A DNA stretch of 64,000 nt from Armatimonadota bacterium (lineage in GTDB: Bacteria > Armatimonadota > Fimbriimonadia > Fimbriimonadales > Fimbriimonadaceae). Positions within the stretch are counted from its first letter, which is position 1. Every line of letters starts with the position of its first letter. A program made the position numbers and the translations under genes. Shown here one piece after another: positions 1 to 64,000 of the stretch. A model generated the notes under the pieces. The model was not told the origin of the DNA and did not search any database. It worked only from the letters and a program-made list of their open reading frames with translations. Location of the stretch: assembly GCA_016223145.1 (NCBI GenBank), contig JACRPN010000004.1:62001-126000 (forward strand). The letters run 5' to 3'.

Positions 1-917
1 GCACCGCCCGGATAGAAGCCTTCGGCCCCGAACGAGACGTAGTTTTTGTAGGTCGAGAGATAGTCAAACGGCTTGCGCCAGGCCGTATCCCAGATGTTGG
101 AAATCGTGGGGATGCCCGGCATGTATTTTCGGCGAACGGCCTCCAGCTCCATTAACCGAGACACAGTGACGTCGGACCAGTAGCGGTGGAGGTCCAAGTA
201 TCGCTCAGAGGGGCCGGGGCCATCCTTGAGCGGCAGAACGACGTCGTCGAAGCTGTTCAGCCGACGGGACCAACGCTGCGTTGCCCAGGCCTTGTTCAAC
301 ACCTCGATTGACCCGTATTTCTGCTTCAGCCAGCCGATAAACCGCTTGCGGTCGGCCTCGGAGTAGGACATAAAACCGGCGCCGATCTCGTTGTCGTAGC
401 CCACCGCAAGGATCGCTGGATGATTGGCGTACCGCTTCAGCATGGCCTCAGCGAGGAGGACCACATGTCGGGCGTAATCCGGATCACTGATGTTGTCCAT
501 GTACCGCTCCGCAGGTGGGAGCCGCGTGCCGTTCTGGCTGATAATATCGATGCCCGGGTACTTGCGATGCAACCAGATCGGCGCCGGCATGCCGGGAATG
601 TCGAGGATCACGCGGATGCCGGCAGCATGCATCTGGTCGAGGATCTTGTCGAACCACTCGAACGAGAACTTGCCTTGGGCGGGTTCAAACGAATCCCACG
701 AGAGATCGCCCATGCGGACAACGTTGAACCCGGCTGCCCGCATGATCGCGATGTCTTGAACGATTAGCTCCGGTGTGCGGTCGATCGGCTGATAGCAGGC
801 GCCAACGAACATCCCGCTTGGCATCTTCGCGGTACCGGGCGATAGATTTGGCGGAATCAGGCTGGTCTGGTTTTCCATGGCAATACAGAGCGCGACGGCT
901 AGCGAAGCAAAAATCAT
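1..917 (-). CDS. GH42-like beta-galactosidase/glycoside hydrolase, 3' part outside window
   Basis: The reading frame starts at ATG 917 and runs off the left edge of the window (about 305 codons visible). The start overlaps the stop of the upstream fucosidase gene as ATGA, so the two are translationally coupled. The N-terminus is hydrophobic (MIFASLAVALCIA), a likely signal peptide. The mature part has the GH42 TIM-barrel pattern: a segment around VRMGDLSWDSFEP, then PAPIWLHRKYP, then YDNEIG, where the Glu is the expected acid/base residue. GH42 enzymes remove terminal beta-galactosyl or arabinosyl units. With the adjacent fucosidase this suggests uptake-linked breakdown of a fucosylated, galactose-containing glycan. 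The nucleophile region lies outside the window, so the subfamily is uncertain. Confidence 0.8.
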   Translation of the reverse strand, partial: MIFASLAVALCIAMENQTSLIPPNLSPGTAKMPSGMFVGACYQPIDRTPELIVQDIAIMRAAGFNVVRMGDLSWDSFEPAQGKFSFEWFDKILDQMHAAGIRVILDIPGMPAPIWLHRKYPGIDIISQNGTRLPPAERYMDNISDPDYARHVVLLAEAMLKRYANHPAILAVGYDNEIGAGFMSYSEADRKRFIGWLKQKYGSIEVLNKAWATQRWSRRLNSFDDVVLPLKDGPGPSERYLDLHRYWSDVTVSRLMELEAVRRKYMPGIPTISNIWDTAWRKPFDYLSTYKNYVSFGAEGFYPGG

Positions 918-2845
918 CGGCCCATCTCCTTGGCCGGCGTCAGCACGACCGAGCGGAGGTTGATCGCTTTCCAGGTCGCGGCATCCTTCGGACGAACCGA
1001 AACGACGACGTCGCCCGGTTTGTCGAACTTGAACGTCCCGAGTTCGATCGTCTTGAACCTTGCCCAGTCGCCCGTATTCGGCGCGATCCCGACGACGGTT
1101 TGCGAGCCGGCGCGAACAGCCAGCTCGGAGCCATCGCTCAAAGAGGCGATCGACGCGCTCACTCGGTAGGTCCCGGCGGCCGGGACCGTCACCGTCCACG
1201 AGGCCCAGTCCTTCGCGTCGAACCAGAAGCCGAGGTTGGGAATGCCGTCCTTCGCCTCTTCATGGATCGTCTCGCCGTGGAGCTCGGCCAGGCCGGGAGC
1301 GAGGTTCAGGACACCCTTGGCATCGGCCTCGACCTTCTGAACCACGATCGGTATCGGGACCGGCTTCAGGTTCTTACCCTTGATCTTCAGTCCGGCGGTG
1401 ATATTGGAGACCCTCTTGGCCGGAAGCTTCACCAATAATCCCGCACGGCTTTGCGACCATTCGAGCTTCCCCTTGTACCCGAGCAAAGAAACGCTCGTAA
1501 TCTTGTTCTGAGACGGATCGTCGGTCTTCCCCAGCGACCTGACGAGCAGCTCGTCGTTCCCAGGGTAAGCGAGCGAAATCGCATAGATCGTAGGACCTTG
1601 CGTCGTGAACCGAATGTCTTTCGCGGTGTAGCCAAAGTCCTCGTTGAAAGAGCCGCCTCGCGCCCGAGGCGCTCCTTCTCCATAGACCAGCCAGGGCCGA
1701 GAGCCGTAGATGGCCTCACCGTGGATCTTGATCCAGTCCGCCATCTGTTCCAGCATGGTTTCGACGTCAGGGTCGATCGAGCCATCCGGCCGCTGCACCA
1801 CGTTGAGCAGGAGGTTGCCATTCTTGCTCACGTTGTCGACCAGCATGCTGACCACCCAGTTGATGGGGCGGTATTTCCAATTCCGGTTGTAGAACCAGTC
1901 GCCGATGGAGGTATCGGTCTGCCATGGGTGGGGGTCGATCTTTGCCATGTTCCCGCGCTCGAGGTCCTCGACCCACCGCCCCTCCGACTTCTGTTTGCAG
2001 TTGTAAACCCCGTTCGGGACTGTGTTGTAGAAATGGGCGATCATGCTGAGCCCGACCTCGTTCCCAAAAGGCACGGCGCCGTCGCTATAGAGCAGATCGG
2101 GGTGGTAGTTGTCGATCAACTCCTTGATGCTCGCGTACCACTTTCGCTGCCACTTCGGATTGTTGCTGTACCAGGCGGTATCGCCTGGCTCCGCCTTCAC
2201 GTGGTAGAGATCAGCGAACTGCGGGTCGGCGCCGTCGTAGGGGATTCCCGCTTTCGGACCGGTCTTGTCGGCGCTGTGGCTCGCTTGAAACCAAGTAAAG
2301 CTCGCCCCAAGGTGCTCCGAGACGCCGAACTTCAGGCCGTTCTTCCTGGCCTCGCGCTGCCAGATGCCGACCACGTCCTTCTTCGGCCCCATTTGGACCG
2401 AGTTCCAAGCATGCAGCTTCGAATTCCACAAGAAGAAGTTGTCGTGGTGCGAGCCCATGCTCACGAAGTACTTCGCGCCCGCCTTCTTGTAGAGCTTCAT
2501 CAGCCGGGCCGGGTCCCACTTCTCGGCCTTCCAGAGCGGAATGATGTCCTTATAGCCAAAGGTCGACGGGTGGCCGTAGTGGGCGAGGTGGTACTTGTTG
2601 TGGCCGCTGCCCTGCTCGTACATGCCGCGCGCGTACCAATCGCCGTCCATCGGCACCGACTGCGGCCCCCAATGCGCCCAAATGCCGAACTTGGCGTCGC
2701 GAAACCAATCCGGATACTCGTACCTCTTCAACGAGTCCATCGTCGGTTTGAACGGCCCAGGCATGACCGGCAAACTTTGGGCATCGGCAAAAGCGATCGT
2801 GGCGCCTGCGGCGCAGTAGAGGGCGCCCCTCGAAATCCTTGCCAT
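914..2845 (-). CDS. Alpha-L-fucosidase, GH29, secreted
   Basis: The 643-residue protein begins with a signal-like stretch (ALYCAAGATIAFADA). It carries GH29 hallmarks: DWFRDAKFGIWAHWGPQSVP near residue 45, SMGSHHDNFFLWNS, GVSEHLG, and LLYSDG near residue 250, whose Asp matches the GH29 nucleophile. The region from about 500 onward is a beta-rich accessory domain. GH29 enzymes release alpha-L-fucose by a retaining mechanism. The gene is first in a two-gene operon with the GH42 gene (4-bp overlap). A divergently transcribed AraC-type regulator starts 175 bp away and is the obvious candidate controller. Confidence 0.93.
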   Translation of the reverse strand: MARISRGALYCAAGATIAFADAQSLPVMPGPFKPTMDSLKRYEYPDWFRDAKFGIWAHWGPQSVPMDGDWYARGMYEQGSGHNKYHLAHYGHPSTFGYKDIIPLWKAEKWDPARLMKLYKKAGAKYFVSMGSHHDNFFLWNSKLHAWNSVQMGPKKDVVGIWQREARKNGLKFGVSEHLGASFTWFQASHSADKTGPKAGIPYDGADPQFADLYHVKAEPGDTAWYSNNPKWQRKWYASIKELIDNYHPDLLYSDGAVPFGNEVGLSMIAHFYNTVPNGVYNCKQKSEGRWVEDLERGNMAKIDPHPWQTDTSIGDWFYNRNWKYRPINWVVSMLVDNVSKNGNLLLNVVQRPDGSIDPDVETMLEQMADWIKIHGEAIYGSRPWLVYGEGAPRARGGSFNEDFGYTAKDIRFTTQGPTIYAISLAYPGNDELLVRSLGKTDDPSQNKITSVSLLGYKGKLEWSQSRAGLLVKLPAKRVSNITAGLKIKGKNLKPVPIPIVVQKVEADAKGVLNLAPGLAELHGETIHEEAKDGIPNLGFWFDAKDWASWTVTVPAAGTYRVSASIASLSDGSELAVRAGSQTVVGIAPNTGDWARFKTIELGTFKFDKPGDVVVSVRPKDAATWKAINLRSVVLTPAKEMGR

Positions 2846-3020
2846 AGGGAAAGTATGTCCCGCCCTGTAGCGACTCGCAGAGGTCTGGAGTCAAGACTCT
2901 TGCCCAACTCTCCCAAGGATTTTCGGATTCTCGTGCTAGCAAATACGCGGCCATCTGCTTGATCGCGATTCGAATTGCGTACTATGGTGACGAAGTCGGG
3001 TTCTGGGCTACGATGAGAAG

Positions 3021-3788
3021 ATGAGCCGGCGAAAAGCGCCAAAGGTGGTCTATGCCGGAGGCTATGAGGGCACGACCGACTTTCCAGATCATCGTCATGC
3101 GCACGCCTGGGAGCTGATTTACCTCGGCGAAGGCTCGATCAGGGAGAGGATTGGGAAAGAAGTCCGGGAAATGGAACCCGGCACTTTCATTTTGCTTCCC
3201 CCGAGTACCGTTCACGGTGATTCCCCGAATGGCCGCTACTTCCTCTATCACGTCCTGGTCGCTTCTGAGCATCCGCTGGGTTGGCCGCGTTTTGGGAATG
3301 ATCTCGAAGGGGAGCCGATTCGCGCCGTCCTGGACTTGCTCGTCCGCGAATGGTACAGCAACGGAATCCAGCGGGAGGCGGTCATCCGCCATTGCGCATC
3401 CATGCTCGATGTCCTGATGAAGCGTTGTGCCGTTCAAGCCGAGGAATCCCAAGTCGCCCGGAATGTCGTCGCCACCGTCTGCGGCCACTTCAGGCGCGAT
3501 TTCCGCAGTTCGCTCAAGGTGGAGACGATCTCTCGCGGCCTGAACATCTCCAGATCTACCCTCTTTTCATACTTCAGGATAGTCCTGGACCGGACTCCCC
3601 AATCGGTGCTCGACAGCATCCGTCTCGAACACGCGGTCTATCTCTTGAAGCACTCGGAACTGCCCATCGAACAGGTCGCTCTCGGTTCGGGCTTCTGCTC
3701 TTCTAGCCACCTGGGCCGCAAGCTGCGGCGTGCTTTTCAGATGACCGCCCGCCAGATCCGCGAATCTTGCGTCGAGCAAGTGCCTTGA
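3021..3788 (+). CDS. AraC-family transcriptional regulator with cupin sensor
   Basis: The 255-residue protein has an N-terminal cupin-like domain (HRHAHAWELIYLGEGSI, then PGTFILLPPSTVHG), which usually binds a sugar ligand. The C-terminal AraC/XylS double helix-turn-helix spans roughly residues 155-250, with GLNISRSTLFSYFR in the first HTH and QVALGSGFCSSSHLGRKLRR in the second. It is divergent to the GH29-GH42 operon, so it probably regulates fucoside and galactoside use. Direct regulation is inferred from gene order only. The 175-bp spacer shows no clear operator by eye. Confidence 0.88.
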   Translation: MSRRKAPKVVYAGGYEGTTDFPDHRHAHAWELIYLGEGSIRERIGKEVREMEPGTFILLPPSTVHGDSPNGRYFLYHVLVASEHPLGWPRFGNDLEGEPIRAVLDLLVREWYSNGIQREAVIRHCASMLDVLMKRCAVQAEESQVARNVVATVCGHFRRDFRSSLKVETISRGLNISRSTLFSYFRIVLDRTPQSVLDSIRLEHAVYLLKHSELPIEQVALGSGFCSSSHLGRKLRRAFQMTARQIRESCVEQVP

Positions 3789-3932
3789 GCCCGTGGGCCA
3801 ACTGGATCGTCGGATCCCGTCTCATGTCGCTTCGCCTCGTCTTTGATTCCGAACGGCTCATCGATCGTACAGACGAGGGCGAAGTTAAGTTCAGACTTTC
3901 TGCCCGATTCCTGCCCCGAGCCAAACGGAGGA

Positions 3933-4108
3933 CCTCTTCCATTCCAGGGAAGAGGTTACAAACTCAAATACCCCTCGGGTCTCTCAGCTGGTCTCTCAAT
4001 TGAGTTGAATGACAACTGAGAGACAAAGCACACTCTTGGCTTGTTCTGTGCAAGCTGTGCTGGTCGGGGCGACACGATTCGAACGTGCGACCTCTTCCAC
4101 CCCATGGA
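3933..4108. repeat. Direct repeat copy A (left boundary of cassette; contains tRNA-Pro 3' half)
   Basis: This 176-bp stretch aligns without gaps to 6707-6882, with about 14 mismatches by hand count. All mismatches lie in the first 128 bp. The last 48 bp (4061-4108) are identical to the 3' half of the tRNA-Pro gene, from the anticodon loop to CCA. Copy A has no matching 5' tRNA half, so it is a tRNA fragment. Full repeat plus tRNA at one end and a 3' tRNA fragment at the other is the usual footprint of site-specific integration into a tRNA 3' end. The strand of the fragment is minus, like the intact tRNA. No integrase is seen. Confidence 0.85.
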
Positions 4109-4200
4109 GAGAATGGCAGGTTCAGCGAACAGATTTTGAATCTACAGACGTCTCAGGAAGTCTCATTCTGTCTCTGTGAATTGAGAGACATTTGAGAGAC
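3979..4200. other. Cluster of TCTCTCA / TGAGAGA motifs around the left att-like repeat
   Basis: The heptamer TCTCTCA or its reverse complement recurs at about 3980, 3992, 4016, 4182 and 4193, with weaker GTCTCA forms at 4150 and 4160. Some are paired as inverted repeats (GGTCTCTCAATTGAG, and GTCTCT...AGAGAC at 4170-4189). The three left-hand ones also occur at matching places in copy B (about 6754-6797). Such directly and inversely repeated short sites flanking a core attachment site resemble integrase or excisionase arm-type sites. That role is inferred. Alternatively they could be transcription-factor operators. Confidence 0.5.
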
Positions 4201-4256
4201 CAAGCATCCCGTTTCTCGACCAGCAAATTCCAGAATATATGTAGGCGTATGTCTGC

Positions 4257-4271
4257 TATACTCTAAGGACC
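4257..4271 (+). promoter_or_regulatory. Candidate -10 (TATACT) and ribosome binding site of the DUF1848 gene
   Basis: TATACT at 4257-4262 lies in an A+T-rich stretch, and CTAAGGACC follows immediately before the GTG start at 4272. AAGGA is a reasonable Shine-Dalgarno core and supports that GTG. No good -35 hexamer is visible, and the -10 is so close to the start that a transcript from it would have almost no leader. The promoter part is therefore weak. Confidence 0.3.
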
Positions 4272-5192
4272 GTGGTTATCTCCGCGAGCCGCAAGACCGA
4301 CATCCCAGCGTTTTACGGCGATTGGATGCTGAATCGGCTTGATGAAGGCTACTCCGTGATGCGAAACTCCTTCACGAGGCAGCCCAAGCGCGTGTCGTTG
4401 GCACGTGAAGACGTGGATGCCTTCGTCTTCTGGACCAAGAACCCCAAGCCATTCGTGCCGGCGCTTTCCGAGATCGCGCGCCGCGGGTTCCCTTTCTACA
4501 TGCACGTCACAGTGACTGGCTATGGCCCGCCGATGGAGCGGTCTGTGGCGAGTTGGGGGTCGGTTGTCCAGTGCTGCCGGAGGATCATTGACACGTGCGG
4601 CCCGCGAACGGTTGCGTGGCGCTACGACCCGATCGTCGTTACGGAGGCGATGACTCCGAGGTGGCACGAAGAGAACTTCGCCCGAATCGCCGACTCCTTC
4701 GTGGGGATCTCCGACGAAGTGGCGACTTCTTTCGTGGAGCCCTACCGAAAGGTGCGGCAGAACCTGGACCGTTTGACTGCCTCAACCGGGGTCCGATGGC
4801 GCGATCCCGATCTGGAGCAGAAAAGTTGCCTCGTTCGACGCCTATCAGAACTGGCAAGCGAGCGAGGAATGCTGCTCAGGGTCTGTTCGCAGCCACTCGT
4901 CGCCGATGGTCTTCCGGAAGGGTGTTGCATCGATCCGGTCCGCCTTCGAGACGTGGGTGCCATCTTGGTGGCTCCTCGACACGCTCCCACACGGGCTGGA
5001 TGCAACTGCATCCGAAGCGTCGATATCGGGGAATACGACACCTGTCCGCAGGGATGTGCCTACTGCTATGCGAATCGTGATCAAGAGACGGCCGCGAGGA
5101 ATCTGAAGGAGAATGATCGGACATCGTCGTGTCTTGATGGCTCACTTCAGAAGAAGCAGGAGAGCAACGCCCAACTGCGGCTGATCGTGTAA
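4272..5192 (+). CDS. DUF1848 family protein with C-terminal CxxxCxxC (radical-SAM-like) motif
   Basis: The 306-residue protein starts at GTG with the typical family opening VISASRKTDIPAFYGDWM. The middle contains RYDPIVVTEAMTP and a helical FVEPYRK segment, in keeping with a TIM-barrel-like fold. Near the C-terminus are Cys244 and Cys246, then CPQGCAYC at 258-265, a CxxxCxxC spacing as used to bind the 4Fe-4S cluster of radical SAM enzymes. The tail after about residue 270 is polar and probably disordered. The family's reaction is not known to me; a link to spore-photoproduct-lyase-like chemistry is only an idea. It is the first gene of a cassette followed by a methyltransferase and an AlkB-like dioxygenase, all between tRNA-Pro repeats. 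Confidence 0.85.
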   Translation: MVISASRKTDIPAFYGDWMLNRLDEGYSVMRNSFTRQPKRVSLAREDVDAFVFWTKNPKPFVPALSEIARRGFPFYMHVTVTGYGPPMERSVASWGSVVQCCRRIIDTCGPRTVAWRYDPIVVTEAMTPRWHEENFARIADSFVGISDEVATSFVEPYRKVRQNLDRLTASTGVRWRDPDLEQKSCLVRRLSELASERGMLLRVCSQPLVADGLPEGCCIDPVRLRDVGAILVAPRHAPTRAGCNCIRSVDIGEYDTCPQGCAYCYANRDQETAARNLKENDRTSSCLDGSLQKKQESNAQLRLIV

Positions 5193-5249
5193 CGGACCCA
5201 CCGCTCGTTTTTCAGATAGCCCGGCCCTGCTGGTTGACATAAATAGCCC

Positions 5250-6149
5250 TTGGGGCTGAACAGAAGTGTGTTCCGCCATTTCATTCAAGGGATCCTCCGT
5301 CGATTAAGGGGATCGTCCTGGGTTCAGAACCTGATGCGCACGCATGGAAGGCACTTTGATCTTCACTTGAGAATCTCTGTGCTCGAACGGGGCCGTGGGG
5401 ACTATCCGGCCTTCGAGCACGCCTGTTTGTACGCTTACCGCTACATGGGCATGCACGCCGATGCGCTTGCCGCAGTCCTAGAGCGAACTCTCACCGCAGA
5501 TCAGCTGCCGGGCCGTGACGATGTTGTACTGGACTTCGGCTGTGGTCCGGCGACATCCGTATTCGCCTTTGAGAGTGCAATCGGTCGATTCAGGCCGACA
5601 GCTGCTTACATTGGTGTCGAGAAGAGCCCAGCAATGCGCGAATTGGCTGCTGTCGCCCTTCACGGCGTAGGTCAATCAAGCTTTGCCATCGAGGAGACGA
5701 TTCAACAGGCCGCCATGGTTTCCGGTAACAAGACTGTAGATGGACCATCGCGCTTGTTTCTCGTGTTCTCCTACTTCTTCGGCCAAGAACTCGACGCGCG
5801 GGTCGTTCGCGAGATCTCCACAACCGTCAATGCCATTGTCCACAGATTACGGCCCTTAGAGGTCGTCACGATCTACACAAACATCGACATCGAAACCGCC
5901 AACTGGATGCCGAGCGGCGACATTCATCATTGGTATCGTCAGTTCATGAAGGAGATGGGCTGGGCTCCGCGAATCCGAAAGCTCACTTACGAGTATGTCG
6001 TGCCGAAAGACCTGGAGCTCGACGCCGAGAACGTAAGCTCTGGTGTGGTGACCTACGATGTACAACTCCATCGACCCAGGTTCGCAGATGGAAGAGAAGA
6101 ACACGCTGCCTCCCGGCATTCAACTCCTGCCGGACTACATCTCTGCTGA
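5250..6149 (+). CDS. Class I SAM-dependent methyltransferase of unknown target
   Basis: The open frame begins at TTG 5250. An internal ATG at 5334 (MRTHGRHFDLHL) is a possible alternative start, and neither has a strong ribosome binding site. Residues near 93-103 (VVLDFGCGPATS) are the SAM-binding motif I, and YIGVEKS about 30 residues later fits the acidic motif II. The N-terminal part is helical (HACLYAYRYMGMHADAL). The C-terminus contains DIHHWYRQFMKEMGW. Substrate cannot be deduced; the motif loosely recalls Rsm22-type rRNA methyltransferases. The 3' end overlaps the AlkB-like gene by up to 92 bp, so the two are probably coupled. The codon and base mix looks less G+C-rich than neighbouring chromosomal genes (judged by eye). 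Confidence 0.72.
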   Translation: MGLNRSVFRHFIQGILRRLRGSSWVQNLMRTHGRHFDLHLRISVLERGRGDYPAFEHACLYAYRYMGMHADALAAVLERTLTADQLPGRDDVVLDFGCGPATSVFAFESAIGRFRPTAAYIGVEKSPAMRELAAVALHGVGQSSFAIEETIQQAAMVSGNKTVDGPSRLFLVFSYFFGQELDARVVREISTTVNAIVHRLRPLEVVTIYTNIDIETANWMPSGDIHHWYRQFMKEMGWAPRIRKLTYEYVVPKDLELDAENVSSGVVTYDVQLHRPRFADGREEHAASRHSTPAGLHLC

Positions 6150-6672
6150 AGAGGAATGCGAACTGATCTCCCAGGTCGATAGCGGCATCTGGTCCAGCGA
6201 GCTCTCCCGCCGGGTCCAACATTACGGCTTCCGCTACGACTACCGCAAGCGCGCAGTGGACCAGTCGATGCGGCTCGGGCCGTTGCCGGGCTGGCTCCAG
6301 CAGCTGGCCAATCGGCTCTTTGAAGGCGGCATCTTCGAGCAAGCACCTGACCAAGTGATCATCAACGAGTACCTTCCTGGTCAGGGAATTGCCGCGCACG
6401 TGGACTGCGAGCCGTGCTTCGGACCCGTCATTGCAAGCCTGTCACTTTGTGCGCCGGTCCCAATGGTCTTTGGAGACCGGAAAACTCGCGACGTGCTCGA
6501 GGTTGACCTGCCTCCAAGAAGCCTGCTCCTTCTTTCGGGTCTGGGACGCTACGAATGGACGCATTCGATTCTGGCGCGCAAAACGGACACAATTGATGGC
6601 GATTCGAGGGAGCGTGCCAGGCGTGTGTCCCTTACTTTCAGAACGGTGATCCCTAACCAGCCTGCAAGTTGA
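6058..6672 (+). CDS. AlkB-like 2-oxoglutarate/Fe(II) dioxygenase
   Basis: The 204-residue protein has the full AlkB set: NEYLPGQGIAAHVD with the iron-binding HxD pair at His114 and Asp116, the distal His169 in EWTHSIL, and the 2-oxoglutarate-binding pattern RVSLTFR at 189-195. Family members oxidatively remove methyl groups from N1-methyladenine or N3-methylcytosine in DNA or RNA, or from other alkyl adducts. Substrate-lid residues are near 50-75. A second ATG at 6088 (MEEKNTLPPG) is a plausible start. The gene overlaps the upstream methyltransferase and ends 35 bp before the right-hand cassette repeat. Pairing of a methyl writer and a methyl eraser is the notable context. Confidence 0.9.
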   Translation: MYNSIDPGSQMEEKNTLPPGIQLLPDYISAEEECELISQVDSGIWSSELSRRVQHYGFRYDYRKRAVDQSMRLGPLPGWLQQLANRLFEGGIFEQAPDQVIINEYLPGQGIAAHVDCEPCFGPVIASLSLCAPVPMVFGDRKTRDVLEVDLPPRSLLLLSGLGRYEWTHSILARKTDTIDGDSRERARRVSLTFRTVIPNQPAS

Positions 6673-6706
6673 AGTGAGGCGAAAGAGCCCGCGTCCCTTG
6701 CGTGAG

Positions 6707-6882
6707 CCTCTTCCATTCCAGGGAAGAGGTTACAGACTCAAATACACCTTGGATCTCTCAGTTGGTCTCTCAATTGAGTTGAGTGACAATTGAGAGACGG
6801 AGTGCATTCTTGGCGTGTTCTGTGCAAGTTGTGCTGGTCGGGGCGACACGATTCGAACGTGCGACCTCTTCCACCCCATGGA
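6707..6882. repeat. Direct repeat copy B (right boundary of cassette)
   Basis: This is the partner of 3933-4108, gap-free over 176 bp. Positions 6707-6834 are the sequence just downstream of the tRNA-Pro gene and carry a 12-bp inverted repeat (GTCTCTCAATTG with CAATTGAGAGAC, 10-nt loop, about 6764-6797). Positions 6835-6882 are the 3' half of the intact tRNA-Pro. The 48-bp tRNA part is identical in both copies, while the flank has diverged by about 11%. A short hairpin (CCTCTTCC...GGAAGAGG, 6707-6729) lies at the outer edge and could help end the tRNA transcript. Confidence 0.85.
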
Positions 6883-6911
6883 AGCGCGCTACCAAACTGC
6901 GCCACGCCCCG
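6835..6911 (-). tRNA. tRNA-Pro (anticodon GGG)
   Basis: Read on the minus strand, the gene folds as a standard cloverleaf. The acceptor is CGGGGCG paired with CGCCCCG. The D arm is GCGC/GCGC around AGTTTGGTA. The anticodon stem CTTCC/GGAAG holds loop ATGGGGT with GGG at 34-36. The T arm contains TTCGAAT, and the 3' CCA is encoded. Its 3' half is duplicated at 4061-4108 and its 5' half is duplicated in tandem upstream (6912-7151). It is therefore both an integration target and the source of a repeat array. Confidence 0.93.
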
Positions 6912-7151
6912 ACCAGATTGTCTTCGAGAGGGCGCACGGTGCAACCTTCCCGACTCCATCGGGACGCGCCGCCAAACTGCGCCACGCCCCGACCAGATTG
7001 TCTTCGAGAGGGCGCACGGTGCAACCTTCCCGACTCCATCGGGACGCGCTACCAAACTGCGCCACGCCCCGACCAGATTGTCTTCGAGAGGGCGCACAAT
7101 GCGACCTTCCCGATCCTCGGGACGCCCTGCCATACTGCGCCACGCCCCGAC
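6912..7151 (-). repeat. Tandem array of three tRNA-Pro-derived units (80, 80, 78 bp)
   Basis: Upstream of the intact tRNA, the 5' half of tRNA-Pro recurs with 5' ends at 6991, 7071 and 7149 (minus strand), each followed by unit-specific sequence ending in CTCGAAGACAATCTG. The D arm is kept. In the units with 5' ends at 6991 and 7071 the anticodon arm becomes TCCCG-ATGGAGT-CGGGA, a perfect 5-bp stem and 7-nt loop with GGA in the anticodon position. The outermost unit has a 5-nt loop. The T arm is replaced (GCACCGTGCGCCC), so these are not normal tRNAs. They may be relics of repeated integrations or a set of tRNA-like small RNAs. The bases from 7152 to about 7295 hold nothing recognised. Confidence 0.75.
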
Positions 7152-7295
7152 GTGAAGTCAGAGGATACCCGCTGGGGGAGTTGGTTGGGAAGGAGGTGAA
7201 GCGGCGAGGAAGTGAAGGAATGAAGAGATGAGAAAGCTAAGAGACCAAGAGTTGCAGGCCTTGGTGAGGCATCCGCTTGGTTCCGTAAAAAGGGC

Positions 7296-7346
7296 TTCCA
7301 TCCCATCATCCCATCATCCCTTCATCCCTCCATCCCTTCACATCTC
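7296..7346. repeat. Low-complexity tract of CATCCC/CTTCATCC words
   Basis: Short degenerate repeats of CATCCCATCAT, CTTCATCCC and CTCCATCCC fill this gap just beyond the 3' end of the TPR gene. The tract is the same type as that at 48560-48700. It is too irregular for a coding repeat and contains no promoter or terminator that I can support. Confidence 0.6.
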
Positions 7347-9105
7347 ACTTCGGCGCGGTCATCACCGGCAGGCGGCCGGACTTCAGGAAGTACCTTTGCA
7401 CTTCTTCCAGCGTCGGGAGGTTGCGGCCCTGGAGCTGGACCTTGTCGAGCTCGCCGTACGCCTTCATTTCCGCCTGAAGCACCAGCTGAATCTGGTTCGC
7501 TTCGGCGTTCATCTTGGAGATCTGGACCCGCTGGTCGTCGGTCAGAGAGCCATCCTTGCTCTGCTTTCGGATCGCTTCCACGCCGCCGCGAAGGTCGTTC
7601 TGCCTCTTTGCCGCGGCATAGGCATAGCCATAGCGGGCCGCCGCATAGCTGGGCTGAGCCGCCGCCGCCGCGAGCGCGAACTTGTAGGAGGTTAAAAAGT
7701 CCTTTTGCTGGGCTGCAATGATCGAGAGTCCGATCATGGCGTCCGCCGCCTCAGGCCGCGAGGCCAGCGCCGCCTCATAGAACATCTTAGCGACCTTGAA
7801 GTTGTACTCAATCTGCTTGGTCCGGTCGCCCGTTTCTGAGCCGGCTGCCTTATCGGCAATGGCCAAATTGAGCGACTCATTAGCGCGCAGCACGTAAGCG
7901 TCCGGCATCGCCGGCTCGGCCATCACACATCGCTCGAAGGCCCTTCGCGACTGCTCAAAATCCCGCGACCACGAGTACACCGTGGTCAGGTAGTACTGAA
8001 CCTCCGGCAGCATGCTCGATTCGAGCGCGAGGTCGCGCGCCAGTTTGGAGACGACGTCGCGCTTATTGCGTGCAATCGCAAGATAGACCTGCGCCGAGCG
8101 AACGCCGAAATCCTCGTTGTCCGAAAGAATGGCCTCTTTCATTGCATCGTCGGCCAGTTGATCGCTGCCCAGGTTGTGGGCGATGACCGCGGTCAGCGCA
8201 TTGCCATAGGCATCGAGAGACTGGCGCTTCCGGCTGTCGTTATAGGTGGCATAGGCCTCGGCAAACCTGGACATTCGAACCTGGGAATAGGCGATCCGGT
8301 TTGCGATCGCGGGCTTCGTGGGCTCTGCGCGGAATGCCGGGAGCAGCGCGTTGACCGCCGCCGAATAGCGCCCCGCCCTAATGGCCGCGTCAGCATAGGC
8401 GATGGCGTCGGTGGTCTTCATCGCGTCGACGGTGTCGTCGAGGTTCTTCTTTCGCTGGGTCGCGGCCGCCTTGAGTGCCGTGGCGACGGTGCTCAGGGTC
8501 TCGCCCGGATCCTCGGTGCCTCGATGAAACGTGTTGAAGGCGCGCTGCAGGTTGATCACCGTCAGCAATTCGCTGGCTTCCCGGTAGCCCGCGTCGCTGG
8601 CCACGGCGTCCTCCGCATAGCGCTGAGCTGAATCCAGAACACCCTTCGCCAGATAGGCCCGGGCCATCACCACGCGTGCGGGATTGTAGCCGGGCTGCGC
8701 CTTGAGCGCAATTCTTCCCGCCTGGATGGCCTCATCCCACTTGCTGACCGTCAGCGCGTCTTTGGCCCTTTGCACATGGAAGTCCGCGCCTTTTGAAACA
8801 CCGTTGTCGATCGTGATGTTCAGGACCTTCTTTGCGCTTTCGTTCTCCACCGTGTAGGCGATGAACGAGACCTTCTTGGCCCCCTCACCCTCCGCAAGCG
8901 AATCCAGGTGGAACTCATAGGGCGTGCTCGAATCCGATGCCCTTAGGTCCTCACCCACATAGAACTCGACCTGAGAAATGGCTTTCTCGGACTTCACGGT
9001 GACACGAAAATCGTGGTCGCCCGAGATCGTCGCGCCTTCCTGGGTGTTCACGTCCAGGCTGATCGCCTGAGCGGCCAAGAGCAATAGGGGTAGAGCTGAG
9101 ATCAT
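7345..9105 (-). CDS. Secreted TPR-repeat protein with N-terminal Ig-like domain
   Basis: The start is set at ATG 9105, which has GGAAAG seven bases upstream and begins a clear signal peptide (MISALPLLLLAAQAIS). Residues about 18-110 form an Ig-like beta-sandwich (VEFYVGEDL...PYEFHLDSL). The rest is helical tetratricopeptide repeats, for example WDEAIQAGRIALKAQPGYNP and FEQSRRAFERCVMAEPAMPD. TPR proteins serve as protein-binding scaffolds, here probably in the periplasm. The protein ends in a short basic tail. The neighbour upstream is the PII gene on the same strand, but the 102-bp gap does not show an operon. No enzymatic domain is seen. Confidence 0.8.
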   Translation of the reverse strand: MISALPLLLLAAQAISLDVNTQEGATISGDHDFRVTVKSEKAISQVEFYVGEDLRASDSSTPYEFHLDSLAEGEGAKKVSFIAYTVENESAKKVLNITIDNGVSKGADFHVQRAKDALTVSKWDEAIQAGRIALKAQPGYNPARVVMARAYLAKGVLDSAQRYAEDAVASDAGYREASELLTVINLQRAFNTFHRGTEDPGETLSTVATALKAAATQRKKNLDDTVDAMKTTDAIAYADAAIRAGRYSAAVNALLPAFRAEPTKPAIANRIAYSQVRMSRFAEAYATYNDSRKRQSLDAYGNALTAVIAHNLGSDQLADDAMKEAILSDNEDFGVRSAQVYLAIARNKRDVVSKLARDLALESSMLPEVQYYLTTVYSWSRDFEQSRRAFERCVMAEPAMPDAYVLRANESLNLAIADKAAGSETGDRTKQIEYNFKVAKMFYEAALASRPEAADAMIGLSIIAAQQKDFLTSYKFALAAAAAQPSYAAARYGYAYAAAKRQNDLRGGVEAIRKQSKDGSLTDDQRVQISKMNAEANQIQLVLQAEMKAYGELDKVQLQGRNLPTLEEVQRYFLKSGRLPVMTAPK

Positions 9106-9207
9106 GATGTTCTTTCCGAGTTTGCCGACCCAGCCTTGCGGCGAAGGGAGGCGGCAGTAGTTGGACGCGCCAGGCCGTCCGATCATTCCGAATCAAGCGA
9201 AGAAAGC

Positions 9208-9546
9208 CTAGATTGCCGCTTCCCCGCGCTCGCCCGTCCTGATGCGAATGGCATCTTGCACCCGTTCGACGATGATCTTACCGTCTCCCGGCTCTCCGGT
9301 TCGAGCGTGCTTTAGTACCGCTTCGATGATCGCATCTTTCAAAGCGTCCGGCGCGACGACCTCTACCTTTGCCCGCAATGGAAGGGCGATCACGTGCTCC
9401 TCTCCGCCAAAGAAGCTCGTGGTTTCGGGCGCCACCCCGCACCCGCGCACGTCGGAGACGCTCATCCCGTTCACGTTGAGCGCCGCGATCGCGGCTTTGA
9501 CCGGTTCGAGCCGATGGGGCCTGATCCAGCAGGTCAACTTGATCAT
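9208..9546 (-). CDS. PII-family nitrogen regulatory protein lacking Tyr51
   Basis: The 112-residue protein aligns along its full length with GlnB/GlnK. It opens with IKLTCWIRPHRLEPVKAAI and ends with GDGKIIVERVQDAIRIRTGERGE, the PII C-terminal signature. PII trimers bind ATP, ADP and 2-oxoglutarate to report carbon/nitrogen status. In the T-loop, position 46 is Phe and position 51 is His (SFFGGEEHVIAL) where most PII proteins have Tyr. Uridylylation or adenylylation at Tyr51 is therefore not possible. No glnA, amtB or glnD lies nearby, so its partner is unknown. Confidence 0.88.
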   Translation of the reverse strand: MIKLTCWIRPHRLEPVKAAIAALNVNGMSVSDVRGCGVAPETTSFFGGEEHVIALPLRAKVEVVAPDALKDAIIEAVLKHARTGEPGDGKIIVERVQDAIRIRTGERGEAAI

Positions 9547-9636
9547 GCAAAAGAGTCTACACCCGGGCTTTCTGTGTTATTACCGGGCTGAAATGCGGAA
9601 TATGTGCTTTGAGGGTTTTTGGCGCGAGGATTAGCG

Positions 9637-10248
9637 ATGTCTGACAAGAGCATGAAAGCTGAAGAGGCCGTCGAAGACGGCGGGAAGAAGAAGAAGGGCG
9701 GGAAGCTTCCGATCATCCTGGCTCTGGTGCTGCTGCTTGGCGGTGGTGGGTTCTTTGCCATGAAAATGAAGGCCAAGGGGGCTGCAAAGGAACCCGAGAT
9801 CAAGCTCGGAGAGATCGTGCCGATCCCGGAGATTCTGGTCAATCTGCAAGGGGGCGAGACCTATGCGAGGGCGGAGATCTTCGTCCAGCTCAAGGAAGGT
9901 TACAAGAAGGAAGAGTTCGACAGGCTGCTGCAAACGGTCCGCGAGGCGGCACAGCTTGTCATCAACAGCCACACCGAGTCCGAAGTGGCCACCTATGACG
10001 GCAAGATGGCGCTCAAGAAGGAGCTTGCGGAGGCCATAAACGCGGTGCTGGCAGAAGGGGACAAGGAACACCAGAGCGAGCCCGCGGGACCAGAAAAGAA
10101 GAACCAAGAGGGTGGTTCGAAGGTCCAGGAATCCCACGCGGACCCCAAGAAAGCAGAGGAGAAGAAGAAGAAGAAGGGCCACGAGTCCTGGGACAGTGAG
10201 ACGGGGCCGGTCCTCAAGGTCATCTTGGCATCGTTCGCCACGCAGTAG
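9637..10248 (+). CDS. FliL-like flagellar basal-body protein
   Basis: The ATG at 9637 follows GAGGA at suitable spacing and is preferred over an upstream TTG. The protein (203 residues) has a Lys-rich cytoplasmic N-terminus, a single membrane helix (PIILALVLLLGGGGFFAM, about 26-45) and a periplasmic FliL domain (EIVPIPEILVNLQGGETYARAEIFVQL). An unusual charged linker (about 145-185, with runs of Lys and Glu) is inserted before the typical C-terminal GPVLKVILASF. FliL associates with the stator and MotAB region. No other flagellar genes occur in the window, so the assignment rests on the sequence alone. Confidence 0.75.
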   Translation: MSDKSMKAEEAVEDGGKKKKGGKLPIILALVLLLGGGGFFAMKMKAKGAAKEPEIKLGEIVPIPEILVNLQGGETYARAEIFVQLKEGYKKEEFDRLLQTVREAAQLVINSHTESEVATYDGKMALKKELAEAINAVLAEGDKEHQSEPAGPEKKNQEGGSKVQESHADPKKAEEKKKKKGHESWDSETGPVLKVILASFATQ

Positions 10249-10432
10249 AACCAGCGTCAATGACTGTGAAATGCCTCCGCCTCTTCCGAGGCAGAGGCAG
10301 CAACAGCCGCTTTCCAGGTTCAAAGTCTCCACCTCAGAAGGGACGGAGGCATCCAAACCCACTTTCATCGAAGGCGATGATTCGGCTTCGGCAGGCCCGA
10401 GGAAGGGCCCGGCTGGGACACAATAGGGGGGC

Positions 10433-11116
10433 GTGTACGTCCCCCCATTTGTTCCTCAGCCGACCGAGATTCCGGGCAACGTCACCACCGAGCGCTACAA
10501 GGTCCGGCTCGGCTTCATTCGGCGCGTCGCACTCTGCCACTTTGCCAGCGCGGTGCTTGTCGCGGGCCTGATGCGGCTTCCGCTTCCCGAATTGTCCCCC
10601 GAAGGCCCGATTCTCTCCACCTTTCTCGTGCTCCTGGGCATGAGCGCGCTTCGCACCCTTGCCCGGGGAAACAAGTGGGAACCTTTGGCTTCCCTGGCGC
10701 TGATGCCCTTGCTGCTGCCCTCCCTTGCGGCCTCCTTCGTCGAGTTGGGCGAGCTTGGATTCCCTGCTTGGCCGCTGGGTGTCGGACTGGCGTGCGCACT
10801 TGCTTACACGCTGCTTTGCGGCAGGGACCTGAGTTTTGTCGGGATGTTCGGGACCGCGTGGATCGCTTCGACCGCAGCCATCATCGTCATTGGCCTTCTC
10901 ATTGGGGCCGCCCCAATGGATGCCGCACGCTATGCCGTCCTCAACACGGCATACCTGCTGTATTACGTTTACGACCTGGGTTCGCTTCTGTCCAGAAGGC
11001 GCTTGGGCGAGGAAGCGGGCGCCATCGTGGACCTTTACCGAGACATCTTTAACGTCCTTGGCTATTCGATCCGGTCGTTGCGCCACTGGAAGCGGCATTC
11101 GATTTGGACCAAGTAG
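10433..11116 (+). CDS. Bax inhibitor-1-like multi-pass membrane protein
   Basis: This 227-residue protein starts at GTG 10433. Six or seven hydrophobic segments are visible, including LALMPLLLPSLAASF and IIVIGLLIGAA. The C-terminal pattern YDLGSLLSRRRLGEEAGAIV followed by DLYRDIFN resembles the BI-1/YccA signature, in which an Asp pair lines a pH-sensitive channel. The similarity is by eye and partial. The gene follows fliL by 184 bp; that spacer holds a small GCCTCTTCCGAGGC hairpin without a T-run. Confidence 0.5.
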   Translation: MYVPPFVPQPTEIPGNVTTERYKVRLGFIRRVALCHFASAVLVAGLMRLPLPELSPEGPILSTFLVLLGMSALRTLARGNKWEPLASLALMPLLLPSLAASFVELGELGFPAWPLGVGLACALAYTLLCGRDLSFVGMFGTAWIASTAAIIVIGLLIGAAPMDAARYAVLNTAYLLYYVYDLGSLLSRRRLGEEAGAIVDLYRDIFNVLGYSIRSLRHWKRHSIWTK

Positions 11117-11153
11117 AAGCAGGCGTCTGGGCCGAGAACCCAAAGCCCATCCG

Positions 11154-12179
11154 CTACAGGTTGAGCTCGGACCTTAGGTAGTCCGCCCGGAGCCTTGCCG
11201 CGCGCTCTTCATCGCCGGTGGTCCTAAGGATGAGCGTGGTGAACCAGGAGTCCACTTGTCTTGGCTCGGCGGCAACCTCCTCGATCTTCTCGGCCGCCGC
11301 CCATCGCAGCCAGGCAAGCACCCTCAGCGCATCCGGAAGGGACAGCGCACGCGAGAGGCTGACCAGCTTGAGCGCATCGCGCGTCTTCGCGCCCAGAACC
11401 TCTTTGCCGACTTCCCTTCTCGCCTGCCGTTCCTCGTCCAGAAGATAGGCGCCCGCGCCCAGAAAGTCCTCCATCGGGCCGGACGTCACGCTCACTTGAA
11501 CCAGAGCCCCTAAAGGCCGGCTTGCCTCGCCGTAAAGCCCTCGAGCCACAATCTTGCGCGCTGCCAAGGCCGACAGCACATGGGAAAGGCGCTTGGCGTG
11601 GGCTATTCCGATGAGGTGGAACAGCGCCGAAACCCGCACACCAGGGCCGCAATTATAGGGGCTGGCCGCGAGAAAACCGAAGTGGGGCGACCACGCGAAC
11701 GGGAGCCGCTCGGCCAGATCGGACAGGACCTCTCCGGCCAGAGCCTCGGCTCGGGAGGGTGACCAGCCTGCGGTCACAGCCTGCAAGCGTAGGTGGTCCT
11801 CCTCGTTCACCATCAGGCTCAGTTTCCGGGCGGCATCGGTGGCTAGGCCCCGGCCCGGCTCGTTCCAGGCGAAGTCCGCCGAGACCATGCGGCAAGCCAC
11901 CAGAAAGTCGCGTTCGGCGGGAGAAAGCGCGCTCTGAAATTCAAGTGGAACCACACCCGCCTTGGGCTTGGCTTCCACCACTTTGGCCAAGATCGTTCTC
12001 AGTTCTTCGAAGTCGCAGCGATGCGGAAAGCGGTGGCCCTTGAGGTTGCGAAGCAGCCGCACGCGCGTGCTGACGACGAGGTCAGTGTATTGCCCTGGCT
12101 CGGTCAGCCATGCCGGGCGCGGCATCGCATCGAGGACCAACCGACGCCAAGATTGATGATCGGAGGGCCCAGCGGGCAT
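11154..12179 (-). CDS. mcsB: Protein-arginine kinase, McsB-type (ATP:guanido phosphotransferase)
   Basis: The 341-residue protein carries the guanido kinase catalytic domain: LVVSTRVRLLRNLKGHRFPH near residue 30, LMVNEEDHLRLQ near 122-133, YNCGPGVRVSALFHL, and KIVARGLYGEASRPLG. The NEEDH motif holds the catalytic Glu. McsB phosphorylates Arg residues and marks proteins for ClpCP degradation in Firmicutes. Here mcsA, ctsR and clpC are not adjacent. The gene is followed on the same strand by nothing and preceded by an HPt gene 49 bp upstream, so a shared transcript with HPt is possible. Confidence 0.88.
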   Translation of the reverse strand: MPAGPSDHQSWRRLVLDAMPRPAWLTEPGQYTDLVVSTRVRLLRNLKGHRFPHRCDFEELRTILAKVVEAKPKAGVVPLEFQSALSPAERDFLVACRMVSADFAWNEPGRGLATDAARKLSLMVNEEDHLRLQAVTAGWSPSRAEALAGEVLSDLAERLPFAWSPHFGFLAASPYNCGPGVRVSALFHLIGIAHAKRLSHVLSALAARKIVARGLYGEASRPLGALVQVSVTSGPMEDFLGAGAYLLDEERQARREVGKEVLGAKTRDALKLVSLSRALSLPDALRVLAWLRWAAAEKIEEVAAEPRQVDSWFTTLILRTTGDEERAARLRADYLRSELNL

Positions 12180-12228
12180 GGGCCGATTGTACTCGCGCCG
12201 TCGCCAGAGCCGCGCTTCGTGGCGCCGC

Positions 12229-12564
12229 CTAAGCCACGCGGACAGGAAGCTCGTACCAGCTCAAGAACTTGGAAGCCTGTCGGCCGAGCTCGATCAGAGT
12301 GGCCTCGATGGCCGGGGCGTCTTCGTCGCGGGCGTATTGCTCCATGCGGCAAGCCGTCTCCCAGATGCCTTCGGCCCCAACGGAAGCGCTGGCCCCTCGG
12401 ATCGCATGGGCGACGTAGCGGGCTTCACGCCAGTTCGCCGAGGAGACGATCCGGTCCAGCTTGCCCATCTCTTCGCAAAGCAGATCGGCAAACTCTTCCA
12501 GCATTTCCTTGGCGACGGCTTTGTCGCCCCGGGCGCATTCTTGCAGCCTGTCTGGATCGATCAT
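12229..12564 (-). CDS. HPt (histidine phosphotransfer) domain protein
   Basis: The start at ATG 12564 is chosen because a strong purine-rich site (AAAGGGGGG) lies just upstream. The 111-residue all-helical protein is a stand-alone HPt domain. ARYVAHAIRGASASVGA contains the phosphoaccepting His53 in the usual H-x-[IL]-[KR]-G-[AS] setting, and the last helix is typical. Such proteins relay phosphate between a hybrid kinase and a response regulator. No kinase or regulator gene is in the window, so its partners act from elsewhere. It lies directly upstream of mcsB. Confidence 0.83.
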   Translation of the reverse strand: MIDPDRLQECARGDKAVAKEMLEEFADLLCEEMGKLDRIVSSANWREARYVAHAIRGASASVGAEGIWETACRMEQYARDEDAPAIEATLIELGRQASKFLSWYELPVRVA

Positions 12565-12702
12565 GTTTCCCCCCCTTTCTCCCCGTGAGTCCCCGTAAGG
12601 CTTCTTCCGCACCTGGTCCGATTGCGGTCCGGGCTATTTGACAGGTTGTTGGGAAGAGGGGGGGGATGCAAGACGATGCGTGAGGGTGATTGTTGGCAAA
12701 CG

Positions 12703-14310
12703 CTACAACGGCCCCAACTCACGAAGCCCAGGATCAGGAAAGGCCTGCGCGATCGCGTCCGGCCAGTGCCGGGGCACGCTGGACCAGACCCCCAAATTCA
12801 GCCACTCCTTAAGGGCATCTCGAAGGCCATGCCAGTACTGGACCGGCTCGGCTCCACACAGGGATGCGTACCTTCCCGCCGCCTCGCCGATCGCCCACTC
12901 GACGGGGTGGAGGCGGTAGCAGCCGTTCGTGATGTGCGTGGTCCCGATATTCTTCGCCCCCGCAATCAGGTTCTCCATCCGAACCGGGATCAGCGCACCC
13001 AACGGGATTTCGAACGGCAAAGACCCAATGTCGATGTAGCCTGCGCCGGACGTGCTCGGGTGCAGGTCGATCCTGTAGGCGCCGACACCCACCGAGTCCC
13101 AGAAAGGCTCCGCCACTTTGCGTCCAGGATTCAGATTGCTCGACACATGCTGCTCCAACACCGTGAACTGCGCCTTGATCCTCCTTGACTCGCGAATGTA
13201 CGGCGTCATCGCCAGGCCGTCAGCCGTCCCAATCAGGTCCGGTCTCAACCTCAGCCCCGGATAGCCGGCGCCCCCATCGGGCCTCGGCGCTTCGGTCTGA
13301 AGCCAATAGAGCAGGCTAAGCGAAAGCTGCCTTGACTCCTCCAGAGCCCGGTTCTTTTCGCTTTCGGGAGCGTCGAGCAAGTTCCCTTCGAAATAGTCGT
13401 TCTGGGGCCAGTTGACGAGTGTAGCGCTCTCGGCTCGCGCGCCGGAATCGAACTTGCTTGCGTCCACGATTTGGCGGTAATCGAAAAGGCCGATGCCGCC
13501 TGGTTCCGCAAAGAGAGGCAGTACAGTTGGCTTCAGGGTGATGGGGTTGGGGTAAACCCAGCCCAGCAACGGCCCTGGCCAATCCTTGGGCCGATAGCTC
13601 TTCCATCGCTCATACTGCGCGGGCTTCTCTATGACGTGCTCACCCACGGAGTCGTAGCCCATCGCAAAGCACCAGGTGAAGCCCTGGACGTTGTCCGGCT
13701 GGGCCGGACCGTCGACGGCATGGGGTTCGCCGGTCTCTTGTCGCGATTCCGCGCCAGTCACAAACTCCGCGCCGACCCTAGGCAGGAGCTCGCCGGTTTC
13801 GGTGGCGTCGATGAAGGTCGTCGCCTCTATGGTCGTTTGCGCCCCAGTAGACTGGTCGAGCAAGGTGACCGACTGGATCCGGTCTCCGCGCACCTCCGCG
13901 CCGGACGGCAGGTGATGGAGCAAGACCTGGATGCTTTCGTGGGCCAGGTACGGCTCGAACATGGCTTGAAGGGCGCGGTGATACAGTGCAGGCGGCGCGC
14001 AGAGCTTGCTCACCCAACCGCCTCCGGGGTTGGCCCGCAGGTCGCTCTTCGCGGCCGGCGACAGGCCCGGGGACTCCTGAAACAACGCGCGCACCTTTTC
14101 TCGGAACTCGCGATAGCTCGCGGTACACCCGAAGTGCTCGATCCACGGGTGTTCGTCCGGAGGGACGCCCTGGCTCGTGAGTTGGCCCCCGATCCAGGCC
14201 GTTTCCTCGCTCATCACGACCCTGAGCCCCATCCGAGCAGCGGCAAGCGCAGCGGCGCACCCCCCGACGCCGCCCCCCACGATGAGCAGGTCGCACTTCA
14301 TGCCTGGCAT
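12703..14310 (-). CDS. FAD-dependent oxidoreductase (PF12831-like)
   Basis: The 535-residue protein opens with a dinucleotide-binding fold: DLLIVGGGVGGCAAALAAA, the acidic end of strand 2 (VVMSEET), then IGGQLTSQG. TTFIDATETGELLP and the C-terminal RMENLIAGAKNIGTTHIT are characteristic of the FAD_oxidored family. Members are often encoded near carbohydrate genes and their substrates are mostly unknown. A second ATG at 14301 (MKCDLLIVGGG) gives a more typical N-terminus. The divergent winged-helix gene begins 64 bp away. There is no signal peptide, so it is probably cytoplasmic. Confidence 0.82.
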   Translation of the reverse strand: MPGMKCDLLIVGGGVGGCAAALAAARMGLRVVMSEETAWIGGQLTSQGVPPDEHPWIEHFGCTASYREFREKVRALFQESPGLSPAAKSDLRANPGGGWVSKLCAPPALYHRALQAMFEPYLAHESIQVLLHHLPSGAEVRGDRIQSVTLLDQSTGAQTTIEATTFIDATETGELLPRVGAEFVTGAESRQETGEPHAVDGPAQPDNVQGFTWCFAMGYDSVGEHVIEKPAQYERWKSYRPKDWPGPLLGWVYPNPITLKPTVLPLFAEPGGIGLFDYRQIVDASKFDSGARAESATLVNWPQNDYFEGNLLDAPESEKNRALEESRQLSLSLLYWLQTEAPRPDGGAGYPGLRLRPDLIGTADGLAMTPYIRESRRIKAQFTVLEQHVSSNLNPGRKVAEPFWDSVGVGAYRIDLHPSTSGAGYIDIGSLPFEIPLGALIPVRMENLIAGAKNIGTTHITNGCYRLHPVEWAIGEAAGRYASLCGAEPVQYWHGLRDALKEWLNLGVWSSVPRHWPDAIAQAFPDPGLRELGPL

Positions 14311-14373
14311 GGTCCGATTGTGACGGATTGCCGAGGGCCGCTCCCGGCGCCCAAGCGTGTAGAATGCCTGCCT

Positions 14374-15621
14374 ATGGACGCGAGCAAGCTTCGTGCGTGG
14401 TGGTCCAACCGGCAGGGATTGGACGGATCGCTGAGCTGCGCGAGCCCCGCCGAGGTCTTGGCAAGGAGCGGTTGGGCGCGCTCGGTTGGCGGAAGCAACC
14501 CCTACCTGACGCTGTTCGCGCGTGCGGGGACCTCGGTCGCCGACGCCGAGGCCGCCAACGCGCGCCTTGAGATCGGCGAGACCCCGAGCGCGCGGGGCTG
14601 CACCTATTTCCTCCCCGCCGGGGACTTTGCGCTTGGCCTGCGGGTCGCCGAGCCGTTTGGTGGCTCGACGGAACTGGCAACCGCTCGAAAGCTGGGGGTT
14701 ACGGACTCAGAGATCGACGCCCTATGCCGCGCTGCGTATGAGGCCCTGCTCAAGGAGCAGTTGGACCCCAAAGCGCTGAGAGATCGATTGGGGAGCGCTG
14801 TGCGAAACTTGGGCGAGGAAGGCAAGAAGCGGGGTCTGCAGACCACCTTGCCGCTGGCGACCGGGATATTGCAGCGCGACGGCAAGATCGTGCGGATCCC
14901 CATCAACGGGCGGCTGGACACCCAGCGGTTCGCCTATCGAGCTTGGCCGGAGGGGCCCCCGAAGGAGGGCTGGCCGACAGCGGAGGACGCGGCCGTGCAG
15001 CTTGCCAGGAGGTATTGGGAGTGGATCGGCCCGGCCACCGTGGAGCAGTTCAGGTGGTTCTCAGGGTTTGGCGTGGGAGCGGCGGCTCGGGCACTAGAGC
15101 CTCTCGCCCTCCAACCCATCTCCGAAGGGTCTGCTTTTCTCCTCCTGCCTGGCCAAGTACAGGCGTTTCACGACTTTGGGGTCCCGCACGAGCCGAGCTA
15201 CGCCCTGGTGAGCAGCCTAGACTCCCTGGTCTTACTTCGACGGGACCTTGCCAGCCTGATTGAGCCGGCCGATTCGGCCCGCGACGTGTTTGCCGAGAAG
15301 GGGACCCGCCAGATCGGGCATCTGTTGGACCTTCCCAGCAACGGCATCTTCGACCGGGGCCGGCTGATCGGGCTCTGGGAATACGATCCGTTTGAAAAAG
15401 AGCTGGTCGTGCAGATCTGGGCCGAATCGGCCGACGACCTCAGCGGCAAAGGCAGCAGCCGACGTAACGCGCCGGAGGCGCTTAGGGAGGCCATCGACCG
15501 GACCGAGGCTTACGTTCGCGCCCAGCTCGGAGACGCTCGTTCCTTCAGCCTCGACAGTCCCGGAAGCCGCAAGCCATTGCTGGCCGCCTTGAGGGGATGG
15601 CCGCAACCCGGCAACGCTTGA
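14374..15621 (+). CDS. Winged-helix DNA-binding protein of the AlkZ/YcaQ (HTH_42) type
   Basis: ATG 14374 opens a 415-residue protein rich in Arg and Trp. The pattern ARRYWEWIGPATVEQFRWFSG in the middle, followed later by FDRGRLIGLWEYDPFEKELVVQIW, matches the winged-helix HTH_42 family. That family includes DNA glycosylases acting on interstrand crosslinks or alkylated bases (AlkZ, AlkX). The catalytic QxQ or QxD motif of bona fide AlkZ is not seen clearly, so glycosylase activity is uncertain. It stands divergent to the FAD oxidoreductase and 23 bp upstream of a coiled-coil hypothetical gene on the same strand. Confidence 0.7.
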   Translation: MDASKLRAWWSNRQGLDGSLSCASPAEVLARSGWARSVGGSNPYLTLFARAGTSVADAEAANARLEIGETPSARGCTYFLPAGDFALGLRVAEPFGGSTELATARKLGVTDSEIDALCRAAYEALLKEQLDPKALRDRLGSAVRNLGEEGKKRGLQTTLPLATGILQRDGKIVRIPINGRLDTQRFAYRAWPEGPPKEGWPTAEDAAVQLARRYWEWIGPATVEQFRWFSGFGVGAAARALEPLALQPISEGSAFLLLPGQVQAFHDFGVPHEPSYALVSSLDSLVLLRRDLASLIEPADSARDVFAEKGTRQIGHLLDLPSNGIFDRGRLIGLWEYDPFEKELVVQIWAESADDLSGKGSSRRNAPEALREAIDRTEAYVRAQLGDARSFSLDSPGSRKPLLAALRGWPQPGNA

Positions 15622-15644
15622 ATCCGTAGCTTGAGACTGCTATC

Positions 15645-16166
15645 GTGAACCTAAGGAAGCTCTTCTACCGGTGGCAATTCGGAGACGGTGCCGAAGCCGC
15701 CGAAGAGTACGACCGCCGCATTGACGCACTGACTTGGATCAGGCAAGACGACCCAGAGACCCTGAAGCGGATTGACTGGATCAACGGGCTTCCCCTCGGC
15801 ATCCGGCTTGAGGTCGCTGAACTCTATCAACGAAGTTTCGACATGCAGCAGACGCTCATTGCGGAACGCGAACGTGTCGTTCAACTCATCTCAAAGAAGA
15901 ACATGGTCGAGTTTGAGCACTCCAGCCTAGTGAGACACATCACAGAACTCGAGGCAGGCGCAGAACCCACAATGAGTGGAGGACCCGCCTTGAGTGAGGC
16001 GCGAAGCAGGCAGATGGCGCTCGGGCCACTGTTGGCAGAGCTGGAGGAGACCGTGGCCGCCGAAAAAGCGCGGATCATTCAGCTGGAGACTGAGACGAGA
16101 CAAGCAGCGGAGTTGGCCTTATCGTCGTGGCCCGCTCTGCTGAAACCAAAGTCACCCGAGGAGTGA
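15645..16166 (+). CDS. Hypothetical protein with coiled-coil C-terminal half
   Basis: I do not recognise this 173-residue protein. It starts at GTG 15645, 23 bp after the winged-helix gene. The first 60 residues are mixed (RKLFYRWQFGDG, DWINGLPLGIRLEVAELYQR). From about 65 to 160 there are helical heptad-like stretches (LIAERERVVQLISKKNMVEF, LLAELEETVAAEKARIIQLE) interrupted by a short Gly/Pro-rich link. There is no signal peptide or membrane segment. Coding looks real because of the clean codon pattern and the junction with its neighbour. Confidence 0.5.
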   Translation: MNLRKLFYRWQFGDGAEAAEEYDRRIDALTWIRQDDPETLKRIDWINGLPLGIRLEVAELYQRSFDMQQTLIAERERVVQLISKKNMVEFEHSSLVRHITELEAGAEPTMSGGPALSEARSRQMALGPLLAELEETVAAEKARIIQLETETRQAAELALSSWPALLKPKSPEE

Positions 16167-16308
16167 TCCCTTCCATTGAAGGTGTGCGGGCCGGTCCCGT
16201 TCCAGGGGGCCGCGATCGACCTCCCGCTGACTCTAGCTTCTTTATCACGGTCCGTTCATCATGCCCCATTTGCCTTTTTGGCCCCAAATGCGCCACAACT
16301 TAGGTTCA

Positions 16309-17361
16309 ATGGACGGCGTAGAGACCCTGCAGCAAGAAGCCCTGGGGGCGGTTTCCGCCGCATTCACGACGGCTGAGCTTCGCGAACTCGAGCTCAAATA
16401 CCTCGGCAAGAGCGGCCTGATCTCGGGTCTGATGCGCGAAATCGGCAAGCTGAGCGCCGAGGAGCGCCCCGCTTTCGGCCAGAAGGTCAACGCAGCGCGC
16501 GCCACCGTTCAAGCCGCGCTCGACGAGCGTGTGGAGGCGCTGAAGGGCGGCGAACTCGACGCCCGTTTCGGGGCCGAGCGGATCGACATCACCCTTCCCT
16601 CCCGACCTTGGCGCTCAGGCCTCCAGCACATCCTCGATCAGACCACCGACCGCGTGAAGGCGTGCCTCTGCGGGCTGGGATTTGAGTTCGTCGAGGGTCC
16701 CGAGCTCGAGCAATTTGCTTACAACTTCGACGCGCTGAACTATCCGCCCGACCATCCCGCGATGGACGAACAGGACACGTTTTATGTGGATGCCCCTGGT
16801 CTGTCTGACAAGTCGGACACGTCTGACCTGTCCGACAAAGGACCTCCTGACCGCCTCGTCCTTCGCACCCAATGCACCGCCATTCAGGGCCGGACCTTCG
16901 AGAAGCGCCAACCGCCGCTGCGCATCTTTACGGTGGGCAGGACCTTCCGCAACGAGGCCGTCGACCGCACCCACGGCCACACCTTCCATCAAGTGGATGC
17001 GTTCATGGTGGATGAGGGCGTGAGCATGGCGCACCTCAAGGGCACGCTCGGCGCTTTCGTGCGGGCGATGTTCGGCGACGAGGTTAAGGTGCGGTTCCGT
17101 CCCGACTTCTTCCCGTTCGTCGAGCCCGGCGTGGACTACGCAATCAGCTCGCCGAAGCTTTTCGGCGGACGGTGGGTCGAGCTTGGCGGCGCCGGCCTGG
17201 TCCACCCCAAGATCCTTCAGAACTACGGCATCGACTCGGAGAAGTACACGGGTTTTGCGTTCGGCCTGGGCCTCGAGCGCATCCCGATGATGGCGACCGG
17301 CGTCGACGACCTCCGGCACTTTCTTGAGAACGACCTAAGGTTCCTGGAGCAGTTCCGATGA
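16309..17361 (+). CDS. pheS: Phenylalanine-tRNA ligase alpha subunit
   Basis: The start is set at ATG 16309 (MDGVETLQQ), which has TTAGG upstream; an upstream ATG at 16261 would add 16 unusual residues. The N-terminal coiled-coil (to about 85) and the class II catalytic core are complete: FRNEAVDRTHGHTFHQVDAF (motif 2 region), KVRFRPDFFPFVEPG, and GFAFGLGLERIPMM (motif 3). Between DTFYVD and LVLRTQ, where most PheS proteins join directly, there is an extra Ser/Asp-rich stretch of about 20 residues (LSDKSDTSDLSDKG). It is encoded by a repetitive DNA segment (see 16798-16841). pheT follows with a 4-bp ATGA overlap. Confidence 0.95.
   Translation: MDGVETLQQEALGAVSAAFTTAELRELELKYLGKSGLISGLMREIGKLSAEERPAFGQKVNAARATVQAALDERVEALKGGELDARFGAERIDITLPSRPWRSGLQHILDQTTDRVKACLCGLGFEFVEGPELEQFAYNFDALNYPPDHPAMDEQDTFYVDAPGLSDKSDTSDLSDKGPPDRLVLRTQCTAIQGRTFEKRQPPLRIFTVGRTFRNEAVDRTHGHTFHQVDAFMVDEGVSMAHLKGTLGAFVRAMFGDEVKVRFRPDFFPFVEPGVDYAISSPKLFGGRWVELGGAGLVHPKILQNYGIDSEKYTGFAFGLGLERIPMMATGVDDLRHFLENDLRFLEQFR
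16798..16841. repeat. Low-complexity GTCTGAC/GTCCGAC repeat inside pheS
   Basis: Short units (GTCTGAC, AAGTCGGAC, ACGTCTGAC, CTGTCCGAC) recur with alternating orientation, so the segment is partly palindromic (GTCGGAC with GTCCGAC). It is in frame and encodes the Ser-Asp-Lys stretch that interrupts the usual junction between the DTFYVD and LVLRTQ parts of PheS. It looks like an insertion of intergenic-style repeat DNA into an essential gene at a surface loop. Confidence 0.65.
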
Positions 17362-19493
17362 AATTCCCCTATCAGATGCTCAGAGACTTCGTCGATACCG
17401 ACCTCGACGCCCACCAGATCGGCGACCTGCTGACGATGGCTGGGTTTGAGCTCGAAGGGATCGAATCGAATGACGAATGTCGAGTGTCGACTGACGAGTC
17501 CGAACCTCAGACCTCGGACCTCGGACCTCGGACCTCGGATTTCGTCCTCGACATCAAGGTCATGGCGAACCGGGGAGACGGGCTTTCTGTGCTGGGGCTC
17601 GCGAGAGAGGTGCTTGCGAAAGATGCCGGCAGCAAGCCGACGGAGCTGTATCAACAAGCCGTTAAGAGGTTTCCGGAGTCTCCCACCCCAACCCCTCCCT
17701 CATTTACGAACCAAAACGAGGGAGGGGCTTCGGACCTCGTCACCATCCAAACCCCCAACTGCACCCGCTATGCCTGCCGGCTGTTCAAAGGCGATTTCGG
17801 CAAGCCCACACCAAACTGGATCAAGTCGCGTCTCGCGCAGGCCGGCATGAGGCCGATCTCCCTGCTTGTCGACCTCACCAACTACGTCATGCTCGAGGTC
17901 GGACAACCGCTCCATGCGTTCGATTTCAACACCCTGAAGGGCGGCAAGATCGTCGTGCGCCAGGCTCGCGAGGGCGAGAAACTCACCACCCTCGACGGCA
18001 ACGAGCACGAGCTGAACCCGGGCCAGATGATGATCTGCGACGCAGAGCGACCGGTCGCCGCTGCGGGCATCATGGGGGGCGCCGAGACAGAAGTCACCGG
18101 CAGCACCACCACCATGCTCCTTGAGTCGGCGCACTTCGTGAACACCAGTGTCCGCAAGACCCGCAAGCAGCTTGGCCTGAACACCGACGCCAGCTACCGG
18201 TTCGAGCGCTCGGTCGACCCCGACGGCGTCGTGGCGGCGCTGAACCGCTTTGCCATGCTCCTCGCGGAAGTGGACGGCGGTGCAAGCGCCGTGCCCGGGC
18301 TGATCGACGTCTATACGACTCCTCCACAGCCCAAGCCCTTAATCCTCCGAATGTCCCGGTCTGATCTCCTGCTGGGCATGCACGTTGAGCCCTCTGATGC
18401 GCAGAGGTATTTGTCTGCCCTGGGTTTTCAGGTGGAAGGGAACGGCGAGCCGTTCCAGGTCACCCATCCGACCTGGCGCATCGACATCGAGCGCGAGGAC
18501 GACCTGATCGAGGAGATCGGGCGCGTTCACGGGTATGACAGGATCCCCGAGTGCAACCCGCAGGGCACGACCACCCAGGGCGGGGTCTTCGGCTTGGCTG
18601 GGCTCGTGGACAGAATCAAGCTGAGCCTGCTTCGCTCCGGCTTTGCGCAGGTTATCAACTACTCGTTCGAGACCAAAGACCCGCTCGACGACCCTTGGGT
18701 CGAGAAGTTCGGGCCGCGAAACCCCACCTCGCCCGAGATGGGCATGATGCGCAGCTCCCTCTATCCAGGGCTGGCGCAGGCGGCGCGGAGGAACGGGGGA
18801 AGGGACCTGCACCTCTTCGAAATCGGGCGCGTGTTCGGCATCGCCGGGGGCCAGATCCATGAACGCCAGGCCATAGCCTTGCTCTCGACCGGCGCTCTCG
18901 TGCCGGAACACTGGGTGAAAGCGGCCGCCCCCCAAGCCGATTTCTTCAGCTTGAAGGGCGCGCTGGAGGGGGCCTTCTCGTCGGTCGGCCTTCAGCTCAA
19001 GATGGATCAAGGACACCAGGATCCGCGTCTTCACAGTACCCGTCAGGCGGCGATTCTCAGTGCCGATGGCGCCGTCGCAGGGCACTTCGGCCAGATCCAT
19101 CCCATGCTTGCAAAGGAGTGCGATCTGCCGGAGGGCACGGTGCTCGCGCACTTCTTCCCGGAGTTGCTCATCGGCGCGGGCAAGGCGGAGCCCAAGTTGA
19201 AATCCATCAGCCGCAACCCGGCGGTTCGCCGCGATATCGCGTTTCTGATCGGCAAGGACGTGCCGTATTCGCGAGTCGAGGAATCGGTGGCAGCTGCTTG
19301 CGGAGAAGTGCTCGAGAAGCTCTGGGTTTTCGATGTCTACGAGGGAAAGGGCGTGCCCGAGGGCCAATGCAGCATCGCGATTGCGCTCCAACTCCGGAAG
19401 CAGGGTGAGAACTTCACGGATGAGGAAGCGAACCGGGTGCGGGACTTGGCCGTGGCGGCGCTTGCACCGCTCGGGGGCTCAGTGCGCGCTTGA
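17358..19493 (+). CDS. pheT: Phenylalanine-tRNA ligase beta subunit
   Basis: The 711-residue protein starts at ATG 17358, overlapping the pheS stop. Recognisable parts are the N-terminal KFPYQMLRDFVDTDLDAHQI, KVMANRGDGLSVLGLAREV, the B3/B4 editing module (SRLAQAGMRPISLLVDLTNY, then GQPLHAFDF), and the B5 DNA-binding-like domain. A C-terminal ferredoxin-fold anticodon-binding domain includes RNPAVRRDIAFLIGKDVPYS. The OB-fold EMAP-like B2 domain found in many PheT proteins appears absent, which explains the shorter length. Two foreign-looking stretches interrupt the N-terminal 130 residues: one coded by a heptamer repeat, one by a perfect inverted repeat. The 3' 80 bp overlap the convergent membrane protein gene. 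Confidence 0.94.
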   Translation: MKFPYQMLRDFVDTDLDAHQIGDLLTMAGFELEGIESNDECRVSTDESEPQTSDLGPRTSDFVLDIKVMANRGDGLSVLGLAREVLAKDAGSKPTELYQQAVKRFPESPTPTPPSFTNQNEGGASDLVTIQTPNCTRYACRLFKGDFGKPTPNWIKSRLAQAGMRPISLLVDLTNYVMLEVGQPLHAFDFNTLKGGKIVVRQAREGEKLTTLDGNEHELNPGQMMICDAERPVAAAGIMGGAETEVTGSTTTMLLESAHFVNTSVRKTRKQLGLNTDASYRFERSVDPDGVVAALNRFAMLLAEVDGGASAVPGLIDVYTTPPQPKPLILRMSRSDLLLGMHVEPSDAQRYLSALGFQVEGNGEPFQVTHPTWRIDIEREDDLIEEIGRVHGYDRIPECNPQGTTTQGGVFGLAGLVDRIKLSLLRSGFAQVINYSFETKDPLDDPWVEKFGPRNPTSPEMGMMRSSLYPGLAQAARRNGGRDLHLFEIGRVFGIAGGQIHERQAIALLSTGALVPEHWVKAAAPQADFFSLKGALEGAFSSVGLQLKMDQGHQDPRLHSTRQAAILSADGAVAGHFGQIHPMLAKECDLPEGTVLAHFFPELLIGAGKAEPKLKSISRNPAVRRDIAFLIGKDVPYSRVEESVAAACGEVLEKLWVFDVYEGKGVPEGQCSIAIALQLRKQGENFTDEEANRVRDLAVAALAPLGGSVRA
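17504..17538. repeat. Heptanucleotide tandem repeat ACCTCGG inside pheT
   Basis: Four perfect copies of ACCTCGG (17511-17538) are preceded by one imperfect copy (ACCTCAG, 17504-17510). The period of seven is not a multiple of three, so gain or loss of one unit would shift the reading frame of pheT. It encodes the stretch QTSDLGPRTSDF, which has no counterpart in usual PheT proteins at this place. Confidence 0.85.
17692..17727. repeat. Perfect 10-bp inverted repeat inserted in pheT
   Basis: CCCCTCCCTC at 17692-17701 is matched exactly by GAGGGAGGGG at 17718-17727 with a 16-nt loop. It encodes part of a Pro/Thr-rich segment (SPTPTPPSFTNQNEGG, about residues 110-126) that separates otherwise normal PheT sequence. 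The CCCCTcC...GGaGGGG style resembles an intergenic hairpin at 36841-36880. An in-frame palindromic element is the simplest reading. Confidence 0.7.
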
Positions 19494-20775
19494 CCGTTTC
19501 GGCGGCGATCGGCAACAGCGAAACGACCATCAGGCTGCGCAATGCCATCGGCCAGTAGTGGTAATGCTCGAAGTGCTTGAGCCACGCCATCGGCAGGAAC
19601 GCGAGCGTTGAGAAGGCCCACCCCGATAGGGGCAGAATCCACTGCTTGCGCGCTTCCCAGACCGCGCTCCAAGTTGAAATGGCCCCGATGTAGAAGTTGA
19701 CCCCAGACCCGAGGAAGAGTGTAATCGGCCCCAGGTCCACGAGGTCCCTAAGGGCAGCCCGCGCCGCCAGGTACACCGGAAGCAGATAAGAGACGAGCGA
19801 GATCGTCACGCCGTCTCCGGTGCGAAACTGCTGCTGCTGATACCCGGAAGCCGTGTGCGGCAGGACCGAGTAGCGGAGAGCCAGATAACCCCCCAAAAGT
19901 CCCCAGAATAGGGCCTGCCAGCCGAACCGCACCCGGTATCCGCGCCAGCGCAGGGTAAGCGCCACTCCGAGCAGCGCGGCGGGAAGCATGACGGCCTGCT
20001 CATAGCAGCCGAGCGCAAGGGCCACACAGATCGCGCTGAAGCCGGCCCAGAGCCACGGCGCACGCGACGGCCCTATGGGCTCGGCAGCGCGTTTGTAGCT
20101 GGGCAGGTCATAGGGGCTCGGAGGCGGAGGCGCTGCTCGTGCCGCGCTGAGGCGCTCGTAGCGCGCATAGGCCGCCATAGCCGACAGCGCGAAGACCGCC
20201 ACGGTCGAAGCGGTGCGTCCGGGAAGCCACCCGATCATGCGGCCCTGCAACGGCCACATGCCAAAAAGCTCGGTGCAGATGAACCAGGCAACTCCCGCTC
20301 CAAGGATTGCGTCCAAGGGTCTTCGTTTTGGCAGAAGCAACCCAATGAGAGGCAGGAGGGCCAGCCAACGAGCATATGCGACCAGCGTATATCCCCAGTC
20401 GAGAGTCCACAGCACAAAGAGCGCGGACCCGGTTCCGGCCAAAAAGGGGCTCTCTGTGAGCTCGCGCAGGAACCAGAACAGGGCGAGAACGGCAAGCGCG
20501 CAAAGCAGGGCATTGGTGAGGCCAAAACCGGCGGCGTTGTCGCCCCAAAGAGCGTGGTCCAGTTCGAAGGTGAGCGTGGAGACGGGGCGGTAGAAGTGGT
20601 TGCCGAGCGGCCAATCGCCTGCGAACCACGAGAGCGGCGCCTTGCGGGCTTCGATGGCCTCGAGCAAGACAGCCGTGTCGGAATCGGCGAGGAGGCTGGG
20701 CGAGGAGGACCTGGAGGCGAGGATGCCTAAGCAGCCAAAGACCGCGAACCCGAACGCGATCCACCAGCGCTTCAT
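19414..20775 (-). CDS. Multi-pass membrane protein, probable GT-C-fold glycosyltransferase
   Basis: The 453-residue protein has about 10 hydrophobic segments. An extracytoplasmic first loop follows the first helix and contains ADSDTAVLLEAIEA, then DWPLGNHFYRPVSTLTF and HALWGDNAAGF. This arrangement (acidic residues after helix 1, then a YRP and H/N-containing loop) recalls lipid-linked-sugar glycosyltransferases of the GT-C class, such as PMT-like and DUF2029-type proteins. The acceptor is unknown. The last 27 codons overlap the end of pheT on the opposite strand. The gene lies 9 bp downstream of the TIGR03790 gene on the same strand, probably in one operon. Confidence 0.6.
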   Translation of the reverse strand: MKRWWIAFGFAVFGCLGILASRSSSPSLLADSDTAVLLEAIEARKAPLSWFAGDWPLGNHFYRPVSTLTFELDHALWGDNAAGFGLTNALLCALAVLALFWFLRELTESPFLAGTGSALFVLWTLDWGYTLVAYARWLALLPLIGLLLPKRRPLDAILGAGVAWFICTELFGMWPLQGRMIGWLPGRTASTVAVFALSAMAAYARYERLSAARAAPPPPSPYDLPSYKRAAEPIGPSRAPWLWAGFSAICVALALGCYEQAVMLPAALLGVALTLRWRGYRVRFGWQALFWGLLGGYLALRYSVLPHTASGYQQQQFRTGDGVTISLVSYLLPVYLAARAALRDLVDLGPITLFLGSGVNFYIGAISTWSAVWEARKQWILPLSGWAFSTLAFLPMAWLKHFEHYHYWPMALRSLMVVSLLPIAAETVKRALSPRAVQAPPRPSPAPGSLPHP

Positions 20776-20784
20776 AGCTTGGCA

Positions 20785-21966
20785 TTATGGGGCAGGCAGC
20801 CCACCGTGGGCAATTCTGGCGGCATATGGCGCGCAGATGGGATCGCCGATCACGATATCTTCCCACCCCACAAACCGCGACGCCGCATAGAAGCTCTCCG
20901 CCAGGGTCCAGCCCCGGGTGTACCGTCCAAAGAGGATCGTGGGCGAAGCAACCGCCTGGAGCAGTGGCTCATCGCAATAGCCCTTGACCCCGGTGACGCG
21001 CTGTCGGATGAGGTCGGCGATCAGCGACTGCCCGCCTGTGGTGGGCAGGAACGTGCGGGCGCTCGTGCTCACCGCCGTCTCGGCCAGACCGCCTGGAGCA
21101 AACCGCAGCGAATGGTAGTTGTCCGCCACGTACTTGGCGTCGTTGCTGCCCCAAGAACAATAGCCGAGCAAGCCGCCCTTCGATCCGACAAAGAGGTCTG
21201 TCTTGTCAAGAAGCGGATTAAAGCCGGCCTTCGCCAGGTCTTGCGCCGCGCGTTCCATGTCGGAATTGAATTCGTTGAACGCCATCTCGTTGACGACTTT
21301 CGGGTCCACTTCGCCGGCCCTGATCGCGCTCAGCGGCTGCTTGGCGGGGTCGCCAAAGCCAAAGGCCGGACACGCGTCGAGCAAGAACCGGCCCTCGGGT
21401 TTCTCGCGCTCCGCCTGCATGGCCCAGGCCACCAGCCCTTTGGCTTCCTGCACCGTGTAGCCGTCAAGCCGAGACACCAGATAGCCCCCAAACTCCTTGT
21501 GGCTGAAGCGCTTGGTGGGATTCCAAAACCGGTTCGCCCAAGCTTTTCCGTTGAATCCCGAGTCCGAGATCGAGATCTTGATGGCGCCTCGGGTCTCGGG
21601 ATAGTCGAGCGCCGCAATGAAGCTGTCTAGCGACGGCTGGGTTCCAACCATACCGGTGTCTGGAGCCCCCGTCAGCCGGATCGGAACCCCCTTGGTCAAA
21701 ACGATGAAGTCGATTTGAGGCTTGGCTTTGAGGACTGCCCGAAGCGGCTTTTCGACCTGCTCCCGAAAGTCGGCATAGGACATCGTCTCCTTGGACGTAG
21801 ACTCGGCCGAGTTCTGGCACGCGACCTTCAAGATGGCCTTGACACCCCTTCTCTTGGCATATTCCTCGACAATCTCGATGGAGGCCGGACTCTGAGTGTT
21901 CTCGATGACCAGCACGCGGTCGGCAAGGCTGGGAGCAAGGACGAGCGCGGCAACGGCCGAAAGCAT
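20785..21966 (-). CDS. TIGR03790 family secreted protein
   Basis: I use ATG 21966, which opens a signal peptide (MLSAVAALVLAPSLA); a longer frame to 22026 adds a charged leader. The mature protein begins RVLVIENTQSPASIEIVEEY and contains DFIVLTKGVPIRLTG and YCSWGSNDA, patterns I associate with TIGR03790. This family of unknown function occurs in Planctomycetes, Acidobacteria and relatives with exported-protein sorting systems. The C-terminus has FVGWEDIVIGDPICAPYA. The gene sits just upstream of the membrane glycosyltransferase-like gene, so a role in envelope or surface-glycan handling is possible but unproven. Confidence 0.72.
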   Translation of the reverse strand: MLSAVAALVLAPSLADRVLVIENTQSPASIEIVEEYAKRRGVKAILKVACQNSAESTSKETMSYADFREQVEKPLRAVLKAKPQIDFIVLTKGVPIRLTGAPDTGMVGTQPSLDSFIAALDYPETRGAIKISISDSGFNGKAWANRFWNPTKRFSHKEFGGYLVSRLDGYTVQEAKGLVAWAMQAEREKPEGRFLLDACPAFGFGDPAKQPLSAIRAGEVDPKVVNEMAFNEFNSDMERAAQDLAKAGFNPLLDKTDLFVGSKGGLLGYCSWGSNDAKYVADNYHSLRFAPGGLAETAVSTSARTFLPTTGGQSLIADLIRQRVTGVKGYCDEPLLQAVASPTILFGRYTRGWTLAESFYAASRFVGWEDIVIGDPICAPYAARIAHGGLPAP

Positions 21967-22178
21967 GGGGCGAGGGTACCTGCGGCCATCACTCTCTGAT
22001 CTTGCGGGGCGTTCCCGCGGGCTCAAGTCTTATCGAAGGAATCGGCCCGACCACGGCGGCGTCCACAGTCCCCTGCCGAACACCGAGAGTGCGGGGCCAA
22101 GCGCACCAAGCCGGCTCCGGCGCTCTGGGTAGATCCGAGACACCAACAGGATCCGAATGAGGATGCCGACGAAGACCA

Positions 22179-22619
22179 TTATCGAGAGAAGAACGGTTGG
22201 GCGATTTGCCGCACAGGTGGGATTTGTTCCTCGCACAAGACGATAAGGTCCATATTGGTGCCAAGTGCGGCCCATTTGCGAAAGAACTGGGCAATTGACT
22301 CCGCATGTTCTTGCTTGATTTGGCCCTCTATCGCCAGAGCAACATGCACCGTTGGATCAGACCCGTACGTTACTTGCACCAAATATGCCTTGCTGACCTC
22401 CTCGAATCCAGCTATCCGCTGACCGAGGAGGTCTTTCAATTCGGATTCAGCGGGCCCTTGCTGCTCGCCAACAAAGGTGACCTTAGGCATCATGAGGTCC
22501 TGCGTTCCAGGACCAAGGGTCTGTTCTTCAACTACGACGGGGTGATCAGGAAATTCCCTTGTGGCCCGCTTTCGCCGGAATATCGCGAGGAAATCCAGAG
22601 GCAAAGCCCTACACCCCAA
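22179..22619 (-). CDS. Small protein with SseB C-terminal-like domain
   Basis: The 146-residue frame starts at TTG 22619 and overlaps the end of the PhyH gene by 11 bp. The first 45 residues are basic and low in similarity to anything I know. Residues about 45-146 (GPAESELKDLLGQRIAGFEE, VSKAYLVQVTYGSDPTVHVA, then a long helix and NMDLIVLCEEQIPPV) match the pattern of the SseB C-terminal domain, which is found in small proteins of unclear role. A start at one of the ATG codons near residue 43 would leave only this domain. Its function is not known. Confidence 0.5.
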   Translation of the reverse strand: MGCRALPLDFLAIFRRKRATREFPDHPVVVEEQTLGPGTQDLMMPKVTFVGEQQGPAESELKDLLGQRIAGFEEVSKAYLVQVTYGSDPTVHVALAIEGQIKQEHAESIAQFFRKWAALGTNMDLIVLCEEQIPPVRQIAQPFFSR

Positions 22620-23412
22620 CCAGCTCGGGCTCTTCGGGTTCCATAGCGCCCTCGCCGAAGACTACCGGGAAGCGCTCCCCCGTGGGCAAGTAGGTCGTGC
22701 GGGAGTCCATGAAGCAGACCGAAAAGCCCCGGCGCGGGATGTCGGTGTTGTTGATGTCGCTGCCATGGATCGTCCAGTTATGCATGATGAACGCTTCGCC
22801 GGCTTCCAGTTCGATCGGCACGGCTTTCTCCTCGGGGCAATGCTTGGCCAGGTTCTCGTCGCTGATCGTGTGGCCAAACTTGCTGAGCAGCCCCAACCGG
22901 TGTGTGCGTGGGAACACCTTCACGCAGCCGTTGGCGATGGTCGCCGGGTCGAGCGCGAGCCAAATCGTGAGCAGCGGGTCGCGGTCGAGCTTCCAGATCT
23001 CGCCGCCGTCCTGGTGGTACGGCAGCACCGTACCCTTTCGGGCGGGCTTGTTCATAAACATCGAGCGATACGCCGCGATGCCGTTGTGCGCTCCGTAGAT
23101 GAAGGCGCACAGGTCCCGAAACAGCGGCTTGCGCATATAGGCCAGGAATAGCGGGTCCTTTTCAAGCTGCTCGATCTTGCGGTATTCCAGGGTCTCGCCC
23201 TTCCATCCCTTGGATTGCGGCGCGGTGTTGTCGTAGCCTCCGCCGAGGTCGAGCTGCATCATCATGTCCCTATAGCGGACCTTGCCCAGCATGATGTCGT
23301 CGATGCGCGTTTGGAGGCCCTTCAACTCGTCGTCGGTGAGCACCTTGCCCAAACGGAGGTAGCCCTCGCGGTCGTATTCGCGCCACTGGTCTTCGGTGAA
23401 GTGTTCGTACAT
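22609..23412 (-). CDS. Phytanoyl-CoA dioxygenase (PhyH) family protein
   Basis: The 267-residue protein has the 2-oxoglutarate/Fe(II) fold of PhyH enzymes. An N-terminal YDREGYLRLGKVLTDDEL is followed by YHQDGG (His and Asp metal ligands near residue 134), LALDPATIANGCVKVFPRTH, and WTIHGSDINNTDIPRRGFSV (distal His near 215 and the 2-oxoglutarate Arg). Family members hydroxylate fatty acyl chains or natural products. There is no signal peptide. The gene is followed by the SseB-like gene with an 11-bp overlap. The substrate cannot be assigned from context. Confidence 0.88.
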   Translation of the reverse strand: MYEHFTEDQWREYDREGYLRLGKVLTDDELKGLQTRIDDIMLGKVRYRDMMMQLDLGGGYDNTAPQSKGWKGETLEYRKIEQLEKDPLFLAYMRKPLFRDLCAFIYGAHNGIAAYRSMFMNKPARKGTVLPYHQDGGEIWKLDRDPLLTIWLALDPATIANGCVKVFPRTHRLGLLSKFGHTISDENLAKHCPEEKAVPIELEAGEAFIMHNWTIHGSDINNTDIPRRGFSVCFMDSRTTYLPTGERFPVVFGEGAMEPEEPELVGV

Positions 23413-23532
23413 GTTGTGTAAATTGTACGACGCTTTTGTATGGATTCCTCTTGGCTTGGCCTTACCTTCGCGCCTTGGCCGGCTGAACCGTGCTGGAGCG
23501 CATTTCCTTCTATCTGAGACACGCGTTGCCGA

Positions 23533-25209
23533 TCAAGGCTCTTCGCTGCCCGCCCCTGTCCGAGTCTGTGAAGGCTCTGGCCCGCCGGCCATCTTCTTCT
23601 CAAGGCTATCAAGTGCCTTGATTTCTCCTTGACTGAGGTTCCCTTTCTTTCGCAGAAAGGCAATGGCGCGCCGAGCCTCTTCGAAGTTTTGTTCGCGGAC
23701 CAAACGATTGACCATCGCGATCCCCGCCAGGTTGTTGGTGCCATTGTTCATGGAGAACGCAAAGGCATCTGCGTATCGCCGCCTTACTTCGGGCGACCCT
23801 TTCTTCTCGCGCTCGGCCATCATGGCTTCGGCGGATTTGACGAGGGACTCCACCTCTTTGGCCTGCTCCGGCGTGAGATGAGCCATCTTGCCCTTTAGGT
23901 CTCTTATCACGATCTCGCATTGCTGGTTTTTGCCTTGAGCAGCCAACGTCACGACCGACATCGCCTGCTTGAAACCTTCGCCAAGGTGCGGCATATCGCC
24001 AAACTCAAGCTTGAAGTCGCTCATGTCGCCGGTTGGAATCGACATCACGAGCTTTTCGTAGCCTGACGGAGGGAGGCCCGGCCGGGGGCGATGGCTGGCC
24101 TGTCCCGTGAACGCCGTGCTCGGCGGAGCAGGTGGCTTGCCGGTTCCCTTTGCCGCCGCAGGGGTCGATCGGCCAGGTTCGGAAGGTGTTGCGCCCCTTT
24201 CGTCTGTCGGTTTCTTGTTGGTCGATTCCTCCGAGCCGGCTGCTTCCTTGCGGTTGTGTGCCGCGGGCAGATCCACCGCGGGGTCGACTGGCATGTTCGA
24301 GGCCACGCGCATCGGATTGATGACCTGCGTCATTTGGCTCATGAGCGGCTTTGACTCGTTGCCCTTGAACACGGAGATGGTCGTTGAATTGGTGGGCAAG
24401 TCGGGCGGAGCCTGAACCAGCATCACCCCGTCAACAACCTTCGACTGAGCTTGCCGGTTGCCGAAGAACACGCTGAGTTGGGCCGATTCTCTACCGGCGT
24501 CCAGAGGAAACCAGTCGCCAGGGCTCACCCAGTCGGGGAGCAGCAGTCGATGGGTCTCTGCGGCAGTGCCGCCATAAGTCGGTTCTCGATTGAAATAGAG
24601 ATTGCCGGCGTACAGCGCGCAAAGAACGACGAGAAGGCCTACGGCGACCGACAGGAAACGACCCGTTTTGGCGGCCCCTCGGCGCAGCGCCTCGGAACCA
24701 TCGATCGCGAAGACTTCGACAGGTTCCGGCATGCTTTTCTCGCCGGAAATCGAGACGGGAGTACAGTGAAGGTTTAGGATCGGCCGAATCTGAACGTAAA
24801 CCTCGCGGGTGATGCAGATGCCACCCGGTTTGGCCATGCCAAGCACGCGGGAAGCGATGTTGACGGCATTGCCAAAGAGGTCGTTGTCCTCCTCGACCAC
24901 GTCGCCCACATGAGCGCCGATTCTCACCTGCACTGGCTCGGGCAGCGCTCTGCGTTGGTTGAATTCGTGCAGGTGCTCTTGGATTTCGAGCGCGGCCGTA
25001 ACGGCTTCGACGGCGCTGGAAAACTCCAACATCGCTCCGTCGCCAAGGGTCTTGACCACCCGCCCAAGGTGTCCAAGCGTACTGGAACGGACGATGCGCT
25101 CGACATCGTCTCGGACTTCGAGCGCTTCGCGTTCATCCTGGTTTGCCCTGCTCGTGTAGCCAACGATGTCCACGAACAAGATTGCGGCGAGCTTTCGTTT
25201 TGGCTGCAT
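23533..25209 (-). CDS. Membrane-anchored class III adenylate/guanylate cyclase-domain protein
   Basis: ATG 25209 is preferred because AGAGG sits seven bases upstream; an ATG at 25215 is in frame. The N-terminal cyclase homology domain (to about 170) has both metal Asp residues, in AAILFVDIVGYTSR and VVKTLGDGAMLEF, and the dimer segment LFGNAVNIASRVLGMAKPGG. One membrane helix follows (VAVGLLVVLCALYAGNLYF, about 188-206). The distal half has a beta-rich Ig/TIG-like segment, a Pro/Thr/Ala-rich linker and a helical C-terminus. cAMP production is likely from the catalytic residues but not certain. The arrangement with the cyclase N-terminal and the sensor outside is unusual. Confidence 0.8.
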   Translation of the reverse strand: MQPKRKLAAILFVDIVGYTSRANQDEREALEVRDDVERIVRSSTLGHLGRVVKTLGDGAMLEFSSAVEAVTAALEIQEHLHEFNQRRALPEPVQVRIGAHVGDVVEEDNDLFGNAVNIASRVLGMAKPGGICITREVYVQIRPILNLHCTPVSISGEKSMPEPVEVFAIDGSEALRRGAAKTGRFLSVAVGLLVVLCALYAGNLYFNREPTYGGTAAETHRLLLPDWVSPGDWFPLDAGRESAQLSVFFGNRQAQSKVVDGVMLVQAPPDLPTNSTTISVFKGNESKPLMSQMTQVINPMRVASNMPVDPAVDLPAAHNRKEAAGSEESTNKKPTDERGATPSEPGRSTPAAAKGTGKPPAPPSTAFTGQASHRPRPGLPPSGYEKLVMSIPTGDMSDFKLEFGDMPHLGEGFKQAMSVVTLAAQGKNQQCEIVIRDLKGKMAHLTPEQAKEVESLVKSAEAMMAEREKKGSPEVRRRYADAFAFSMNNGTNNLAGIAMVNRLVREQNFEEARRAIAFLRKKGNLSQGEIKALDSLEKKMAGGPEPSQTRTGAGSEEP

Positions 25210-25350
25210 GGTCATACCTCTAAGGTTCTTTGCACATCAGGATATACAGTAATTACAAGAAACGGCCTGCTAAAGTGCCGCCTCTAGGTCCAACAGCTAC
25301 GAAGGTCATAACGTTTGGGAGCTTTGATCGGTGCGGTAAGGTGGGCCGAT

Positions 25351-26121
25351 ATGGGCATTACGGCGGAACAGTGGGCCTGGAGCATCGGCGCCGCGCTTCT
25401 CGTTGGTCTCGCGAAGACGGGAATGCCTGGGATTGGGCTCTTAAGCGTTCCCATGATGGCTCAAGCGTTTGGGCCGAGGCTCTCGGTCGGCGCTTTGCTT
25501 CCGATGCTCATCATGGCGGACGTCTTCGCCGTGGCCTGGTTCAGGCGTCACTGCCAGTGGCCGACGCTCGTGAAGCTGGCGCCCTGGGTGCTCGTGGGGG
25601 TCGCCGGCGGCGCCTACGCGCTCTGGGCGATCGGCGAGTCCAAGACCGATAAGGACCTGTTGGGGTTGGTTATCGGCGCCCTAATCTTGGTGATGCTCGG
25701 CGTCTATCTGCTCAACCGGCGGGTTCAGGGCGGGTTCTCGTTTCACTCGCCGGTGGGCGTGGCAGGCTCTGGGATCGCCGCGGGTTTCTCGACGACCGTC
25801 GCCAACGCGGCGGGGCCCGTGATGGGCATCTATCTCACGAGCGCCAACCTCAAGAAGGAGGAGTTCATCGGCACCGGGGCGTGGTACTTCTTCATCGTCA
25901 ACTCGACGAAGCTGCCGATCTTGGCTTACCTGACGCACCTGAACCCTGCGAAGCCACTTCTGACGGGTTCGACGCTGACACTTAACCTTGCTTTGGCTCC
26001 AGCGATCGTGCTAGGCGCAGTCGGCGGCAAGTACCTGCTCTCAGCGCTTCCTCAAAAGACATTTGAGGTAGCTGTTCTGGTGCTCGCCGCCGGTGGCGCG
26101 CTCAAGTTGCTCGCGAGCTAG
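25351..26121 (+). CDS. TauE/SafE-family sulfite or anion exporter
   Basis: The start at ATG 25351 follows AAGGTGG. The 256-residue protein has seven or eight hydrophobic helices in the two-fold repeat of TauE/SafE: LLVGLAKTGMPGIGLLSVPM near the start and GIAAGFSTTVANAAGPVMGI in the second half. These permeases move sulfite, sulfoacetate or other organic anions across the inner membrane. It ends at 26121, exactly adjoining the stop codon of the convergent DUF1326 gene. It is divergent to the cyclase gene. Confidence 0.86.
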   Translation: MGITAEQWAWSIGAALLVGLAKTGMPGIGLLSVPMMAQAFGPRLSVGALLPMLIMADVFAVAWFRRHCQWPTLVKLAPWVLVGVAGGAYALWAIGESKTDKDLLGLVIGALILVMLGVYLLNRRVQGGFSFHSPVGVAGSGIAAGFSTTVANAAGPVMGIYLTSANLKKEEFIGTGAWYFFIVNSTKLPILAYLTHLNPAKPLLTGSTLTLNLALAPAIVLGAVGGKYLLSALPQKTFEVAVLVLAAGGALKLLAS

Positions 26122-26754
26122 CTAAATCTTCCCTTTTGTGTTCAGCTTGTCCGTCCAAAACACGTTCCGATCCGAGAGCGTGAAGCTGCGGCCTCCGTCG
26201 CTGAAGCTGCACGCCGTGCTCTTGCCTAGCATGTTGTCCGGGTGGATCGGGTCGTTCATGTTGTTGATGATCACCGGCTTCTTGTCATGGCCAAGGATCG
26301 GCGTCGTTTTGAGCGTCATGATCTTGCCGCCGTTAACCGTCAGCGTGAAGTTGCCGCCCTTGTTGGTCACCGATATGGCGCCTTCCGAGACCGACTCGAT
26401 CTTCCCAAATCCCGAGTACACGGCGCGGCCCAAGGCCTCGATCGCCTTGCGCTGAGAAGGGTTCTTGGCCTGAACGTAGAGGCGAACCCAGTTCCCAGGC
26501 TCCGTAGCGTAGGCCAGTTTGGCCCCGGCGAGGCTGACGCCATTGTAGCTGCCGCCCGTCAACGCCATTCCGCCGACGCCCTGGCATCCCATCTCCAGCC
26601 CGACGATCTCGCAGGGACAAGGGGCTGAACAACTGCAACCCTCAACAAACATCCCCTTGACTTCAAAGGGCATGGGCTTCTTGCCGGACCCGAAGGATGT
26701 GCCTACGGCGGCGAGGGCGACAACGACTGAAAACGCGAATCTGCTCTGGTTCAT
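26122..26754 (-). CDS. DUF1326 domain secreted protein
   Basis: ATG 26754 is preferred over ATG 26766 because GAGGT lies upstream. A signal peptide (FAFSVVVALAAVGTSFGSG) precedes the domain. FVEGCSCSAPCPCEIVG contains the clustered Cys residues typical of DUF1326, and INNMNDPIHPDNMLGKSTAC is further along. The family's function is unknown; the Cys set suggests metal binding. The gene is divergent from an HxlR-type regulator, with a perfect palindrome between them, so it is probably that regulator's target. Confidence 0.82.
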   Translation of the reverse strand: MNQSRFAFSVVVALAAVGTSFGSGKKPMPFEVKGMFVEGCSCSAPCPCEIVGLEMGCQGVGGMALTGGSYNGVSLAGAKLAYATEPGNWVRLYVQAKNPSQRKAIEALGRAVYSGFGKIESVSEGAISVTNKGGNFTLTVNGGKIMTLKTTPILGHDKKPVIINNMNDPIHPDNMLGKSTACSFSDGGRSFTLSDRNVFWTDKLNTKGKI

Positions 26755-26813
26755 ATCTGACCTCACAAATACTGTAGAAAAATGTAATGAATGGAATCAA
26801 GAGGGGACAGAAA

Positions 26814-26828
26814 TGTCAGATACTGACA
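26814..26828. promoter_or_regulatory. Palindromic operator candidate TGTCAG-ATA-CTGACA
   Basis: A perfect 6+3+6 palindrome lies in the 93-bp spacer between the DUF1326 gene and the divergent HxlR-type gene, 20 bp before the latter's ATG. Dimeric winged-helix regulators of the HxlR family bind this sort of site. Control of both genes by the HxlR protein is inferred. Confidence 0.55.
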
Positions 26829-26847
26829 ATTGAGTCAGTTAGGCAAA

Positions 26848-27171
26848 ATGGCAACCATGCATTCAGGCCAAGATCGATGTGAGACCGGTACTCCCTATTC
26901 AGAGCTACTCCGGCTGCTCGGGTGCAAGTGGTCGATCGCGATCCTCGCCAAGCTGGAATCGAATGTCAGAAGGCCGGGCGCCCTGAGCCGGTCTATCCCG
27001 GGATTGTCTGCCCGGGTCATGCACCGATGCCTTGAACTCCTCCTTGCGAGCGAGCTCATCGAGCGAACCAATTTTGGCGAGGTTCCGCCGAAAGTGGAAT
27101 ACTGCTTGACTCCGAAGGGTGAGCAGTTCCTCAGGGTCGTCGGCCACCTCGACCAGATCGTATCGAGCTAG
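26848..27171 (+). CDS. HxlR-family winged-helix transcriptional regulator
   Basis: ATG 26848 is preferred (TTAGG just upstream); a TTG at 26830 would lie against the operator palindrome. The 107-residue protein has the HxlR signature: LLGCKWSIAILAKLESNVRR, then FSELxR-like GALSRSIPGLSARVMHRCLE, and VEYCLTPKGEQF. Such proteins sense aldehydes, quinones or redox change, often through Cys. Cys residues near 9, 25 and 62 are visible. It probably represses itself and the divergent DUF1326 gene. Confidence 0.85.
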   Translation: MATMHSGQDRCETGTPYSELLRLLGCKWSIAILAKLESNVRRPGALSRSIPGLSARVMHRCLELLLASELIERTNFGEVPPKVEYCLTPKGEQFLRVVGHLDQIVSS

Positions 27172-27183
27172 ATCCTGGCCATT

Positions 27184-28965
27184 CTAGGCGGCCTTTCCAA
27201 CGTTGCTGGCTCTGCAGACCTGGTTGCGGCCCTTTCGCTTGGCCTCGTATAGCGAGTGGTCTGCCGCAAGGAGAGCGGTCTGAAGGCTGTCGAAGGCGTT
27301 CGTAAACTCGCAAACGCCAAAGCTCGCGGTGATCTTTCCATACTCCAGACGGATCGCCTCGACGGCCTCGCGCATCCTCTCTGCAACGGCCGCAGCCGCG
27401 GCTTCGTCCGCGCCTCGCAGAAGGATACAGAACTCCTCGCCGCCATAGCGCGCGATAAAGTCGGCGCTGCGCAGCGGGGCGTTGAGAGCCGACGCGACAG
27501 ACCGAAGCACCTGGTCTCCGGCAAAATGTCCGAATCGGTCGTTGAGGCCCTTGAAGTGGTCGATGTCGGCCATGACCACCGAGAAGGACTCGCCACGCCG
27601 TGCCAAAGACCCAAACTCCTCGAGCCTCTCTGCCAGCGCGCGCTTGTTCGCAAGACCCGTCAGCGGGTCCGTCGTTGCCAGCTCTTCCAGCTTGCTGTTG
27701 GCCTGTACCAGATCGTTGTTGGCCTTGTTCAGTAGCTCGTGGGCATAGCGAAGCTCGTTGAACTGAAGGCGTACCTGCTCCTCCGCCAGCGTCTGGCGCG
27801 TGACGTCCACGGCGGCGAGGATTCCGCCGGCCACTCGTCCGTCCGGCCCGTGCAGGGGATGGCAACTGAAGACGAAGTGCCGCTCTCCGTCGGTCCAAGC
27901 CTGGTCCTGGACCGACTGTCCGGCCAAAACCGCCGCACCGAGCTCTGCAAGAGTCAGGTTCTCGAATCGGCCTCCCAGGACGTCACCAAGGTTCCGCTGG
28001 AGCGCATCCTTCGCTCTGAAGTCGAAGATCTCTTCAGCCTGTACGTTCCACTCGAACACTTGAAGCTCTTGGTCGAAAGTGATGCAGGGAACCGGCAGAC
28101 CCTCAAAGAGCTGCGAGAACCGCTTTCGCGAGAGTTCGACGGCTTGATAGGCAAACTCCAGGCGTTCAAGGGCATCAGTGATCGCCTCTCGGTGCTCTAG
28201 CTCTTTGCGATCGGCCTCCTCGCGCTGCTTGAGCGAAGAGTGGCGCATCAGGCCGGCGATCGTCCCCACCAGCACCGAAATGAGCAGCGCAACGAAGATG
28301 CCGGCCTGATGGGCCTTCCTCATCTGCTCCAAACGGGCCAAGTATCGGTCTGCCGTAATGTCGAGTCCAAGTGTGGCCACGACGTTGCCTTTCGAGTCAC
28401 GCACCGGGGCATATCCGCTCATGAACGTGCCCCACCGATCGGTATAGGGCTCGGGGTCGGTGTCAGGCTTGCCGCTCCGCATCACCGACAGCATGTGCTG
28501 GGAAGCCTCCGGATATTCCTGCATGATGTGCGACTTATCGTCCACCCCATCTCCATCTGAGTCGCCTTCCTCGGTGGGGTCGAGCACGAAGTACGCCTTG
28601 CCGTTCTTAAGAATGCACGTGTAAACGTAAACAATGTCCGGGTCCGAATCCTGCACCTTGCGCATCGGTGCGATGATTGCCTCGTACTCGGCTGTCGTCT
28701 CTTGATTCTGAGAGGTGAAAGCCGAGTGCTTGTCGCCGTTGACAACCGTTGCGGCAACCTCGGCCAGGCGCCTCAAGTTCGTGCGAACTCCGTCCTTTGC
28801 GGCTTCACGCGACACCTCGTACAGCGTCTGCATGGACAGGAATGCGCCCGCGAAGAGAACGACGGCCATGATCGCCCCGAACATAACGGGGCGAGAGCTG
28901 CCTATCCTTCGGACAAGGGCACAGAACTTCATGGGCATTTTTGACCGCGTCTCATTCGTTTGCAT
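27184..28965 (-). CDS. Diguanylate cyclase with extracytoplasmic sensor, PAS and GGDEF domains
   Basis: The 593-residue protein has a first membrane helix at about 28-48 and a periplasmic sensor domain to about 225. A second helix (IFVALLISVLVGTIAGLM) is followed by a coiled-coil, a PAS domain (about 285-400) and a GGDEF domain. YGGEEF near 506-511 is an intact active site. RSAD five residues earlier fits the product-inhibition I-site (RxxD). The sensor contains GDSDGDGVDD, a calcium-binding Dx[DN]xDG-type loop as in thrombospondin type 3 repeats. The protein makes c-di-GMP in response to an outside signal that may involve calcium. Confidence 0.9.
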   Translation of the reverse strand: MQTNETRSKMPMKFCALVRRIGSSRPVMFGAIMAVVLFAGAFLSMQTLYEVSREAAKDGVRTNLRRLAEVAATVVNGDKHSAFTSQNQETTAEYEAIIAPMRKVQDSDPDIVYVYTCILKNGKAYFVLDPTEEGDSDGDGVDDKSHIMQEYPEASQHMLSVMRSGKPDTDPEPYTDRWGTFMSGYAPVRDSKGNVVATLGLDITADRYLARLEQMRKAHQAGIFVALLISVLVGTIAGLMRHSSLKQREEADRKELEHREAITDALERLEFAYQAVELSRKRFSQLFEGLPVPCITFDQELQVFEWNVQAEEIFDFRAKDALQRNLGDVLGGRFENLTLAELGAAVLAGQSVQDQAWTDGERHFVFSCHPLHGPDGRVAGGILAAVDVTRQTLAEEQVRLQFNELRYAHELLNKANNDLVQANSKLEELATTDPLTGLANKRALAERLEEFGSLARRGESFSVVMADIDHFKGLNDRFGHFAGDQVLRSVASALNAPLRSADFIARYGGEEFCILLRGADEAAAAAVAERMREAVEAIRLEYGKITASFGVCEFTNAFDSLQTALLAADHSLYEAKRKGRNQVCRASNVGKAA

Positions 28966-28983
28966 TCAGGTTCGATAGGCAAG

Positions 28984-29724
28984 TTAGTGGGAAATGCCGA
29001 TGGTGAGCCCCCAAATCCAGTTATCCGGCTTCGTCGCAGTGGAACGAACGGCTCGGTCGAGAAGGTGGCTGTAGGTGACGGACGGCTGAAGCGACAGAGC
29101 GCCGGTGATATGAACGTTCAGATACAGGCCCGCGCTGAACACGGTCGCGCAGTTGCCACCCGACCCGAAATTGGAGTGATGGAACTTTCTGTTTCCCCAG
29201 CCCACCAGAGCCTGGCCCCCAAGGCTCAACGAGTTCGTGAACTCATGCTCGACGCCAAGCCCGGCCTCGCCGTAATAGGCGCCTGAGAACTGCATCATGT
29301 CCAGGTAGTGGTTTGTGAAAAACGTGAGTCCCTGGACCTCCGTTTCAAGCCCGACAAAACCCTCGCCCGTTGCCGGCGCTGAGAGACCGGGATAGGTGTA
29401 ATAGGTGAAGCCCGGAGTCAGGGTGACGCCGCCCCACTGAAGCTCGCGCGAGAGCGTCACATCCCACTCCGAGCCGGAGCCGGGATCGAAAGCGCGCGAG
29501 GCTCTCTTTGAAGACCAGAGGTTGAGCGACCAGCCCGCGAAGCCGAAGCTGCTCGAAGACTGAAAGGCCGGCTGATTATCCACCACCAGGCCGCGCCAAA
29601 TGTACTTTGAGCTCCAGGTCGTATCGGATGACAGGCTGCGGAAACCGTTGCCGTCCTGAGCGAATGCGGCAACGGTGAGGCCAACGAGCCCGATGGCTCC
29701 AGCCGCTCGATTCAAACTGTTCAT
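28984..29724 (-). CDS. Outer-membrane beta-barrel-like protein
   Basis: A signal peptide (AIGLVGLTVAAFAQ) leads into a 225-residue mature chain of alternating hydrophobic and polar strands rich in Gly, Ser, Trp and Tyr. DTTWSSKYIWRGLVVDNQPA resembles the start of Gcw_chp/TorF-like barrels, and the chain ends WGLTIGISH, an aromatic/His C-terminus common in outer-membrane barrels. The specific role is unknown. It lies 18 bp downstream of the diguanylate cyclase on the other side of its promoter region (same strand), so coregulation is possible. Confidence 0.6.
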   Translation of the reverse strand: MNSLNRAAGAIGLVGLTVAAFAQDGNGFRSLSSDTTWSSKYIWRGLVVDNQPAFQSSSSFGFAGWSLNLWSSKRASRAFDPGSGSEWDVTLSRELQWGGVTLTPGFTYYTYPGLSAPATGEGFVGLETEVQGLTFFTNHYLDMMQFSGAYYGEAGLGVEHEFTNSLSLGGQALVGWGNRKFHHSNFGSGGNCATVFSAGLYLNVHITGALSLQPSVTYSHLLDRAVRSTATKPDNWIWGLTIGISH

Positions 29725-29869
29725 AAGAGTTGACTCCTACGAGACCTTCCGGAGCGTAGGGTTTCAGGAGACATCCTTAACAAATGTGTCGCTTGGACCC
29801 AAGAACCCTATGTGCTCTGTCCCATTCAATGTCTCGGCTTCTTGCGCCGAATCCCATCCAGTAGGGATA

Positions 29870-30165
29870 CGGGGTTTTGTGCAGGTGGTTGGCGCAGGTC
29901 GCGGGTTGCGGGCATTGACGACGGACGATTGACGGATAGCGAGCACTAGAGCGGGGCAGGTGGTTGGCGCGGCTCGTGGGTTGCGGGTTGGAATTTCAGA
30001 TTTCAAATTTCAAATCTCAAATCTGAGATTTGCAGTCCGCAATCCGACATCCGCACTCCGAGATCCCAAATCCGAACTCCACAATCCGAAATCCCCGATC
30101 CCAAATCCGAAATCCGAAATCCGAAATCTGCAATCCCTCCGCCACGAACACCGAGAATAGATCGC
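29870..30165. repeat. Intergenic low-complexity tracts (GGTTGGCGC pair; CCGAAATC words)
   Basis: The 447-bp gap after the barrel gene (29725-30171) holds two copies of a GCAGGTGGTTGGCGC stretch (about 29880 and 29957) and then a long run of degenerate 8-10-bp words. These are CAAATTTC/CAAATCTC, then CGACATCC, CGCACTCC, and CCGAAATC three times in a row. No coding potential, tRNA or terminator is seen. It is probably replication-slippage DNA. Confidence 0.6.
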
Positions 30166-30171
30166 CCCCGA

Positions 30172-32367
30172 CTAGAGCTTGAACGTCCAGCCGCCGGTGA
30201 GCTTCGGCTCCGTGATCCCTCTCCGGAACCTCCCGTACCCATCAAACACAGCCACCCTCGCCCTCCCAGGGTTGGGACGGACTTTCGTGGTCCCAAGCCC
30301 GAGCACACAGCGCTTTCCGCCCCCTATCTCGACCACCGCAAGGGCACCTCCGTCGTTTAGATCGACGGTCGTCCCCTTGAAGGTGAGCGTCGTTCCCTTC
30401 ACGCTGAAGCCGACCTTCTCGCAGAGGGTCTTGATTCTCGGACTGTGGTCCGGCGACCCCACCACGAGCACCCCGTCCAGGTTCTCCGGCAGCGCCCTCA
30501 ACTCTTCCCTGGCTCGAACGTGCGCCATCCAGGAAGGGCTGCTCGGATGCACGTACTTCGACTTGACCGTTGACAGAACGGTGTTGATCCCGACCTGCTC
30601 CTCGTCCGACCCATAGCGGCGCAGCAATCGGTTCCAGGGGTCGAACGAGACGAGCACCGGCTTCTCCTTGCTGTCTACCGTCGGGAAGGATGACTTGCTG
30701 TCGGGGGTCGGCCCGATTCGGCACGTCTTGAACTCGCGCCGGCCATCGGCGAATTGGAGCATCACGTCGAGTTTGAGCCAATACGCGGGCCCGAGGAAGT
30801 TCGCCACGGCGTGGACCTGGCCGTCGAGCCAGCGGACCTTTGACAGCTCGACGTCTGGATATCCCGGGCGGCGCATCCACTGGTCGAAGAACCATTTGTA
30901 GCCCTTGCCGGCCGTCGCCAGGAACACGCTCTCAAAGTCCTCCCATTCACCAGGCTCGCCTTTGGGGTGCGTTCGCAGCCACGTCTTCATGCTTTCGATT
31001 ACGGGGCCGGTTCCGACCTCATGTTCGAGAACCTGCAAGACCATTGCGCCCTTGCCATAGCCCAGCGCAGACGCAGGGCCGCCGATGTCCACTCCTGAGG
31101 CCACCAGTGGGGCCACGCCAAATGAGGGTTGCGGGTGGCAATCTTGCACGAACGCAAGCCGCCGCTCCTCGGTGTTTCCGATCTTGACCTCACGCTGATA
31201 GAGCCCCGAGCAGAAGTTCGCAAAGCTCTCATTCCAAAGCGACTTGAGATAGGTGTTGTTGATCAGCCCGCCAAACCAGGTGTGCGCGGTCTCATGGCCG
31301 TCCTCATCGGGCAGCCAGCCGCTGCCGTAGGTGGCATAGGAGTAGGCTTCGAGCGCGCCGCCGCCATAGTGGGGCGTGTCCAGGGCGCCCCACCGAGTGA
31401 ACGGATACGGTTTGAACTGGGAGTAGAACTCCAGTATCGGGCGGTACAGCTCGGCCTGGTGCGCCATTCGCTCCTCAGGCATCGTCAGCGACCAAATGCC
31501 CACCTTGAGGTCGCCATAGATCTGGAAATCCTGTTTGTAGGGCCCCGCGCTGAATGACCAGTAGGTGACGGGGACATCCATCCGGTAGCGTGTGACCAGG
31601 TCCTTGCTCGTCTCCGTCACTGAGGTTTGCTCGCCTTGGCCGACCGCGGTCCAGTCCTTGGGCGTATGCGCCGCGAGCGTGTAGGCGCAGGGTCGGCGGG
31701 CGATCATCGGGTACCAGTAGTCGTTCGCAAGCTGGATTTCGTCGCTGCTGATGCTCCCCGCGTAGCCAGGCAGATCCACCTTGCCGGCGTACTTGAGCTT
31801 GAGCGCGAAGGAGCGTTCGTTGGGGGCCTTGACGCAGACCACACCGCCCGCCTGGGAGAAAGGCACGTCTTTGCCGCTCGAATCCGTGATCGACCGGACC
31901 CGATAGCAGGGCGAAAAGCGAAGGATGAACTCTGGTGGGGCCACGGCTGTTCGCGAGACGTTGATCGTGTTCTCGAAAGTGGCCGTCTTGGTTGGGATGT
32001 CGAACCATAGCTCGAGTGTCTGAAAGGTGAGCTTTGTGCCGAAGGATTCGGTCTCGGGGATCGCCTTCGAGAGTTTGCCGCCAGAAAGCTCGAAAACCTG
32101 GTCGCCGCGATCCTCGCTGGTCAGAGGCGTCGTGAACACGATGTAGCGCGACTTGCCGGAAGGCGAGGGCAGACCCACCGCGTGCCAGCCCTTGCTCCCA
32201 ACGCCATAGGGCCCTTGTGTGCCAAGGAAGAAAAAGGGGTTCTTGGCCTTGGCGAGCTCGGGCGTCGAGAGCGCCGTGAGCGCCTGCAAGTCCCGTTTGG
32301 ATGCGGCGGCATCGAAGGGTGCGGCGAAGTCCTGGGCAAGGATGGCAAGGAAAAGGGAGGCGATCAC
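30172..32367 (-). CDS. Secreted M1-family metallopeptidase
   Basis: A short signal peptide (MIASLFLAILAQ) precedes a 731-residue M1 aminopeptidase-like protein. The zinc site is present: HETAH near residue 357 and, 18 residues on, the Glu of WNESFANF. YGGGALEAYSYATYG just before it stands in place of the usual GAMEN motif and is weak. The C-terminal 150 residues form an extra domain. Without a clear GxMEN exopeptidase motif, aminopeptidase activity is less sure than metal binding. The gene is monocistronic by its neighbours. Confidence 0.85.
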   Translation of the reverse strand: MIASLFLAILAQDFAAPFDAAASKRDLQALTALSTPELAKAKNPFFFLGTQGPYGVGSKGWHAVGLPSPSGKSRYIVFTTPLTSEDRGDQVFELSGGKLSKAIPETESFGTKLTFQTLELWFDIPTKTATFENTINVSRTAVAPPEFILRFSPCYRVRSITDSSGKDVPFSQAGGVVCVKAPNERSFALKLKYAGKVDLPGYAGSISSDEIQLANDYWYPMIARRPCAYTLAAHTPKDWTAVGQGEQTSVTETSKDLVTRYRMDVPVTYWSFSAGPYKQDFQIYGDLKVGIWSLTMPEERMAHQAELYRPILEFYSQFKPYPFTRWGALDTPHYGGGALEAYSYATYGSGWLPDEDGHETAHTWFGGLINNTYLKSLWNESFANFCSGLYQREVKIGNTEERRLAFVQDCHPQPSFGVAPLVASGVDIGGPASALGYGKGAMVLQVLEHEVGTGPVIESMKTWLRTHPKGEPGEWEDFESVFLATAGKGYKWFFDQWMRRPGYPDVELSKVRWLDGQVHAVANFLGPAYWLKLDVMLQFADGRREFKTCRIGPTPDSKSSFPTVDSKEKPVLVSFDPWNRLLRRYGSDEEQVGINTVLSTVKSKYVHPSSPSWMAHVRAREELRALPENLDGVLVVGSPDHSPRIKTLCEKVGFSVKGTTLTFKGTTVDLNDGGALAVVEIGGGKRCVLGLGTTKVRPNPGRARVAVFDGYGRFRRGITEPKLTGGWTFKL

Positions 32368-32524
32368 TCGCTATCTATACCGCTTTGGGAGCATCTGTCG
32401 TCTCCCCGGGGTGGGGGTGAGACGGGAGAGTGAAGGGATGAGGCGATGCGGGGGTGCAGGGACGGGAGGACAGTGGGACGAAGGGACGGGAGGACTTGTG
32501 GTCAAGGTACTGCATGACGAGATC

Positions 32525-32580
32525 GCCCATCGCACATTGCACATCGCACATCGCACATCGCACATCGCACATCGACTATC
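32525..32580. repeat. CACATCG tandem tract
   Basis: CGCACATTG, CACATCG and similar words repeat about six times with period about 9 in the gap between the M1 peptidase gene and tRNA-Met. It is non-coding by appearance and another example of the short-word tracts seen throughout the window. Confidence 0.7.
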
Positions 32581-32666
32581 GAACGATGGCGCAAATGCCG
32601 GGAGGGGCGACACCCTTCCATCATTGAGACTTCTGACTCCAATTCGCCATAATAGAGGATCGTAGT

Positions 32667-32741
32667 GGCGGCGTAGCTCAGTGGTAGAGCACACGGTTCA
32701 TACCCGTTAGGTCGGTGGTTCAAATCCACTCGCCGCTACCA
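32667..32741 (+). tRNA. tRNA-Met (anticodon CAT)
   Basis: The cloverleaf is complete. The acceptor is GGCGGCG with CGCCGCT (first pair G-U), the D arm GCTC/GAGC, the anticodon arm CACGG-TTCATAC-CCGTT with CAT, and the T arm has TTCAAAT. The 3' CCA is encoded at 32739-32741. The G-U first pair and the absence of the three G-C pairs of initiators in the anticodon stem point to an elongator Met tRNA, or a tRNA-Ile2 with a modified C34; sequence alone cannot separate these. Confidence 0.93.
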
Positions 32742-32771
32742 AAACCTCCCCGGTCTGGTTCTTGGCCTTTT
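32739..32771 (+). terminator. Possible terminator after tRNA-Met
   Basis: CCAAAACC at the tRNA 3' end can pair with GGTTCTTGG 10 nt downstream (one bulged C), followed by CCTTTT. The stem includes the CCA end, so it would compete with the mature tRNA fold. It is weak but in the right place. Confidence 0.35.
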
Positions 32772-32785
32772 CGCGCGTCTTGGCC

Positions 32786-32833
32786 GTAGGGATGGGGTCT
32801 GGGGTTCAGGGTCTGGGGTTTGGGGTCTGGGGG
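32786..32833. repeat. GGGTCTGGGGTT tract
   Basis: Words GGGGTCTGGGGTTCAGG, GTCTGGGGTTTG and GGGTCTGGGG repeat just after the tRNA-Met terminator candidate. It is G-rich and could form a quadruplex on the plus strand. No other function is seen. Confidence 0.6.
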
Positions 32834-32841
32834 CGACGTCC

Positions 32842-34068
32842 CTACTCCGTCCGAAGTGCCTCGATCGGGCTCAATCTAGCAGCCCGCGCCGCCGGAAATA
32901 GCCCAAACACCACGCCGATCAGCGCCGAAAACACGAGCGAGCCAATGGCGGCCTGCATTGGGAACGGCGTGGACAGACCGTCTTTCCCCGGCCACTGCTT
33001 GACCACCGTGATGACCGTCACAAGGCTCCCGAACCCGTAGGCAATGCCCATGCCGATAATGCCGCCCACAAGGCTTAGGGTCGCCGCCTCAACCAGAAAT
33101 TGCACCAACACCGAACTGCTCTTGGCGCCGACGGCCTTTCGCAGCCCGATCTCCCGGGTGCGCTCCGTGACCGACACCAGCATGATGTTCATGATGCCGA
33201 TGCCACCCACCAGCAGGCTGAGCGCCGCCACCGCCGCAAGCACGATGCCCGCAACGCCCAGAACCTGCCCAAAGATGTTGATGATGGCCTCGCGGGAGTC
33301 CACGCGAAATACCGGGCGGTTCCCCGATTTCACCATGAGCGCCCGCCAAACCCGCTCGACCGTCTCGTTCACGTTGTAGCCGGCCTTGGGCCGGGTGGTG
33401 ATCATCGTCACGTTTTCGCCGCCGACCCACTTATCCTGTGCGGTCGTGATCGGGAGCCACACGTCGCTGCCGGTGTTCTCGCCCATCATGTCGATGGTCT
33501 CCATCACGCCCACGATCTCCAGCGTGATTCCATCAAAGGTGATGAACTTCCCGATGGCTCTTTTGTCGCGGAAGAACTTGTCGCGGATCTCCTCGCCGAC
33601 CACACACACGTTCGCTCGGCCATCCACGTCGGCTTTGCTGAGGTTCCGGCCATCGACGATCCCAAGCCGGTTGAGCTGCGCCGAATATTGGTTCGTGCCG
33701 AACACGCGGAGCTTGGTGATCTCCCGATCCCCATAGACCACCTTTTTGGCTGGGCACATCAGGATTGGGGCGGCGATATCCAGCGCGGGCACCCGCTCCA
33801 AGAGCCAATCCACGTCGGCGTTCTTGATGCCGGTGATGCCTCCCATCGGGCCACGGAACATCCCGCCGGGATCGTAGACGATGATGATCGTGTCCGCCCC
33901 CAGCTTCTTGAACTGGAAGGTCATGTAGTTCTGGAACGCCGAGGAGATGAGCACAATGGTCGTCACGCTCATCACGCCGATGATCACCCCGAGCATGGTA
34001 AGGAACGACCGCAGCTTGTGCAGCCTCAGCATCTCGAGCGCGATCAGGAACGATTGCCAGACGATCAT
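32842..34068 (-). CDS. ABC transporter permease, MacB/FtsX type
   Basis: The 408-residue protein has the MacB-like arrangement: one N-terminal membrane helix (LTMLGVIIGVMSVTTIVLIS), a large periplasmic domain (about 50-280), and three C-terminal helices with GGIGIMNIMLVSVTERTREI in the transmission loop. That loop motif is diagnostic for the family. The gene overlaps the end of the upstream adaptor gene by 4 bp (ATGA). MacAB-type systems export macrolides, peptides or lipoproteins, but no ATPase gene is adjacent in this window, so it may be supplied from elsewhere. Confidence 0.9.
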   Translation of the reverse strand: MIVWQSFLIALEMLRLHKLRSFLTMLGVIIGVMSVTTIVLISSAFQNYMTFQFKKLGADTIIIVYDPGGMFRGPMGGITGIKNADVDWLLERVPALDIAAPILMCPAKKVVYGDREITKLRVFGTNQYSAQLNRLGIVDGRNLSKADVDGRANVCVVGEEIRDKFFRDKRAIGKFITFDGITLEIVGVMETIDMMGENTGSDVWLPITTAQDKWVGGENVTMITTRPKAGYNVNETVERVWRALMVKSGNRPVFRVDSREAIINIFGQVLGVAGIVLAAVAALSLLVGGIGIMNIMLVSVTERTREIGLRKAVGAKSSSVLVQFLVEAATLSLVGGIIGMGIAYGFGSLVTVITVVKQWPGKDGLSTPFPMQAAIGSLVFSALIGVVFGLFPAARAARLSPIEALRTE

Positions 34069-35768
34069 TGGCTTTTCTCGGCTCCGCCCTTGCTCTTGTC
34101 CGCGTTCCCTTGATCCTGCTCGTCATCGCCAGGACCTGAGAAGAAGCCCTTGCGCGCGGGGCCCTTATAGTCGGGGAGCACCACTCGGTCGCCTTCCTTC
34201 AGGCCCGCTTCGATCTCGACGAATGCGCCCGTCTTCGCACCTAGGGTGACCTTTACGCGCTTCGGCGCCTTCTGCGAGTCCTTGGGAGGCGCCATCAGCA
34301 CGAAATCGCCCTGGGCGTCTTTGCCGACGAACTCCACCGGCAGCCGCAGCACGTTGTCTTTGTGAAGGGTCTCGAACGTGCACTTAGCCGACATGCCCGA
34401 CCTCAGCCGCTTATCGGCCTCCACAAGACGGACTTCGACGCGGTACTTCACCACCGCATCGGCTGCAGCCGCCGCGGCAGTCGAAGTGCTGGCTTGCAGG
34501 TTGTTGCTGGCGGGGGCAATCTGATAGATCTTGCCCTCGTACGATTTGTCTGGGAAGGCGTCGATGTCGACCTTGACCTTCATGCCGAGGGTCAAGCGAG
34601 CCACGTCGATTTCGTTGATGTCTAGGAGAACGCGCAGCTGTGACCGGTCCTCGACACGCACGACCGGCGTTCCCTGGCTGAACGCTGAGAGGCCAGTGAC
34701 CATGTCGCCTACTTCTACGTATTTCTTGCTGACCACGCCGTCCATAGGGGCGCGAACGTCGGTCTCACGAAGCTGCCGCATGCTGTCGCTGAGCACATTT
34801 TGAAGCTGGGACACGGAGGCCTTGCCTTGCTTTCGGCCTTGGATGAGAACATCCACGTCTCTGAGCGCGGCCCGTGCCTGCCGAATCGAAGCTCGCGCGG
34901 AGATCAGCTCCTGCCGCTTGGTGTCGTCCTGGATGGCGTTGGCTTGCGCGCGCTCCAAGGCCGCCCTTGCGCTTTTGACGTTTTCCGAGGCGCTCTGAAT
35001 GTCCAGCCTCTGCTGCCCATCGAGCCTTTGACGGTCGCTCCGGGCCTTGGCGAGCCGGTTCCTGGCCTGGTCGAGCCGAAGCCTGGCGCTATCCACCACC
35101 TGTTGGGACACAAAGCCGCGCTTGAGGAGATCGGCGACGCGCTCATATTCCCGCTGGGCGTTTTCCTGGTCTATTCCGGCGTTGCTAAGCTCCGTGTCGG
35201 CAGCGGTGATTTGAGTTGGGTGGGTGGAGGTGCCAAGGCGCTGCTGGTCCTGCAGGGCCGAATTGAGGGCGGCCTGAGCCTGCTCGATGCCGGTGCGGGT
35301 GAGGGTGGGCTGGGCTTCGAGTTCCTTGACGATCTGCCGTTCGCGCGCCAGGGCCTGGTCGAGAGCGGCCTGCGCGGTGACGCGTCGTTGCTGGATTTCG
35401 ATGTCGGTTCGCTGGACACCCGCCTCTGCGCCGCTCAATTGCGCTTGGTCTTGCGCCACCCGCAGTTGGGTTTCAAGGGGGTCTATCAGAGCGATGGCGT
35501 CGCCTGCTCTCACAGTCTGCCCCTCCTCTACCTTGAGTTCTTTGAGCCTGCCGGAGGCACGGGTGCGGACGTCCACTGAGCGCACCGCATCGAGGGTGCC
35601 GGTCTCCACGACCTTGAAGCTGAGCTCGCCACGATCGACGGCTGCAAACTCTTTCTTGGCATTCGCTTGTCCGCCGGCGGCCGCAAATCCCCTCATCTGA
35701 AGAAACAGCCCGGCCCCGACCAGAACGACGACGAGCGCGACGACAAGAAAGATGATGGCCTTCCGCAT
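34065..35768 (-). CDS. Efflux periplasmic adaptor (HlyD/MacA family)
   Basis: The 567-residue protein has an N-terminal membrane helix (IIFLVVALVVVLVGAGLFL), a biotinyl-lipoyl half-motif (VRTRASGRLKELKVEEGQTV) and a long helical hairpin (about 95-290) rich in Gln/Ala/Arg. The second lipoyl half (DVRAPMDGVVSKKYVEVGD) and the beta-barrel and membrane-proximal domains follow. The hairpin is longer than in MacA. A charged tail (after about 535) ends the chain. It is cotranscribed with the ABC permease and bridges it to an outer-membrane channel. Confidence 0.88.
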   Translation of the reverse strand: MRKAIIFLVVALVVVLVGAGLFLQMRGFAAAGGQANAKKEFAAVDRGELSFKVVETGTLDAVRSVDVRTRASGRLKELKVEEGQTVRAGDAIALIDPLETQLRVAQDQAQLSGAEAGVQRTDIEIQQRRVTAQAALDQALARERQIVKELEAQPTLTRTGIEQAQAALNSALQDQQRLGTSTHPTQITAADTELSNAGIDQENAQREYERVADLLKRGFVSQQVVDSARLRLDQARNRLAKARSDRQRLDGQQRLDIQSASENVKSARAALERAQANAIQDDTKRQELISARASIRQARAALRDVDVLIQGRKQGKASVSQLQNVLSDSMRQLRETDVRAPMDGVVSKKYVEVGDMVTGLSAFSQGTPVVRVEDRSQLRVLLDINEIDVARLTLGMKVKVDIDAFPDKSYEGKIYQIAPASNNLQASTSTAAAAAADAVVKYRVEVRLVEADKRLRSGMSAKCTFETLHKDNVLRLPVEFVGKDAQGDFVLMAPPKDSQKAPKRVKVTLGAKTGAFVEIEAGLKEGDRVVLPDYKGPARKGFFSGPGDDEQDQGNADKSKGGAEKSQ

Positions 35769-35884
35769 GGATTTCCCTCGGATTTCAGTATGCCAAGGCG
35801 TAGCGGAGGGCCGCTTGCTCGCCAGGACGTAGGACTCATGCTAACCGGGTGAAACTTGCGGGGAGTTGCCAGTAAGATGCAACC

Positions 35885-36760
35885 ATGGAACGTGAACCGC
35901 GCAACGCTTTTCGTCCTCAAGGGACTTCGCACCCGATGACAAGGCGCGAGGTGATTGTCAAAGGCGGCGCTCTTGGGGCGACCCTGCTCGTCCCCGGCGC
36001 CGCAAGGAGCGCTTGGGAGGTTCTGCAGGGCGGAGCCTACGGGCCGTTCAAAATGGGTATCCAGTCGTACTCGCTAAGGGGATACGATCTCGACACGGCG
36101 CTCGCCAAAACCCAGGAACTCGGACTCAAATACTGGGAGGCGTTCCAGGCGCACGTGGGCCAAACCAGCGATCCCGCAGCACTGAAACCCGTGCTCGACA
36201 AGATCAAGAAGGCAGGCATCCAGCTCAAGGTCTGGGGCGTGCAGGGCTTTGGCGCCAACGAAGAAGCATGCAGGAAGATCTTCGAGTTTGGGAAGATCGC
36301 AGGGCTGGATACGATTTCCGCCGATCCGAGCTATGAGGCGATGCCTATCCTGGATAGGCTAACCAAGGAATTTCGCATCAATATCGCCATCCACAACCAC
36401 GGTCCAGGAGCCCGCTACGACAAGCTGGACAGCATGTTGAAGGCGTTTGAAGGAACGAACGAGCGGGTAGGGGCTTGCATCGACACGGGCCACGCTTTAC
36501 GCAGCGGCGAGGACCCCGTGGAGTGGGTGAAGAAGCTGGGCAAGAGGGTCCACGCCCTTCATCTGAAGGATGTCAAGGACAGGACCCAATGGAAGCTCCT
36601 CGGGCAAGGCGACTTAAGGATGGGCGACCTTTTTGCCGAGCTCAAACGCCAGAGATTCAGTGGCTATTTGAACCTGGAATACGAAGAGAAGCCCGAAAAC
36701 CCGATGGACGACATCAAAGAGTGCCTAGCGGCGGTCAGGAAGACGTTGGGCCGGGGATAA
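35885..36760 (+). CDS. Secreted sugar phosphate isomerase/epimerase-like TIM-barrel protein
   Basis: The frame opens at ATG 35885; an in-frame ATG at 35936 starts MTRREVIVKGGALGATLL, a twin-arginine-type signal. The mature part is an AP-endonuclease-2/xylose-isomerase-like barrel: FKMGIQSYSLRGYDLDTALA, INIAIHNHGPG, GACIDTGHALRSGEDP, and HLKDV. The His and Asp in these motifs are the usual metal ligands. Family members act on sugars or inositols; the substrate is unknown. Confidence 0.85.
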   Translation: MEREPRNAFRPQGTSHPMTRREVIVKGGALGATLLVPGAARSAWEVLQGGAYGPFKMGIQSYSLRGYDLDTALAKTQELGLKYWEAFQAHVGQTSDPAALKPVLDKIKKAGIQLKVWGVQGFGANEEACRKIFEFGKIAGLDTISADPSYEAMPILDRLTKEFRINIAIHNHGPGARYDKLDSMLKAFEGTNERVGACIDTGHALRSGEDPVEWVKKLGKRVHALHLKDVKDRTQWKLLGQGDLRMGDLFAELKRQRFSGYLNLEYEEKPENPMDDIKECLAAVRKTLGRG

Positions 36761-36774
36761 GGCGTATTGCGTTT

Positions 36775-36980
36775 GGGCATTAAGGCATTAAGGCATTGTG
36801 GCTTGGGGGCGTGAAGCCGAAGGGCAAGAGTCGCGAAAAGCCCCTTCCTTGGTTTTTGCGTAGCGAGACTGAGGAGGGGGGTTGGGGGGCGAGACTCCGG
36901 ATCCCTATGCTAATGGAGTGAGGAGCGCCAAGAAGCTCCGCAACGCCTTAATGCCTTAATGCCCCAATGCCACAATGCCC
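36775..36980. repeat. Composite inverted-repeat element of GGCATTAA words around a hairpin
   Basis: The left arm (36775-36802) has GGGCATTAAGGCATTAAGG and GCATTGTGG. The right arm (36941-36980) has the reverse complement words (GCCTTAATGCCTTAATGCC and CACAATGCCC). Between them lies a C-rich/G-rich hairpin (CCCCTTCCTT...AGGAGGGG, 36841-36877). The whole is about 206 bp and ends at the stop codon of the portal-like gene, like a miniature inverted-repeat element. No transposase or target duplication is visible. Confidence 0.6.
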
Positions 36981-38174
36981 TCAGCCCACCTCCCCGGTCG
37001 CAAACGCGGACACCGTGATCGGGGCAAACTCAAACCTCGGCACCTCTCCCGGTCCGAAGTTGAGCTCGATCAGGGGCCGCAAGACCTGCTCCGTCATCAC
37101 CGTGTCGGCCAGCTCCCTTCGGATGGACTCCAGGTGGAGCAGCAGCACCTGAAGGTGCACTTTGCCCAACGCAAGCGAGCCCACCCGCTTGCCTTCGTCG
37201 GTTGTCAGGGTCTGTCCAAGGATGGCGCGGGCGATTTCGCGATTGTGAAACTCGATCGCCTCCATGTAGCCGGTCGAGGCCTCCCGCTCCCCACCGAGCG
37301 TCCCCACCGAAACGGTGTCGGGGTGAAGGATCGCCGTTCTGGACTGGATGTCCTGCAGCGCGCCCAAAAGGCTCGCCTGGTCCTCTGCTGAGAACCCGGG
37401 TACGAAGCGGCCAAACACGGTGGGCATGGCGAACCGGTCCAGATGGAACTTCCATGCCTCAAGCAGCTCGGACTTGGCCGTCCAGTGGCCAAAGGCCGCG
37501 TCCAGATCGCTCCGGCCCCGCACCTTGCCGTAGGTGGATCGGTTTCGATAGACGATGAATTTGCCGCGCGGAAGAGCCGTCGGTGGCTCTCCAGGCAACT
37601 GCAGGTTCAGGCTGCGGATGTTGCCGAAAGCGTCGAGTTCAAGGCCAAACAGCGACGGGTCCTTGGGTTTGACCGCGCGCAGGGCGATGATGGACCGCCC
37701 CGGCCCATCGGAGCCGGAACTTCGCAAGTTCTGGTGTGCAGACTTTGCGAAATCGCGGATGCCGAGGTCTCCGGGAGAACTGGCCTCCCAGACCAGTTCT
37801 TGGGTTGACCAGCCCTTGGCAAAAGCGTCCATGGCCTGGTAGAGCACCGTCTGCGCGGAACCCTCCATGCTCGCCAGAACCCGTTCCGCGAACTCCGCCT
37901 TCGCCTTGGCAGAGTCGGTGTTGTTGGCGGGGACGATCTTCCCTGGCGCGGCCAGGACGCCCAGCTTCTTGAGCGTGAGCGCGGTCTGAATCATGGAGTC
38001 CTGCTCCATCCGGTCGTAGACTGTATAGGCGAGGGCGCCCGGCGGCAGGCCCGGCGAGCGCTGGATGTGCCTTTCGAAACGAGTGAACTGCGGCGCGACT
38101 TCGCGGCGCTTGCGGGACCGGCCAAAAAGCTTGAGCATGTCACTCAGGAAGCGTTGAGCTGGGCCAGACGTCAA
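36981..38174 (-). CDS. Orphan Mu-type phage portal protein (DUF935-like)
   Basis: The 397-residue protein fits the DUF935/Mu gp29 portal family: YDRMEQDSMIQTALTLKKLG near 50, WSTQELVWEASS, PRGKFIVYRNRST, DAAFGHWTAKSELLEAWKFH and EFHNREIARAILGQTLTTDE. In phages this protein forms the dodecameric DNA gate in the capsid vertex. An alternative start is ATG 38138 (MLKLFGRS). No terminase, capsid, protease or tail gene lies near it; the neighbours are chromosomal. It may be a phage remnant, a domesticated protein, or part of a gene transfer agent encoded elsewhere. Confidence 0.78.
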   Translation of the reverse strand: MTSGPAQRFLSDMLKLFGRSRKRREVAPQFTRFERHIQRSPGLPPGALAYTVYDRMEQDSMIQTALTLKKLGVLAAPGKIVPANNTDSAKAKAEFAERVLASMEGSAQTVLYQAMDAFAKGWSTQELVWEASSPGDLGIRDFAKSAHQNLRSSGSDGPGRSIIALRAVKPKDPSLFGLELDAFGNIRSLNLQLPGEPPTALPRGKFIVYRNRSTYGKVRGRSDLDAAFGHWTAKSELLEAWKFHLDRFAMPTVFGRFVPGFSAEDQASLLGALQDIQSRTAILHPDTVSVGTLGGEREASTGYMEAIEFHNREIARAILGQTLTTDEGKRVGSLALGKVHLQVLLLHLESIRRELADTVMTEQVLRPLIELNFGPGEVPRFEFAPITVSAFATGEVG

Positions 38175-38239
38175 CCATGCCGGCTCTCATAGGTGCGGCG
38201 GCGTAAGCCAAACACGCATTTGCCCCCAATGAAGCACGA

Positions 38240-38271
38240 AGCCCGCCCACGCCATAGGGCGAGGGCGGGCT
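38240..38271 (-). terminator. Hairpin terminator after the PEP-CTERM gene
   Basis: AGCCCGCCC and GGGCGGGCT form a perfect 9-bp stem around a 14-nt loop, on the minus strand about 27 bp past the stop codon. It is followed by TCGTGCTTC, only moderately T-rich. It lies between two same-strand genes and would separate their transcripts. Confidence 0.6.
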
Positions 38272-38297
38272 GATCGGCCCAAGATTTGTCGTTGACC

Positions 38298-38834
38298 TTA
38301 CTTGCGGCGGCGGCGGGCCATGAGGCCGAGGCCACCGAGGGCCAGAGCGGCCGCCGTTGCGGGCTCAGGCACGGCTTCGACGTCAAGCTTCACGATCGTG
38401 TCGCCATCGAAGCTGAGGTTCTGCCAGTCGATCTGGATTTCCGAACCGGTCCAGCTGATGTTGCTGGCGCTGAATCCAGCCATGTTCGTCGCACCATTGA
38501 CGGTCACGTTGGTGAACGCCGGGCCGCTGACCATTCGGATGGCGATGCCATTGTAGATGGTCGGAGCCAAAGACAGCGAAGAGCTCGACCAAGTCGAGCT
38601 GCTGCCGGGAAGGTAGTCGAAAGTGATCGAGGTGTCGTCCACGTCGATATCGAAGTACGACAGGAAGGTGTCCTCAACACCCGCGCCAACGACGAAGTTG
38701 GTCTGGCTGTTGTAGGCTCCGCCATACGCATAGTACTGGTCGCCCATGGTCGAACCCGTAAGGCCCGCGAAAGAGGCTGCCGGCAAAGCGACAACCACGC
38801 CGGCAAACGCCAGCATTGCTGCTTTCTTAATCAT
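38298..38834 (-). CDS. PEP-CTERM sorting-domain secreted protein
   Basis: The 178-residue protein has a signal peptide (AAMLAFAGVVVALPAASFAG), a beta-rich Ser/Thr/Asn-rich mature region and a C-terminal PEP-CTERM signal: VPEPATAAALALGGLGLMAR followed by RRRK. Exosortase recognises the VPEP motif and anchors or releases the protein during biofilm or matrix assembly. No exosortase gene is in the window. The function of the mature domain is not recognised. Confidence 0.88.
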   Translation of the reverse strand: MIKKAAMLAFAGVVVALPAASFAGLTGSTMGDQYYAYGGAYNSQTNFVVGAGVEDTFLSYFDIDVDDTSITFDYLPGSSSTWSSSSLSLAPTIYNGIAIRMVSGPAFTNVTVNGATNMAGFSASNISWTGSEIQIDWQNLSFDGDTIVKLDVEAVPEPATAAALALGGLGLMARRRRK

Positions 38835-39150
38835 TTTCTATTGCTCCTTTCAGCCCCGAGTGCAGACCTAACCAATCCATACCCCGGAGTACTGATTCGA
38901 CAATGGTAATGCAATTACCGGACTAAGGACCAGTCCCTGGCCAAAACCTAGCAAAAGTGCGGTCATCCAATTGGAAGAGCCTATTGGTCTAGCTCAATAT
39001 TGCTCCATTCCGCGAGAGTGAATAAGGGCAGCGGTCTGTCGGAGCGGGAGTGCGAGCGCCACTGTCTGCGTCCTTTGGGTTCACGCCCTTCGGTCCAGCC
39101 TGTCGGGGCTGACCCCTAAGGCGCATCACAAAACGGGTCTCGCAGGCCGT
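38835..39150. other. Gap upstream of the PEP-CTERM gene
   Basis: There is no credible gene here. The stretch next to the PEP-CTERM start is A+T-richer (ATTTTCTATTGCTCC) and should hold its promoter and ribosome binding site (AGGAGC about 8 bp before ATG 38834 on the minus strand). The remainder has no structure that I can support. Confidence 0.4.
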
Positions 39151-39218
39151 GGAGCGCGAATCTGCAGACTCGGCCCCATCGCCGATCAAACGGAACGCGA
39201 GTCTCCAGACTCGGCCCT
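39151..39218. repeat. Two copies of a 27-bp palindromic repeat GGA[GA]CGCGA[AG]TCT
   Basis: Copies at 39151-39177 and 39192-39218 share GGAxCGCGAxTCTxCAGACTCGGCCC, differing at four or so positions. The core GAGTCTCCAGACTC is self-complementary. The spacing is 41 bp. The form is that of a dispersed REP-like extragenic palindrome. Confidence 0.6.
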
Positions 39219-39241
39219 GGTGGCGAATTCATCGGGCATTC

Positions 39242-40171
39242 CTAGTCGGGCTTTTGAACGTGCAGGCCTATGAACTCGACGAAGTCCGCTACCTTTCCGG
39301 AAAGCAGAAAGGTGCGCTCGACCCCGTCCTTTGGTAGTGTGGCGATCCACGAGAGCTTTACTCGAGGGATGGCAAGCAGCGAGAACCGCTTGTTCGCCGT
39401 CAAGGCGTTGATCGCGATATCTGCCTTGGTGCCGCTGGCCGTGATCACGCGCATCGTCAGGTTCTGGGTGCCGATCATCACCGTGACTGTCGCCGCGGTG
39501 CCGTCGCCTCCCGCCAAGGGCGCCTTGGAGACAAGCTTGGCCTCCAGCAAAACGTGATTGAACGCCTTGGTGTTGCACTTCAGCGTGGTCCAGGTGGCGT
39601 CCCGCTTGACCTTGATCGAACCCGTCGCATAGGACTTGGATGGATCTCTGAAAAAGGCATACGCGCTCGTGTAAGGCAGGTAACCGTTCACGAATCCAAC
39701 GGAGGCCTTGAGGTCCTCGGTTCCGATTCTGAGCAAGGGATGCAGCTCGAAGACGTGCTTCTGATTCAGGCTCGTGCCGACGCTGACGTCGGCAAACTGA
39801 ACCATGTCGCTCTGGGTCTCTGGATGCTCGAACCACAGCCGCCAGACCCCCGTGACCGGCAGGGTGTGTGTAACGCTTGCGATAGCCAGATCCTCTGCCG
39901 GCCCAAACGACAGCGCATTCTTGATCTCGGCGATCACCCTCAGCCCGACGTCCGAAGAGCGGCCGATTATGTGGAGGTCGCCATCCTTGTCCTGGTCGTG
40001 ACGCTCGGTCACGGCGTCGATCGTGAATTGGGTGGAAAGCGTTGCACGGTTCTTGAGCTGATCGATGAACGAGTTCTTGAGCTTGAGAACGGGCTGAGCG
40101 AAGGGCACTCCGGAGCCGTAACTCACGATGGAAACCACACACACCAAGAGGCAAGCCAGCGAACGCTTCAT
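39242..40171 (-). CDS. Secreted protein of unknown function
   Basis: ATG 40171 begins a convincing signal peptide (MKRSLACLLVCVVSIVSYGS) and is preferred over a longer frame. The 309-residue chain is rich in beta-type sequence and has no cysteine pairs or known motif. HDQDKDGDLHIIG near residue 45 resembles a calcium-binding D-x-D-x-D loop. I do not recognise a family. The divergent zinc-ribbon gene starts 68 bp away. Confidence 0.6.
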   Translation of the reverse strand: MKRSLACLLVCVVSIVSYGSGVPFAQPVLKLKNSFIDQLKNRATLSTQFTIDAVTERHDQDKDGDLHIIGRSSDVGLRVIAEIKNALSFGPAEDLAIASVTHTLPVTGVWRLWFEHPETQSDMVQFADVSVGTSLNQKHVFELHPLLRIGTEDLKASVGFVNGYLPYTSAYAFFRDPSKSYATGSIKVKRDATWTTLKCNTKAFNHVLLEAKLVSKAPLAGGDGTAATVTVMIGTQNLTMRVITASGTKADIAINALTANKRFSLLAIPRVKLSWIATLPKDGVERTFLLSGKVADFVEFIGLHVQKPD

Positions 40172-40239
40172 GTTGCACCGATTCGACGGGTTTGGCCCTT
40201 GACTCCTTCCTGCAGTGATCGGGGTGCAACAATAGACCG

Positions 40240-40575
40240 ATGGCGAAGCCGTGGATTTGCGGCCGATGCGGAGAGATTGCGCAGGGAGACCTGTGCATGA
40301 AATGTGGGAACACTCGCTCGCTCGAGGGTCCGGACGGCCCAGCACCCGGATCCTATTACAGCATCCTGGGATACCAGACGATGGATGCGTTCAAGTTCGT
40401 GGGCGCATTCGTGCTGCTATTCCTTGCGGTCGAGTTAGTCCCGTGGCTCGGGCTTTCCTGGAAGCGGGAGACGATCGTTGTCGTCACCCTCTTGACGCTG
40501 CTCTTGGCATTTCGAAAGCCCCTGCTGAACCTGATTGGGCGTGCCAGGGTCCGCTTGCGGCACCCCAGGCGTTAG
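40240..40575 (+). CDS. Small zinc-ribbon membrane protein
   Basis: The 111-residue protein has an N-terminal zinc ribbon (ICGRCGEIAQGDLCMKCGN, two CxxC knuckles) and two hydrophobic segments (FVGAFVLLFLAVELVPWLGL and IVVVTLLTLLLAF), then a basic tail. It is probably an inner-membrane protein with the ribbon in the cytoplasm. The function is unknown. It ends 8 bp before the stop of the convergent ArsC-like gene. Confidence 0.6.
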   Translation: MAKPWICGRCGEIAQGDLCMKCGNTRSLEGPDGPAPGSYYSILGYQTMDAFKFVGAFVLLFLAVELVPWLGLSWKRETIVVVTLLTLLLAFRKPLLNLIGRARVRLRHPRR

Positions 40576-40583
40576 GACTGCCC

Positions 40584-41012
40584 TCAGGGCTTGGCGCTCG
40601 CTCCCCATCCCTTCCATACCGATGGTTCGGGAGCCTTGGCTTGTGTACTTTCCGCTTTGGGCACATCGAGTTCACAAACCTCCCGGTAGAGGTCCTCGTC
40701 GAAGCCGACGATCAGCGCCTTGCCGCAGCAGACGACCGGAGACTTCATGTTGCCGGTTGGAGACAGCAGTGCCCGGGTAAGCGCCCCCACGTCTGGGCGT
40801 TTCGACCGAAGGTTGATGTAGAGGGCAAACTTCGAGTGGACCGCGTAGACGCCGTCGGCGGGCCTGGCCAGCCTCAGGGCCTCCAGCCTCCCGTACCTCT
40901 CTTTTCGCGCGTCGATCACCACCCGCGGCCGGACTCCATGTCGCCTAAAGAAATCCTCAGCTTTCATGCATTCCTTGCTGTCAAAGCTGCAGTAGATCCA
41001 ATCGGGAACCAT
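40584..41012 (-). CDS. ArsC/Spx-like thioredoxin-fold protein
   Basis: ATG 41012 has GAGG six bases upstream and is preferred over ATG 41024. The 142-residue protein begins DWIYCSFDSKECMKAEDFFR, where CxxxxxxC precedes the first helix, and has VVCCGKALIVGFDEDLYREV near the end. That end resembles the ArsC/Spx family strand-turn-helix. An R-x-x-x-P arsenate-site pattern is not clear, so arsenate reductase function is doubtful. It stands far from the arsenic operon at 57.5 kb. A 25-residue Pro/Ala/Lys tail follows. Confidence 0.55.
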   Translation of the reverse strand: MVPDWIYCSFDSKECMKAEDFFRRHGVRPRVVIDARKERYGRLEALRLARPADGVYAVHSKFALYINLRSKRPDVGALTRALLSPTGNMKSPVVCCGKALIVGFDEDLYREVCELDVPKAESTQAKAPEPSVWKGWGASAKP

Positions 41013-41165
41013 TTTAGGCCTCACAAGTAGCAGGTTCCGGCAAGGCCCGCGCCAACCCCTGGCCCAAATGCCAGGTTAGAGCAGTTTGTGAGGTTTGCAG
41101 GCTCAAAACTTGGAGTTCACAGGTTCGAGCGAGCCTGAGACAAGCACGGGTCCTGGGAGTACCTC

Positions 41166-42167
41166 CTACCAGGTTCTAGCCCATTCCGGCGCTTCGACCG
41201 GCTCGAATCGGTTGCCGTTCAGGTCGGCGATCAATTTGGGTTTGCCATCAGGAAACCCCTTCCAAGCCCAGAGGCAGCCCTTGTCCCCAAAGACCAGCCG
41301 CCCCAAGGGGTCCACGTCGAGAAACTGGGGATGGAACGGCTTCGGCCTGAACTCCATTTGGGGCTTCCCCGCCGAGTCCAGGATCGACCACCGTTCCGAT
41401 CTGTCGTAGATCGCCTCGCCGGGATCGAGCCACTTCTCGTAGACCAGCACGCCTTTGGCAAAGGTCTTGACCGCTTTCCCGGGCCGCACCATTTCCCACT
41501 CGGGCATCACGAACTCGCTCACAAGCTTGAAGGCCTCCTCGAAGTCGCCCCGAAGCACCCCAAGCCCCGAAGACAGAAACTTCTTGTTGAAGGCGTCATA
41601 CGCTTTCCTGTTCGTCATGCGTGTCTCGAACTGCGATGCCGTTCGCCAACCGTCCCGTTCCAATCGCATCGTGAAGATCGGCTCATCTTCGCTAGCACGA
41701 AGGTTCAGTTTCTTGACCTTGAATGGAGCGCCCCTCGGAGAGATCGCCTCGTGCCAGGTGCTGGGGTCGTTGTTCACCTTCAGCAGCCTGCGATCTTCCC
41801 AGCGGCCGCCGCCATTCCAGGCTCCGCCGGTGAACCAGAGCGCCAGCGCCGTGAAATAGGGCGGTTTGCTGATGGCTGTCCAACCGTCGGCCATGAACTC
41901 GTACTTGAGCCCAAACTGCTCGACGGCGTTCTTTCGCCGGCTTGAGTAATCCGTGAACGCCGCAATCAGGTGCTTCCCATCCGGACTGATGTCGCACCGA
42001 CGCGTGTAGACCATCGCCTTGATCCACTGGCCTGGAGTGACTTCATCGGTCTCCAGGTTCCAGGTGAGCAGTTGGGTCTGCTTGCTCGGACCCCGGCGAA
42101 AGATGACGGCGACCGGCGCTTCTCGGGCGAGGATCCCGTCAATCCGGCAAATGGCTGGCTTGGTCAT
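41166..42167 (-). CDS. Hypothetical protein, beta-propeller-like
   Basis: The 333-residue protein has no signal peptide. Repeating beta-type segments (TWNLETDEVTPGQWIK, CDISPDGKHLIAAFTDY, FLDVDPLGRLVFGDKGCLWA) recall WD40 or PD40-type propeller blades, and SPDGKHL is a typical turn of such blades. Trp is frequent. I do not know a function. It is separated from the ArsC-like gene by 153 bp and from ppdK by 268 bp; the latter gap holds repeats of the words CGAAAACCTG and GAACACC. Confidence 0.5.
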   Translation of the reverse strand: MTKPAICRIDGILAREAPVAVIFRRGPSKQTQLLTWNLETDEVTPGQWIKAMVYTRRCDISPDGKHLIAAFTDYSSRRKNAVEQFGLKYEFMADGWTAISKPPYFTALALWFTGGAWNGGGRWEDRRLLKVNNDPSTWHEAISPRGAPFKVKKLNLRASEDEPIFTMRLERDGWRTASQFETRMTNRKAYDAFNKKFLSSGLGVLRGDFEEAFKLVSEFVMPEWEMVRPGKAVKTFAKGVLVYEKWLDPGEAIYDRSERWSILDSAGKPQMEFRPKPFHPQFLDVDPLGRLVFGDKGCLWAWKGFPDGKPKLIADLNGNRFEPVEAPEWARTW

Positions 42168-42435
42168 CTCAGCAGAATCAAGCCTACCCAGGTAAACTTC
42201 TCCAACTCTCCGCTCCTGCGTCAGCGTCGCCGCATGTCCGGGAAAGTGGTTTTCTGGTGCTCAGGTTTTCGGGTTGTCGGAGAAGTCGGCGCTTGCAGGC
42301 ATGCACTTCGAGTCTGGACCCGCTGACCAGCTGGCAGTATGTGAATTCAACTGGATGCCACCGGGCCGCCTAAACACCTGACCACCCGAAAACCTGAAAA
42401 CCTGAACACCCGATCACCCAGTCTGGACCACAACC

Positions 42436-45108
42436 ATGAGCGACAAACGCGTTTACCTCTTTCGCGAGGGCAATGCCCAAATGCGCGACCTTCTCGGCGG
42501 CAAAGGCGCAAACCTTTGCGAGATGACCAACATCGGCCTTCCCGTCCCTCCCGGATTCACCATCACCACGGCCGTCTGCAACGAGTACCACGCGGTCGGC
42601 CACACCATGCCCGCGGGCCTGATGGACGAAGTCAAGACCGCCCTCGCCGACGTCGAAAAGGACCTTGGCAAGACCTTCGGAGACCCCAACAACCCGCTCC
42701 TCGTCTCCGTCCGGTCCGGCGCCAAGTTCTCCATGCCCGGCATGATGGACACCGTCCTCAACCTCGGCCTGAACGACGAAACCGTCGCCGCGCTCATCCA
42801 GGTCCAGGACCCACGCTTCGTCTACGACAGCTACCGCCGCTTCATCATGATGCTGTCCGACGTCGCCTATTCCGACACCCATCCCGGAGTTGGCAAGCAC
42901 GATTTCGAAGTCATCTTCGCCGCCCTGAAGAAGGAGCTCGGCGTCAGCGGCGACCTGGAAGTGAACGCCGACGGCATGAAGGAGCTCTGCAAGCGCTTCG
43001 AGGCCCACGTCCTCAAGACCACTGGCACACCCTTCCCGCAAGACCCGTGGGTCCAGCTCCAAGCCGCCATCGAGGCCGTCTTCCGAAGCTGGAACAACGA
43101 GCGCGCCATCATCTATCGCCGCCGCGAGAAGATCTCCGACGACATCGGCACCGCCGTAAACGTCCAGGCCATGGTCTTCGGCAACCGAGGCGATGACTGC
43201 GGCACCGGAGTCGCCTTCACGCGCAACGCCGCCACCGGCGAGAACCACGTCTTCGGCGAGTACCTCATGAACGCCCAAGGCGAGGACGTCGTCGCAGGCG
43301 TGCGCACGCCCGTCGAGATCGACGAGCTCCAGAAGCAGAACCCCGAGATCTACAAGCAGTTCACCGATGTCTGCGCCAGGCTTGAAAAGCACTACAAGGA
43401 CATGCAGGACATCGAGTTCACCATCGAGCATGGCAAGCTCTTCATCCTGCAGTGCCGCACCGGAAAGCGCACCGGCCCCGCCGCCATCAAGATCGCCGTG
43501 GACCAGGTCGCCGAGGGACTCATCACCAAGGAAGAAGCCGTCCTGCGCGTGGACCCCGAACTCCTGAACCACTGCCTGCTCCCGGTCATCCCGCACAACA
43601 CCAAGTACAGCGTGCTCGCCAAGGGCCTGCCCGCAGGTCCCGGCGCAGCAACCGGCATCGCCGTCTTCGACGCAAACACCGCCGCCGAACTCGGCAAGGG
43701 CGGAAAGGGCCAGAAGGTCATCCTCGTCCGCGCCGAAACCAGCCCCGATGACCTGAAGGGCATGCTCGCCGCGCAGGGCGTCCTCACCGAAAAGGGCGGC
43801 ATGACCAGCCACGCGGCGCTCGTCGCCCGAGGCTTCGGCATCCCCACCGTCGCCGGATGCTCCGACATCAGCGTCAACGGCTCCAAGAAGGAGTTCACCG
43901 TCGCCGGGCGAACGGTCAAAGAAGGCGACCTGATCTCCCTGAACGGCAGCCTCGGCGAAGTCATCGACGGCGCAGTCCCGGTCGAGGAAGCCACCATGAC
44001 CGGAGACTTCAACACCTACATGAGCTGGGCCGACGGCTTCAGGACCCTAGGCGTCCGCACCAACGCCGACACCCCCGCCGACACCGCCCTGGCCATCCGA
44101 TTCGGCGCGGAGGGCATCGGCCTCACCCGTACCGAGCACATGTTCTTCGAAGGCGAGCGCCGCCCCGTCGTCCAGCGCATGATCCTTAGCGACGACGATG
44201 CCGAGCGCCAAGCCGCACTCGACGAGCTGCTGGTCTTCCAGAGGCAGGATTTCGTCGGCATCTACGAGGCGCTGGAGGGCCGCCCGCTCACCGTCCGCCT
44301 CATCGACCCGCCCCTGCACGAGTTCCTGCCAAGCCTGGAGCAGCTCATCGGCGAGGTCGCCGTGCTCAGGTCCCAGGGCAAATCCGACCCCGCGAAGGAA
44401 GAGCTCCTGCACGCCGTTGAGTCCATGCACGAAATCAACCCGATGATGGGCCTGCGCGGCTGCCGACTCAGCATCGTCTTCCCGCAGATCGTGCAGATGC
44501 AAACCCGCGCGATCCTCGAGGGCGCGGCCATCGTGATCAAGAAGGGCGGCAAGGCCGTGCCCGAGATCATGATCCCGCTGGTGGGGCACGTGAACGAGCT
44601 GAAGTTCGTCCGCGAGAAGCTGGAAGCTACGGCGCGGGATGTGGTCAAGGAGCAGGGCGTCGACATCCCCTATGTGTTCGGCACGATGATCGAGGTCCCG
44701 CGCGGCGCCATCACTGCCGACGAGATCGCCGCCGAGGCCGAGTTCTTCAGCTTCGGGACGAACGACCTGACGCAGATGACCTATGGCTTCAGCCGCGACG
44801 ACAGCGACCGGTTCCTGAAGCCCTACGTCGAGCAGAAGATCCTGCCGGGAGACCCGTTCGAGAGCATCGACCAGTCGGGCGTGGGCGTGCTGATGCAGAT
44901 GGCCGTCGAGAAGGGCAAATCGGTCAAGCCGTGGCTCAAGCTCGGCATCTGCGGCGAGCACGGCGGCGAACCCCGCAGCATCGAGTTCTGCCACAAGCTT
45001 GGCCTGAACTACGTGAGCTGCAGCCCGTACCGCGTCCCCATCGCCCGCCTCGCCGCCGCCCAAGCGGCTCTGAAGGATAGGGTGAAGGTCGCAGCGCTGG
45101 ATAAGTAG
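42436..45108 (+). CDS. ppdK: Pyruvate, phosphate dikinase
   Basis: The 890-residue protein is full length. The ATP-grasp domain opens with LLGGKGANLCEMTNIGLPVP. The phosphohistidine domain has GGMTSHAALVARGFGIPTVA near 454-473, where His is the carrier. The PEP/pyruvate barrel has EGIGLTRTEHMFFE, MVPLVG-like MIPLVGHVNELK, FSFGTNDLTQMTYGFSRDDS and GICGEHGGEP with the catalytic Cys. The enzyme interconverts pyruvate, ATP and phosphate with PEP, AMP and pyrophosphate, for gluconeogenesis or pyrophosphate-linked glycolysis. The ATG has no clear Shine-Dalgarno site. No operon partner is seen. Confidence 0.97.
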   Translation: MSDKRVYLFREGNAQMRDLLGGKGANLCEMTNIGLPVPPGFTITTAVCNEYHAVGHTMPAGLMDEVKTALADVEKDLGKTFGDPNNPLLVSVRSGAKFSMPGMMDTVLNLGLNDETVAALIQVQDPRFVYDSYRRFIMMLSDVAYSDTHPGVGKHDFEVIFAALKKELGVSGDLEVNADGMKELCKRFEAHVLKTTGTPFPQDPWVQLQAAIEAVFRSWNNERAIIYRRREKISDDIGTAVNVQAMVFGNRGDDCGTGVAFTRNAATGENHVFGEYLMNAQGEDVVAGVRTPVEIDELQKQNPEIYKQFTDVCARLEKHYKDMQDIEFTIEHGKLFILQCRTGKRTGPAAIKIAVDQVAEGLITKEEAVLRVDPELLNHCLLPVIPHNTKYSVLAKGLPAGPGAATGIAVFDANTAAELGKGGKGQKVILVRAETSPDDLKGMLAAQGVLTEKGGMTSHAALVARGFGIPTVAGCSDISVNGSKKEFTVAGRTVKEGDLISLNGSLGEVIDGAVPVEEATMTGDFNTYMSWADGFRTLGVRTNADTPADTALAIRFGAEGIGLTRTEHMFFEGERRPVVQRMILSDDDAERQAALDELLVFQRQDFVGIYEALEGRPLTVRLIDPPLHEFLPSLEQLIGEVAVLRSQGKSDPAKEELLHAVESMHEINPMMGLRGCRLSIVFPQIVQMQTRAILEGAAIVIKKGGKAVPEIMIPLVGHVNELKFVREKLEATARDVVKEQGVDIPYVFGTMIEVPRGAITADEIAAEAEFFSFGTNDLTQMTYGFSRDDSDRFLKPYVEQKILPGDPFESIDQSGVGVLMQMAVEKGKSVKPWLKLGICGEHGGEPRSIEFCHKLGLNYVSCSPYRVPIARLAAAQAALKDRVKVAALDK

Positions 45109-45114
45109 GGCTTT

Positions 45115-45172
45115 CACCTCGCCCCAGGGGGGGGAGAGGTCGGTGAGCGTAAGCGAACCGGGTGAGGGGGTT
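45115..45172. repeat. Dispersed extragenic repeat, copy 1 (CACCTCGCCCC...GGGTGAGGGGG)
   Basis: This shares GGGAGAGGTCGGTGAGCG followed by an AAGCGAACCGGGTGAGGGGG end with the copy at 57057-57114 (there GGTAAGCGAAGCGCACCGGG). Both are intergenic, begin CACCTCGCCCC and end GGGTGAGGGGG, so the arms pair imperfectly. It is a REP-like element. Confidence 0.65.
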
Positions 45173-46059
45173 TCGGTCTTACAGACCTACAAACCTACCA
45201 ACGTACGAACTGGGGGGACCTCCGGGGCCCCTTCCCCTTTCTGCCGCCTTCCCCTCGAGTGTGTCTGCGGGCCCAAGCTTCTGGGCATAAAGCAGCGACC
45301 GCTCCCCTGAATCTTTCTCGCGAAGGTCAGGGCGCCCCAGCGCCCTCCCTGAAGCTGGCACGTGATTCACGTTGCGCGCCAGCTATGTGCCCGGACTCAA
45401 GAGACGGAGCCTTCTGAGATGCTCTTCAACAGTGGGCATCTCCGCAAAGCGGCGGGCCACCCTTTGGGTGGGTTTCCCAATGATGTTGGCCTTTGGGTGG
45501 CTCCACCCTTCCGAGGGTGGTGTGATCGGAGCTCCCAAAAGCCTTGTCGGGAGCCAAGGTCCAAAGTCCAATTGCCGCCTGCCCCTTGTGTGTATCCCCC
45601 GGGCAGCAAGCGCCGGGCACATGGGGACCGGCGAACCGCGATTGGTGCTTGGCGCGAGGAGAGAGGCGAGAGGCGAGAGGCGAGAGGCGAGAGGCGAGAG
45701 GCGAGAAGCGAGAGGCGAGGTCACGCCGCATACCCGGATGAGGCGCGTGTGTCTGGGCATCTGCCCGAAGGAATGCCCTATGACACAGAGGCGGGCGGCA
45801 GAAAAGTTGAACCCATTATCTTTTTGCCGCCTTCCCATTGTTCTTAAGGGAAGAACATACGGGCGGCAACATATAGCCCCATCCCCCAATCTCTCTCGCC
45901 CCCGCCCTTAACTTCCCTTTGAATGCCTCAGCACCCTTAGGCGTTGAGGCTTTGAGTTCAGACCGATTGAGACGAGACGAGCCTCAACACCTAAAGGTAT
46001 TGAGGCAGAGGAGAGGGAGGGAGAAACAGGGCCACCCAAGAGCCGGAGGGCCGCCCCTT
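45173..46059. other. Long non-coding spacer with repeats and hairpins
   Basis: About 890 bp lack a credible gene; the open frames in it are repetitive and unsupported. The parts seen are as follows. Palindrome-rich stretches lie at 45445-45530 (CCACCCTTTGGGTGG and CCACCCTTCCGAGGGTGG). A tandem GAGAGGC tract with period about 7 lies at 45659-45716 (seven or so copies). Two related 26-bp hairpins lie at 45925-45950 and 45981-46006. It could encode a structured RNA, or be a graveyard of inserted repeats. Confidence 0.5.
45925..46006. repeat. Pair of 26-bp hairpin repeats
   Basis: GCCTCAGCACCC...GGCGTTGAGGC (45925-45950) and GCCTCAACACCTAAAGGTATTGAGGC, given here as its ends GCCTCAACACC and GGTATTGAGGC (45981-46006), share both arms and differ in the loop. 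They lie 30 bp apart, downstream of the YtxH-like gene. Confidence 0.65.
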
Positions 46060-46410
46060 TCAGGGCTTGGAACCGATCGCCCGGTGCGCGGAATCGGCCA
46101 GTCGGTCGGCCGAATCTTCCGCCGATCGTGCTGCCGAGTCCACCGCATGCCGCGCCGATTTGCCCACTTTCCGGACCCCGTTGCGAGCCGAATCGACCAT
46201 GTCGTCGGCCCTCTCTCGAAGGTTGTCATCGAAGTCGGAAAGGTATTCGCCGGTGCGGTTGCCCGCGGCTCGGGTCGAGCGCGTGACCCGCTTGAATCGG
46301 CGCTCATCGTACGTGGCAAAGAGCACGGTCGCAACGATACCTGTCGCTACGCCCAGGAGCAGCGAGGTGATATTGAAGCGCTCCCCCATAGTGGTTTCTT
46401 GATGGTCCAT
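46060..46410 (-). CDS. YtxH-like small membrane protein
   Basis: ATG 46410 has AGGGG four bases upstream. The 116-residue protein has one membrane helix (ITSLLLGVATGIVATVLFAT, about 14-33). A long polar helix follows, with many Arg, Asp and Ala and a repeated DSA element (AVDSAARSAEDSADRLADSA). This matches the YtxH/apolipoprotein-like layout linked to general stress in Bacillus. It is divergent to the GlsB/YeaQ gene, another stress-type membrane protein. Confidence 0.65.
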   Translation of the reverse strand: MDHQETTMGERFNITSLLLGVATGIVATVLFATYDERRFKRVTRSTRAAGNRTGEYLSDFDDNLRERADDMVDSARNGVRKVGKSARHAVDSAARSAEDSADRLADSAHRAIGSKP

Positions 46411-46763
46411 GTACCCCTTCTACTCCCGCCCCTGCTCCACCGAGCCTCCGCAGCCGCTTATAGGTACTTTTGCTAGAGGTGGAAGCCGAGGAAATCGAAC
46501 CGGCCAAGCCGCTTTAGAATTCGGGCCCGCGCATGCCTCTCCAAAGACTGTCGGGGGACTAGAGGACGCAAAAATACGGACACTTCTTAGGAGCCTTCTG
46601 GCTTCATGATCATGAGTGGGTTGGCCCGCGAGAATCACATGCCGGTGCAAAGACCAACATGCGCATATCCAGGCGAACGCGGCCAACCCTATACCGTTTC
46701 GCACTTACTGAGTACGCACGTCGCTAAGGGTCAACGAGCAGTAGAAACGGAGCGCGGTGCAAC
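46411..46763. other. Divergent intergenic region between YtxH- and GlsB-like genes
   Basis: These 353 bp carry the promoters of two divergent stress-type genes, but I cannot place -35/-10 pairs with confidence. CTATAAGCG at about 46456-46464 (minus strand, CTATAA) is a possible -10 for the YtxH-like gene. No RNA gene is seen. Confidence 0.3.
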
Positions 46764-47048
46764 ATGGAAAATGAACTGAAACAGATGTTTGCCCACGGAT
46801 GGCTCTGGTGGGTTATCGTGGGTGCGGTGGCAGGAATCCTGGCCAAAATGCTCATGCCCGGATCGAGGAAGGAGCCCTCGGGCTGCATCATGACGATCCT
46901 CTTGGGCATTGCCGGCGGCGTTCTTACCGGTCTGGCGATGCGAACGTTTCTTCACACACCCGGCTCGGGCGGGCTGCTTGGGTCGATCGTTGGGGCGACC
47001 ATCGGCGCCATCGTGATCATCTTCGTGTTCAGAAAGGTTTGGGCATAG
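46764..47048 (+). CDS. GlsB/YeaQ/YmgE-family stress membrane protein
   Basis: The 94-residue protein has three hydrophobic helices with the family's Gly-rich pattern: WWVIVGAVAGILAKMLMPG, CIMTILLGIAGGVLTGL, and GGLLGSIVGATIGAIVIIFV. These transglycosylase-associated proteins are induced by envelope or acid stress, and their mechanism is unknown. ATG 46764 has GGAG 10-11 bases upstream, a wide spacing. Confidence 0.88.
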   Translation: MENELKQMFAHGWLWWVIVGAVAGILAKMLMPGSRKEPSGCIMTILLGIAGGVLTGLAMRTFLHTPGSGGLLGSIVGATIGAIVIIFVFRKVWA

Positions 47049-47204
47049 GCGCCGCGCCGACCGGCCACCCCTTGGGCAGGTTCACCTTCGGTGCGGGGGT
47101 TTGGTTTGCTCCAACGTTTTGGGCGGTGACGGAAGGCCGGTGCAGGGCAGCCCATCGAGGCACAAGGTCGTTGGGGACAGCGGCCGGCTGCCGTTCTGCC
47201 CCTC

Positions 47205-48428
47205 TCACTTCCCCTTCAGCAGCGCCAGGACCTTCTCTCTGATCCGGCCGAATTTGGCTTCGCTGAAGCCCAGGTCCAGCATCTGCACCTTGCCCTCTTG
47301 GTCGAGCACGATGAACTCCGGGATGCCGCTGACGCCCCACGCGTTCAGGGTTTCGCGCTCGGTGTAGACCATCGGCCAGGTGATGCCAAGTTCCTTCATC
47401 AGCGCCGGCATTTTGGCGAACTCTTGCTCCCTCGGCATGTCGCGCTCTTTTGATCTCTCCGCGAGGAAGTGGCCGTAATAGGTGGTCACGCTGAGCACGT
47501 CGAACGGAAGGCCTTGCAGCTCCGCCGCGAGCTTGCGAACGCTCGGCAGCGCCTCGTGGCAGGCGTGGCACCAGTGCGCGGTGAACTCGACGAGCACCAC
47601 CCGCCCGCGATAGGCCTCCAGACCCTTGAAATTGCCGTGAGCCTGAACCGAATAGAGCGCGGGGGCGTGGCGGTCGAGCATCTCGATCCGCTTCTTCGTC
47701 AGGCCAAGCTCGGCCAGGCGGTAGGTGTCTTTGGGCAGGGCCGTGAGGGCCTCGTCGAGTACGGCGATCGCCTGGTCCCGCCGTCCCGTTTCGGCAAGGT
47801 ATTGAGCCTCCCAGTCGGCGATCTGTCGCCTGGCCCAGCCCGCATCCTTGGCTTCCTGGGCCGAGCGATAGGGGCCTTTGGGCAGGAACCCCTTCACCCT
47901 TTGAACGATCTCCAGCGCGCCCTTGGCGCCCTTGGCGTCGCGAATCCAGTAGTGATAGGTCCCGCCCGTAATGCTCCCGAGCCAGACGGCGTTGGCGGGG
48001 GTCGGCGGGTTCACCTTGAGGAGCGTGTCATAGATCGCGGCGCCGTCGTTGAGCTTCACCGAGGCGCTGCAGAAGGCCAGTTGCGCGGCGAACCTCTCGG
48101 CGGGTTTGAGGTCGAGCGCCAGGTACCTGTCGATGAGGTCCCGCGATTCGGCGTGGCGTTCGGCGAGCGTAAAGAGGGCGGCCCAGTCCACACCCTTTGC
48201 AGCGGGCAACGCTTTGGCGTCGATGCCGGCGAGTTTCGCTTTGGCGCGGTCCACGAGTTCCTTGTCGATCCGGGCAAAGTCGGCGGTCTTCCCCGCCTTT
48301 ACAGCTTCGGAGATTTGCTTGTTGCGGTCGGCTTCAAGGGCGCTCGCGACGGCTCGAGGGTCGATACCCGCCTGCCATGGGGCCAGCATGAGGAACGATG
48401 CCAGCAACGGAATCAGCGAGGATGCCAT
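47205..48428 (-). CDS. TlpA-like thioredoxin-domain protein, exported
   Basis: The chosen ATG 48428 starts a signal peptide (MASSLIPLLASFLMLAPWQA); ATG 48440 is four codons upstream. The first 240 residues are helical and TPR-like (AEAL-rich, with RFAAQLAFCSASVKLNDGAA). The C-terminal 150 residues are a redoxin domain: VLVEFTAHWCHACHEALPSV with the CxxC pair near 285-290, VSGIPEFIVLDQEGKVQMLD with the cis-Pro. It probably reduces disulphides in the periplasm or supports cytochrome assembly. No heme lyase gene is near. Confidence 0.82.
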   Translation of the reverse strand: MASSLIPLLASFLMLAPWQAGIDPRAVASALEADRNKQISEAVKAGKTADFARIDKELVDRAKAKLAGIDAKALPAAKGVDWAALFTLAERHAESRDLIDRYLALDLKPAERFAAQLAFCSASVKLNDGAAIYDTLLKVNPPTPANAVWLGSITGGTYHYWIRDAKGAKGALEIVQRVKGFLPKGPYRSAQEAKDAGWARRQIADWEAQYLAETGRRDQAIAVLDEALTALPKDTYRLAELGLTKKRIEMLDRHAPALYSVQAHGNFKGLEAYRGRVVLVEFTAHWCHACHEALPSVRKLAAELQGLPFDVLSVTTYYGHFLAERSKERDMPREQEFAKMPALMKELGITWPMVYTERETLNAWGVSGIPEFIVLDQEGKVQMLDLGFSEAKFGRIREKVLALLKGK

Positions 48429-48540
48429 CTCAACTGGCATTATACGGCGGTTCCTCGGGCCCACGACCCTCCGCGCCTATCAGCATCCCGAATCGCATAT
48501 CGCGCATCGCTCGTCGCCCCTCGTGACAGAGCGAGGAGCG

Positions 48541-48745
48541 AGGCAAGGATGCCTGCGCTCCATCCCCTTATCCCTTCATCCCTTCACTTCCGCCCTTCCA
48601 CCCCTCCACACCTCCGCCCTCCCAAGCGGCCAGGCAAGGATGCCCGCGCTCCATCCCCTTATCCCTTCATCCCTTCACTTCCGCCCTTCCACACCTCCGC
48701 CCTCGCTAGGGCCTGGCAAGGATGCCCCGCGCTCCGTCCCTCTGT
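48541..48745. repeat. Tandem repeat of about 91 bp, 2.3 copies
   Basis: Units begin at 48541, 48632 and 48714 with AGGCAAGGATGCC[TC]GCGC and continue with CATCCCTTCATCCCTTCACT and Pro-codon-like CCCTTCC words. The second unit lacks about 9 bp of the first. The stretch lies between the TlpA-like and PBP1A genes and looks non-coding. Confidence 0.8.
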
Positions 48746-48747
48746 CC

Positions 48748-51066
48748 CTAGGGCCCGTGCATCTGGCACTTGCTCTTCGGCACTTTCGCTCGCGCCATCG
48801 TTCGTGTTACCGTCTCGGGGCAATAGGGGTTCGCAATCTGGCCCGAATCGGCGCAGATCTCCACGGCGATCACTTCGTTCCCGCGCCGCTCCGACCTTGG
48901 GTCCGCCTTGCCGGCCCCGGGGCTTCCCGTCGTGACCGGCGAGCCCAGGTCTGCATCTCCCGTGCCCTCGCCGCCCGTTGTGGGCAAGGGCGGGTCTTCA
49001 CCGATGGTGATCGGCGGCGTGATCGGGGGCATGTCGGGCAGCGCGTCCCCGCCGGCCGCGTCGTCCACCGCCGGCTCCTCGGGGGTCTTCTCGACCGGGG
49101 TGCTCTTGATAGGCGCGCGCTTGCCGGCCGCCTTTTCTTGCGCTTCGAAGAGCTTCACGGCGCGCTTCATCACGCCCGTCCAAATCTGGATCGTGACCTT
49201 GCCGCCAAACACGCGGTTCATCGGGTCATACACCCAGCGCTTCCCTTCCCGACGTTCGTTGGCGACCCAGCCGATCCCCACAAGGGAGTTCGTGTAGCCG
49301 CAGAACCATGCGTCCCTGTGGTCGGAGGTGGTGCCGGTCTTGCCGCGCGAGTTGGGAACTACAGAAGCCGCACCTCCCGTGCCACCGGTCACTACAGCCC
49401 TTAGGCAGGTATCGAGGTCCTTGGCCACCTCGCCGTCCAGGACGCCGCGTCTGATCTCCGGCGCATATTCGGCGATCGTGTCTCCATTTGGGCCGATGAT
49501 TCGAGAAACTCCAAACGGCTTGCAGCGATCGCCACGCAGCATGAAGACTGAATACGCCTGCGCCATCTCCAGAGGCTTGACCGCGCTGGAGCCCAACGCA
49601 AGCGCCAAAACCGGGTCCAGCGGGCTCTGAATCCCAAACACGTCCTTGGCGAAGTCTGCGGCTGTGTGGGGCGTCACCTGTTCGCAGGTTCGAACGGCGC
49701 ACACGTTGACCGAGCCCGCGAGGGCGCTCACGATGCTCTTGGAGCCGCCGTATTTGCCGTTCGAGTTCTTTGGCCACATCGTCCTGCCCTTGATCGGGTC
49801 GTCGACATAGAACGGCTCATTGGAGACTCGGTCATGAAAGTCCATGGCGCCTGTCCCCAGCGCTGCGGCGTAAATCAGAGGCTTGAAGGAGGACCCGGGC
49901 TGGCGCCCAACCCCCTGGAAGATCATGTTGAAGCTGTTGCGCTCATGGTCGACGCCGCCGACCATTGCCTTGATTCGCCCCTCCGAGTCGATGAGCACAA
50001 ACGCGCCGGTGGTGATGCTCAACTTCGAATACTTTCGGACGACCCTTTCAACTTCTTCCTGAGCAAGGCCATCGAGTTCCGAGTTCAGGGTCGTCTCGAT
50101 CCTGTAACCGCCCTTGGTCAGGTCGATCTCGGGGAACTCGTCGTGGATGAAGTCGAGCACGTAGTCCACGAAATAGGGAGAGGCCAGGGTGCGCGCGCCG
50201 GAGCCGAAGTTCCGCCTGGCGAGCTTGATGCGTTCGTTCGTCGCCTGATCGTATTGGGATTCGGTGATCATGCCGTAATCCAGCATGCGCTTGAGCACGA
50301 TGTCGCGGTTTTCCAGCGCCCGATCCAGGTTGCGAAACGGGTTGTTTGCGCTGGGCCTCTGAACCAGCCGTGCGAGCATGGCCCCCTCAGAAAGCGTAAG
50401 GTCCTTCAAGTCCTTGTTGAAATAGACACTCGCGGCAGCGCCAATGCCATAGGCGCCAGACCCATAGTAGGCCTGGTTCATGTACATCGTCAGTATCTGG
50501 TCTTTGGTACGCGTCTTTTCGATCTGGATGGCGAGCGCCATGTCTTTGACCTTTCGGTCGAACGAGCGCTCGGGCCCCGTGTAGACGCGCTTGGCGAGCT
50601 GCATGGTGATCGTGCTGCCGCCCTGGGACGTTCGACCATCGCGAACGTTGACGAAGAGCGCCCGCGCCAGGCCCTGGAAGTCCACGCCGCGATGGTCGTA
50701 GAAGCGAACGTCTTCCGCCGCCAACGTCGCGTCCCTCAGGAACTTGGGAATCTCCTCAAACTTGGCGGGCTTCCGGTATTCTGCCTGCGCACGGAAGAGG
50801 ACCTTCCCGTCCGCGCTCACGATGGTGCTGGCGTTCGAGGCGATCTGCTCGGTGATCTCATCGAGCTTTGGCACCATCCCCTCTGCCCAGAGCAGCTCGT
50901 TGTAGAACTTGACGCCAAGGATCAGGGCGAGAACGGCGCCGAAGAGAAACGAGTAGAGGGCAAAACGCTTCAGCCGCCCGACCCAAGGTGGGCGCGCGTT
51001 CCTGTGCCGTGAGCGTGATGCTTCCCTGCTCTTCGTAGCGGCCTTGCCGGCCGATTTTGAGGCCAC
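48748..51066 (-). CDS. Penicillin-binding protein 1A, bifunctional class A
   Basis: The 772-residue protein has a basic cytoplasmic tail, one membrane helix (about 34-52) and a GT51 glycosyltransferase domain (AAEDVRFYDHRGVDFQG near 122, GGSTITMQLAKR). The transpeptidase domain has SSFK near 391-394 (catalytic Ser), SVNVCAV near 452 and GKTGTTSD near 574. The C-terminus is a Pro/Gly/Thr-rich linker and a Cys-containing end (NPYCPETVTR, KSKCQMHG). It polymerises and crosslinks peptidoglycan. It is 36 bp downstream of the sigma/RseB operon on the same strand. Confidence 0.94.
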   Translation of the reverse strand: MASKSAGKAATKSREASRSRHRNARPPWVGRLKRFALYSFLFGAVLALILGVKFYNELLWAEGMVPKLDEITEQIASNASTIVSADGKVLFRAQAEYRKPAKFEEIPKFLRDATLAAEDVRFYDHRGVDFQGLARALFVNVRDGRTSQGGSTITMQLAKRVYTGPERSFDRKVKDMALAIQIEKTRTKDQILTMYMNQAYYGSGAYGIGAAASVYFNKDLKDLTLSEGAMLARLVQRPSANNPFRNLDRALENRDIVLKRMLDYGMITESQYDQATNERIKLARRNFGSGARTLASPYFVDYVLDFIHDEFPEIDLTKGGYRIETTLNSELDGLAQEEVERVVRKYSKLSITTGAFVLIDSEGRIKAMVGGVDHERNSFNMIFQGVGRQPGSSFKPLIYAAALGTGAMDFHDRVSNEPFYVDDPIKGRTMWPKNSNGKYGGSKSIVSALAGSVNVCAVRTCEQVTPHTAADFAKDVFGIQSPLDPVLALALGSSAVKPLEMAQAYSVFMLRGDRCKPFGVSRIIGPNGDTIAEYAPEIRRGVLDGEVAKDLDTCLRAVVTGGTGGAASVVPNSRGKTGTTSDHRDAWFCGYTNSLVGIGWVANERREGKRWVYDPMNRVFGGKVTIQIWTGVMKRAVKLFEAQEKAAGKRAPIKSTPVEKTPEEPAVDDAAGGDALPDMPPITPPITIGEDPPLPTTGGEGTGDADLGSPVTTGSPGAGKADPRSERRGNEVIAVEICADSGQIANPYCPETVTRTMARAKVPKSKCQMHGP

Positions 51067-51102
51067 GTCAATCTATAGAACGAAGATACCGGGCCGTCCG
51101 TT

Positions 51103-52128
51103 TCACAAACGGATTCTGCCGGCAAGCCGTTTGAGTTCGTCTTCCCCGATCTGGCCCATCAAGGCGAAGGTTCTTCCCCTGGCCTGCCAGGCGTAGACCC
51201 TGAGGTCGCGTCCAGCCATTCCGCGGAGCCGGGAAAGGTCCACATTGCCCTCGACCTGGTGAAGTGTGAGGTGCCCCTTTTCGCCGCGATAGAACAGCAT
51301 GAGCGTGGGCTTTTCGCGCGAGCCCAAGAGGCGAGACCCTTCGAGTTTGAAGCCCTCGTCGGCGGGCAGAAAGACCTCGATCATGCCTTTCTCCTTCATC
51401 AGGCGGCGGGCAAGCATTTCGGGGGTCAGGCGGGTCGCCCCCGTGATCTTCATCGGAAGGTCGAAATCTCCGGGTCTGGGGCGAAACCGGAAGCTGACGG
51501 CCGTGAAGCTCAGGCTCCCGACAACGCCACCGGCGGGATCGTAGAGCTCGCGCTTCAGCACCATTCCGGTGCGCGGTTCGATCCAAAACCGGGCAAAGGC
51601 GTTTCCTTTGGGATCACAAATCGCGATAGGGGTGCACCGTTGGGAGGCGACGGTCTCAGAGTCTCCGGTCACAAACTTTGGCGACGGGCTGCCGGGGCGG
51701 GCCATGAAGCCGATCATCCTCGTCAAGGTCTCTTCGCGCCTGGGCGCCATCACCTCGATTTCGTTCTTTCCCGGGAAGTAGTGCTCGCGGGAGTTCTCGT
51801 CTTCGACGATGATCTGTCCTGCGAATTCGGAGTCTGCGGGAAACGTGATGCGCAGCCTGGTGCCGTCCTTCCAGATGTATTCGGTGTGGGTTCTGCGCTC
51901 TGACCCGCGCTTGAACTCCACCACCCTGGTGCCGGAAAATCTCAGTTTGGAGCCGTTTTCAATCGCGCGCTTGAGTAGCGGCGGCAGGTCGAGCTTGGAA
52001 AAGTCGACGTGTTGGTTACCGCCACGGCCAAAGCCTCCACCACCGAAAGGCCTGGGCTTTTCCTGCGCAGCGCCAAGAGCGGCGACGGCGATCAGAGCAG
52101 CACAAAAAGGAAGTGCAAACCTCATCAC
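51103..52128 (-). CDS. MucB/RseB-like sigma regulatory protein, exported
   Basis: A signal peptide (FALPFCAALIAVAALGAA) precedes a 320-residue beta-rich protein. FSGTRVVEF, WKDGTRLRITFPADSEFAGQ and SREHYFPGKNEIEV match the LolA/MucB fold. RseB-type proteins sense mislocalised lipoproteins or LPS and shield the anti-sigma factor. A 4-bp overlap (ATGA) joins it to the anti-sigma-like gene, and the sigma gene lies upstream, so it is the third gene of an rpoE-rseA-rseB-like operon. A Gly/Phe/Arg-rich stretch follows the signal. Confidence 0.78.
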   Translation of the reverse strand: MMRFALPFCAALIAVAALGAAQEKPRPFGGGGFGRGGNQHVDFSKLDLPPLLKRAIENGSKLRFSGTRVVEFKRGSERRTHTEYIWKDGTRLRITFPADSEFAGQIIVEDENSREHYFPGKNEIEVMAPRREETLTRMIGFMARPGSPSPKFVTGDSETVASQRCTPIAICDPKGNAFARFWIEPRTGMVLKRELYDPAGGVVGSLSFTAVSFRFRPRPGDFDLPMKITGATRLTPEMLARRLMKEKGMIEVFLPADEGFKLEGSRLLGSREKPTLMLFYRGEKGHLTLHQVEGNVDLSRLRGMAGRDLRVYAWQARGRTFALMGQIGEDELKRLAGRIRL

Positions 52129-52601
52129 AGGTCCCCTAGGTCGGCCTCCTCCCAGTGAATGACGTTGGAGGCGGGCCGCACCGTCGGAACGGCCTCATAG
52201 GAAGCCAACCCGTGGCCAACCGTCATCACGCTCGTCACGGCCTCTTGATGGGCGCTCACCATTTGCGCTTCGATGTCCGAACCGGAAGCCGCCAGAGGCA
52301 GAGCAGCCTCACCGCGAGGATAGAAAGCGATCGCGAGAATCGAGGCAAGGCCAAGTCCCAGTGCAGGACGCCAGAGAGTGGCAAGGAGGCTTCGCTTGGG
52401 CTTGCTTTTCGATAGCGCCAGGAGGCGCTCGTTGAGCTCGCTTCGCCATGCGAGGCTGAGCGGCTCTTCAGGAAGGCTGCGCACCGACTCTGCCACAAAG
52501 CTCGTTCTCGAAAGGGCAGCGTCCAGGTCTGCCTCAACCTCATCCGAAAGGCCATTGCCATCGGACGTCAACATCAAATCTCGGAGTTCTCGGTCAGTCA
52601 T
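52125..52601 (-). CDS. Membrane anti-sigma factor-like protein
   Basis: The 158-residue protein has a short N-terminal helical part (MTDRELRDLMLTSDGNGLSD), a cluster of positively charged residues (SKSKPKRSLLATLW), one membrane helix (ALGLGLASILAIAFY) and a 60-residue extracytoplasmic tail. It lacks the zinc-binding HxxxCxxC motif, so the sigma-binding domain may be RseA-like. It overlaps the sigma gene by 8 bp and the RseB-like gene by 4 bp. The assignment rests mainly on operon position. Confidence 0.6.
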   Translation of the reverse strand: MTDRELRDLMLTSDGNGLSDEVEADLDAALSRTSFVAESVRSLPEEPLSLAWRSELNERLLALSKSKPKRSLLATLWRPALGLGLASILAIAFYPRGEAALPLAASGSDIEAQMVSAHQEAVTSVMTVGHGLASYEAVPTVRPASNVIHWEEADLGDL

Positions 52602-53226
52602 TGATGATCACCTCCCCGCGGAGGTACGGTCCCAAGACGTTCTGCAAATGCGCCCTCGCCAAAAATAATCGGCTTTTCACGGTTCCAACAGGAATATCGA
52701 GAACTTTGGCGATGTCCTCATAGGCCATTTCCTCTCGATCGTGAAGCACGAGCACGGTCCTCAGTTTATCGCTCATCCCGGCAATTCCGGCCTCCACGAT
52801 GGACTGCATCTCCTCGCTGAGGGCGACTTCCTGCGGGTCCCACCGGTCGTCTCGAATCTCCAGGGCCTCTGTCTCATCGCTGGCGGCGTCGATCCGCAAT
52901 TCGGAAGGGGCACGGCTGCTTCTTCGCGCCCGATCGACGCAGAGATTGTGCGCGATGCGAAAGAGCCAGGTGCGGATCGAGGATCGGCCGTCGAATCTGC
53001 CGATGCTCTGAAACGCCCGAACGAACACTTCTTGAGCGATGTCCGCGGCCTCTTCGGCGTCGGGCACCATGCGCTTGATGAAGCCGTAGAGTCGGTTCTG
53101 GTAGGCGTCGACGATGCGCGAAAAGGCTTCGGCGTCTTGCCGTCGGCACCTTTCAAGCAGGGCAAGCTCGGCTGCGTGGTCGAGTTGCGAGCTTGGCATC
53201 AAACCCATTCTGAAGCACAGCTCCAT
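52594..53226 (-). CDS. ECF sigma factor, RpoE-like
   Basis: The 210-residue protein has sigma region 2 (QNRLYGFIKRMVPDAEEAAD, then DIAQEVFVRAFQSIGRFDGR and TWLFRIAHNLCVDRARR). Region 4 contains LRTVLVLHDREEMAYEDIAK and IPVGTVKSRLFLARAHLQN. The start may be 53226, 53208 or 53199 (MPSSQLDH). It is the first gene of the operon with the anti-sigma-like and RseB-like genes, so it likely answers envelope stress. A promoter of ECF type lies just upstream (53238-53265), pointing to autoregulation. Confidence 0.92.
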   Translation of the reverse strand: MELCFRMGLMPSSQLDHAAELALLERCRRQDAEAFSRIVDAYQNRLYGFIKRMVPDAEEAADIAQEVFVRAFQSIGRFDGRSSIRTWLFRIAHNLCVDRARRSSRAPSELRIDAASDETEALEIRDDRWDPQEVALSEEMQSIVEAGIAGMSDKLRTVLVLHDREEMAYEDIAKVLDIPVGTVKSRLFLARAHLQNVLGPYLRGEVIIND

Positions 53227-53237
53227 CGTCGAAGGGA

Positions 53238-53265
53238 TTGGACGTTCTTTGGGCCCAGGAGTTCA
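53238..53265 (-). promoter_or_regulatory. ECF-type promoter candidate for the sigma operon
   Basis: On the minus strand, TGAACT (53260-53265) and CGTCCAAT (53237-53244) are 15-16 bases apart, near to the GGAACT-N16-GTC pattern of RpoE-class promoters. The predicted transcript would start only a few bases before ATG 53226, so a downstream start codon (53208 or 53199) would suit better. Confidence 0.4.
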
Positions 53266-53586
53266 CCGGAACCTGGAGTTGGTCCCATTCTGGGGCAGTA
53301 CCTTGGTTTCTGCTGAGGGTTTCGAGGAGTTGAAGCGCGACCCATCCCTACGGGGGCACTTGAGGAATTGCAGCCTGAGCCCCTGCCAGCATTGCCTGAT
53401 CCAAACCCGCATTTCCACGCGCTTTGAAAAGTCACCCTATCCGAACGCCAAATCCTGGCGCAAACTGATATCGTGGCTTGCTGATCCATGCAGGTCGTTT
53501 CTGTCTCACTTGGGCCCCAGCCCGGACCTCCAGGCGGGGCCCCTGTGTTCTCCGCCGTCGCTCAACTCGCATACGGCGAAGAGCCC
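53266..53586. other. Gap between the sigma gene and hslV
   Basis: About 320 bp with no supported gene. A G+C-rich hairpin (GGGCCCC with GGGGCCC, about 53508-53545) lies past the end of hslV on the minus strand and could end its transcript, though no T-run follows. One plus-strand frame has ordinary-looking residues but no start signal. Confidence 0.3.
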
Positions 53587-54117
53587 TCACACGGTTTCCA
53601 GGGTGATCTCGTGGTTCGTGAACACGCAGATGTCCGCGGCCACCCTTAGCGCCTTGTCGGCGATCGTCTTGGCGTCAAGGTCCGTGTTCTCGATGAGGGC
53701 GCGCGCGGCAGCCAGGGCATAGGGGCCGCCCGAGCCGATTCCCGCAACGCCATCGTCGGGTTCGATGACGTTACCATCACCGCTCACGACCAGCAACTCG
53801 GTGGCATCGGCCACCAGCATCACCGCGTTTAGGTGGCGGAGGAGCTTGTCCGTACGCCACTCCTTGGCGAACTCGACCGCTGCCCTGCGCAGATTCCCGC
53901 CGAATGCCTCCAGCTTTGCCTCGAATTTGTCGCAGAGCGCCTGGGCATCGGCAACAGACCCCGCAAACCCGCACACGACCGAGCCGCTTCCAAGTCGCCG
54001 GACCTTCTTGGCCTTGGCCTTCATGATCGTGGCTTCGCCAAGCGTCACTTGGCCATCTGCAGCGATGGCCGATTGGCCGTTGCGGCGGACGCCGACGACG
54101 GTGGTGGATCGGATCAT
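53587..54117 (-). CDS. hslV: ATP-dependent protease subunit HslV
   Basis: The 176-residue protein aligns fully with HslV. MIRS precedes [11 protein letters not shown], so the catalytic Thr is residue 5 and the first four residues must be removed, as in the Thermotoga enzyme. [40 protein letters not shown] and [20 protein letters not shown] are conserved. HslV forms a double-ring peptidase driven by HslU ATPase. hslU is not beside it here. It is 9 bp downstream of the GHL10 gene on the same strand, so the two are probably cotranscribed. Confidence 0.95.
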
Positions 54118-54126
54118 GGATTGAGT

Positions 54127-55356
54127 CTACTTGGACCTGGCGCCCGGCACACGCACCTTCTGACGATAGGGGCCCTCCACCAGCTTGTCGCCGATCCCCT
54201 TCCAGTTCTGCATCAAGCTCTTCATGCTGAAGTGCACTTGCCCTGTGACCCCCTTCACCGCTCGCGAGGCCTCAATCTGGCGCAGGATCTCGTCCACCGG
54301 CCAATTGGCCTGCTTCTCGCCGATCTGGCCCGTGAAGCTGCCCGGCCAAATGGCGACCTTCTTGGGGTTGTTGGCGGCCCACCATTCGAGCAGCTTCGGA
54401 TAGCTCTGGGCTGGTGGGTCGATCCTCCAATAGAGCTGCGGCGTGAAGTAGTCGCACCAGCCCTCTTTGAGCCACTTCAAACAGTCCGCATAGAGCTCAG
54501 CATACTGGTCCAGCCCCGCCTTGATGCCCTCCGGCATGTTGGGGCGATAGATTCCAAACGGGCTTATCCCGAACTTGACCCTGGGTTTGTGCCTCTTGAT
54601 CCCCTTATGGATCGCCTGGATGAAGTCGTCGACGTTTTTCCTGCGCCAGTCGTCCCGATTCAGCTTTCCGCCCCGGGCCTGATAGGCCTGAAACGAGGGA
54701 TCATCTGGAAACGGAATGGTCTTGCCGTCGGCGTCCCGGATCGGATAGGGATAAAAGTAGTCGTCGATGTGGACTCCGTCCACGTCGTATCGCTTCACGA
54801 CGTCGAGGATCACCGCGAGGGAACGCTCCTGAACCTTGGGCTCCCCCGGATCCAGCCACAGATACTGGCCATAGGTCTTGACTAGGGCCGGATCGGAATT
54901 GGCGAGGTGGCTTTTGTCGAGCGCGCCTTTCATCGCGGGATGCTTGGCGCGATACGGATTGAACCACGCGTGCAGTTCGAGCCCGCGCTTGTGAGCTTCG
55001 GTGACCGCGAGCTTCAGGGGGTCCCAATACGGACTCGGGGGCCTTCCCTGCTGCCCCGTCAGGAACTCCGACCAGGGCTCCAGTTTGGAATCATACAGCG
55101 CGTCGCAGGAGGTCCTGACCTGAAGGATGACGGCATTGAGGTTAAGGGCTTGGCACCGATCCAAGATGGCCATCAGCTCATGCTTCTGCTGATCGGTCGA
55201 AAGGTCCCGCCGGGTGGGCCAATCGATGTTGTCGACCGTCGCCACCCAAACGCCGCGAAACTCCTCGGCCGGTTCGCTTGGGGGGAGAGCTTCCGAAAGG
55301 GCGAGAAATCCAACCAGAGTTGCCAGCACAAGACTCTTATACTCGAAACGCCCCAT
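54127..55356 (-). CDS. GHL10 family glycoside hydrolase-like protein, exported
   Basis: I use ATG 55356 (MGRFEYKSLVLATLVGFLAL, signal peptide or anchor); longer frames would overlap the divergent gene's start. The 409-residue protein has the GHL10/DUF187 pattern: FRGVWVATVDNIDWPTR, AVILQVRTSCDALYDS, GLELHAWFNPYRAKH and VDGVHIDDYFYPYPI. GHL10 proteins are related to GH13-like barrels and are thought to act on peptidoglycan or exopolysaccharide. It is divergent to the DUF2993 gene and upstream of hslV. Confidence 0.88.
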   Translation of the reverse strand: MGRFEYKSLVLATLVGFLALSEALPPSEPAEEFRGVWVATVDNIDWPTRRDLSTDQQKHELMAILDRCQALNLNAVILQVRTSCDALYDSKLEPWSEFLTGQQGRPPSPYWDPLKLAVTEAHKRGLELHAWFNPYRAKHPAMKGALDKSHLANSDPALVKTYGQYLWLDPGEPKVQERSLAVILDVVKRYDVDGVHIDDYFYPYPIRDADGKTIPFPDDPSFQAYQARGGKLNRDDWRRKNVDDFIQAIHKGIKRHKPRVKFGISPFGIYRPNMPEGIKAGLDQYAELYADCLKWLKEGWCDYFTPQLYWRIDPPAQSYPKLLEWWAANNPKKVAIWPGSFTGQIGEKQANWPVDEILRQIEASRAVKGVTGQVHFSMKSLMQNWKGIGDKLVEGPYRQKVRVPGARSK

Positions 55357-55402
55357 CCAGCGGCGCAATCCCCTTGCCGTAAGGGTAGATTCAGGTCCGC
55401 TC

Positions 55403-55930
55403 ATGGAACTGCCAAAGTCGTGGAGCGCCTCTTTCGAGTCGCTGGACCTCACGGTACGCCGTGTCTTGACCCCCGCCGGCCTCGTCGTCGACTCCATCGA
55501 GATCGATGCGCAGGACGCCTCCTACGACAGCAGCCGGCAGAAGCTGGCGCTCAATAAGCCCGCGGCCTTCAGGGGCGTCGTGCTCCAAGAAGACCTAGCC
55601 CAGTTCGTTCGGGACAAGACGCCCGAGGGCATCGAGATCGATTCCATCAGGCTGTTTCCTGGAAAGATCGTCGTCGAGGCGGCGGTCACGATGATCATTC
55701 GGGTGGGTGGAACCGCGGAATGCAGCCTTCAGATTGAGGGGGGAAAGCGACTGCTCGTGAGGGCCGACTCGGTGGACGTGATGGGCGGCAGCATGAGGAG
55801 CCTGGTCCAGAAGCAGCTTGATAGCATGAATCCGCTACTCGACGTCTCAGAGCTTCCATTCGATGTGGAGCTCGCGTCGGTGGAAATCGAGGCTGGCCGA
55901 ATCGCTCTGGGTGGCACCCTCTCCCCATGA
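55403..55930 (+). CDS. DUF2993 (LmeA-like) lipid-binding protein
   Basis: ATG 55403 has AGG nine bases upstream. The 175-residue protein has the DUF2993 pattern: SLDLTVRRVLTPAGLVVDSI near the start and the final LDVSELPFDVELASVEIEAG followed by RIALGGTLSP. In actinobacteria the family helps move or mature lipid-linked mannans; its role in this lineage is unknown. There is no signal peptide, so it is predicted to be cytoplasmic, unusual for the family. Its start codon lies within 50 bp of the divergent GHL10 gene's start. Confidence 0.75.
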   Translation: MELPKSWSASFESLDLTVRRVLTPAGLVVDSIEIDAQDASYDSSRQKLALNKPAAFRGVVLQEDLAQFVRDKTPEGIEIDSIRLFPGKIVVEAAVTMIIRVGGTAECSLQIEGGKRLLVRADSVDVMGGSMRSLVQKQLDSMNPLLDVSELPFDVELASVEIEAGRIALGGTLSP

Positions 55931-55980
55931 ATACTGGATAAACTGGCCTCGGGCGAAGCCAATCGCCCGGAGGCAAGTCC

Positions 55981-56994
55981 ATGGCACTCAAATCTGTCTT
56001 GCGTTCCTCGCTGTTTGCCGTTGTGGCGATCTCGTGGTCCGGTGCACTCGCACAAGGAGCTGGCGTTCGCGAACTCCTCAACCAGACCACCTACCCGGAG
56101 ACACAGCTTCTATCCAAGCTGCCGGAGGGCTACAAGGCTTCGCGAATCAAGGTGCCCGGCTCCTCAAACGGTATGTTCGACGGCCCAACCGGCATGATGA
56201 TGTTCCTGATGTCCGACGGCGACCGGACCTCATCCCAGTCTCAGCGACAGATGGGGCTTCTATCGCTGATCGACGTCTGCTGGACGAAGGGCGAGACGGC
56301 CATCGCCGCCGGCATCGAATACCTGGTCACCTATCGGTTCGATCCGAACCCCATCCAACTGGTGGCGCTAAGCGAATCGCCCGATCTGATGGGGGCCATC
56401 ACCCTGAGTCTTTGCTTCATCCGATCGTCGGAGATCACCAGCATCACGCCCTTGGGCGACCTGGGCAAGGCGTTTCAAGGGGAAGGCGCGCCGCCGCTTG
56501 AGGGTGGGATGGCCACCGTCCCTGGTGAGCCCGGCCAGTTGGGTTCCAGACTTCAGGCTCAGCGCACCGCGACCCTAAGCAACGTCAAGCAGGCTGCCCT
56601 TGGAATGATCATGTATTGCGCGGACTACGACGACGTCTACCCGTGGGCGCAGAGCAGCAAATCGGCCTGGTCGGTGATCTATCCCTACGTCAAAAACCGT
56701 GACACCTTCAAGACTTTGAACCCCAATGGCGGCGAGCTTCGGTTTGCGGCGAACGTGGCAGGCGCAAGCGCGGTCGACCTGGAGGCTCCGGCCAGCGTCG
56801 TGATGATCTACGAGTCGATGGCCTGGCCCGACGGTTCGCGTGTGGTGGCCTACTGCGACGGGCACGCGCGCGTTATCTCTGCGGACGCCTGGAAGGAGGC
56901 AGAGAAGGAACTGAAGCGGGCCTATAAGCGCAAGGCGAAAAGGCCTCTGCCGGCGGATTACGATCCTTCGGGAATGTGGAAGTCGGGGGGCTAA
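55981..56994 (+). CDS. Secreted protein with C-terminal prepilin-like H-X9-DG domain
   Basis: A signal peptide (SSLFAVVAISWSGALAQ) is followed by about 175 residues of unrecognised sequence. The domain from about 195 resembles the body of Armatimonadota/Planctomycetes DUF1559-type pseudopilins: TLSNVKQAALGMIMYCADYD, DDVYPWAQ, a segment around NPNGGELRF, and VVAYCDGHARVIS in the H-X9-DG position. The type IV pilin cleavage helix is absent; the domain sits on an ordinary secreted protein instead. Its function is unknown. Confidence 0.65.
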   Translation: MALKSVLRSSLFAVVAISWSGALAQGAGVRELLNQTTYPETQLLSKLPEGYKASRIKVPGSSNGMFDGPTGMMMFLMSDGDRTSSQSQRQMGLLSLIDVCWTKGETAIAAGIEYLVTYRFDPNPIQLVALSESPDLMGAITLSLCFIRSSEITSITPLGDLGKAFQGEGAPPLEGGMATVPGEPGQLGSRLQAQRTATLSNVKQAALGMIMYCADYDDVYPWAQSSKSAWSVIYPYVKNRDTFKTLNPNGGELRFAANVAGASAVDLEAPASVVMIYESMAWPDGSRVVAYCDGHARVISADAWKEAEKELKRAYKRKAKRPLPADYDPSGMWKSGG

Positions 56995-57056
56995 GGGGCG
57001 TTCGAGGTGCGTGGTTCGTGGTCCGTGGACCGCGGTTCAAGGCTCGTGGTCAGGTG

Positions 57057-57114
57057 AACCACCTCGCCCCTCGAGGGAGAGGTCGGTAAGCGAAGCGCAC
57101 CGGGTGAGGGGGCA
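57057..57114. repeat. Dispersed extragenic repeat, copy 2
   Basis: This is the partner of 45115-45172, with CACCTCGCCCCTCGAGGGAG, then GGTCGGTAAGCGAAGCGCAC, then CGGGTGAGGGGG. The 235-bp gap (56995-57229) also has a CTCACCGACTCACCGACTCA tract at about 57167-57205. No gene is seen in the gap. Confidence 0.6.
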
Positions 57115-57229
57115 GATGGTGGAGAGACGAAGATAGGGGGATACGGAGAAACGGTGAACACCCACTCACCCCCTCACCGACTCACCGACTCACCCCCTCC
57201 CTCACCTCTGGTACCCTTTCACTCGCCCT

Positions 57230-57315
57230 GGGCGAGTGGCGAAATTGGTAGACGCCCTGGATTTAGGTTCCAGTGTCCAAAAGACGTGGGGGTTCGAGTC
57301 CCCCCTCGCCCACCA
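57230..57315 (+). tRNA. tRNA-Leu (anticodon TAG)
   Basis: The gene has the long variable arm of a class II tRNA. The acceptor is GGGCGAG with CTCGCCC, the anticodon arm CTGGA-TTTAGGT-TCCAG with TAG, the variable arm TGTCCAAAAGACGT, and the T arm GGGGG-TTCGAGT-CCCCC. The 3' CCA is encoded at 57313-57315. Confidence 0.95.
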
Positions 57316-57370
57316 AATTCGTAGCTCGGGCTGCCAGCCCGTGCGCTCCGGACGAAAGCCCATGCCGCCT

Positions 57371-57398
57371 CACCCCAACGCGCCTTCGCGTCGGGGTG
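57371..57398 (+). terminator. Strong hairpin after tRNA-Leu, no T-run
   Basis: CACCCCAACGCG and CGCGTCGGGGTG pair at 11 of 12 positions around a CCTT loop. It lies between tRNA-Leu and the arsenic operon. Without a T-run it may be a terminator of another kind or an extragenic palindrome. Confidence 0.35.
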
Positions 57399-57453
57399 GC
57401 AGCCAGCTAGGTGTGCGTACCTCTTTTCGTTCGTCCTAGGACTTCTGCTCATT

Positions 57454-57476
57454 CATTTCGCAGTTCGTCGAAACAT
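57454..57476 (+). promoter_or_regulatory. Possible ArsR operator
   Basis: CATTTCG...CGAAACATG forms an imperfect inverted repeat just upstream of the arsR start at 57494. ArsR-type repressors bind 12-2-12-like palindromes at this place. The symmetry here is incomplete, so the boundaries are approximate. Confidence 0.4.
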
Positions 57477-57493
57477 GTGGTACATTGATTTCG

Positions 57494-57871
57494 ATGGATT
57501 TCGAAATGACCGTTCGAGCTCTGAAAGCCTTGGCGGACCCGACCCGGCTCCATATCGTCCAGTTCCTTGCGGCGTGCTGCTGCTCGCAGGCTGACCTAGA
57601 CGAAAGGGGGGACGTCTACTCCCCGACAGCCGGAGAGGTTTGCTGCCACATCACTGGCCTCGACAAGATCAACTCCACGATTTCCCATCATCTGCACGAG
57701 CTCAAAGAGGCGGGGCTCATCGTAATCGAGCGACACGGCAAAGCCATGCGCTGCCAATTGGTGCTCGGCCGGTTTGCCGAGCTCTCTGAAGCCGTTTCGG
57801 AGCTGGCAAGGGCCAACACAAGCTGCTGTATCAGCTGCGAAGTCCCCGTGCAGAAAGGAACCCCATCATGA
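57494..57871 (+). CDS. arsR: ArsR-family metalloregulator
   Basis: ATG 57494 (MDFEMTVRALKALADPTRLH) gives 125 residues with a classic ArsR/SmtB winged helix: ISHHLHELKEAGLIVIERHG. Cys residues are abundant: FLAACCCSQ, GEVCCHITG and a C-terminal NTSCCISCEV. The CCxxC-type tail is the likely arsenite site. On binding As(III) the repressor leaves its operator and the operon is switched on. It is first in arsR-arsM-acr3-arsC and overlaps arsM by 4 bp. Confidence 0.92.
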   Translation: MDFEMTVRALKALADPTRLHIVQFLAACCCSQADLDERGDVYSPTAGEVCCHITGLDKINSTISHHLHELKEAGLIVIERHGKAMRCQLVLGRFAELSEAVSELARANTSCCISCEVPVQKGTPS

Positions 57872-58782
57872 ACACAACGACCAAGCCACAAGAGAACTTA
57901 TTGGATCGAAACGACGTTCGCGAGCTCGTTCGGAAGCGCTATGGCGAGGCGGCCCTGGCCGTTCTTCAAGGCAAGACGTCGAGCTGCTGCGGCTCCGAGG
58001 ACGACGTTTGCTGCGGCGAGACGCGCACCTCCTCTAGGTCCGGCGCCTGCTGCTCCAACTCCGACGACCCCATCACTGAGAACCTCTACTCCGATGTCGA
58101 GGCCTCCGAAATCCCCGACGAAGCGCTCCTGGCCTCGCTGGGATGCGGCAACCCGACGGCACTGGCGGCCCTCGCCCCCGGCGAAACCGTCCTTGACCTG
58201 GGCAGCGGCGGCGGCATCGACGTGCTGCTCTCAGCCAAGCGCGTCGGACCCAACGGATTCGCCTACGGCCTCGACATGACCGACGAGATGCTCGCCCTCG
58301 CCGAGCAGAACAAGGTGAGGGCAGGCGCCGAGAATGTGGAGTTCCTCAAAGGCCACATCGAGGAGATACCTCTGCCCGACAACTCTGTAGACGTGATCAT
58401 CAGCAACTGCGTGATCAACCTCTCGGCAGATAAGGACGCGGTGCTGCGCGAGGCATTCCGCGTGCTCAAGCCAGGTGGGCGATTCGCGGTTTCGGACATC
58501 GTCGTGGACGGTGCACTGCCCGAAACCGTGCGACGCGACATGGAGTCCTACGTCGGGTGCATCGCCGGCGCGCTTGAGAAGAGCGAGTATCTGGACAAGC
58601 TGAGTGGCGCCGGGTTTGTGGAAGCCTCGATCGAGCCGACGCGGCGCTATCGGTTCTCCGACTTTGAAGGCTCTTGGGCGCCAAAAGGCGTCGCCGCGCT
58701 TTCCGATGAGGAGAAGATGCGGATCGACGGCAAGATCTTCGGCGGGTTCATCCGCGCCACCAAGCCAGGAGCCTCCGCGTGA
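57868..58782 (+). CDS. arsM: Arsenite S-adenosylmethionine methyltransferase
   Basis: The 304-residue protein has a Cys-rich N-terminus ([20 protein letters not shown]) and a SAM-binding core ([20 protein letters not shown]). The ArsM Cys positions are present in [10 protein letters not shown] (Cys93), [10 protein letters not shown] and YVGCIAGAL. It converts As(III) to methylated arsenicals, some of them volatile. It is coupled to arsR by ATGA and to acr3 by GTGA. Confidence 0.95.
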
Positions 58783-59861
58783 GCGATTCCAGAAAGCGTT
58801 TGGGCCTCCTCGACAGGTTCCTGACCCTCTGGATCTTTCTGGCGATGGGCGCCGGCCTGCTGATCGGCAGACTGGCGCCCGACGTCGCCCGATCGATCGA
58901 GGGCTCCTCGATCGGGACCACCAACGTGCCGCTGGCGATCGGGCTCATCCTGATGATGTATCCGCCGCTTGCGAAGGTCCGCTACGAGAAGCTCCGGGAG
59001 GTCTTCGCCAACCGCAAACTCCTAACGCTGTCGCTCGTGCAGAACTGGGTGATCGGCCCGGTGCTCATGTTCACGTTGGCGGTTCTGCTGCTCCCCGATA
59101 AGCCCGAGTACATGTCCGGGTTGATCCTAGTGGGGCTGGCACGCTGCATTGCGATGGTGCTTGTGTGGAACGACCTCGCCGACGGCGACCGCGAATACGC
59201 AGCCGGTCTCGTCGCGATGAACTCCATCTTCCAGATGGTCTTCTTCAGCGTCTATGCGTGGGTCTTTGTAACGGCGCTGCCGCCCATGCTCGGCTTAAGG
59301 GGAGCTGCCGTTCCGGTCAGCTTCTGGCAGATCGCGGGTTCGGTTTTGATCTACCTTGGCATTCCCTTCTTTGGCGGCATGGCGACGCGCTCGCTCGCCC
59401 TCAGAACCAAGGGGGAGGAGTGGTACGTCAGTCGGTTCTTGCCAAGGATCGGCCCGCTCGCGCTGCTTTCCCTTCTGGCGACCATCGTGGTGATGTTCAG
59501 CCTCAAGGGCAACATGATTCTCAGCATTCCCGCCGACGTGGGGCGGATCGCGCTTCCCCTTGCAGCCTATTTCGCCATCATGTTCTTCGTGAGTCTTGCC
59601 CTCGCTCGAAAGTTTGGTGCGGACTACCCAAGGTCCGCTACACTCGCCTTTACGGCAAGCGGCAACAACTTCGAGCTTGCAATAGCGGTCGCCGTCTCGG
59701 TTTTCGGGATTCACAGCGGCCAGGCGCTTGCGGCAGTCGTTGGCCCGCTCGTCGAGGTGCCTGCGCTCATCCTGCTGGTCAACGCCTCGCTCGCTCTGGG
59801 ACGCAAGTGGTTTGGGTGGAGGCCCGGCGCTGTTGCCGAGGCTCAAGGAACACAATCATGA
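58779..59861 (+). CDS. acr3: Arsenite efflux transporter ACR3
   Basis: The start is GTG 58779, overlapping the arsM stop. The 360-residue protein has ten hydrophobic helices. [20 protein letters not shown] contains the conserved Cys of the fourth helix, and [20 protein letters not shown] is the second signature. It exports As(III) from the cell using the proton gradient. It overlaps arsC by 4 bp (ATGA). Confidence 0.95.
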
Positions 59862-60283
59862 CCGTTCTCTTTGTCTGCGTCCACAACTCGGGTCGTTCAC
59901 AGATGGCGGAGGCACTATTACGCCACCTTGCTGCCCGGCGCGGAATCGCCGTCGTCTCGACTTCGGCGGGCACGATGGGCGCGGGCTCGCTGAACCCCGC
60001 AGCCGTGCAGGCGATGGAGGAGATCGGGATTCCGATGGAGGGGCAACATCCTAAGCAGCTGAACCAGACCCTTGCCGACTCCGCCGATCGGATCATCTCG
60101 ATGGGTTGCGGAGTCGACGCCGACGCGTGCCCAGCGCGGTTCTTGGTGACGGAGGATTGGGGGCTGGACGACCCGGCGGGCCAGCCCATCGAGGCGGTCA
60201 AGGCCATACGGGATCAGATTCGGGAGCGGATGGAAAAGCTGCTGGACGAAATTCAGCAGAAAAACCCTGAGAGACCACTTTAG
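59858..60283 (+). CDS. arsC: Thioredoxin-coupled arsenate reductase, LMW-PTP type
   Basis: The 142-residue protein has the phosphatase loop CVHNSGR (Cys7 to Arg13) and two more Cys residues, Cys84 and Cys91, in [16 protein letters not shown]. The three form the Cys-relay of the Staphylococcus/Bacillus type ArsC. It reduces As(V) to As(III) for methylation by ArsM or export by ACR3. It is the last gene of the operon; the next gene starts 32 bp on. Confidence 0.95.
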
Positions 60284-60315
60284 GTTTTGCCGCGCTGTGC
60301 CGAAAATTGCACCAA

Positions 60316-61371
60316 ATGGCACCGAAGCCCAAGAACCCAGCCCCCGCGCAACCCACTGAGAAGACCTGGCCCAAGGTCGGCCTCGCAATGCCCACCGTGG
60401 ACAACGCCGAGCAAGCTTGCCAGGCCATGGAGGCGTTCTTCAGGAGTTACCCAGGTGACGTCGTCTTTGCTGTGGTTGCGAATGGAACCGGAAAGCCGGA
60501 TTTGAAGGCGCTCCGCGAGTTCGCGGGCAAGCATCCTGGGAAGGTCCTGCTCGACGAACGGACCGAGAACATCGGCTATGGGCAGGGGTGCAATGCGGGC
60601 CTTGGGGCACTTTGCGAGCGGGGCGACATCGAAGTCTACGGGGTCACCAACGACGATGTTCTGCCCGCAAGCACCTGCCTCACCGAGCTCGTCGGGGCGC
60701 TTCAGGAATTGGACGAGATGGGCCTGCGGCCCGGGCTGGTCGCGCCCGTCACCAACAACATCAGCGGCGGCCAGCAGCGCCACATCGGCGATTACTCCAG
60801 CCCGGAACAGATGGAAGCCCGGGCGACGGAGTGGTTTGCCAAGCATCACGAGGCCGCAACCCAAGCGATTCAGCTCAGAGGGCTTTTCTTGCTCATCCAC
60901 CCAGAGCTTCTGGGGATTGTCGGGGGGTTCGACCCGCGCTTTGGGGTCGGCAACTTCGAGGACGACGATTTCAACCTGCGCGCCCGGCTGGCCGGCTTTT
61001 CGCTCTGGATCGCCGAAGGCGCGTTCCTTCACCACCACGGCTCCACCACCTTCAGGAAGCTCAACATCGACTACAAGGCCAACATCGAGCGCAACGCCGA
61101 GGCGTTCCTTCGAAAGTGGCGTTTGAACAAGCTCGATGAGTGGCCCGGGATGCTCACGGCGCCGGACGGCGTCGAGCTCTATTGCCCGCTCAGCGGCGAA
61201 GCATCGGATTCGACCTTTAGGATTCGGCTGAACGGCGAATGGATCGACCTGATCGAGCAGGCCTCGGACGTTGAGTTCGCGGGATGGGTGGCGAGCAAGC
61301 TCTCCCAACAGCCACGCACCGCTAGCAAGGTGGTCGCAACGATCGTCCGGGAGCTGGAGGCGGCTGCGTGA
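60316..61371 (+). CDS. Family 2 glycosyltransferase
   Basis: ATG 60316 (MAPKPKNPAP) opens a 351-residue protein with a GT2-like nucleotide-sugar domain: VGLAMPTVDNAEQACQAMEA, NIGYGQGCNAGL, YGVTNDDVLP (DxD-type metal site) and GGFDPRFGVGNFEDDDFNLR (acceptor Asp region). EGAFLHHHGSTTF is a typical late motif. Such enzymes build O-antigen-like or exopolysaccharide chains. The C-terminal 80 residues are an extra domain. It follows the arsenic operon but is probably separate from it. Confidence 0.85.
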   Translation: MAPKPKNPAPAQPTEKTWPKVGLAMPTVDNAEQACQAMEAFFRSYPGDVVFAVVANGTGKPDLKALREFAGKHPGKVLLDERTENIGYGQGCNAGLGALCERGDIEVYGVTNDDVLPASTCLTELVGALQELDEMGLRPGLVAPVTNNISGGQQRHIGDYSSPEQMEARATEWFAKHHEAATQAIQLRGLFLLIHPELLGIVGGFDPRFGVGNFEDDDFNLRARLAGFSLWIAEGAFLHHHGSTTFRKLNIDYKANIERNAEAFLRKWRLNKLDEWPGMLTAPDGVELYCPLSGEASDSTFRIRLNGEWIDLIEQASDVEFAGWVASKLSQQPRTASKVVATIVRELEAAA

Positions 61372-61625
61372 ACGGCGGAAGGTGAGCGGTCGACGATGGG
61401 CGGTTGACAGTTGACGGTGAGCGGTGGGAGGGGACCGGCAGCATGCGCCTCATCCAAGCATTCAGCCCGTGCTACAGGTTCAATAGCCCAATGCCCTGAA
61501 GCTCCAATGCCCTAATGCCTCAATGCCTGCCCACCCGAACACCTGAAAACCTCACCAACCACCAACCAGCCAGCCAGCCACCAACCACCCCCCCTCCCCC
61601 CGACGGGTATCCTCATCACCGCTCT
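61372..61625. repeat. Gap with AGTTGACGGTGAGCGG and CAATGCC word tracts
   Basis: The gap holds words GGTGAGCGGT, GGCGGTTGACAGTTGACGG (61382-61425), then AATGCCC, AATGCCT words (61489-61520), ACCTGAAAACCTC, and CCAACCAGCCAGCCAGCCAC. All are non-coding short-word tracts. The AATGCC words belong to the same family as the arms at 36775-36980. Confidence 0.6.
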
Positions 61626-62078
61626 ATGAAAGTGGTTGTTTTCGGCTGTGGAAGAACGGGCTCGAACCTTGCCCTCTCCCTCAGCAATCAGGGCCACGAC
61701 GTTACCGTCGTGGAACAAAACTCCTCCGCGATTGCCAGGCTCGGCACCCAGCATCGCTGTGAGGTCGTTATCGGCAGCGGGCTGGACTACGACGTCCTTG
61801 AACGCGCAGGGATCGCCAATGCCGATGTGTTTTTCGCGCTCACCAGGGGAGACAACACAAACATCATGGCGGCGCAGATCGCAAAGCTCCGCTACAACTG
61901 CCCCAAGGTCTGCGTCAAGGTCGCCGATCCCCTGCGCGCCGACGCCTATCGCAAGCTCGGCTACTTCTGCGTGAACCCAAGCTCGCTCTCCGCGGGTCTG
62001 ATGCTGGATTGGCTCCTGGACAACCCGTATCAGACGATCGACACCTACAACCGACTACCGAAGGAGCTCGAGGTTTAG
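61626..62078 (+). CDS. TrkA N-terminal domain protein (single RCK_N)
   Basis: ATG 61626 starts at the Rossmann fold (MKVVVFGCGRTGSNLALSLS), the NAD(H)-binding RCK_N domain. The 150-residue protein ends before any RCK_C domain. CEVVIGSGLDYDVLERAGIA and YNCPKVCVKVADPLRAD are typical. It lies 3 bp upstream of a longer TrkA protein (N and C domains), and together the two form the gating part of a K+ uptake system. No TrkH/KtrB gene is in the window. Confidence 0.85.
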   Translation: MKVVVFGCGRTGSNLALSLSNQGHDVTVVEQNSSAIARLGTQHRCEVVIGSGLDYDVLERAGIANADVFFALTRGDNTNIMAAQIAKLRYNCPKVCVKVADPLRADAYRKLGYFCVNPSSLSAGLMLDWLLDNPYQTIDTYNRLPKELEV

Positions 62079-62081
62079 GCC

Positions 62082-62750
62082 ATGTATGTGATTCTTGTTG
62101 GGGGCGGCAACGTGGGGCTCCAGTTGGCCAAGCGGCTGAACGCCGCGGGCAACGAAGTGCTCCTGATCGAAAAGGACAGCCAGCAATCGGAGCGGCTTCG
62201 CCACATCCTCGGGGATGAGAACGTCATGGTCGGCGACGGCTGTGAAATGGCCACCCAGAAGGTGTCCGGCTTTGGGAGGGCCGATGTCGTGGTGGCGGTG
62301 ACCGGCGAAGACGAGGACAACATGGTCGTCTGCCAGATGGCCAAGTCGGTATGGAACGTGGAGCGGGTGCTCGCGCGCGTGAACGACCCGGACCACGAAG
62401 AGCTGTTCCGGAAGACCGGTATCGACGAGACCGTCAGCGCGACCAGCATCATCTACAGCCTTCTTGAGCAGCAAATCTCACCCGACACCCTGTTGCCGGT
62501 CGGTGCGTTGGCTCGCGGAAACTATGAGATCGTCGAGATCGAGCTCAGCTCGCGCTCGCCGGTCGCAGGCAAGTCGCTGCGGGAACTGGAGCTGCCGCCC
62601 AAGACCAATGTGATCTGGGTGCTGCGAGGGGAGCAGGGCCACGGAGTCACCGGCGACACTCGGTTTGAGGCCGGGGACATGGTGGTGGCGCTCGTGCCGA
62701 GAGAGCACGCCGAGTCCTTGCGAATGCTGATGGCGCCGATCCGGCACTGA
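62082..62750 (+). CDS. trkA: TrkA-family K+ uptake regulatory protein
   Basis: The 222-residue protein has an NAD-binding RCK_N domain (MYVILVGGGNVGLQLAKRLN, then RADVVVAVTGEDEDNMVVCQ) and an RCK_C domain from about 140 (IVEIELSSRSPVAGKSLREL, then GDTRFEAGDMVVALVPR). TrkA and KtrA proteins gate TrkH or KtrB channels by nucleotide binding. Its 3-bp spacing from the single-domain partner implies cotranscription. Cotranscription of two RCK proteins, one lacking RCK_C, is the odd feature. Confidence 0.9.
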   Translation: MYVILVGGGNVGLQLAKRLNAAGNEVLLIEKDSQQSERLRHILGDENVMVGDGCEMATQKVSGFGRADVVVAVTGEDEDNMVVCQMAKSVWNVERVLARVNDPDHEELFRKTGIDETVSATSIIYSLLEQQISPDTLLPVGALARGNYEIVEIELSSRSPVAGKSLRELELPPKTNVIWVLRGEQGHGVTGDTRFEAGDMVVALVPREHAESLRMLMAPIRH

Positions 62751-62810
62751 GGCTTGGAGCGTTTCGGGCGCCGTTTGGGCCGCCTGCAACGTATGTGCTA
62801 CGGTGCATCG

Positions 62811-63326
62811 ATGACAAAACTTCTGGCTCTCATTCTGATGTTTGCCTCTCTTCCCTTTGCCGTCGCGCAATCCGGTCCCCACGCAGAAGCCCTTAAGAAG
62901 CTGAACTTCCTGGTCGGCAAATGGACCTCGACCGAAACCGCCAAGCGCCCAGGGGCCCCGGACGTGGAATTCACCCTTCACGGCGTGAACGAATGGGCTG
63001 TGGGAGGCACGATGCTCCAGATCATCGAGAGCTTTGAGATTCCTGGCGCGGGAACGCGGCACAACCACATCCTGATGGGCTACGACGCCCGCGAGAAGAA
63101 ATACACCACTTACTGGTTCACGAACGGTTCTGGGAGGCCGATCGTGTTCTCAGGGGACTTTGAGGGCTCGAATCTGGTGCTCACCCAGTCGGAAACCGCC
63201 TCCAATGCCCAGGTGCTTCGGATCGTGTACCGCCCAAAGAACGAGAAGGAAATCGACGCGGAACTCCAGGTCAAGGTCGGCGACAAGTTCGAGCCTCGCA
63301 CCGTGGCAAAGTACGTGAAGGATTGA
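62811..63326 (+). CDS. Secreted DUF1579-like protein
   Basis: ATG 62811 opens a signal peptide (MTKLLALILMFASLPFAVAQ). The 171-residue protein has KKLNFLVGKWTSTETAKRPG, a pattern of the DUF1579-type lipocalin-like beta-barrels, and later YDAREKKYTTYWFTNGSGR. These small exported barrels have no known function. No Shine-Dalgarno site is visible. The frame to 62754 upstream is not preferred. Confidence 0.68.
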   Translation: MTKLLALILMFASLPFAVAQSGPHAEALKKLNFLVGKWTSTETAKRPGAPDVEFTLHGVNEWAVGGTMLQIIESFEIPGAGTRHNHILMGYDAREKKYTTYWFTNGSGRPIVFSGDFEGSNLVLTQSETASNAQVLRIVYRPKNEKEIDAELQVKVGDKFEPRTVAKYVKD

Positions 63327-63329
63327 CAG

Positions 63330-63395
63330 ATAGAGGGACCAAGGGACAAAGGGACTGAGAGACAAAGGGACAGAGGGACAGAGGGACAAAGGCTG
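63330..63395. repeat. GGGACAGAGGGACAAAG tract
   Basis: Words AGGGACCAAGGGACAAAGGG and GGGACAGAGGGACAGAGGGA repeat with period about 8 in the gap after the DUF1579-like gene. Non-coding. Confidence 0.75.
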
Positions 63396-63542
63396 CGATC
63401 ACCCTTAGCTCATCTCCATTCGCCCATCGCACTTCGCGCTTCGCCTTCCTCAGTTTCTCCTAGGGCAGACACTCAGTCTGCCTTGTCCCCTCGGCCATCA
63501 GGCGACGGAGGCCCCCCAAAAAGCGGGGAGGCAGGAGCCTCT

Positions 63543-63767
63543 TCAGGATCCTGCCTCTTTCAGCCCTGCCTGCGGACTTTCGGCCTCGAAAAGATGTATC
63601 GAGGGATGTTTTCTATGATTGCTTTGCGTTGCGCAGTATTCAGCCAGTTTCCGCAGTGCCGATTCCGTGGTGGGGTCGATCCCGTGCGGGCTCATGAGAC
63701 ACATGACCAGCAACGAGTACGCCTCCTCCTCGGTGAGCTGCAACCCCGCCTGCGTTGATTCAGGCAT
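63543..63767 (-). CDS. Small protein of unknown function under a probable ECF promoter
   Basis: ATG 63767 has GGAGG five bases upstream (a strong Shine-Dalgarno site), preferred over GTG 63773. The 74-residue protein is helical and acidic: LTEEEAYSLLVMCLMSPHGI, then DPTTESALRKLAEYCATQ. It has no signal peptide. I do not know a family, though the LTEEEAxxLL...ALRKLAEYC pattern looks like a conserved fold. An ECF-type promoter with close-to-consensus boxes lies 31 bp upstream of the start (63798-63825). Confidence 0.62.
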   Translation of the reverse strand: MPESTQAGLQLTEEEAYSLLVMCLMSPHGIDPTTESALRKLAEYCATQSNHRKHPSIHLFEAESPQAGLKEAGS

Positions 63768-63797
63768 GGCCACCTCCGAGGTACCGCTGACTCTTGA

Positions 63798-63825
63798 TTA
63801 GACGGGAATCGTCCGAAAAAGTTCC
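63798..63825 (-). promoter_or_regulatory. RpoE/ECF-type promoter
   Basis: On the minus strand, GGAACTT (63819-63825) and GTCTAA (63798-63803) are separated by 15 bases, a near-perfect match to the sigma-E-type consensus GGAACTT-N15-GTCTAA. The predicted start is about 25 bases before ATG 63767. The ECF sigma factor encoded at 52594-53226 is a candidate user. Confidence 0.6.
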
Positions 63826-64000
63826 TTAGGGGATTTCCGCTTTCGCAGCAATTCCCGGGAACCCGGCGATGTTACCAAAGGTTGGGGTGAAGGTGCTTGG
63901 CCACCCACACCCAGACGATGGCGCCGCCACAACCGCAAGGCCCTCCACAAACCGCACATGAGCAACTCACCCAGCCCCAAAAACGCCCCCCGGTATACTC
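63826..64000. other. Right-hand end of window
   Basis: No supported gene is seen. A minus-strand frame of 60 codons (63798-63980) overlaps the ECF promoter, is Arg/Leu-rich, and is likely spurious. Confidence 0.3.

Follow-up and report, generated by a model that had tools for sequence, protein, structure and literature searches.

What brought a DUF1848 protein, a methyltransferase-like protein and an AlkB-like protein together beside a tRNA gene, and do the three act jointly? The question is raised by the genome (3.87 Mb) of a Fimbriimonadaceae relative in the phylum Armatimonadota, in which we analysed a stretch of 64,000 nucleotides (contig C4, positions 62001-126000; hereafter the window, from whose first nucleotide all coordinates are counted unless a contig is named).

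The cassette and its boundaries

All three ORFs are real. They lie in line on the plus strand between positions 4272 and 6672 (Table 1) and are flanked by a direct repeat of 176 nt, the two copies of which (3933-4108 and 6707-6882) are 92% identical. The right copy stops 48 nt into an intact tRNA-Pro(GGG) gene. An earlier note on this DNA had described three closely spaced genes, the last two overlapping, between att-like repeats, and the ORFs, the repeat and the tRNA gene bear out this description. The DUF1848 gene is separated from the methyltransferase gene by 57 nt (75 nt if measured from a GTG), and the methyltransferase and AlkB-like reading frames overlap by 59-92 nt. This long overlap looks secondary, since the methyltransferase is about 25 residues longer than its homologues and the AlkB-like protein is likelier to start at 6091 than at 6058. 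The window contains eight sites of the sequence GTCTCTCAATT (at most one mismatch), where 0.91 would be expected. Six of the eight are located at one or the other end of the unit, and this excess shows that the repeat ends exceed chance. Judged from its sequence context, the DUF1848 transcript looks leaderless; one sister cassette has the putative promoter conserved upstream of its DUF1848 gene, and another has it in part.

Table 1. Features of the cassette and of its insertion site, in window coordinates.
Feature	Position	Strand	Remarks
Left repeat copy	3933..4108	+	Right end of the upstream sister element (arm sites) and tRNA-Pro 3' fragment, core 4061-4108
Cassette left end	4109..4205	+	GAGAGAATGGCAGGTT..TTGAATCTACAGACGTCTCAG..AATTGAGAGAC; conserved element end, putative integrase arm sites
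Putative promoter TGTAGGCGTATGTCTGCTATACT	4240..4271	+	Immediately 5' of the GTG start; suggested by sequence comparison
DUF1848 protein	4272..5192	+	306 aa, GTG start
METTL17/Rsm22-like class I methyltransferase-fold protein	5250..6149	+	299 aa; C terminus about 25 aa beyond homologues
ALKBH8-group Fe(II)/2OG oxygenase	6091..6672	+	193 aa from ATG 6091; ORF open from 6058
Cassette right end	6707..6834	+	GTCTCTCAATT sites; adjoins the tRNA 3' end
tRNA-Pro(GGG)	6835..6911	-	Insertion target, intact; duplicated core at 6835-6882, from the 3' end to the anticodon loop

An integrase-less element at a tRNA gene

No integrase gene was found between the repeats or elsewhere on contig C4, and the idea that the cassette encodes its own mobility was rejected for this reason. 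The cassette is best seen as non-autonomous, because it contains no integrase and because its GTCTCTCAATT sites are common to an integrase-bearing element elsewhere in the genome. In that element, on contig C8, an integrase gene adjoins an intact tRNA-Val gene, and GTCTCTCAATT sites lie between the two, as they do at both ends of the window cassette. The C8 integrase is 52% identical to the integrase beside a tRNA-Leu-type array in another genome (G165) and is a candidate helper. That the cassette is an integrase-less, tRNA-integrated mobile element is well supported: its direct repeats end in an intact tRNA gene and its interior is free of integrase genes, as expected of a CIME-like element. 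We propose that a tyrosine integrase acting in trans would insert the 2.77-kb element into tRNA-Pro(GGG) on the side of the anticodon loop, so that one flank would keep the intact tRNA and the other a tRNA fragment of 48 nt.

Two congeners carry another cassette in this tRNA-Pro slot, with genes for DUF1848 (81% identical), TcmP and DUF5131 between tRNA repeats of 48-50 nt that lie 3007 nt apart. In the tRNA-Val slot of these two congeners DUF1848 is also present, in different cassettes with flanks that are 97% identical. A 20-nt probe for the left end of the window cassette (at most two mismatches) found sites in 19 of 85 genomes of the family; the listing holds 28 sites, compared with 4 for the reversed probe used as a control. 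In most cases the site is preceded by the 3' fragment of a tRNA, either tRNA-Pro or another one (to judge from sequence, tRNA-Leu, tRNA-Val and tRNA-Arg are represented); three listed sites are unlike element ends. Left ends sometimes stand in tandem arrays, for example in G014, where three occur within 9 kb. Since another left end is located 11.3 kb upstream of the cassette's own (C4:54849), a sister element with sugar-use genes seems to stand in tandem with the window cassette. A DNA-level search of the island against part of the relatives' loci gave no match. The att-type repeats at a tRNA gene, the lack of an own integrase and the tandem arrangement with a sister element are shared with CIMEs and tandem tRNA islands; the difference from CIMEs is that one element end is used here with several tRNA genes across a bacterial family, a pattern read from sequence.

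The DUF1848 protein

The first protein matches PF08902 over the full profile (262/262, E 3e-81). A CxxxCxxCYA motif is located at residues 258-267, and C258, C262 and C265 are invariant both in 10 and in 16 diverse homologues. The same invariance is seen for cysteines 205, 219, 244 and 246, which could bind a further cluster. For an AlphaFold2 model built from 16 sequences (pLDDT 82, pTM 0.83), Foldseek alone returned nothing with E below 0.001, and a sequence search for a solved relative found none. When 999 chains were realigned to the model, the best 27 rows were all radical SAM enzymes (Z 8.2-9.7), among them Elp3 (9.7), NifB (9.5), spore photoproduct lyase (9.4) and RlmN (9.3). The possible radical-SAM-like protein of the earlier note is thereby strengthened, in that structure prediction yields a radical SAM barrel in addition to the CxxxCxxC motif.

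The first residue of the model aligns past the cluster motif of the partner, for example in spore photoproduct lyase (134-341) and RlmN (171-364). A local hhalign comparison of DUF1848 and DUF5131 profiles paired segments in swapped order (256-271 with 20-35, and 15-75 with 30-86), a weak match with a probability of ~50% at best. The simplest reading of the predicted fold is that DUF1848 may be a radical-SAM-like barrel in circularly permuted form, in which the CxxxCxxC motif is C-terminal; Pfam's own entry note reportedly already compares these cysteines with the ones found in radical SAM proteins. With the matched enzymes and with DUF5131 it shares the barrel and a CxxxCxxC motif followed by an aromatic residue. 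However, it differs from radical SAM enzymes in the C-terminal position of this motif, which defines those enzymes when N-terminal, in the loop after strand 1; in the lack of a match to the Radical_SAM Pfam model, PF08902 being the only one found; and in the extra invariant cysteines. Because the motif is C-terminal and the match is to PF08902 only, we label the protein 'radical-SAM-like, permuted' and do not assign it to PF04055. We found no mention of DUF1848 in the literature searched.

The methyltransferase-fold protein

The middle ORF is weakly methyltransferase-like in Pfam (E about 0.01), and its motif I, DFGCGPAT, is conserved. The structural model of this protein (METHYLTRANSFERASE) is modest (pLDDT 67); nine METTL17/Rsm22 entries match it with Z 13.4-14.6 (8css: Z 14.6, 3.6 A over 227 residues), and the next family follows at 10.5. 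An alignment search found METTL17 at E 0.011. By predicted fold, the protein thus appears closest to METTL17/Rsm22, and its initial description as a SAM methyltransferase holds at the level of the fold, as indicated by motif I and the METTL17/Rsm22-type model. It resembles these mitoribosomal small-subunit factors in its predicted fold and in a helix-rich segment before motif I, and differs from them in that it does not reach the cut-off of the Pfam family Rsm22 (PF09243), on which a homologue (L076) was the sole scorer, at 20.5 bits against a cut-off of 23. Because it does not reach this cut-off, we call the window protein Rsm22-like and not a member of the family.

The proteins encoded beside DUF1848 in other cassettes or in prophages include relatives of the window methyltransferase that have the motif region in common with it, namely the partner in G001 (310 aa; E 1.3e-6) and those of the L118/G008/G132 group (1.3e-4), to which a methyltransferase-like protein of Planktothrix is in turn related (4e-5). 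TcmP gave no significant match to the window methyltransferase, and we do not claim the two as one family on this comparison. Viral scans with the methyltransferase alignments found no relative.

The AlkB-like oxygenase

The third ORF matches PF13532 (E 8.7e-23). Its best solved match is human ALKBH8, with E-values of 3.6e-41 from an alignment and 1.1e-28 from the single sequence (PDB 3thp), whereas E. coli AlkB is matched at 4e-6. The HxD...H iron site (H103, D105, H158) and the C-terminal arginines R177, R178 and R184 are invariant in six homologues, and the protein is 50% identical to the product of a plasmid gene of Roseobacter denitrificans. Sequence comparison places the oxygenase in the bacterial ALKBH8 group and not in the E. 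coli AlkB or ALKBH2/3 repair groups. Of the 'oxidative demethylase' initially proposed, the AlkB-type oxygenase therefore stands, and demethylation or repair as the default function does not; an ordinary AlkB repair gene was likewise rejected as the default on this grouping. Bacterial ALKBH8 proteins, such as those of R. etli, Roseobacter and Agrobacterium, make up a fourth AlkB group, whose members lack RRM and methyltransferase domains (PMC4051686). The present protein is like them in having an AlkB domain with ALKBH8 as the best PDB match, but its gene is located beside a non-Trm9 methyltransferase gene and DUF1848 in a tRNA-integrated cassette. In eukaryotic ALKBH8 the AlkB domain is fused to an RRM and a Trm9-type methyltransferase, whereas here it forms a separate protein whose neighbour is METTL17/Rsm22-like. 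ALKBH8-like genes in prophage-like contigs have phage structural or unknown neighbours, and their gene lists contain no methyltransferase or DUF1848.

The finding that bacterial ALKBH8 proteins repair etheno-DNA in vitro (PMC4051686) would suit a cassette for the repair of alkylation damage, in which the oxygenase would remove etheno or methyl lesions from DNA or RNA, DUF1848 would carry out repair of the spore-photoproduct-lyase type and the methyltransferase would be accessory. The predicted fold match to spore photoproduct lyase and the ALKBH3 repair type of the AlkB partner in Planktothrix point in the same direction. However, Elp3, NifB and RlmN match the fold as well as spore photoproduct lyase does, the window oxygenase is of the ALKBH8 type, and repair leaves the METTL17/Rsm22-like protein without a role. 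Moreover, an Agrobacterium ALKBH8 knock-out was not sensitive to MMS or CAA (PMC4051686). We consider such a repair cassette distinctly unlikely, and DNA alkylation repair less likely than RNA modification.

Co-occurrence in other genomes

Among 101 genomes, the window's own included, the methyltransferase is present in 4, the AlkB-like gene in 8 and DUF1848 in 8; across the phylum, DUF1848 occurs in 43 of 291 genomes, mostly standing alone. The three-gene order was found only in two Armatimonadota. The second (G074, JADFGT010000029) belongs to another family; its methyltransferase and AlkB-like protein are 52% and 63% identical to those of the window, and its DUF1848 gene is a C-terminal remnant that begins at the 3' end of a tRNA-Ser gene. 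The methyltransferase and AlkB-like genes face tRNA-Ala in Fimbriimonadaceae ACE_ARM1 (G009), where the methyltransferase is frameshifted, and in Chthonomonas UBA1950; the AlkB-like genes of two other genomes (G004 and G023) also face tRNA-Ala, ~70 nt off. The same pair is located near a retron-type reverse transcriptase and an Abi gene on Picosynechococcus pAQ5, and near a type III CRISPR gene on pAQ6. Plasmids of Picosynechococcus PCC 7117 and Synechocystis PCC 6803 carry an AlkB-like gene with a second methyltransferase-like family, and on the p1 plasmid of Planktothrix DUF1848 stands beside a protein of this second family and an ALKBH3-like AlkB. In prophage-like contigs DUF1848 adjoins methyltransferase-like genes and recombinases, and DUF1848-methyltransferase pairs without AlkB also occur in sister cassettes (G001/G008). 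Recurrent co-occurrence in other genomes, without which the earlier note would have given up its module, is thus observed for the trio or its pairs in Armatimonadota, cyanobacterial plasmids and prophages.

These partial sets could indicate two functional pairs joined by recombination, DUF1848 with the methyltransferase and the methyltransferase with AlkB, so that AlkB or DUF1848 would be dispensable in a given copy. The first pair is indeed found without AlkB in the prophages and sister cassettes, and the second without DUF1848 in Picosynechococcus, Synechocystis, ACE_ARM1 and UBA1950. As the methyltransferase is common to both pairs, however, a single pathway with optional steps would account for them, and DUF1848 comes first in both Armatimonadota trios; we judge two separate pairs somewhat unlikely. 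The least likely of the explanations considered is that the genes are unrelated passengers, without a joint function, caught in a tRNA island undergoing decay. Unrelated cargo, such as sugar-use and metal-efflux genes, is indeed carried by sister elements in the family, and decay is visible in the DUF1848 fragment of G074 and the frameshift in ACE_ARM1. Against this, the methyltransferase-AlkB pair recurs in two phyla, all three families are found together in three places, and the reading frames in the window are unbroken, with their active-site residues conserved.

Links to defence systems

In PADLOC, DUF1848 matches RTasDUF1848 (DRT; E 1.2e-47), and the model C3a159 is matched by the window methyltransferase (E 9e-13) and by that of pAQ5 (E 7e-125); the AlkB-like protein matches no PADLOC model. 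The link of DUF1848 and the methyltransferase to reverse-transcriptase systems lies in the names of these models, which are accessory or candidate models, and the matches are context, not proof of defence. They resemble the DRT and retron accessory families in matching these models, but the window cassette differs in having no reverse transcriptase gene (none in 3933-6911). TcmP and DUF5131 of the sister cassette match PDC-M30/M41, a candidate defence pair (TIGR04474) that accompanies DUF1848 in the tRNA-Pro slot of the congeners; the window cassette has the Rsm22-like methyltransferase and AlkB instead. The claim that the module had not been described must accordingly be narrowed, as DUF1848 and the methyltransferase family already appear among the partners that PADLOC lists for defence reverse transcriptases; for the remainder it stands.

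An anti-phage module of DNA modification or restriction type, with DNA and not RNA as its target, would be in line with the PADLOC candidate-defence matches of DUF1848, the methyltransferase and the TcmP/DUF5131 pair, and with the type III CRISPR, retron-type reverse transcriptase and Hma/DUF499-like genes that neighbour the relatives. Yet the cassette has no nuclease or sensor gene, and the nearest characterised relatives of the methyltransferase and the oxygenase act on rRNA or tRNA, which makes a DNA target very unlikely in our view.

A possible RNA-modification module

The reading that we tentatively prefer, as one that falls a little short of probable, is a mobile RNA-modification module, which is plausibly defensive. 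With SAM and a 4Fe-4S cluster at its C-terminal CxxxCxxC motif, DUF1848 would act on an RNA base by radical chemistry; the Rsm22/METTL17-like protein would bind RNA and methylate or license the same site; and the ALKBH8-like oxygenase would hydroxylate the product or remove the mark. By analogy, this chemistry may resemble the eukaryotic wobble-uridine series from Elp3 through a methyltransferase to ALKBH8, with a methyltransferase from another family. Several observations count against this reading: METTL17 itself is not known to be clearly catalytic, and the methyltransferase model is modest; the Planktothrix trio has a different, ALKBH3-like AlkB and a divergent methyltransferase; bacterial ALKBH8 proteins act on etheno-DNA in vitro, and the Agrobacterium knock-out showed no change in the wobble modification of tRNA-Gly(UCC) (PMC4051686); and DUF1848 genes of the Armatimonadota mostly stand alone, the three-gene order being found in only two members of the phylum, one of them with a DUF1848 fragment. 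The module is mobile and patchily distributed, and in other genomes it has links to prophages, CRISPR and reverse-transcriptase loci, for which reason it probably confers a conditional benefit such as resistance to phages or RNA-attacking toxins. The fullest version of the proposal, a mobile pathway of three enzymes (permuted radical SAM, Rsm22-like methyltransferase, ALKBH8-like hydroxylase) with wobble-uridine-like chemistry that protects host RNA or marks it against phages, draws on this analogy and is improbable as a whole.

The element end points to a common vehicle that would carry such cargo between tRNA genes across the Fimbriimonadaceae. The permuted radical-SAM reading would give a large uncharacterised family a testable chemistry. 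For the bacterial ALKBH8 proteins (PMC4051686), the pairing with a METTL17/Rsm22-like protein in two phyla names a partner for co-expression; if the three-enzyme pathway were true, it would supply these proteins with a substrate.

DUF1848 upstream sequence and gene contexts

A conserved promoter-like sequence, present in the window and at two further loci (Table), stops about 9 nt 5' of the DUF1848 GTG, and this spacing suggests that the mRNA may be leaderless. In the relative G074, the DUF1848 gene is cut off where a tRNA-Ser gene has its 3' end, and the C-terminal Cys motif is the sole part of DUF1848 that remains. Several phage contigs (IMG/VR; L120, L124, L128, L129) carry a gene for a small conserved Cys-containing protein, followed by DUF1848 and ParB-like genes, a setting that differs from the other contexts of DUF1848.

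tRNA-associated elements

A sister element, about 11 kb long, seems to lie in tandem upstream of the cassette; the left end of this element bears the end sequence that the cassette also has, and its cargo (an AraC regulator, an alpha-L-fucosidase and more glycosidase-like genes) relates to sugar use. Upstream of the tRNA-Pro gene, we observed three extra head-to-tail copies (period 78-80 nt) resembling its 5' half, and comparable tandem copies adjoin tRNA-Pro genes at loci L038 and L042. An integrase-bearing element with a TraG/FtsK-like ATPase is a candidate helper for the cassette. Across Fimbriimonadaceae genomes (L166, L167-L170, L171-L183), tRNA-associated elements share a single conserved left end that is paired with differing tRNA genes; these elements also occur as tandem arrays, and their cargo includes metal efflux and sugar use.

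Locations of the features described (G000, the window's own genome)
Feature	Location	Remark
Promoter-like sequence	window 4240-4271; L037 9518-9548; L044 about 9935-9965	
DUF1848 remnant	L032:7434-7652	G074
Sister element	window 1-3932; G000:C4:54768-65932	L031
Sister element, left end	C4:54849	
Partial tRNA-Pro copies	window 6859-7151	
Integrase-bearing element	L188:3153-7520 (G000:C8)	adjoins intact tRNA-Val
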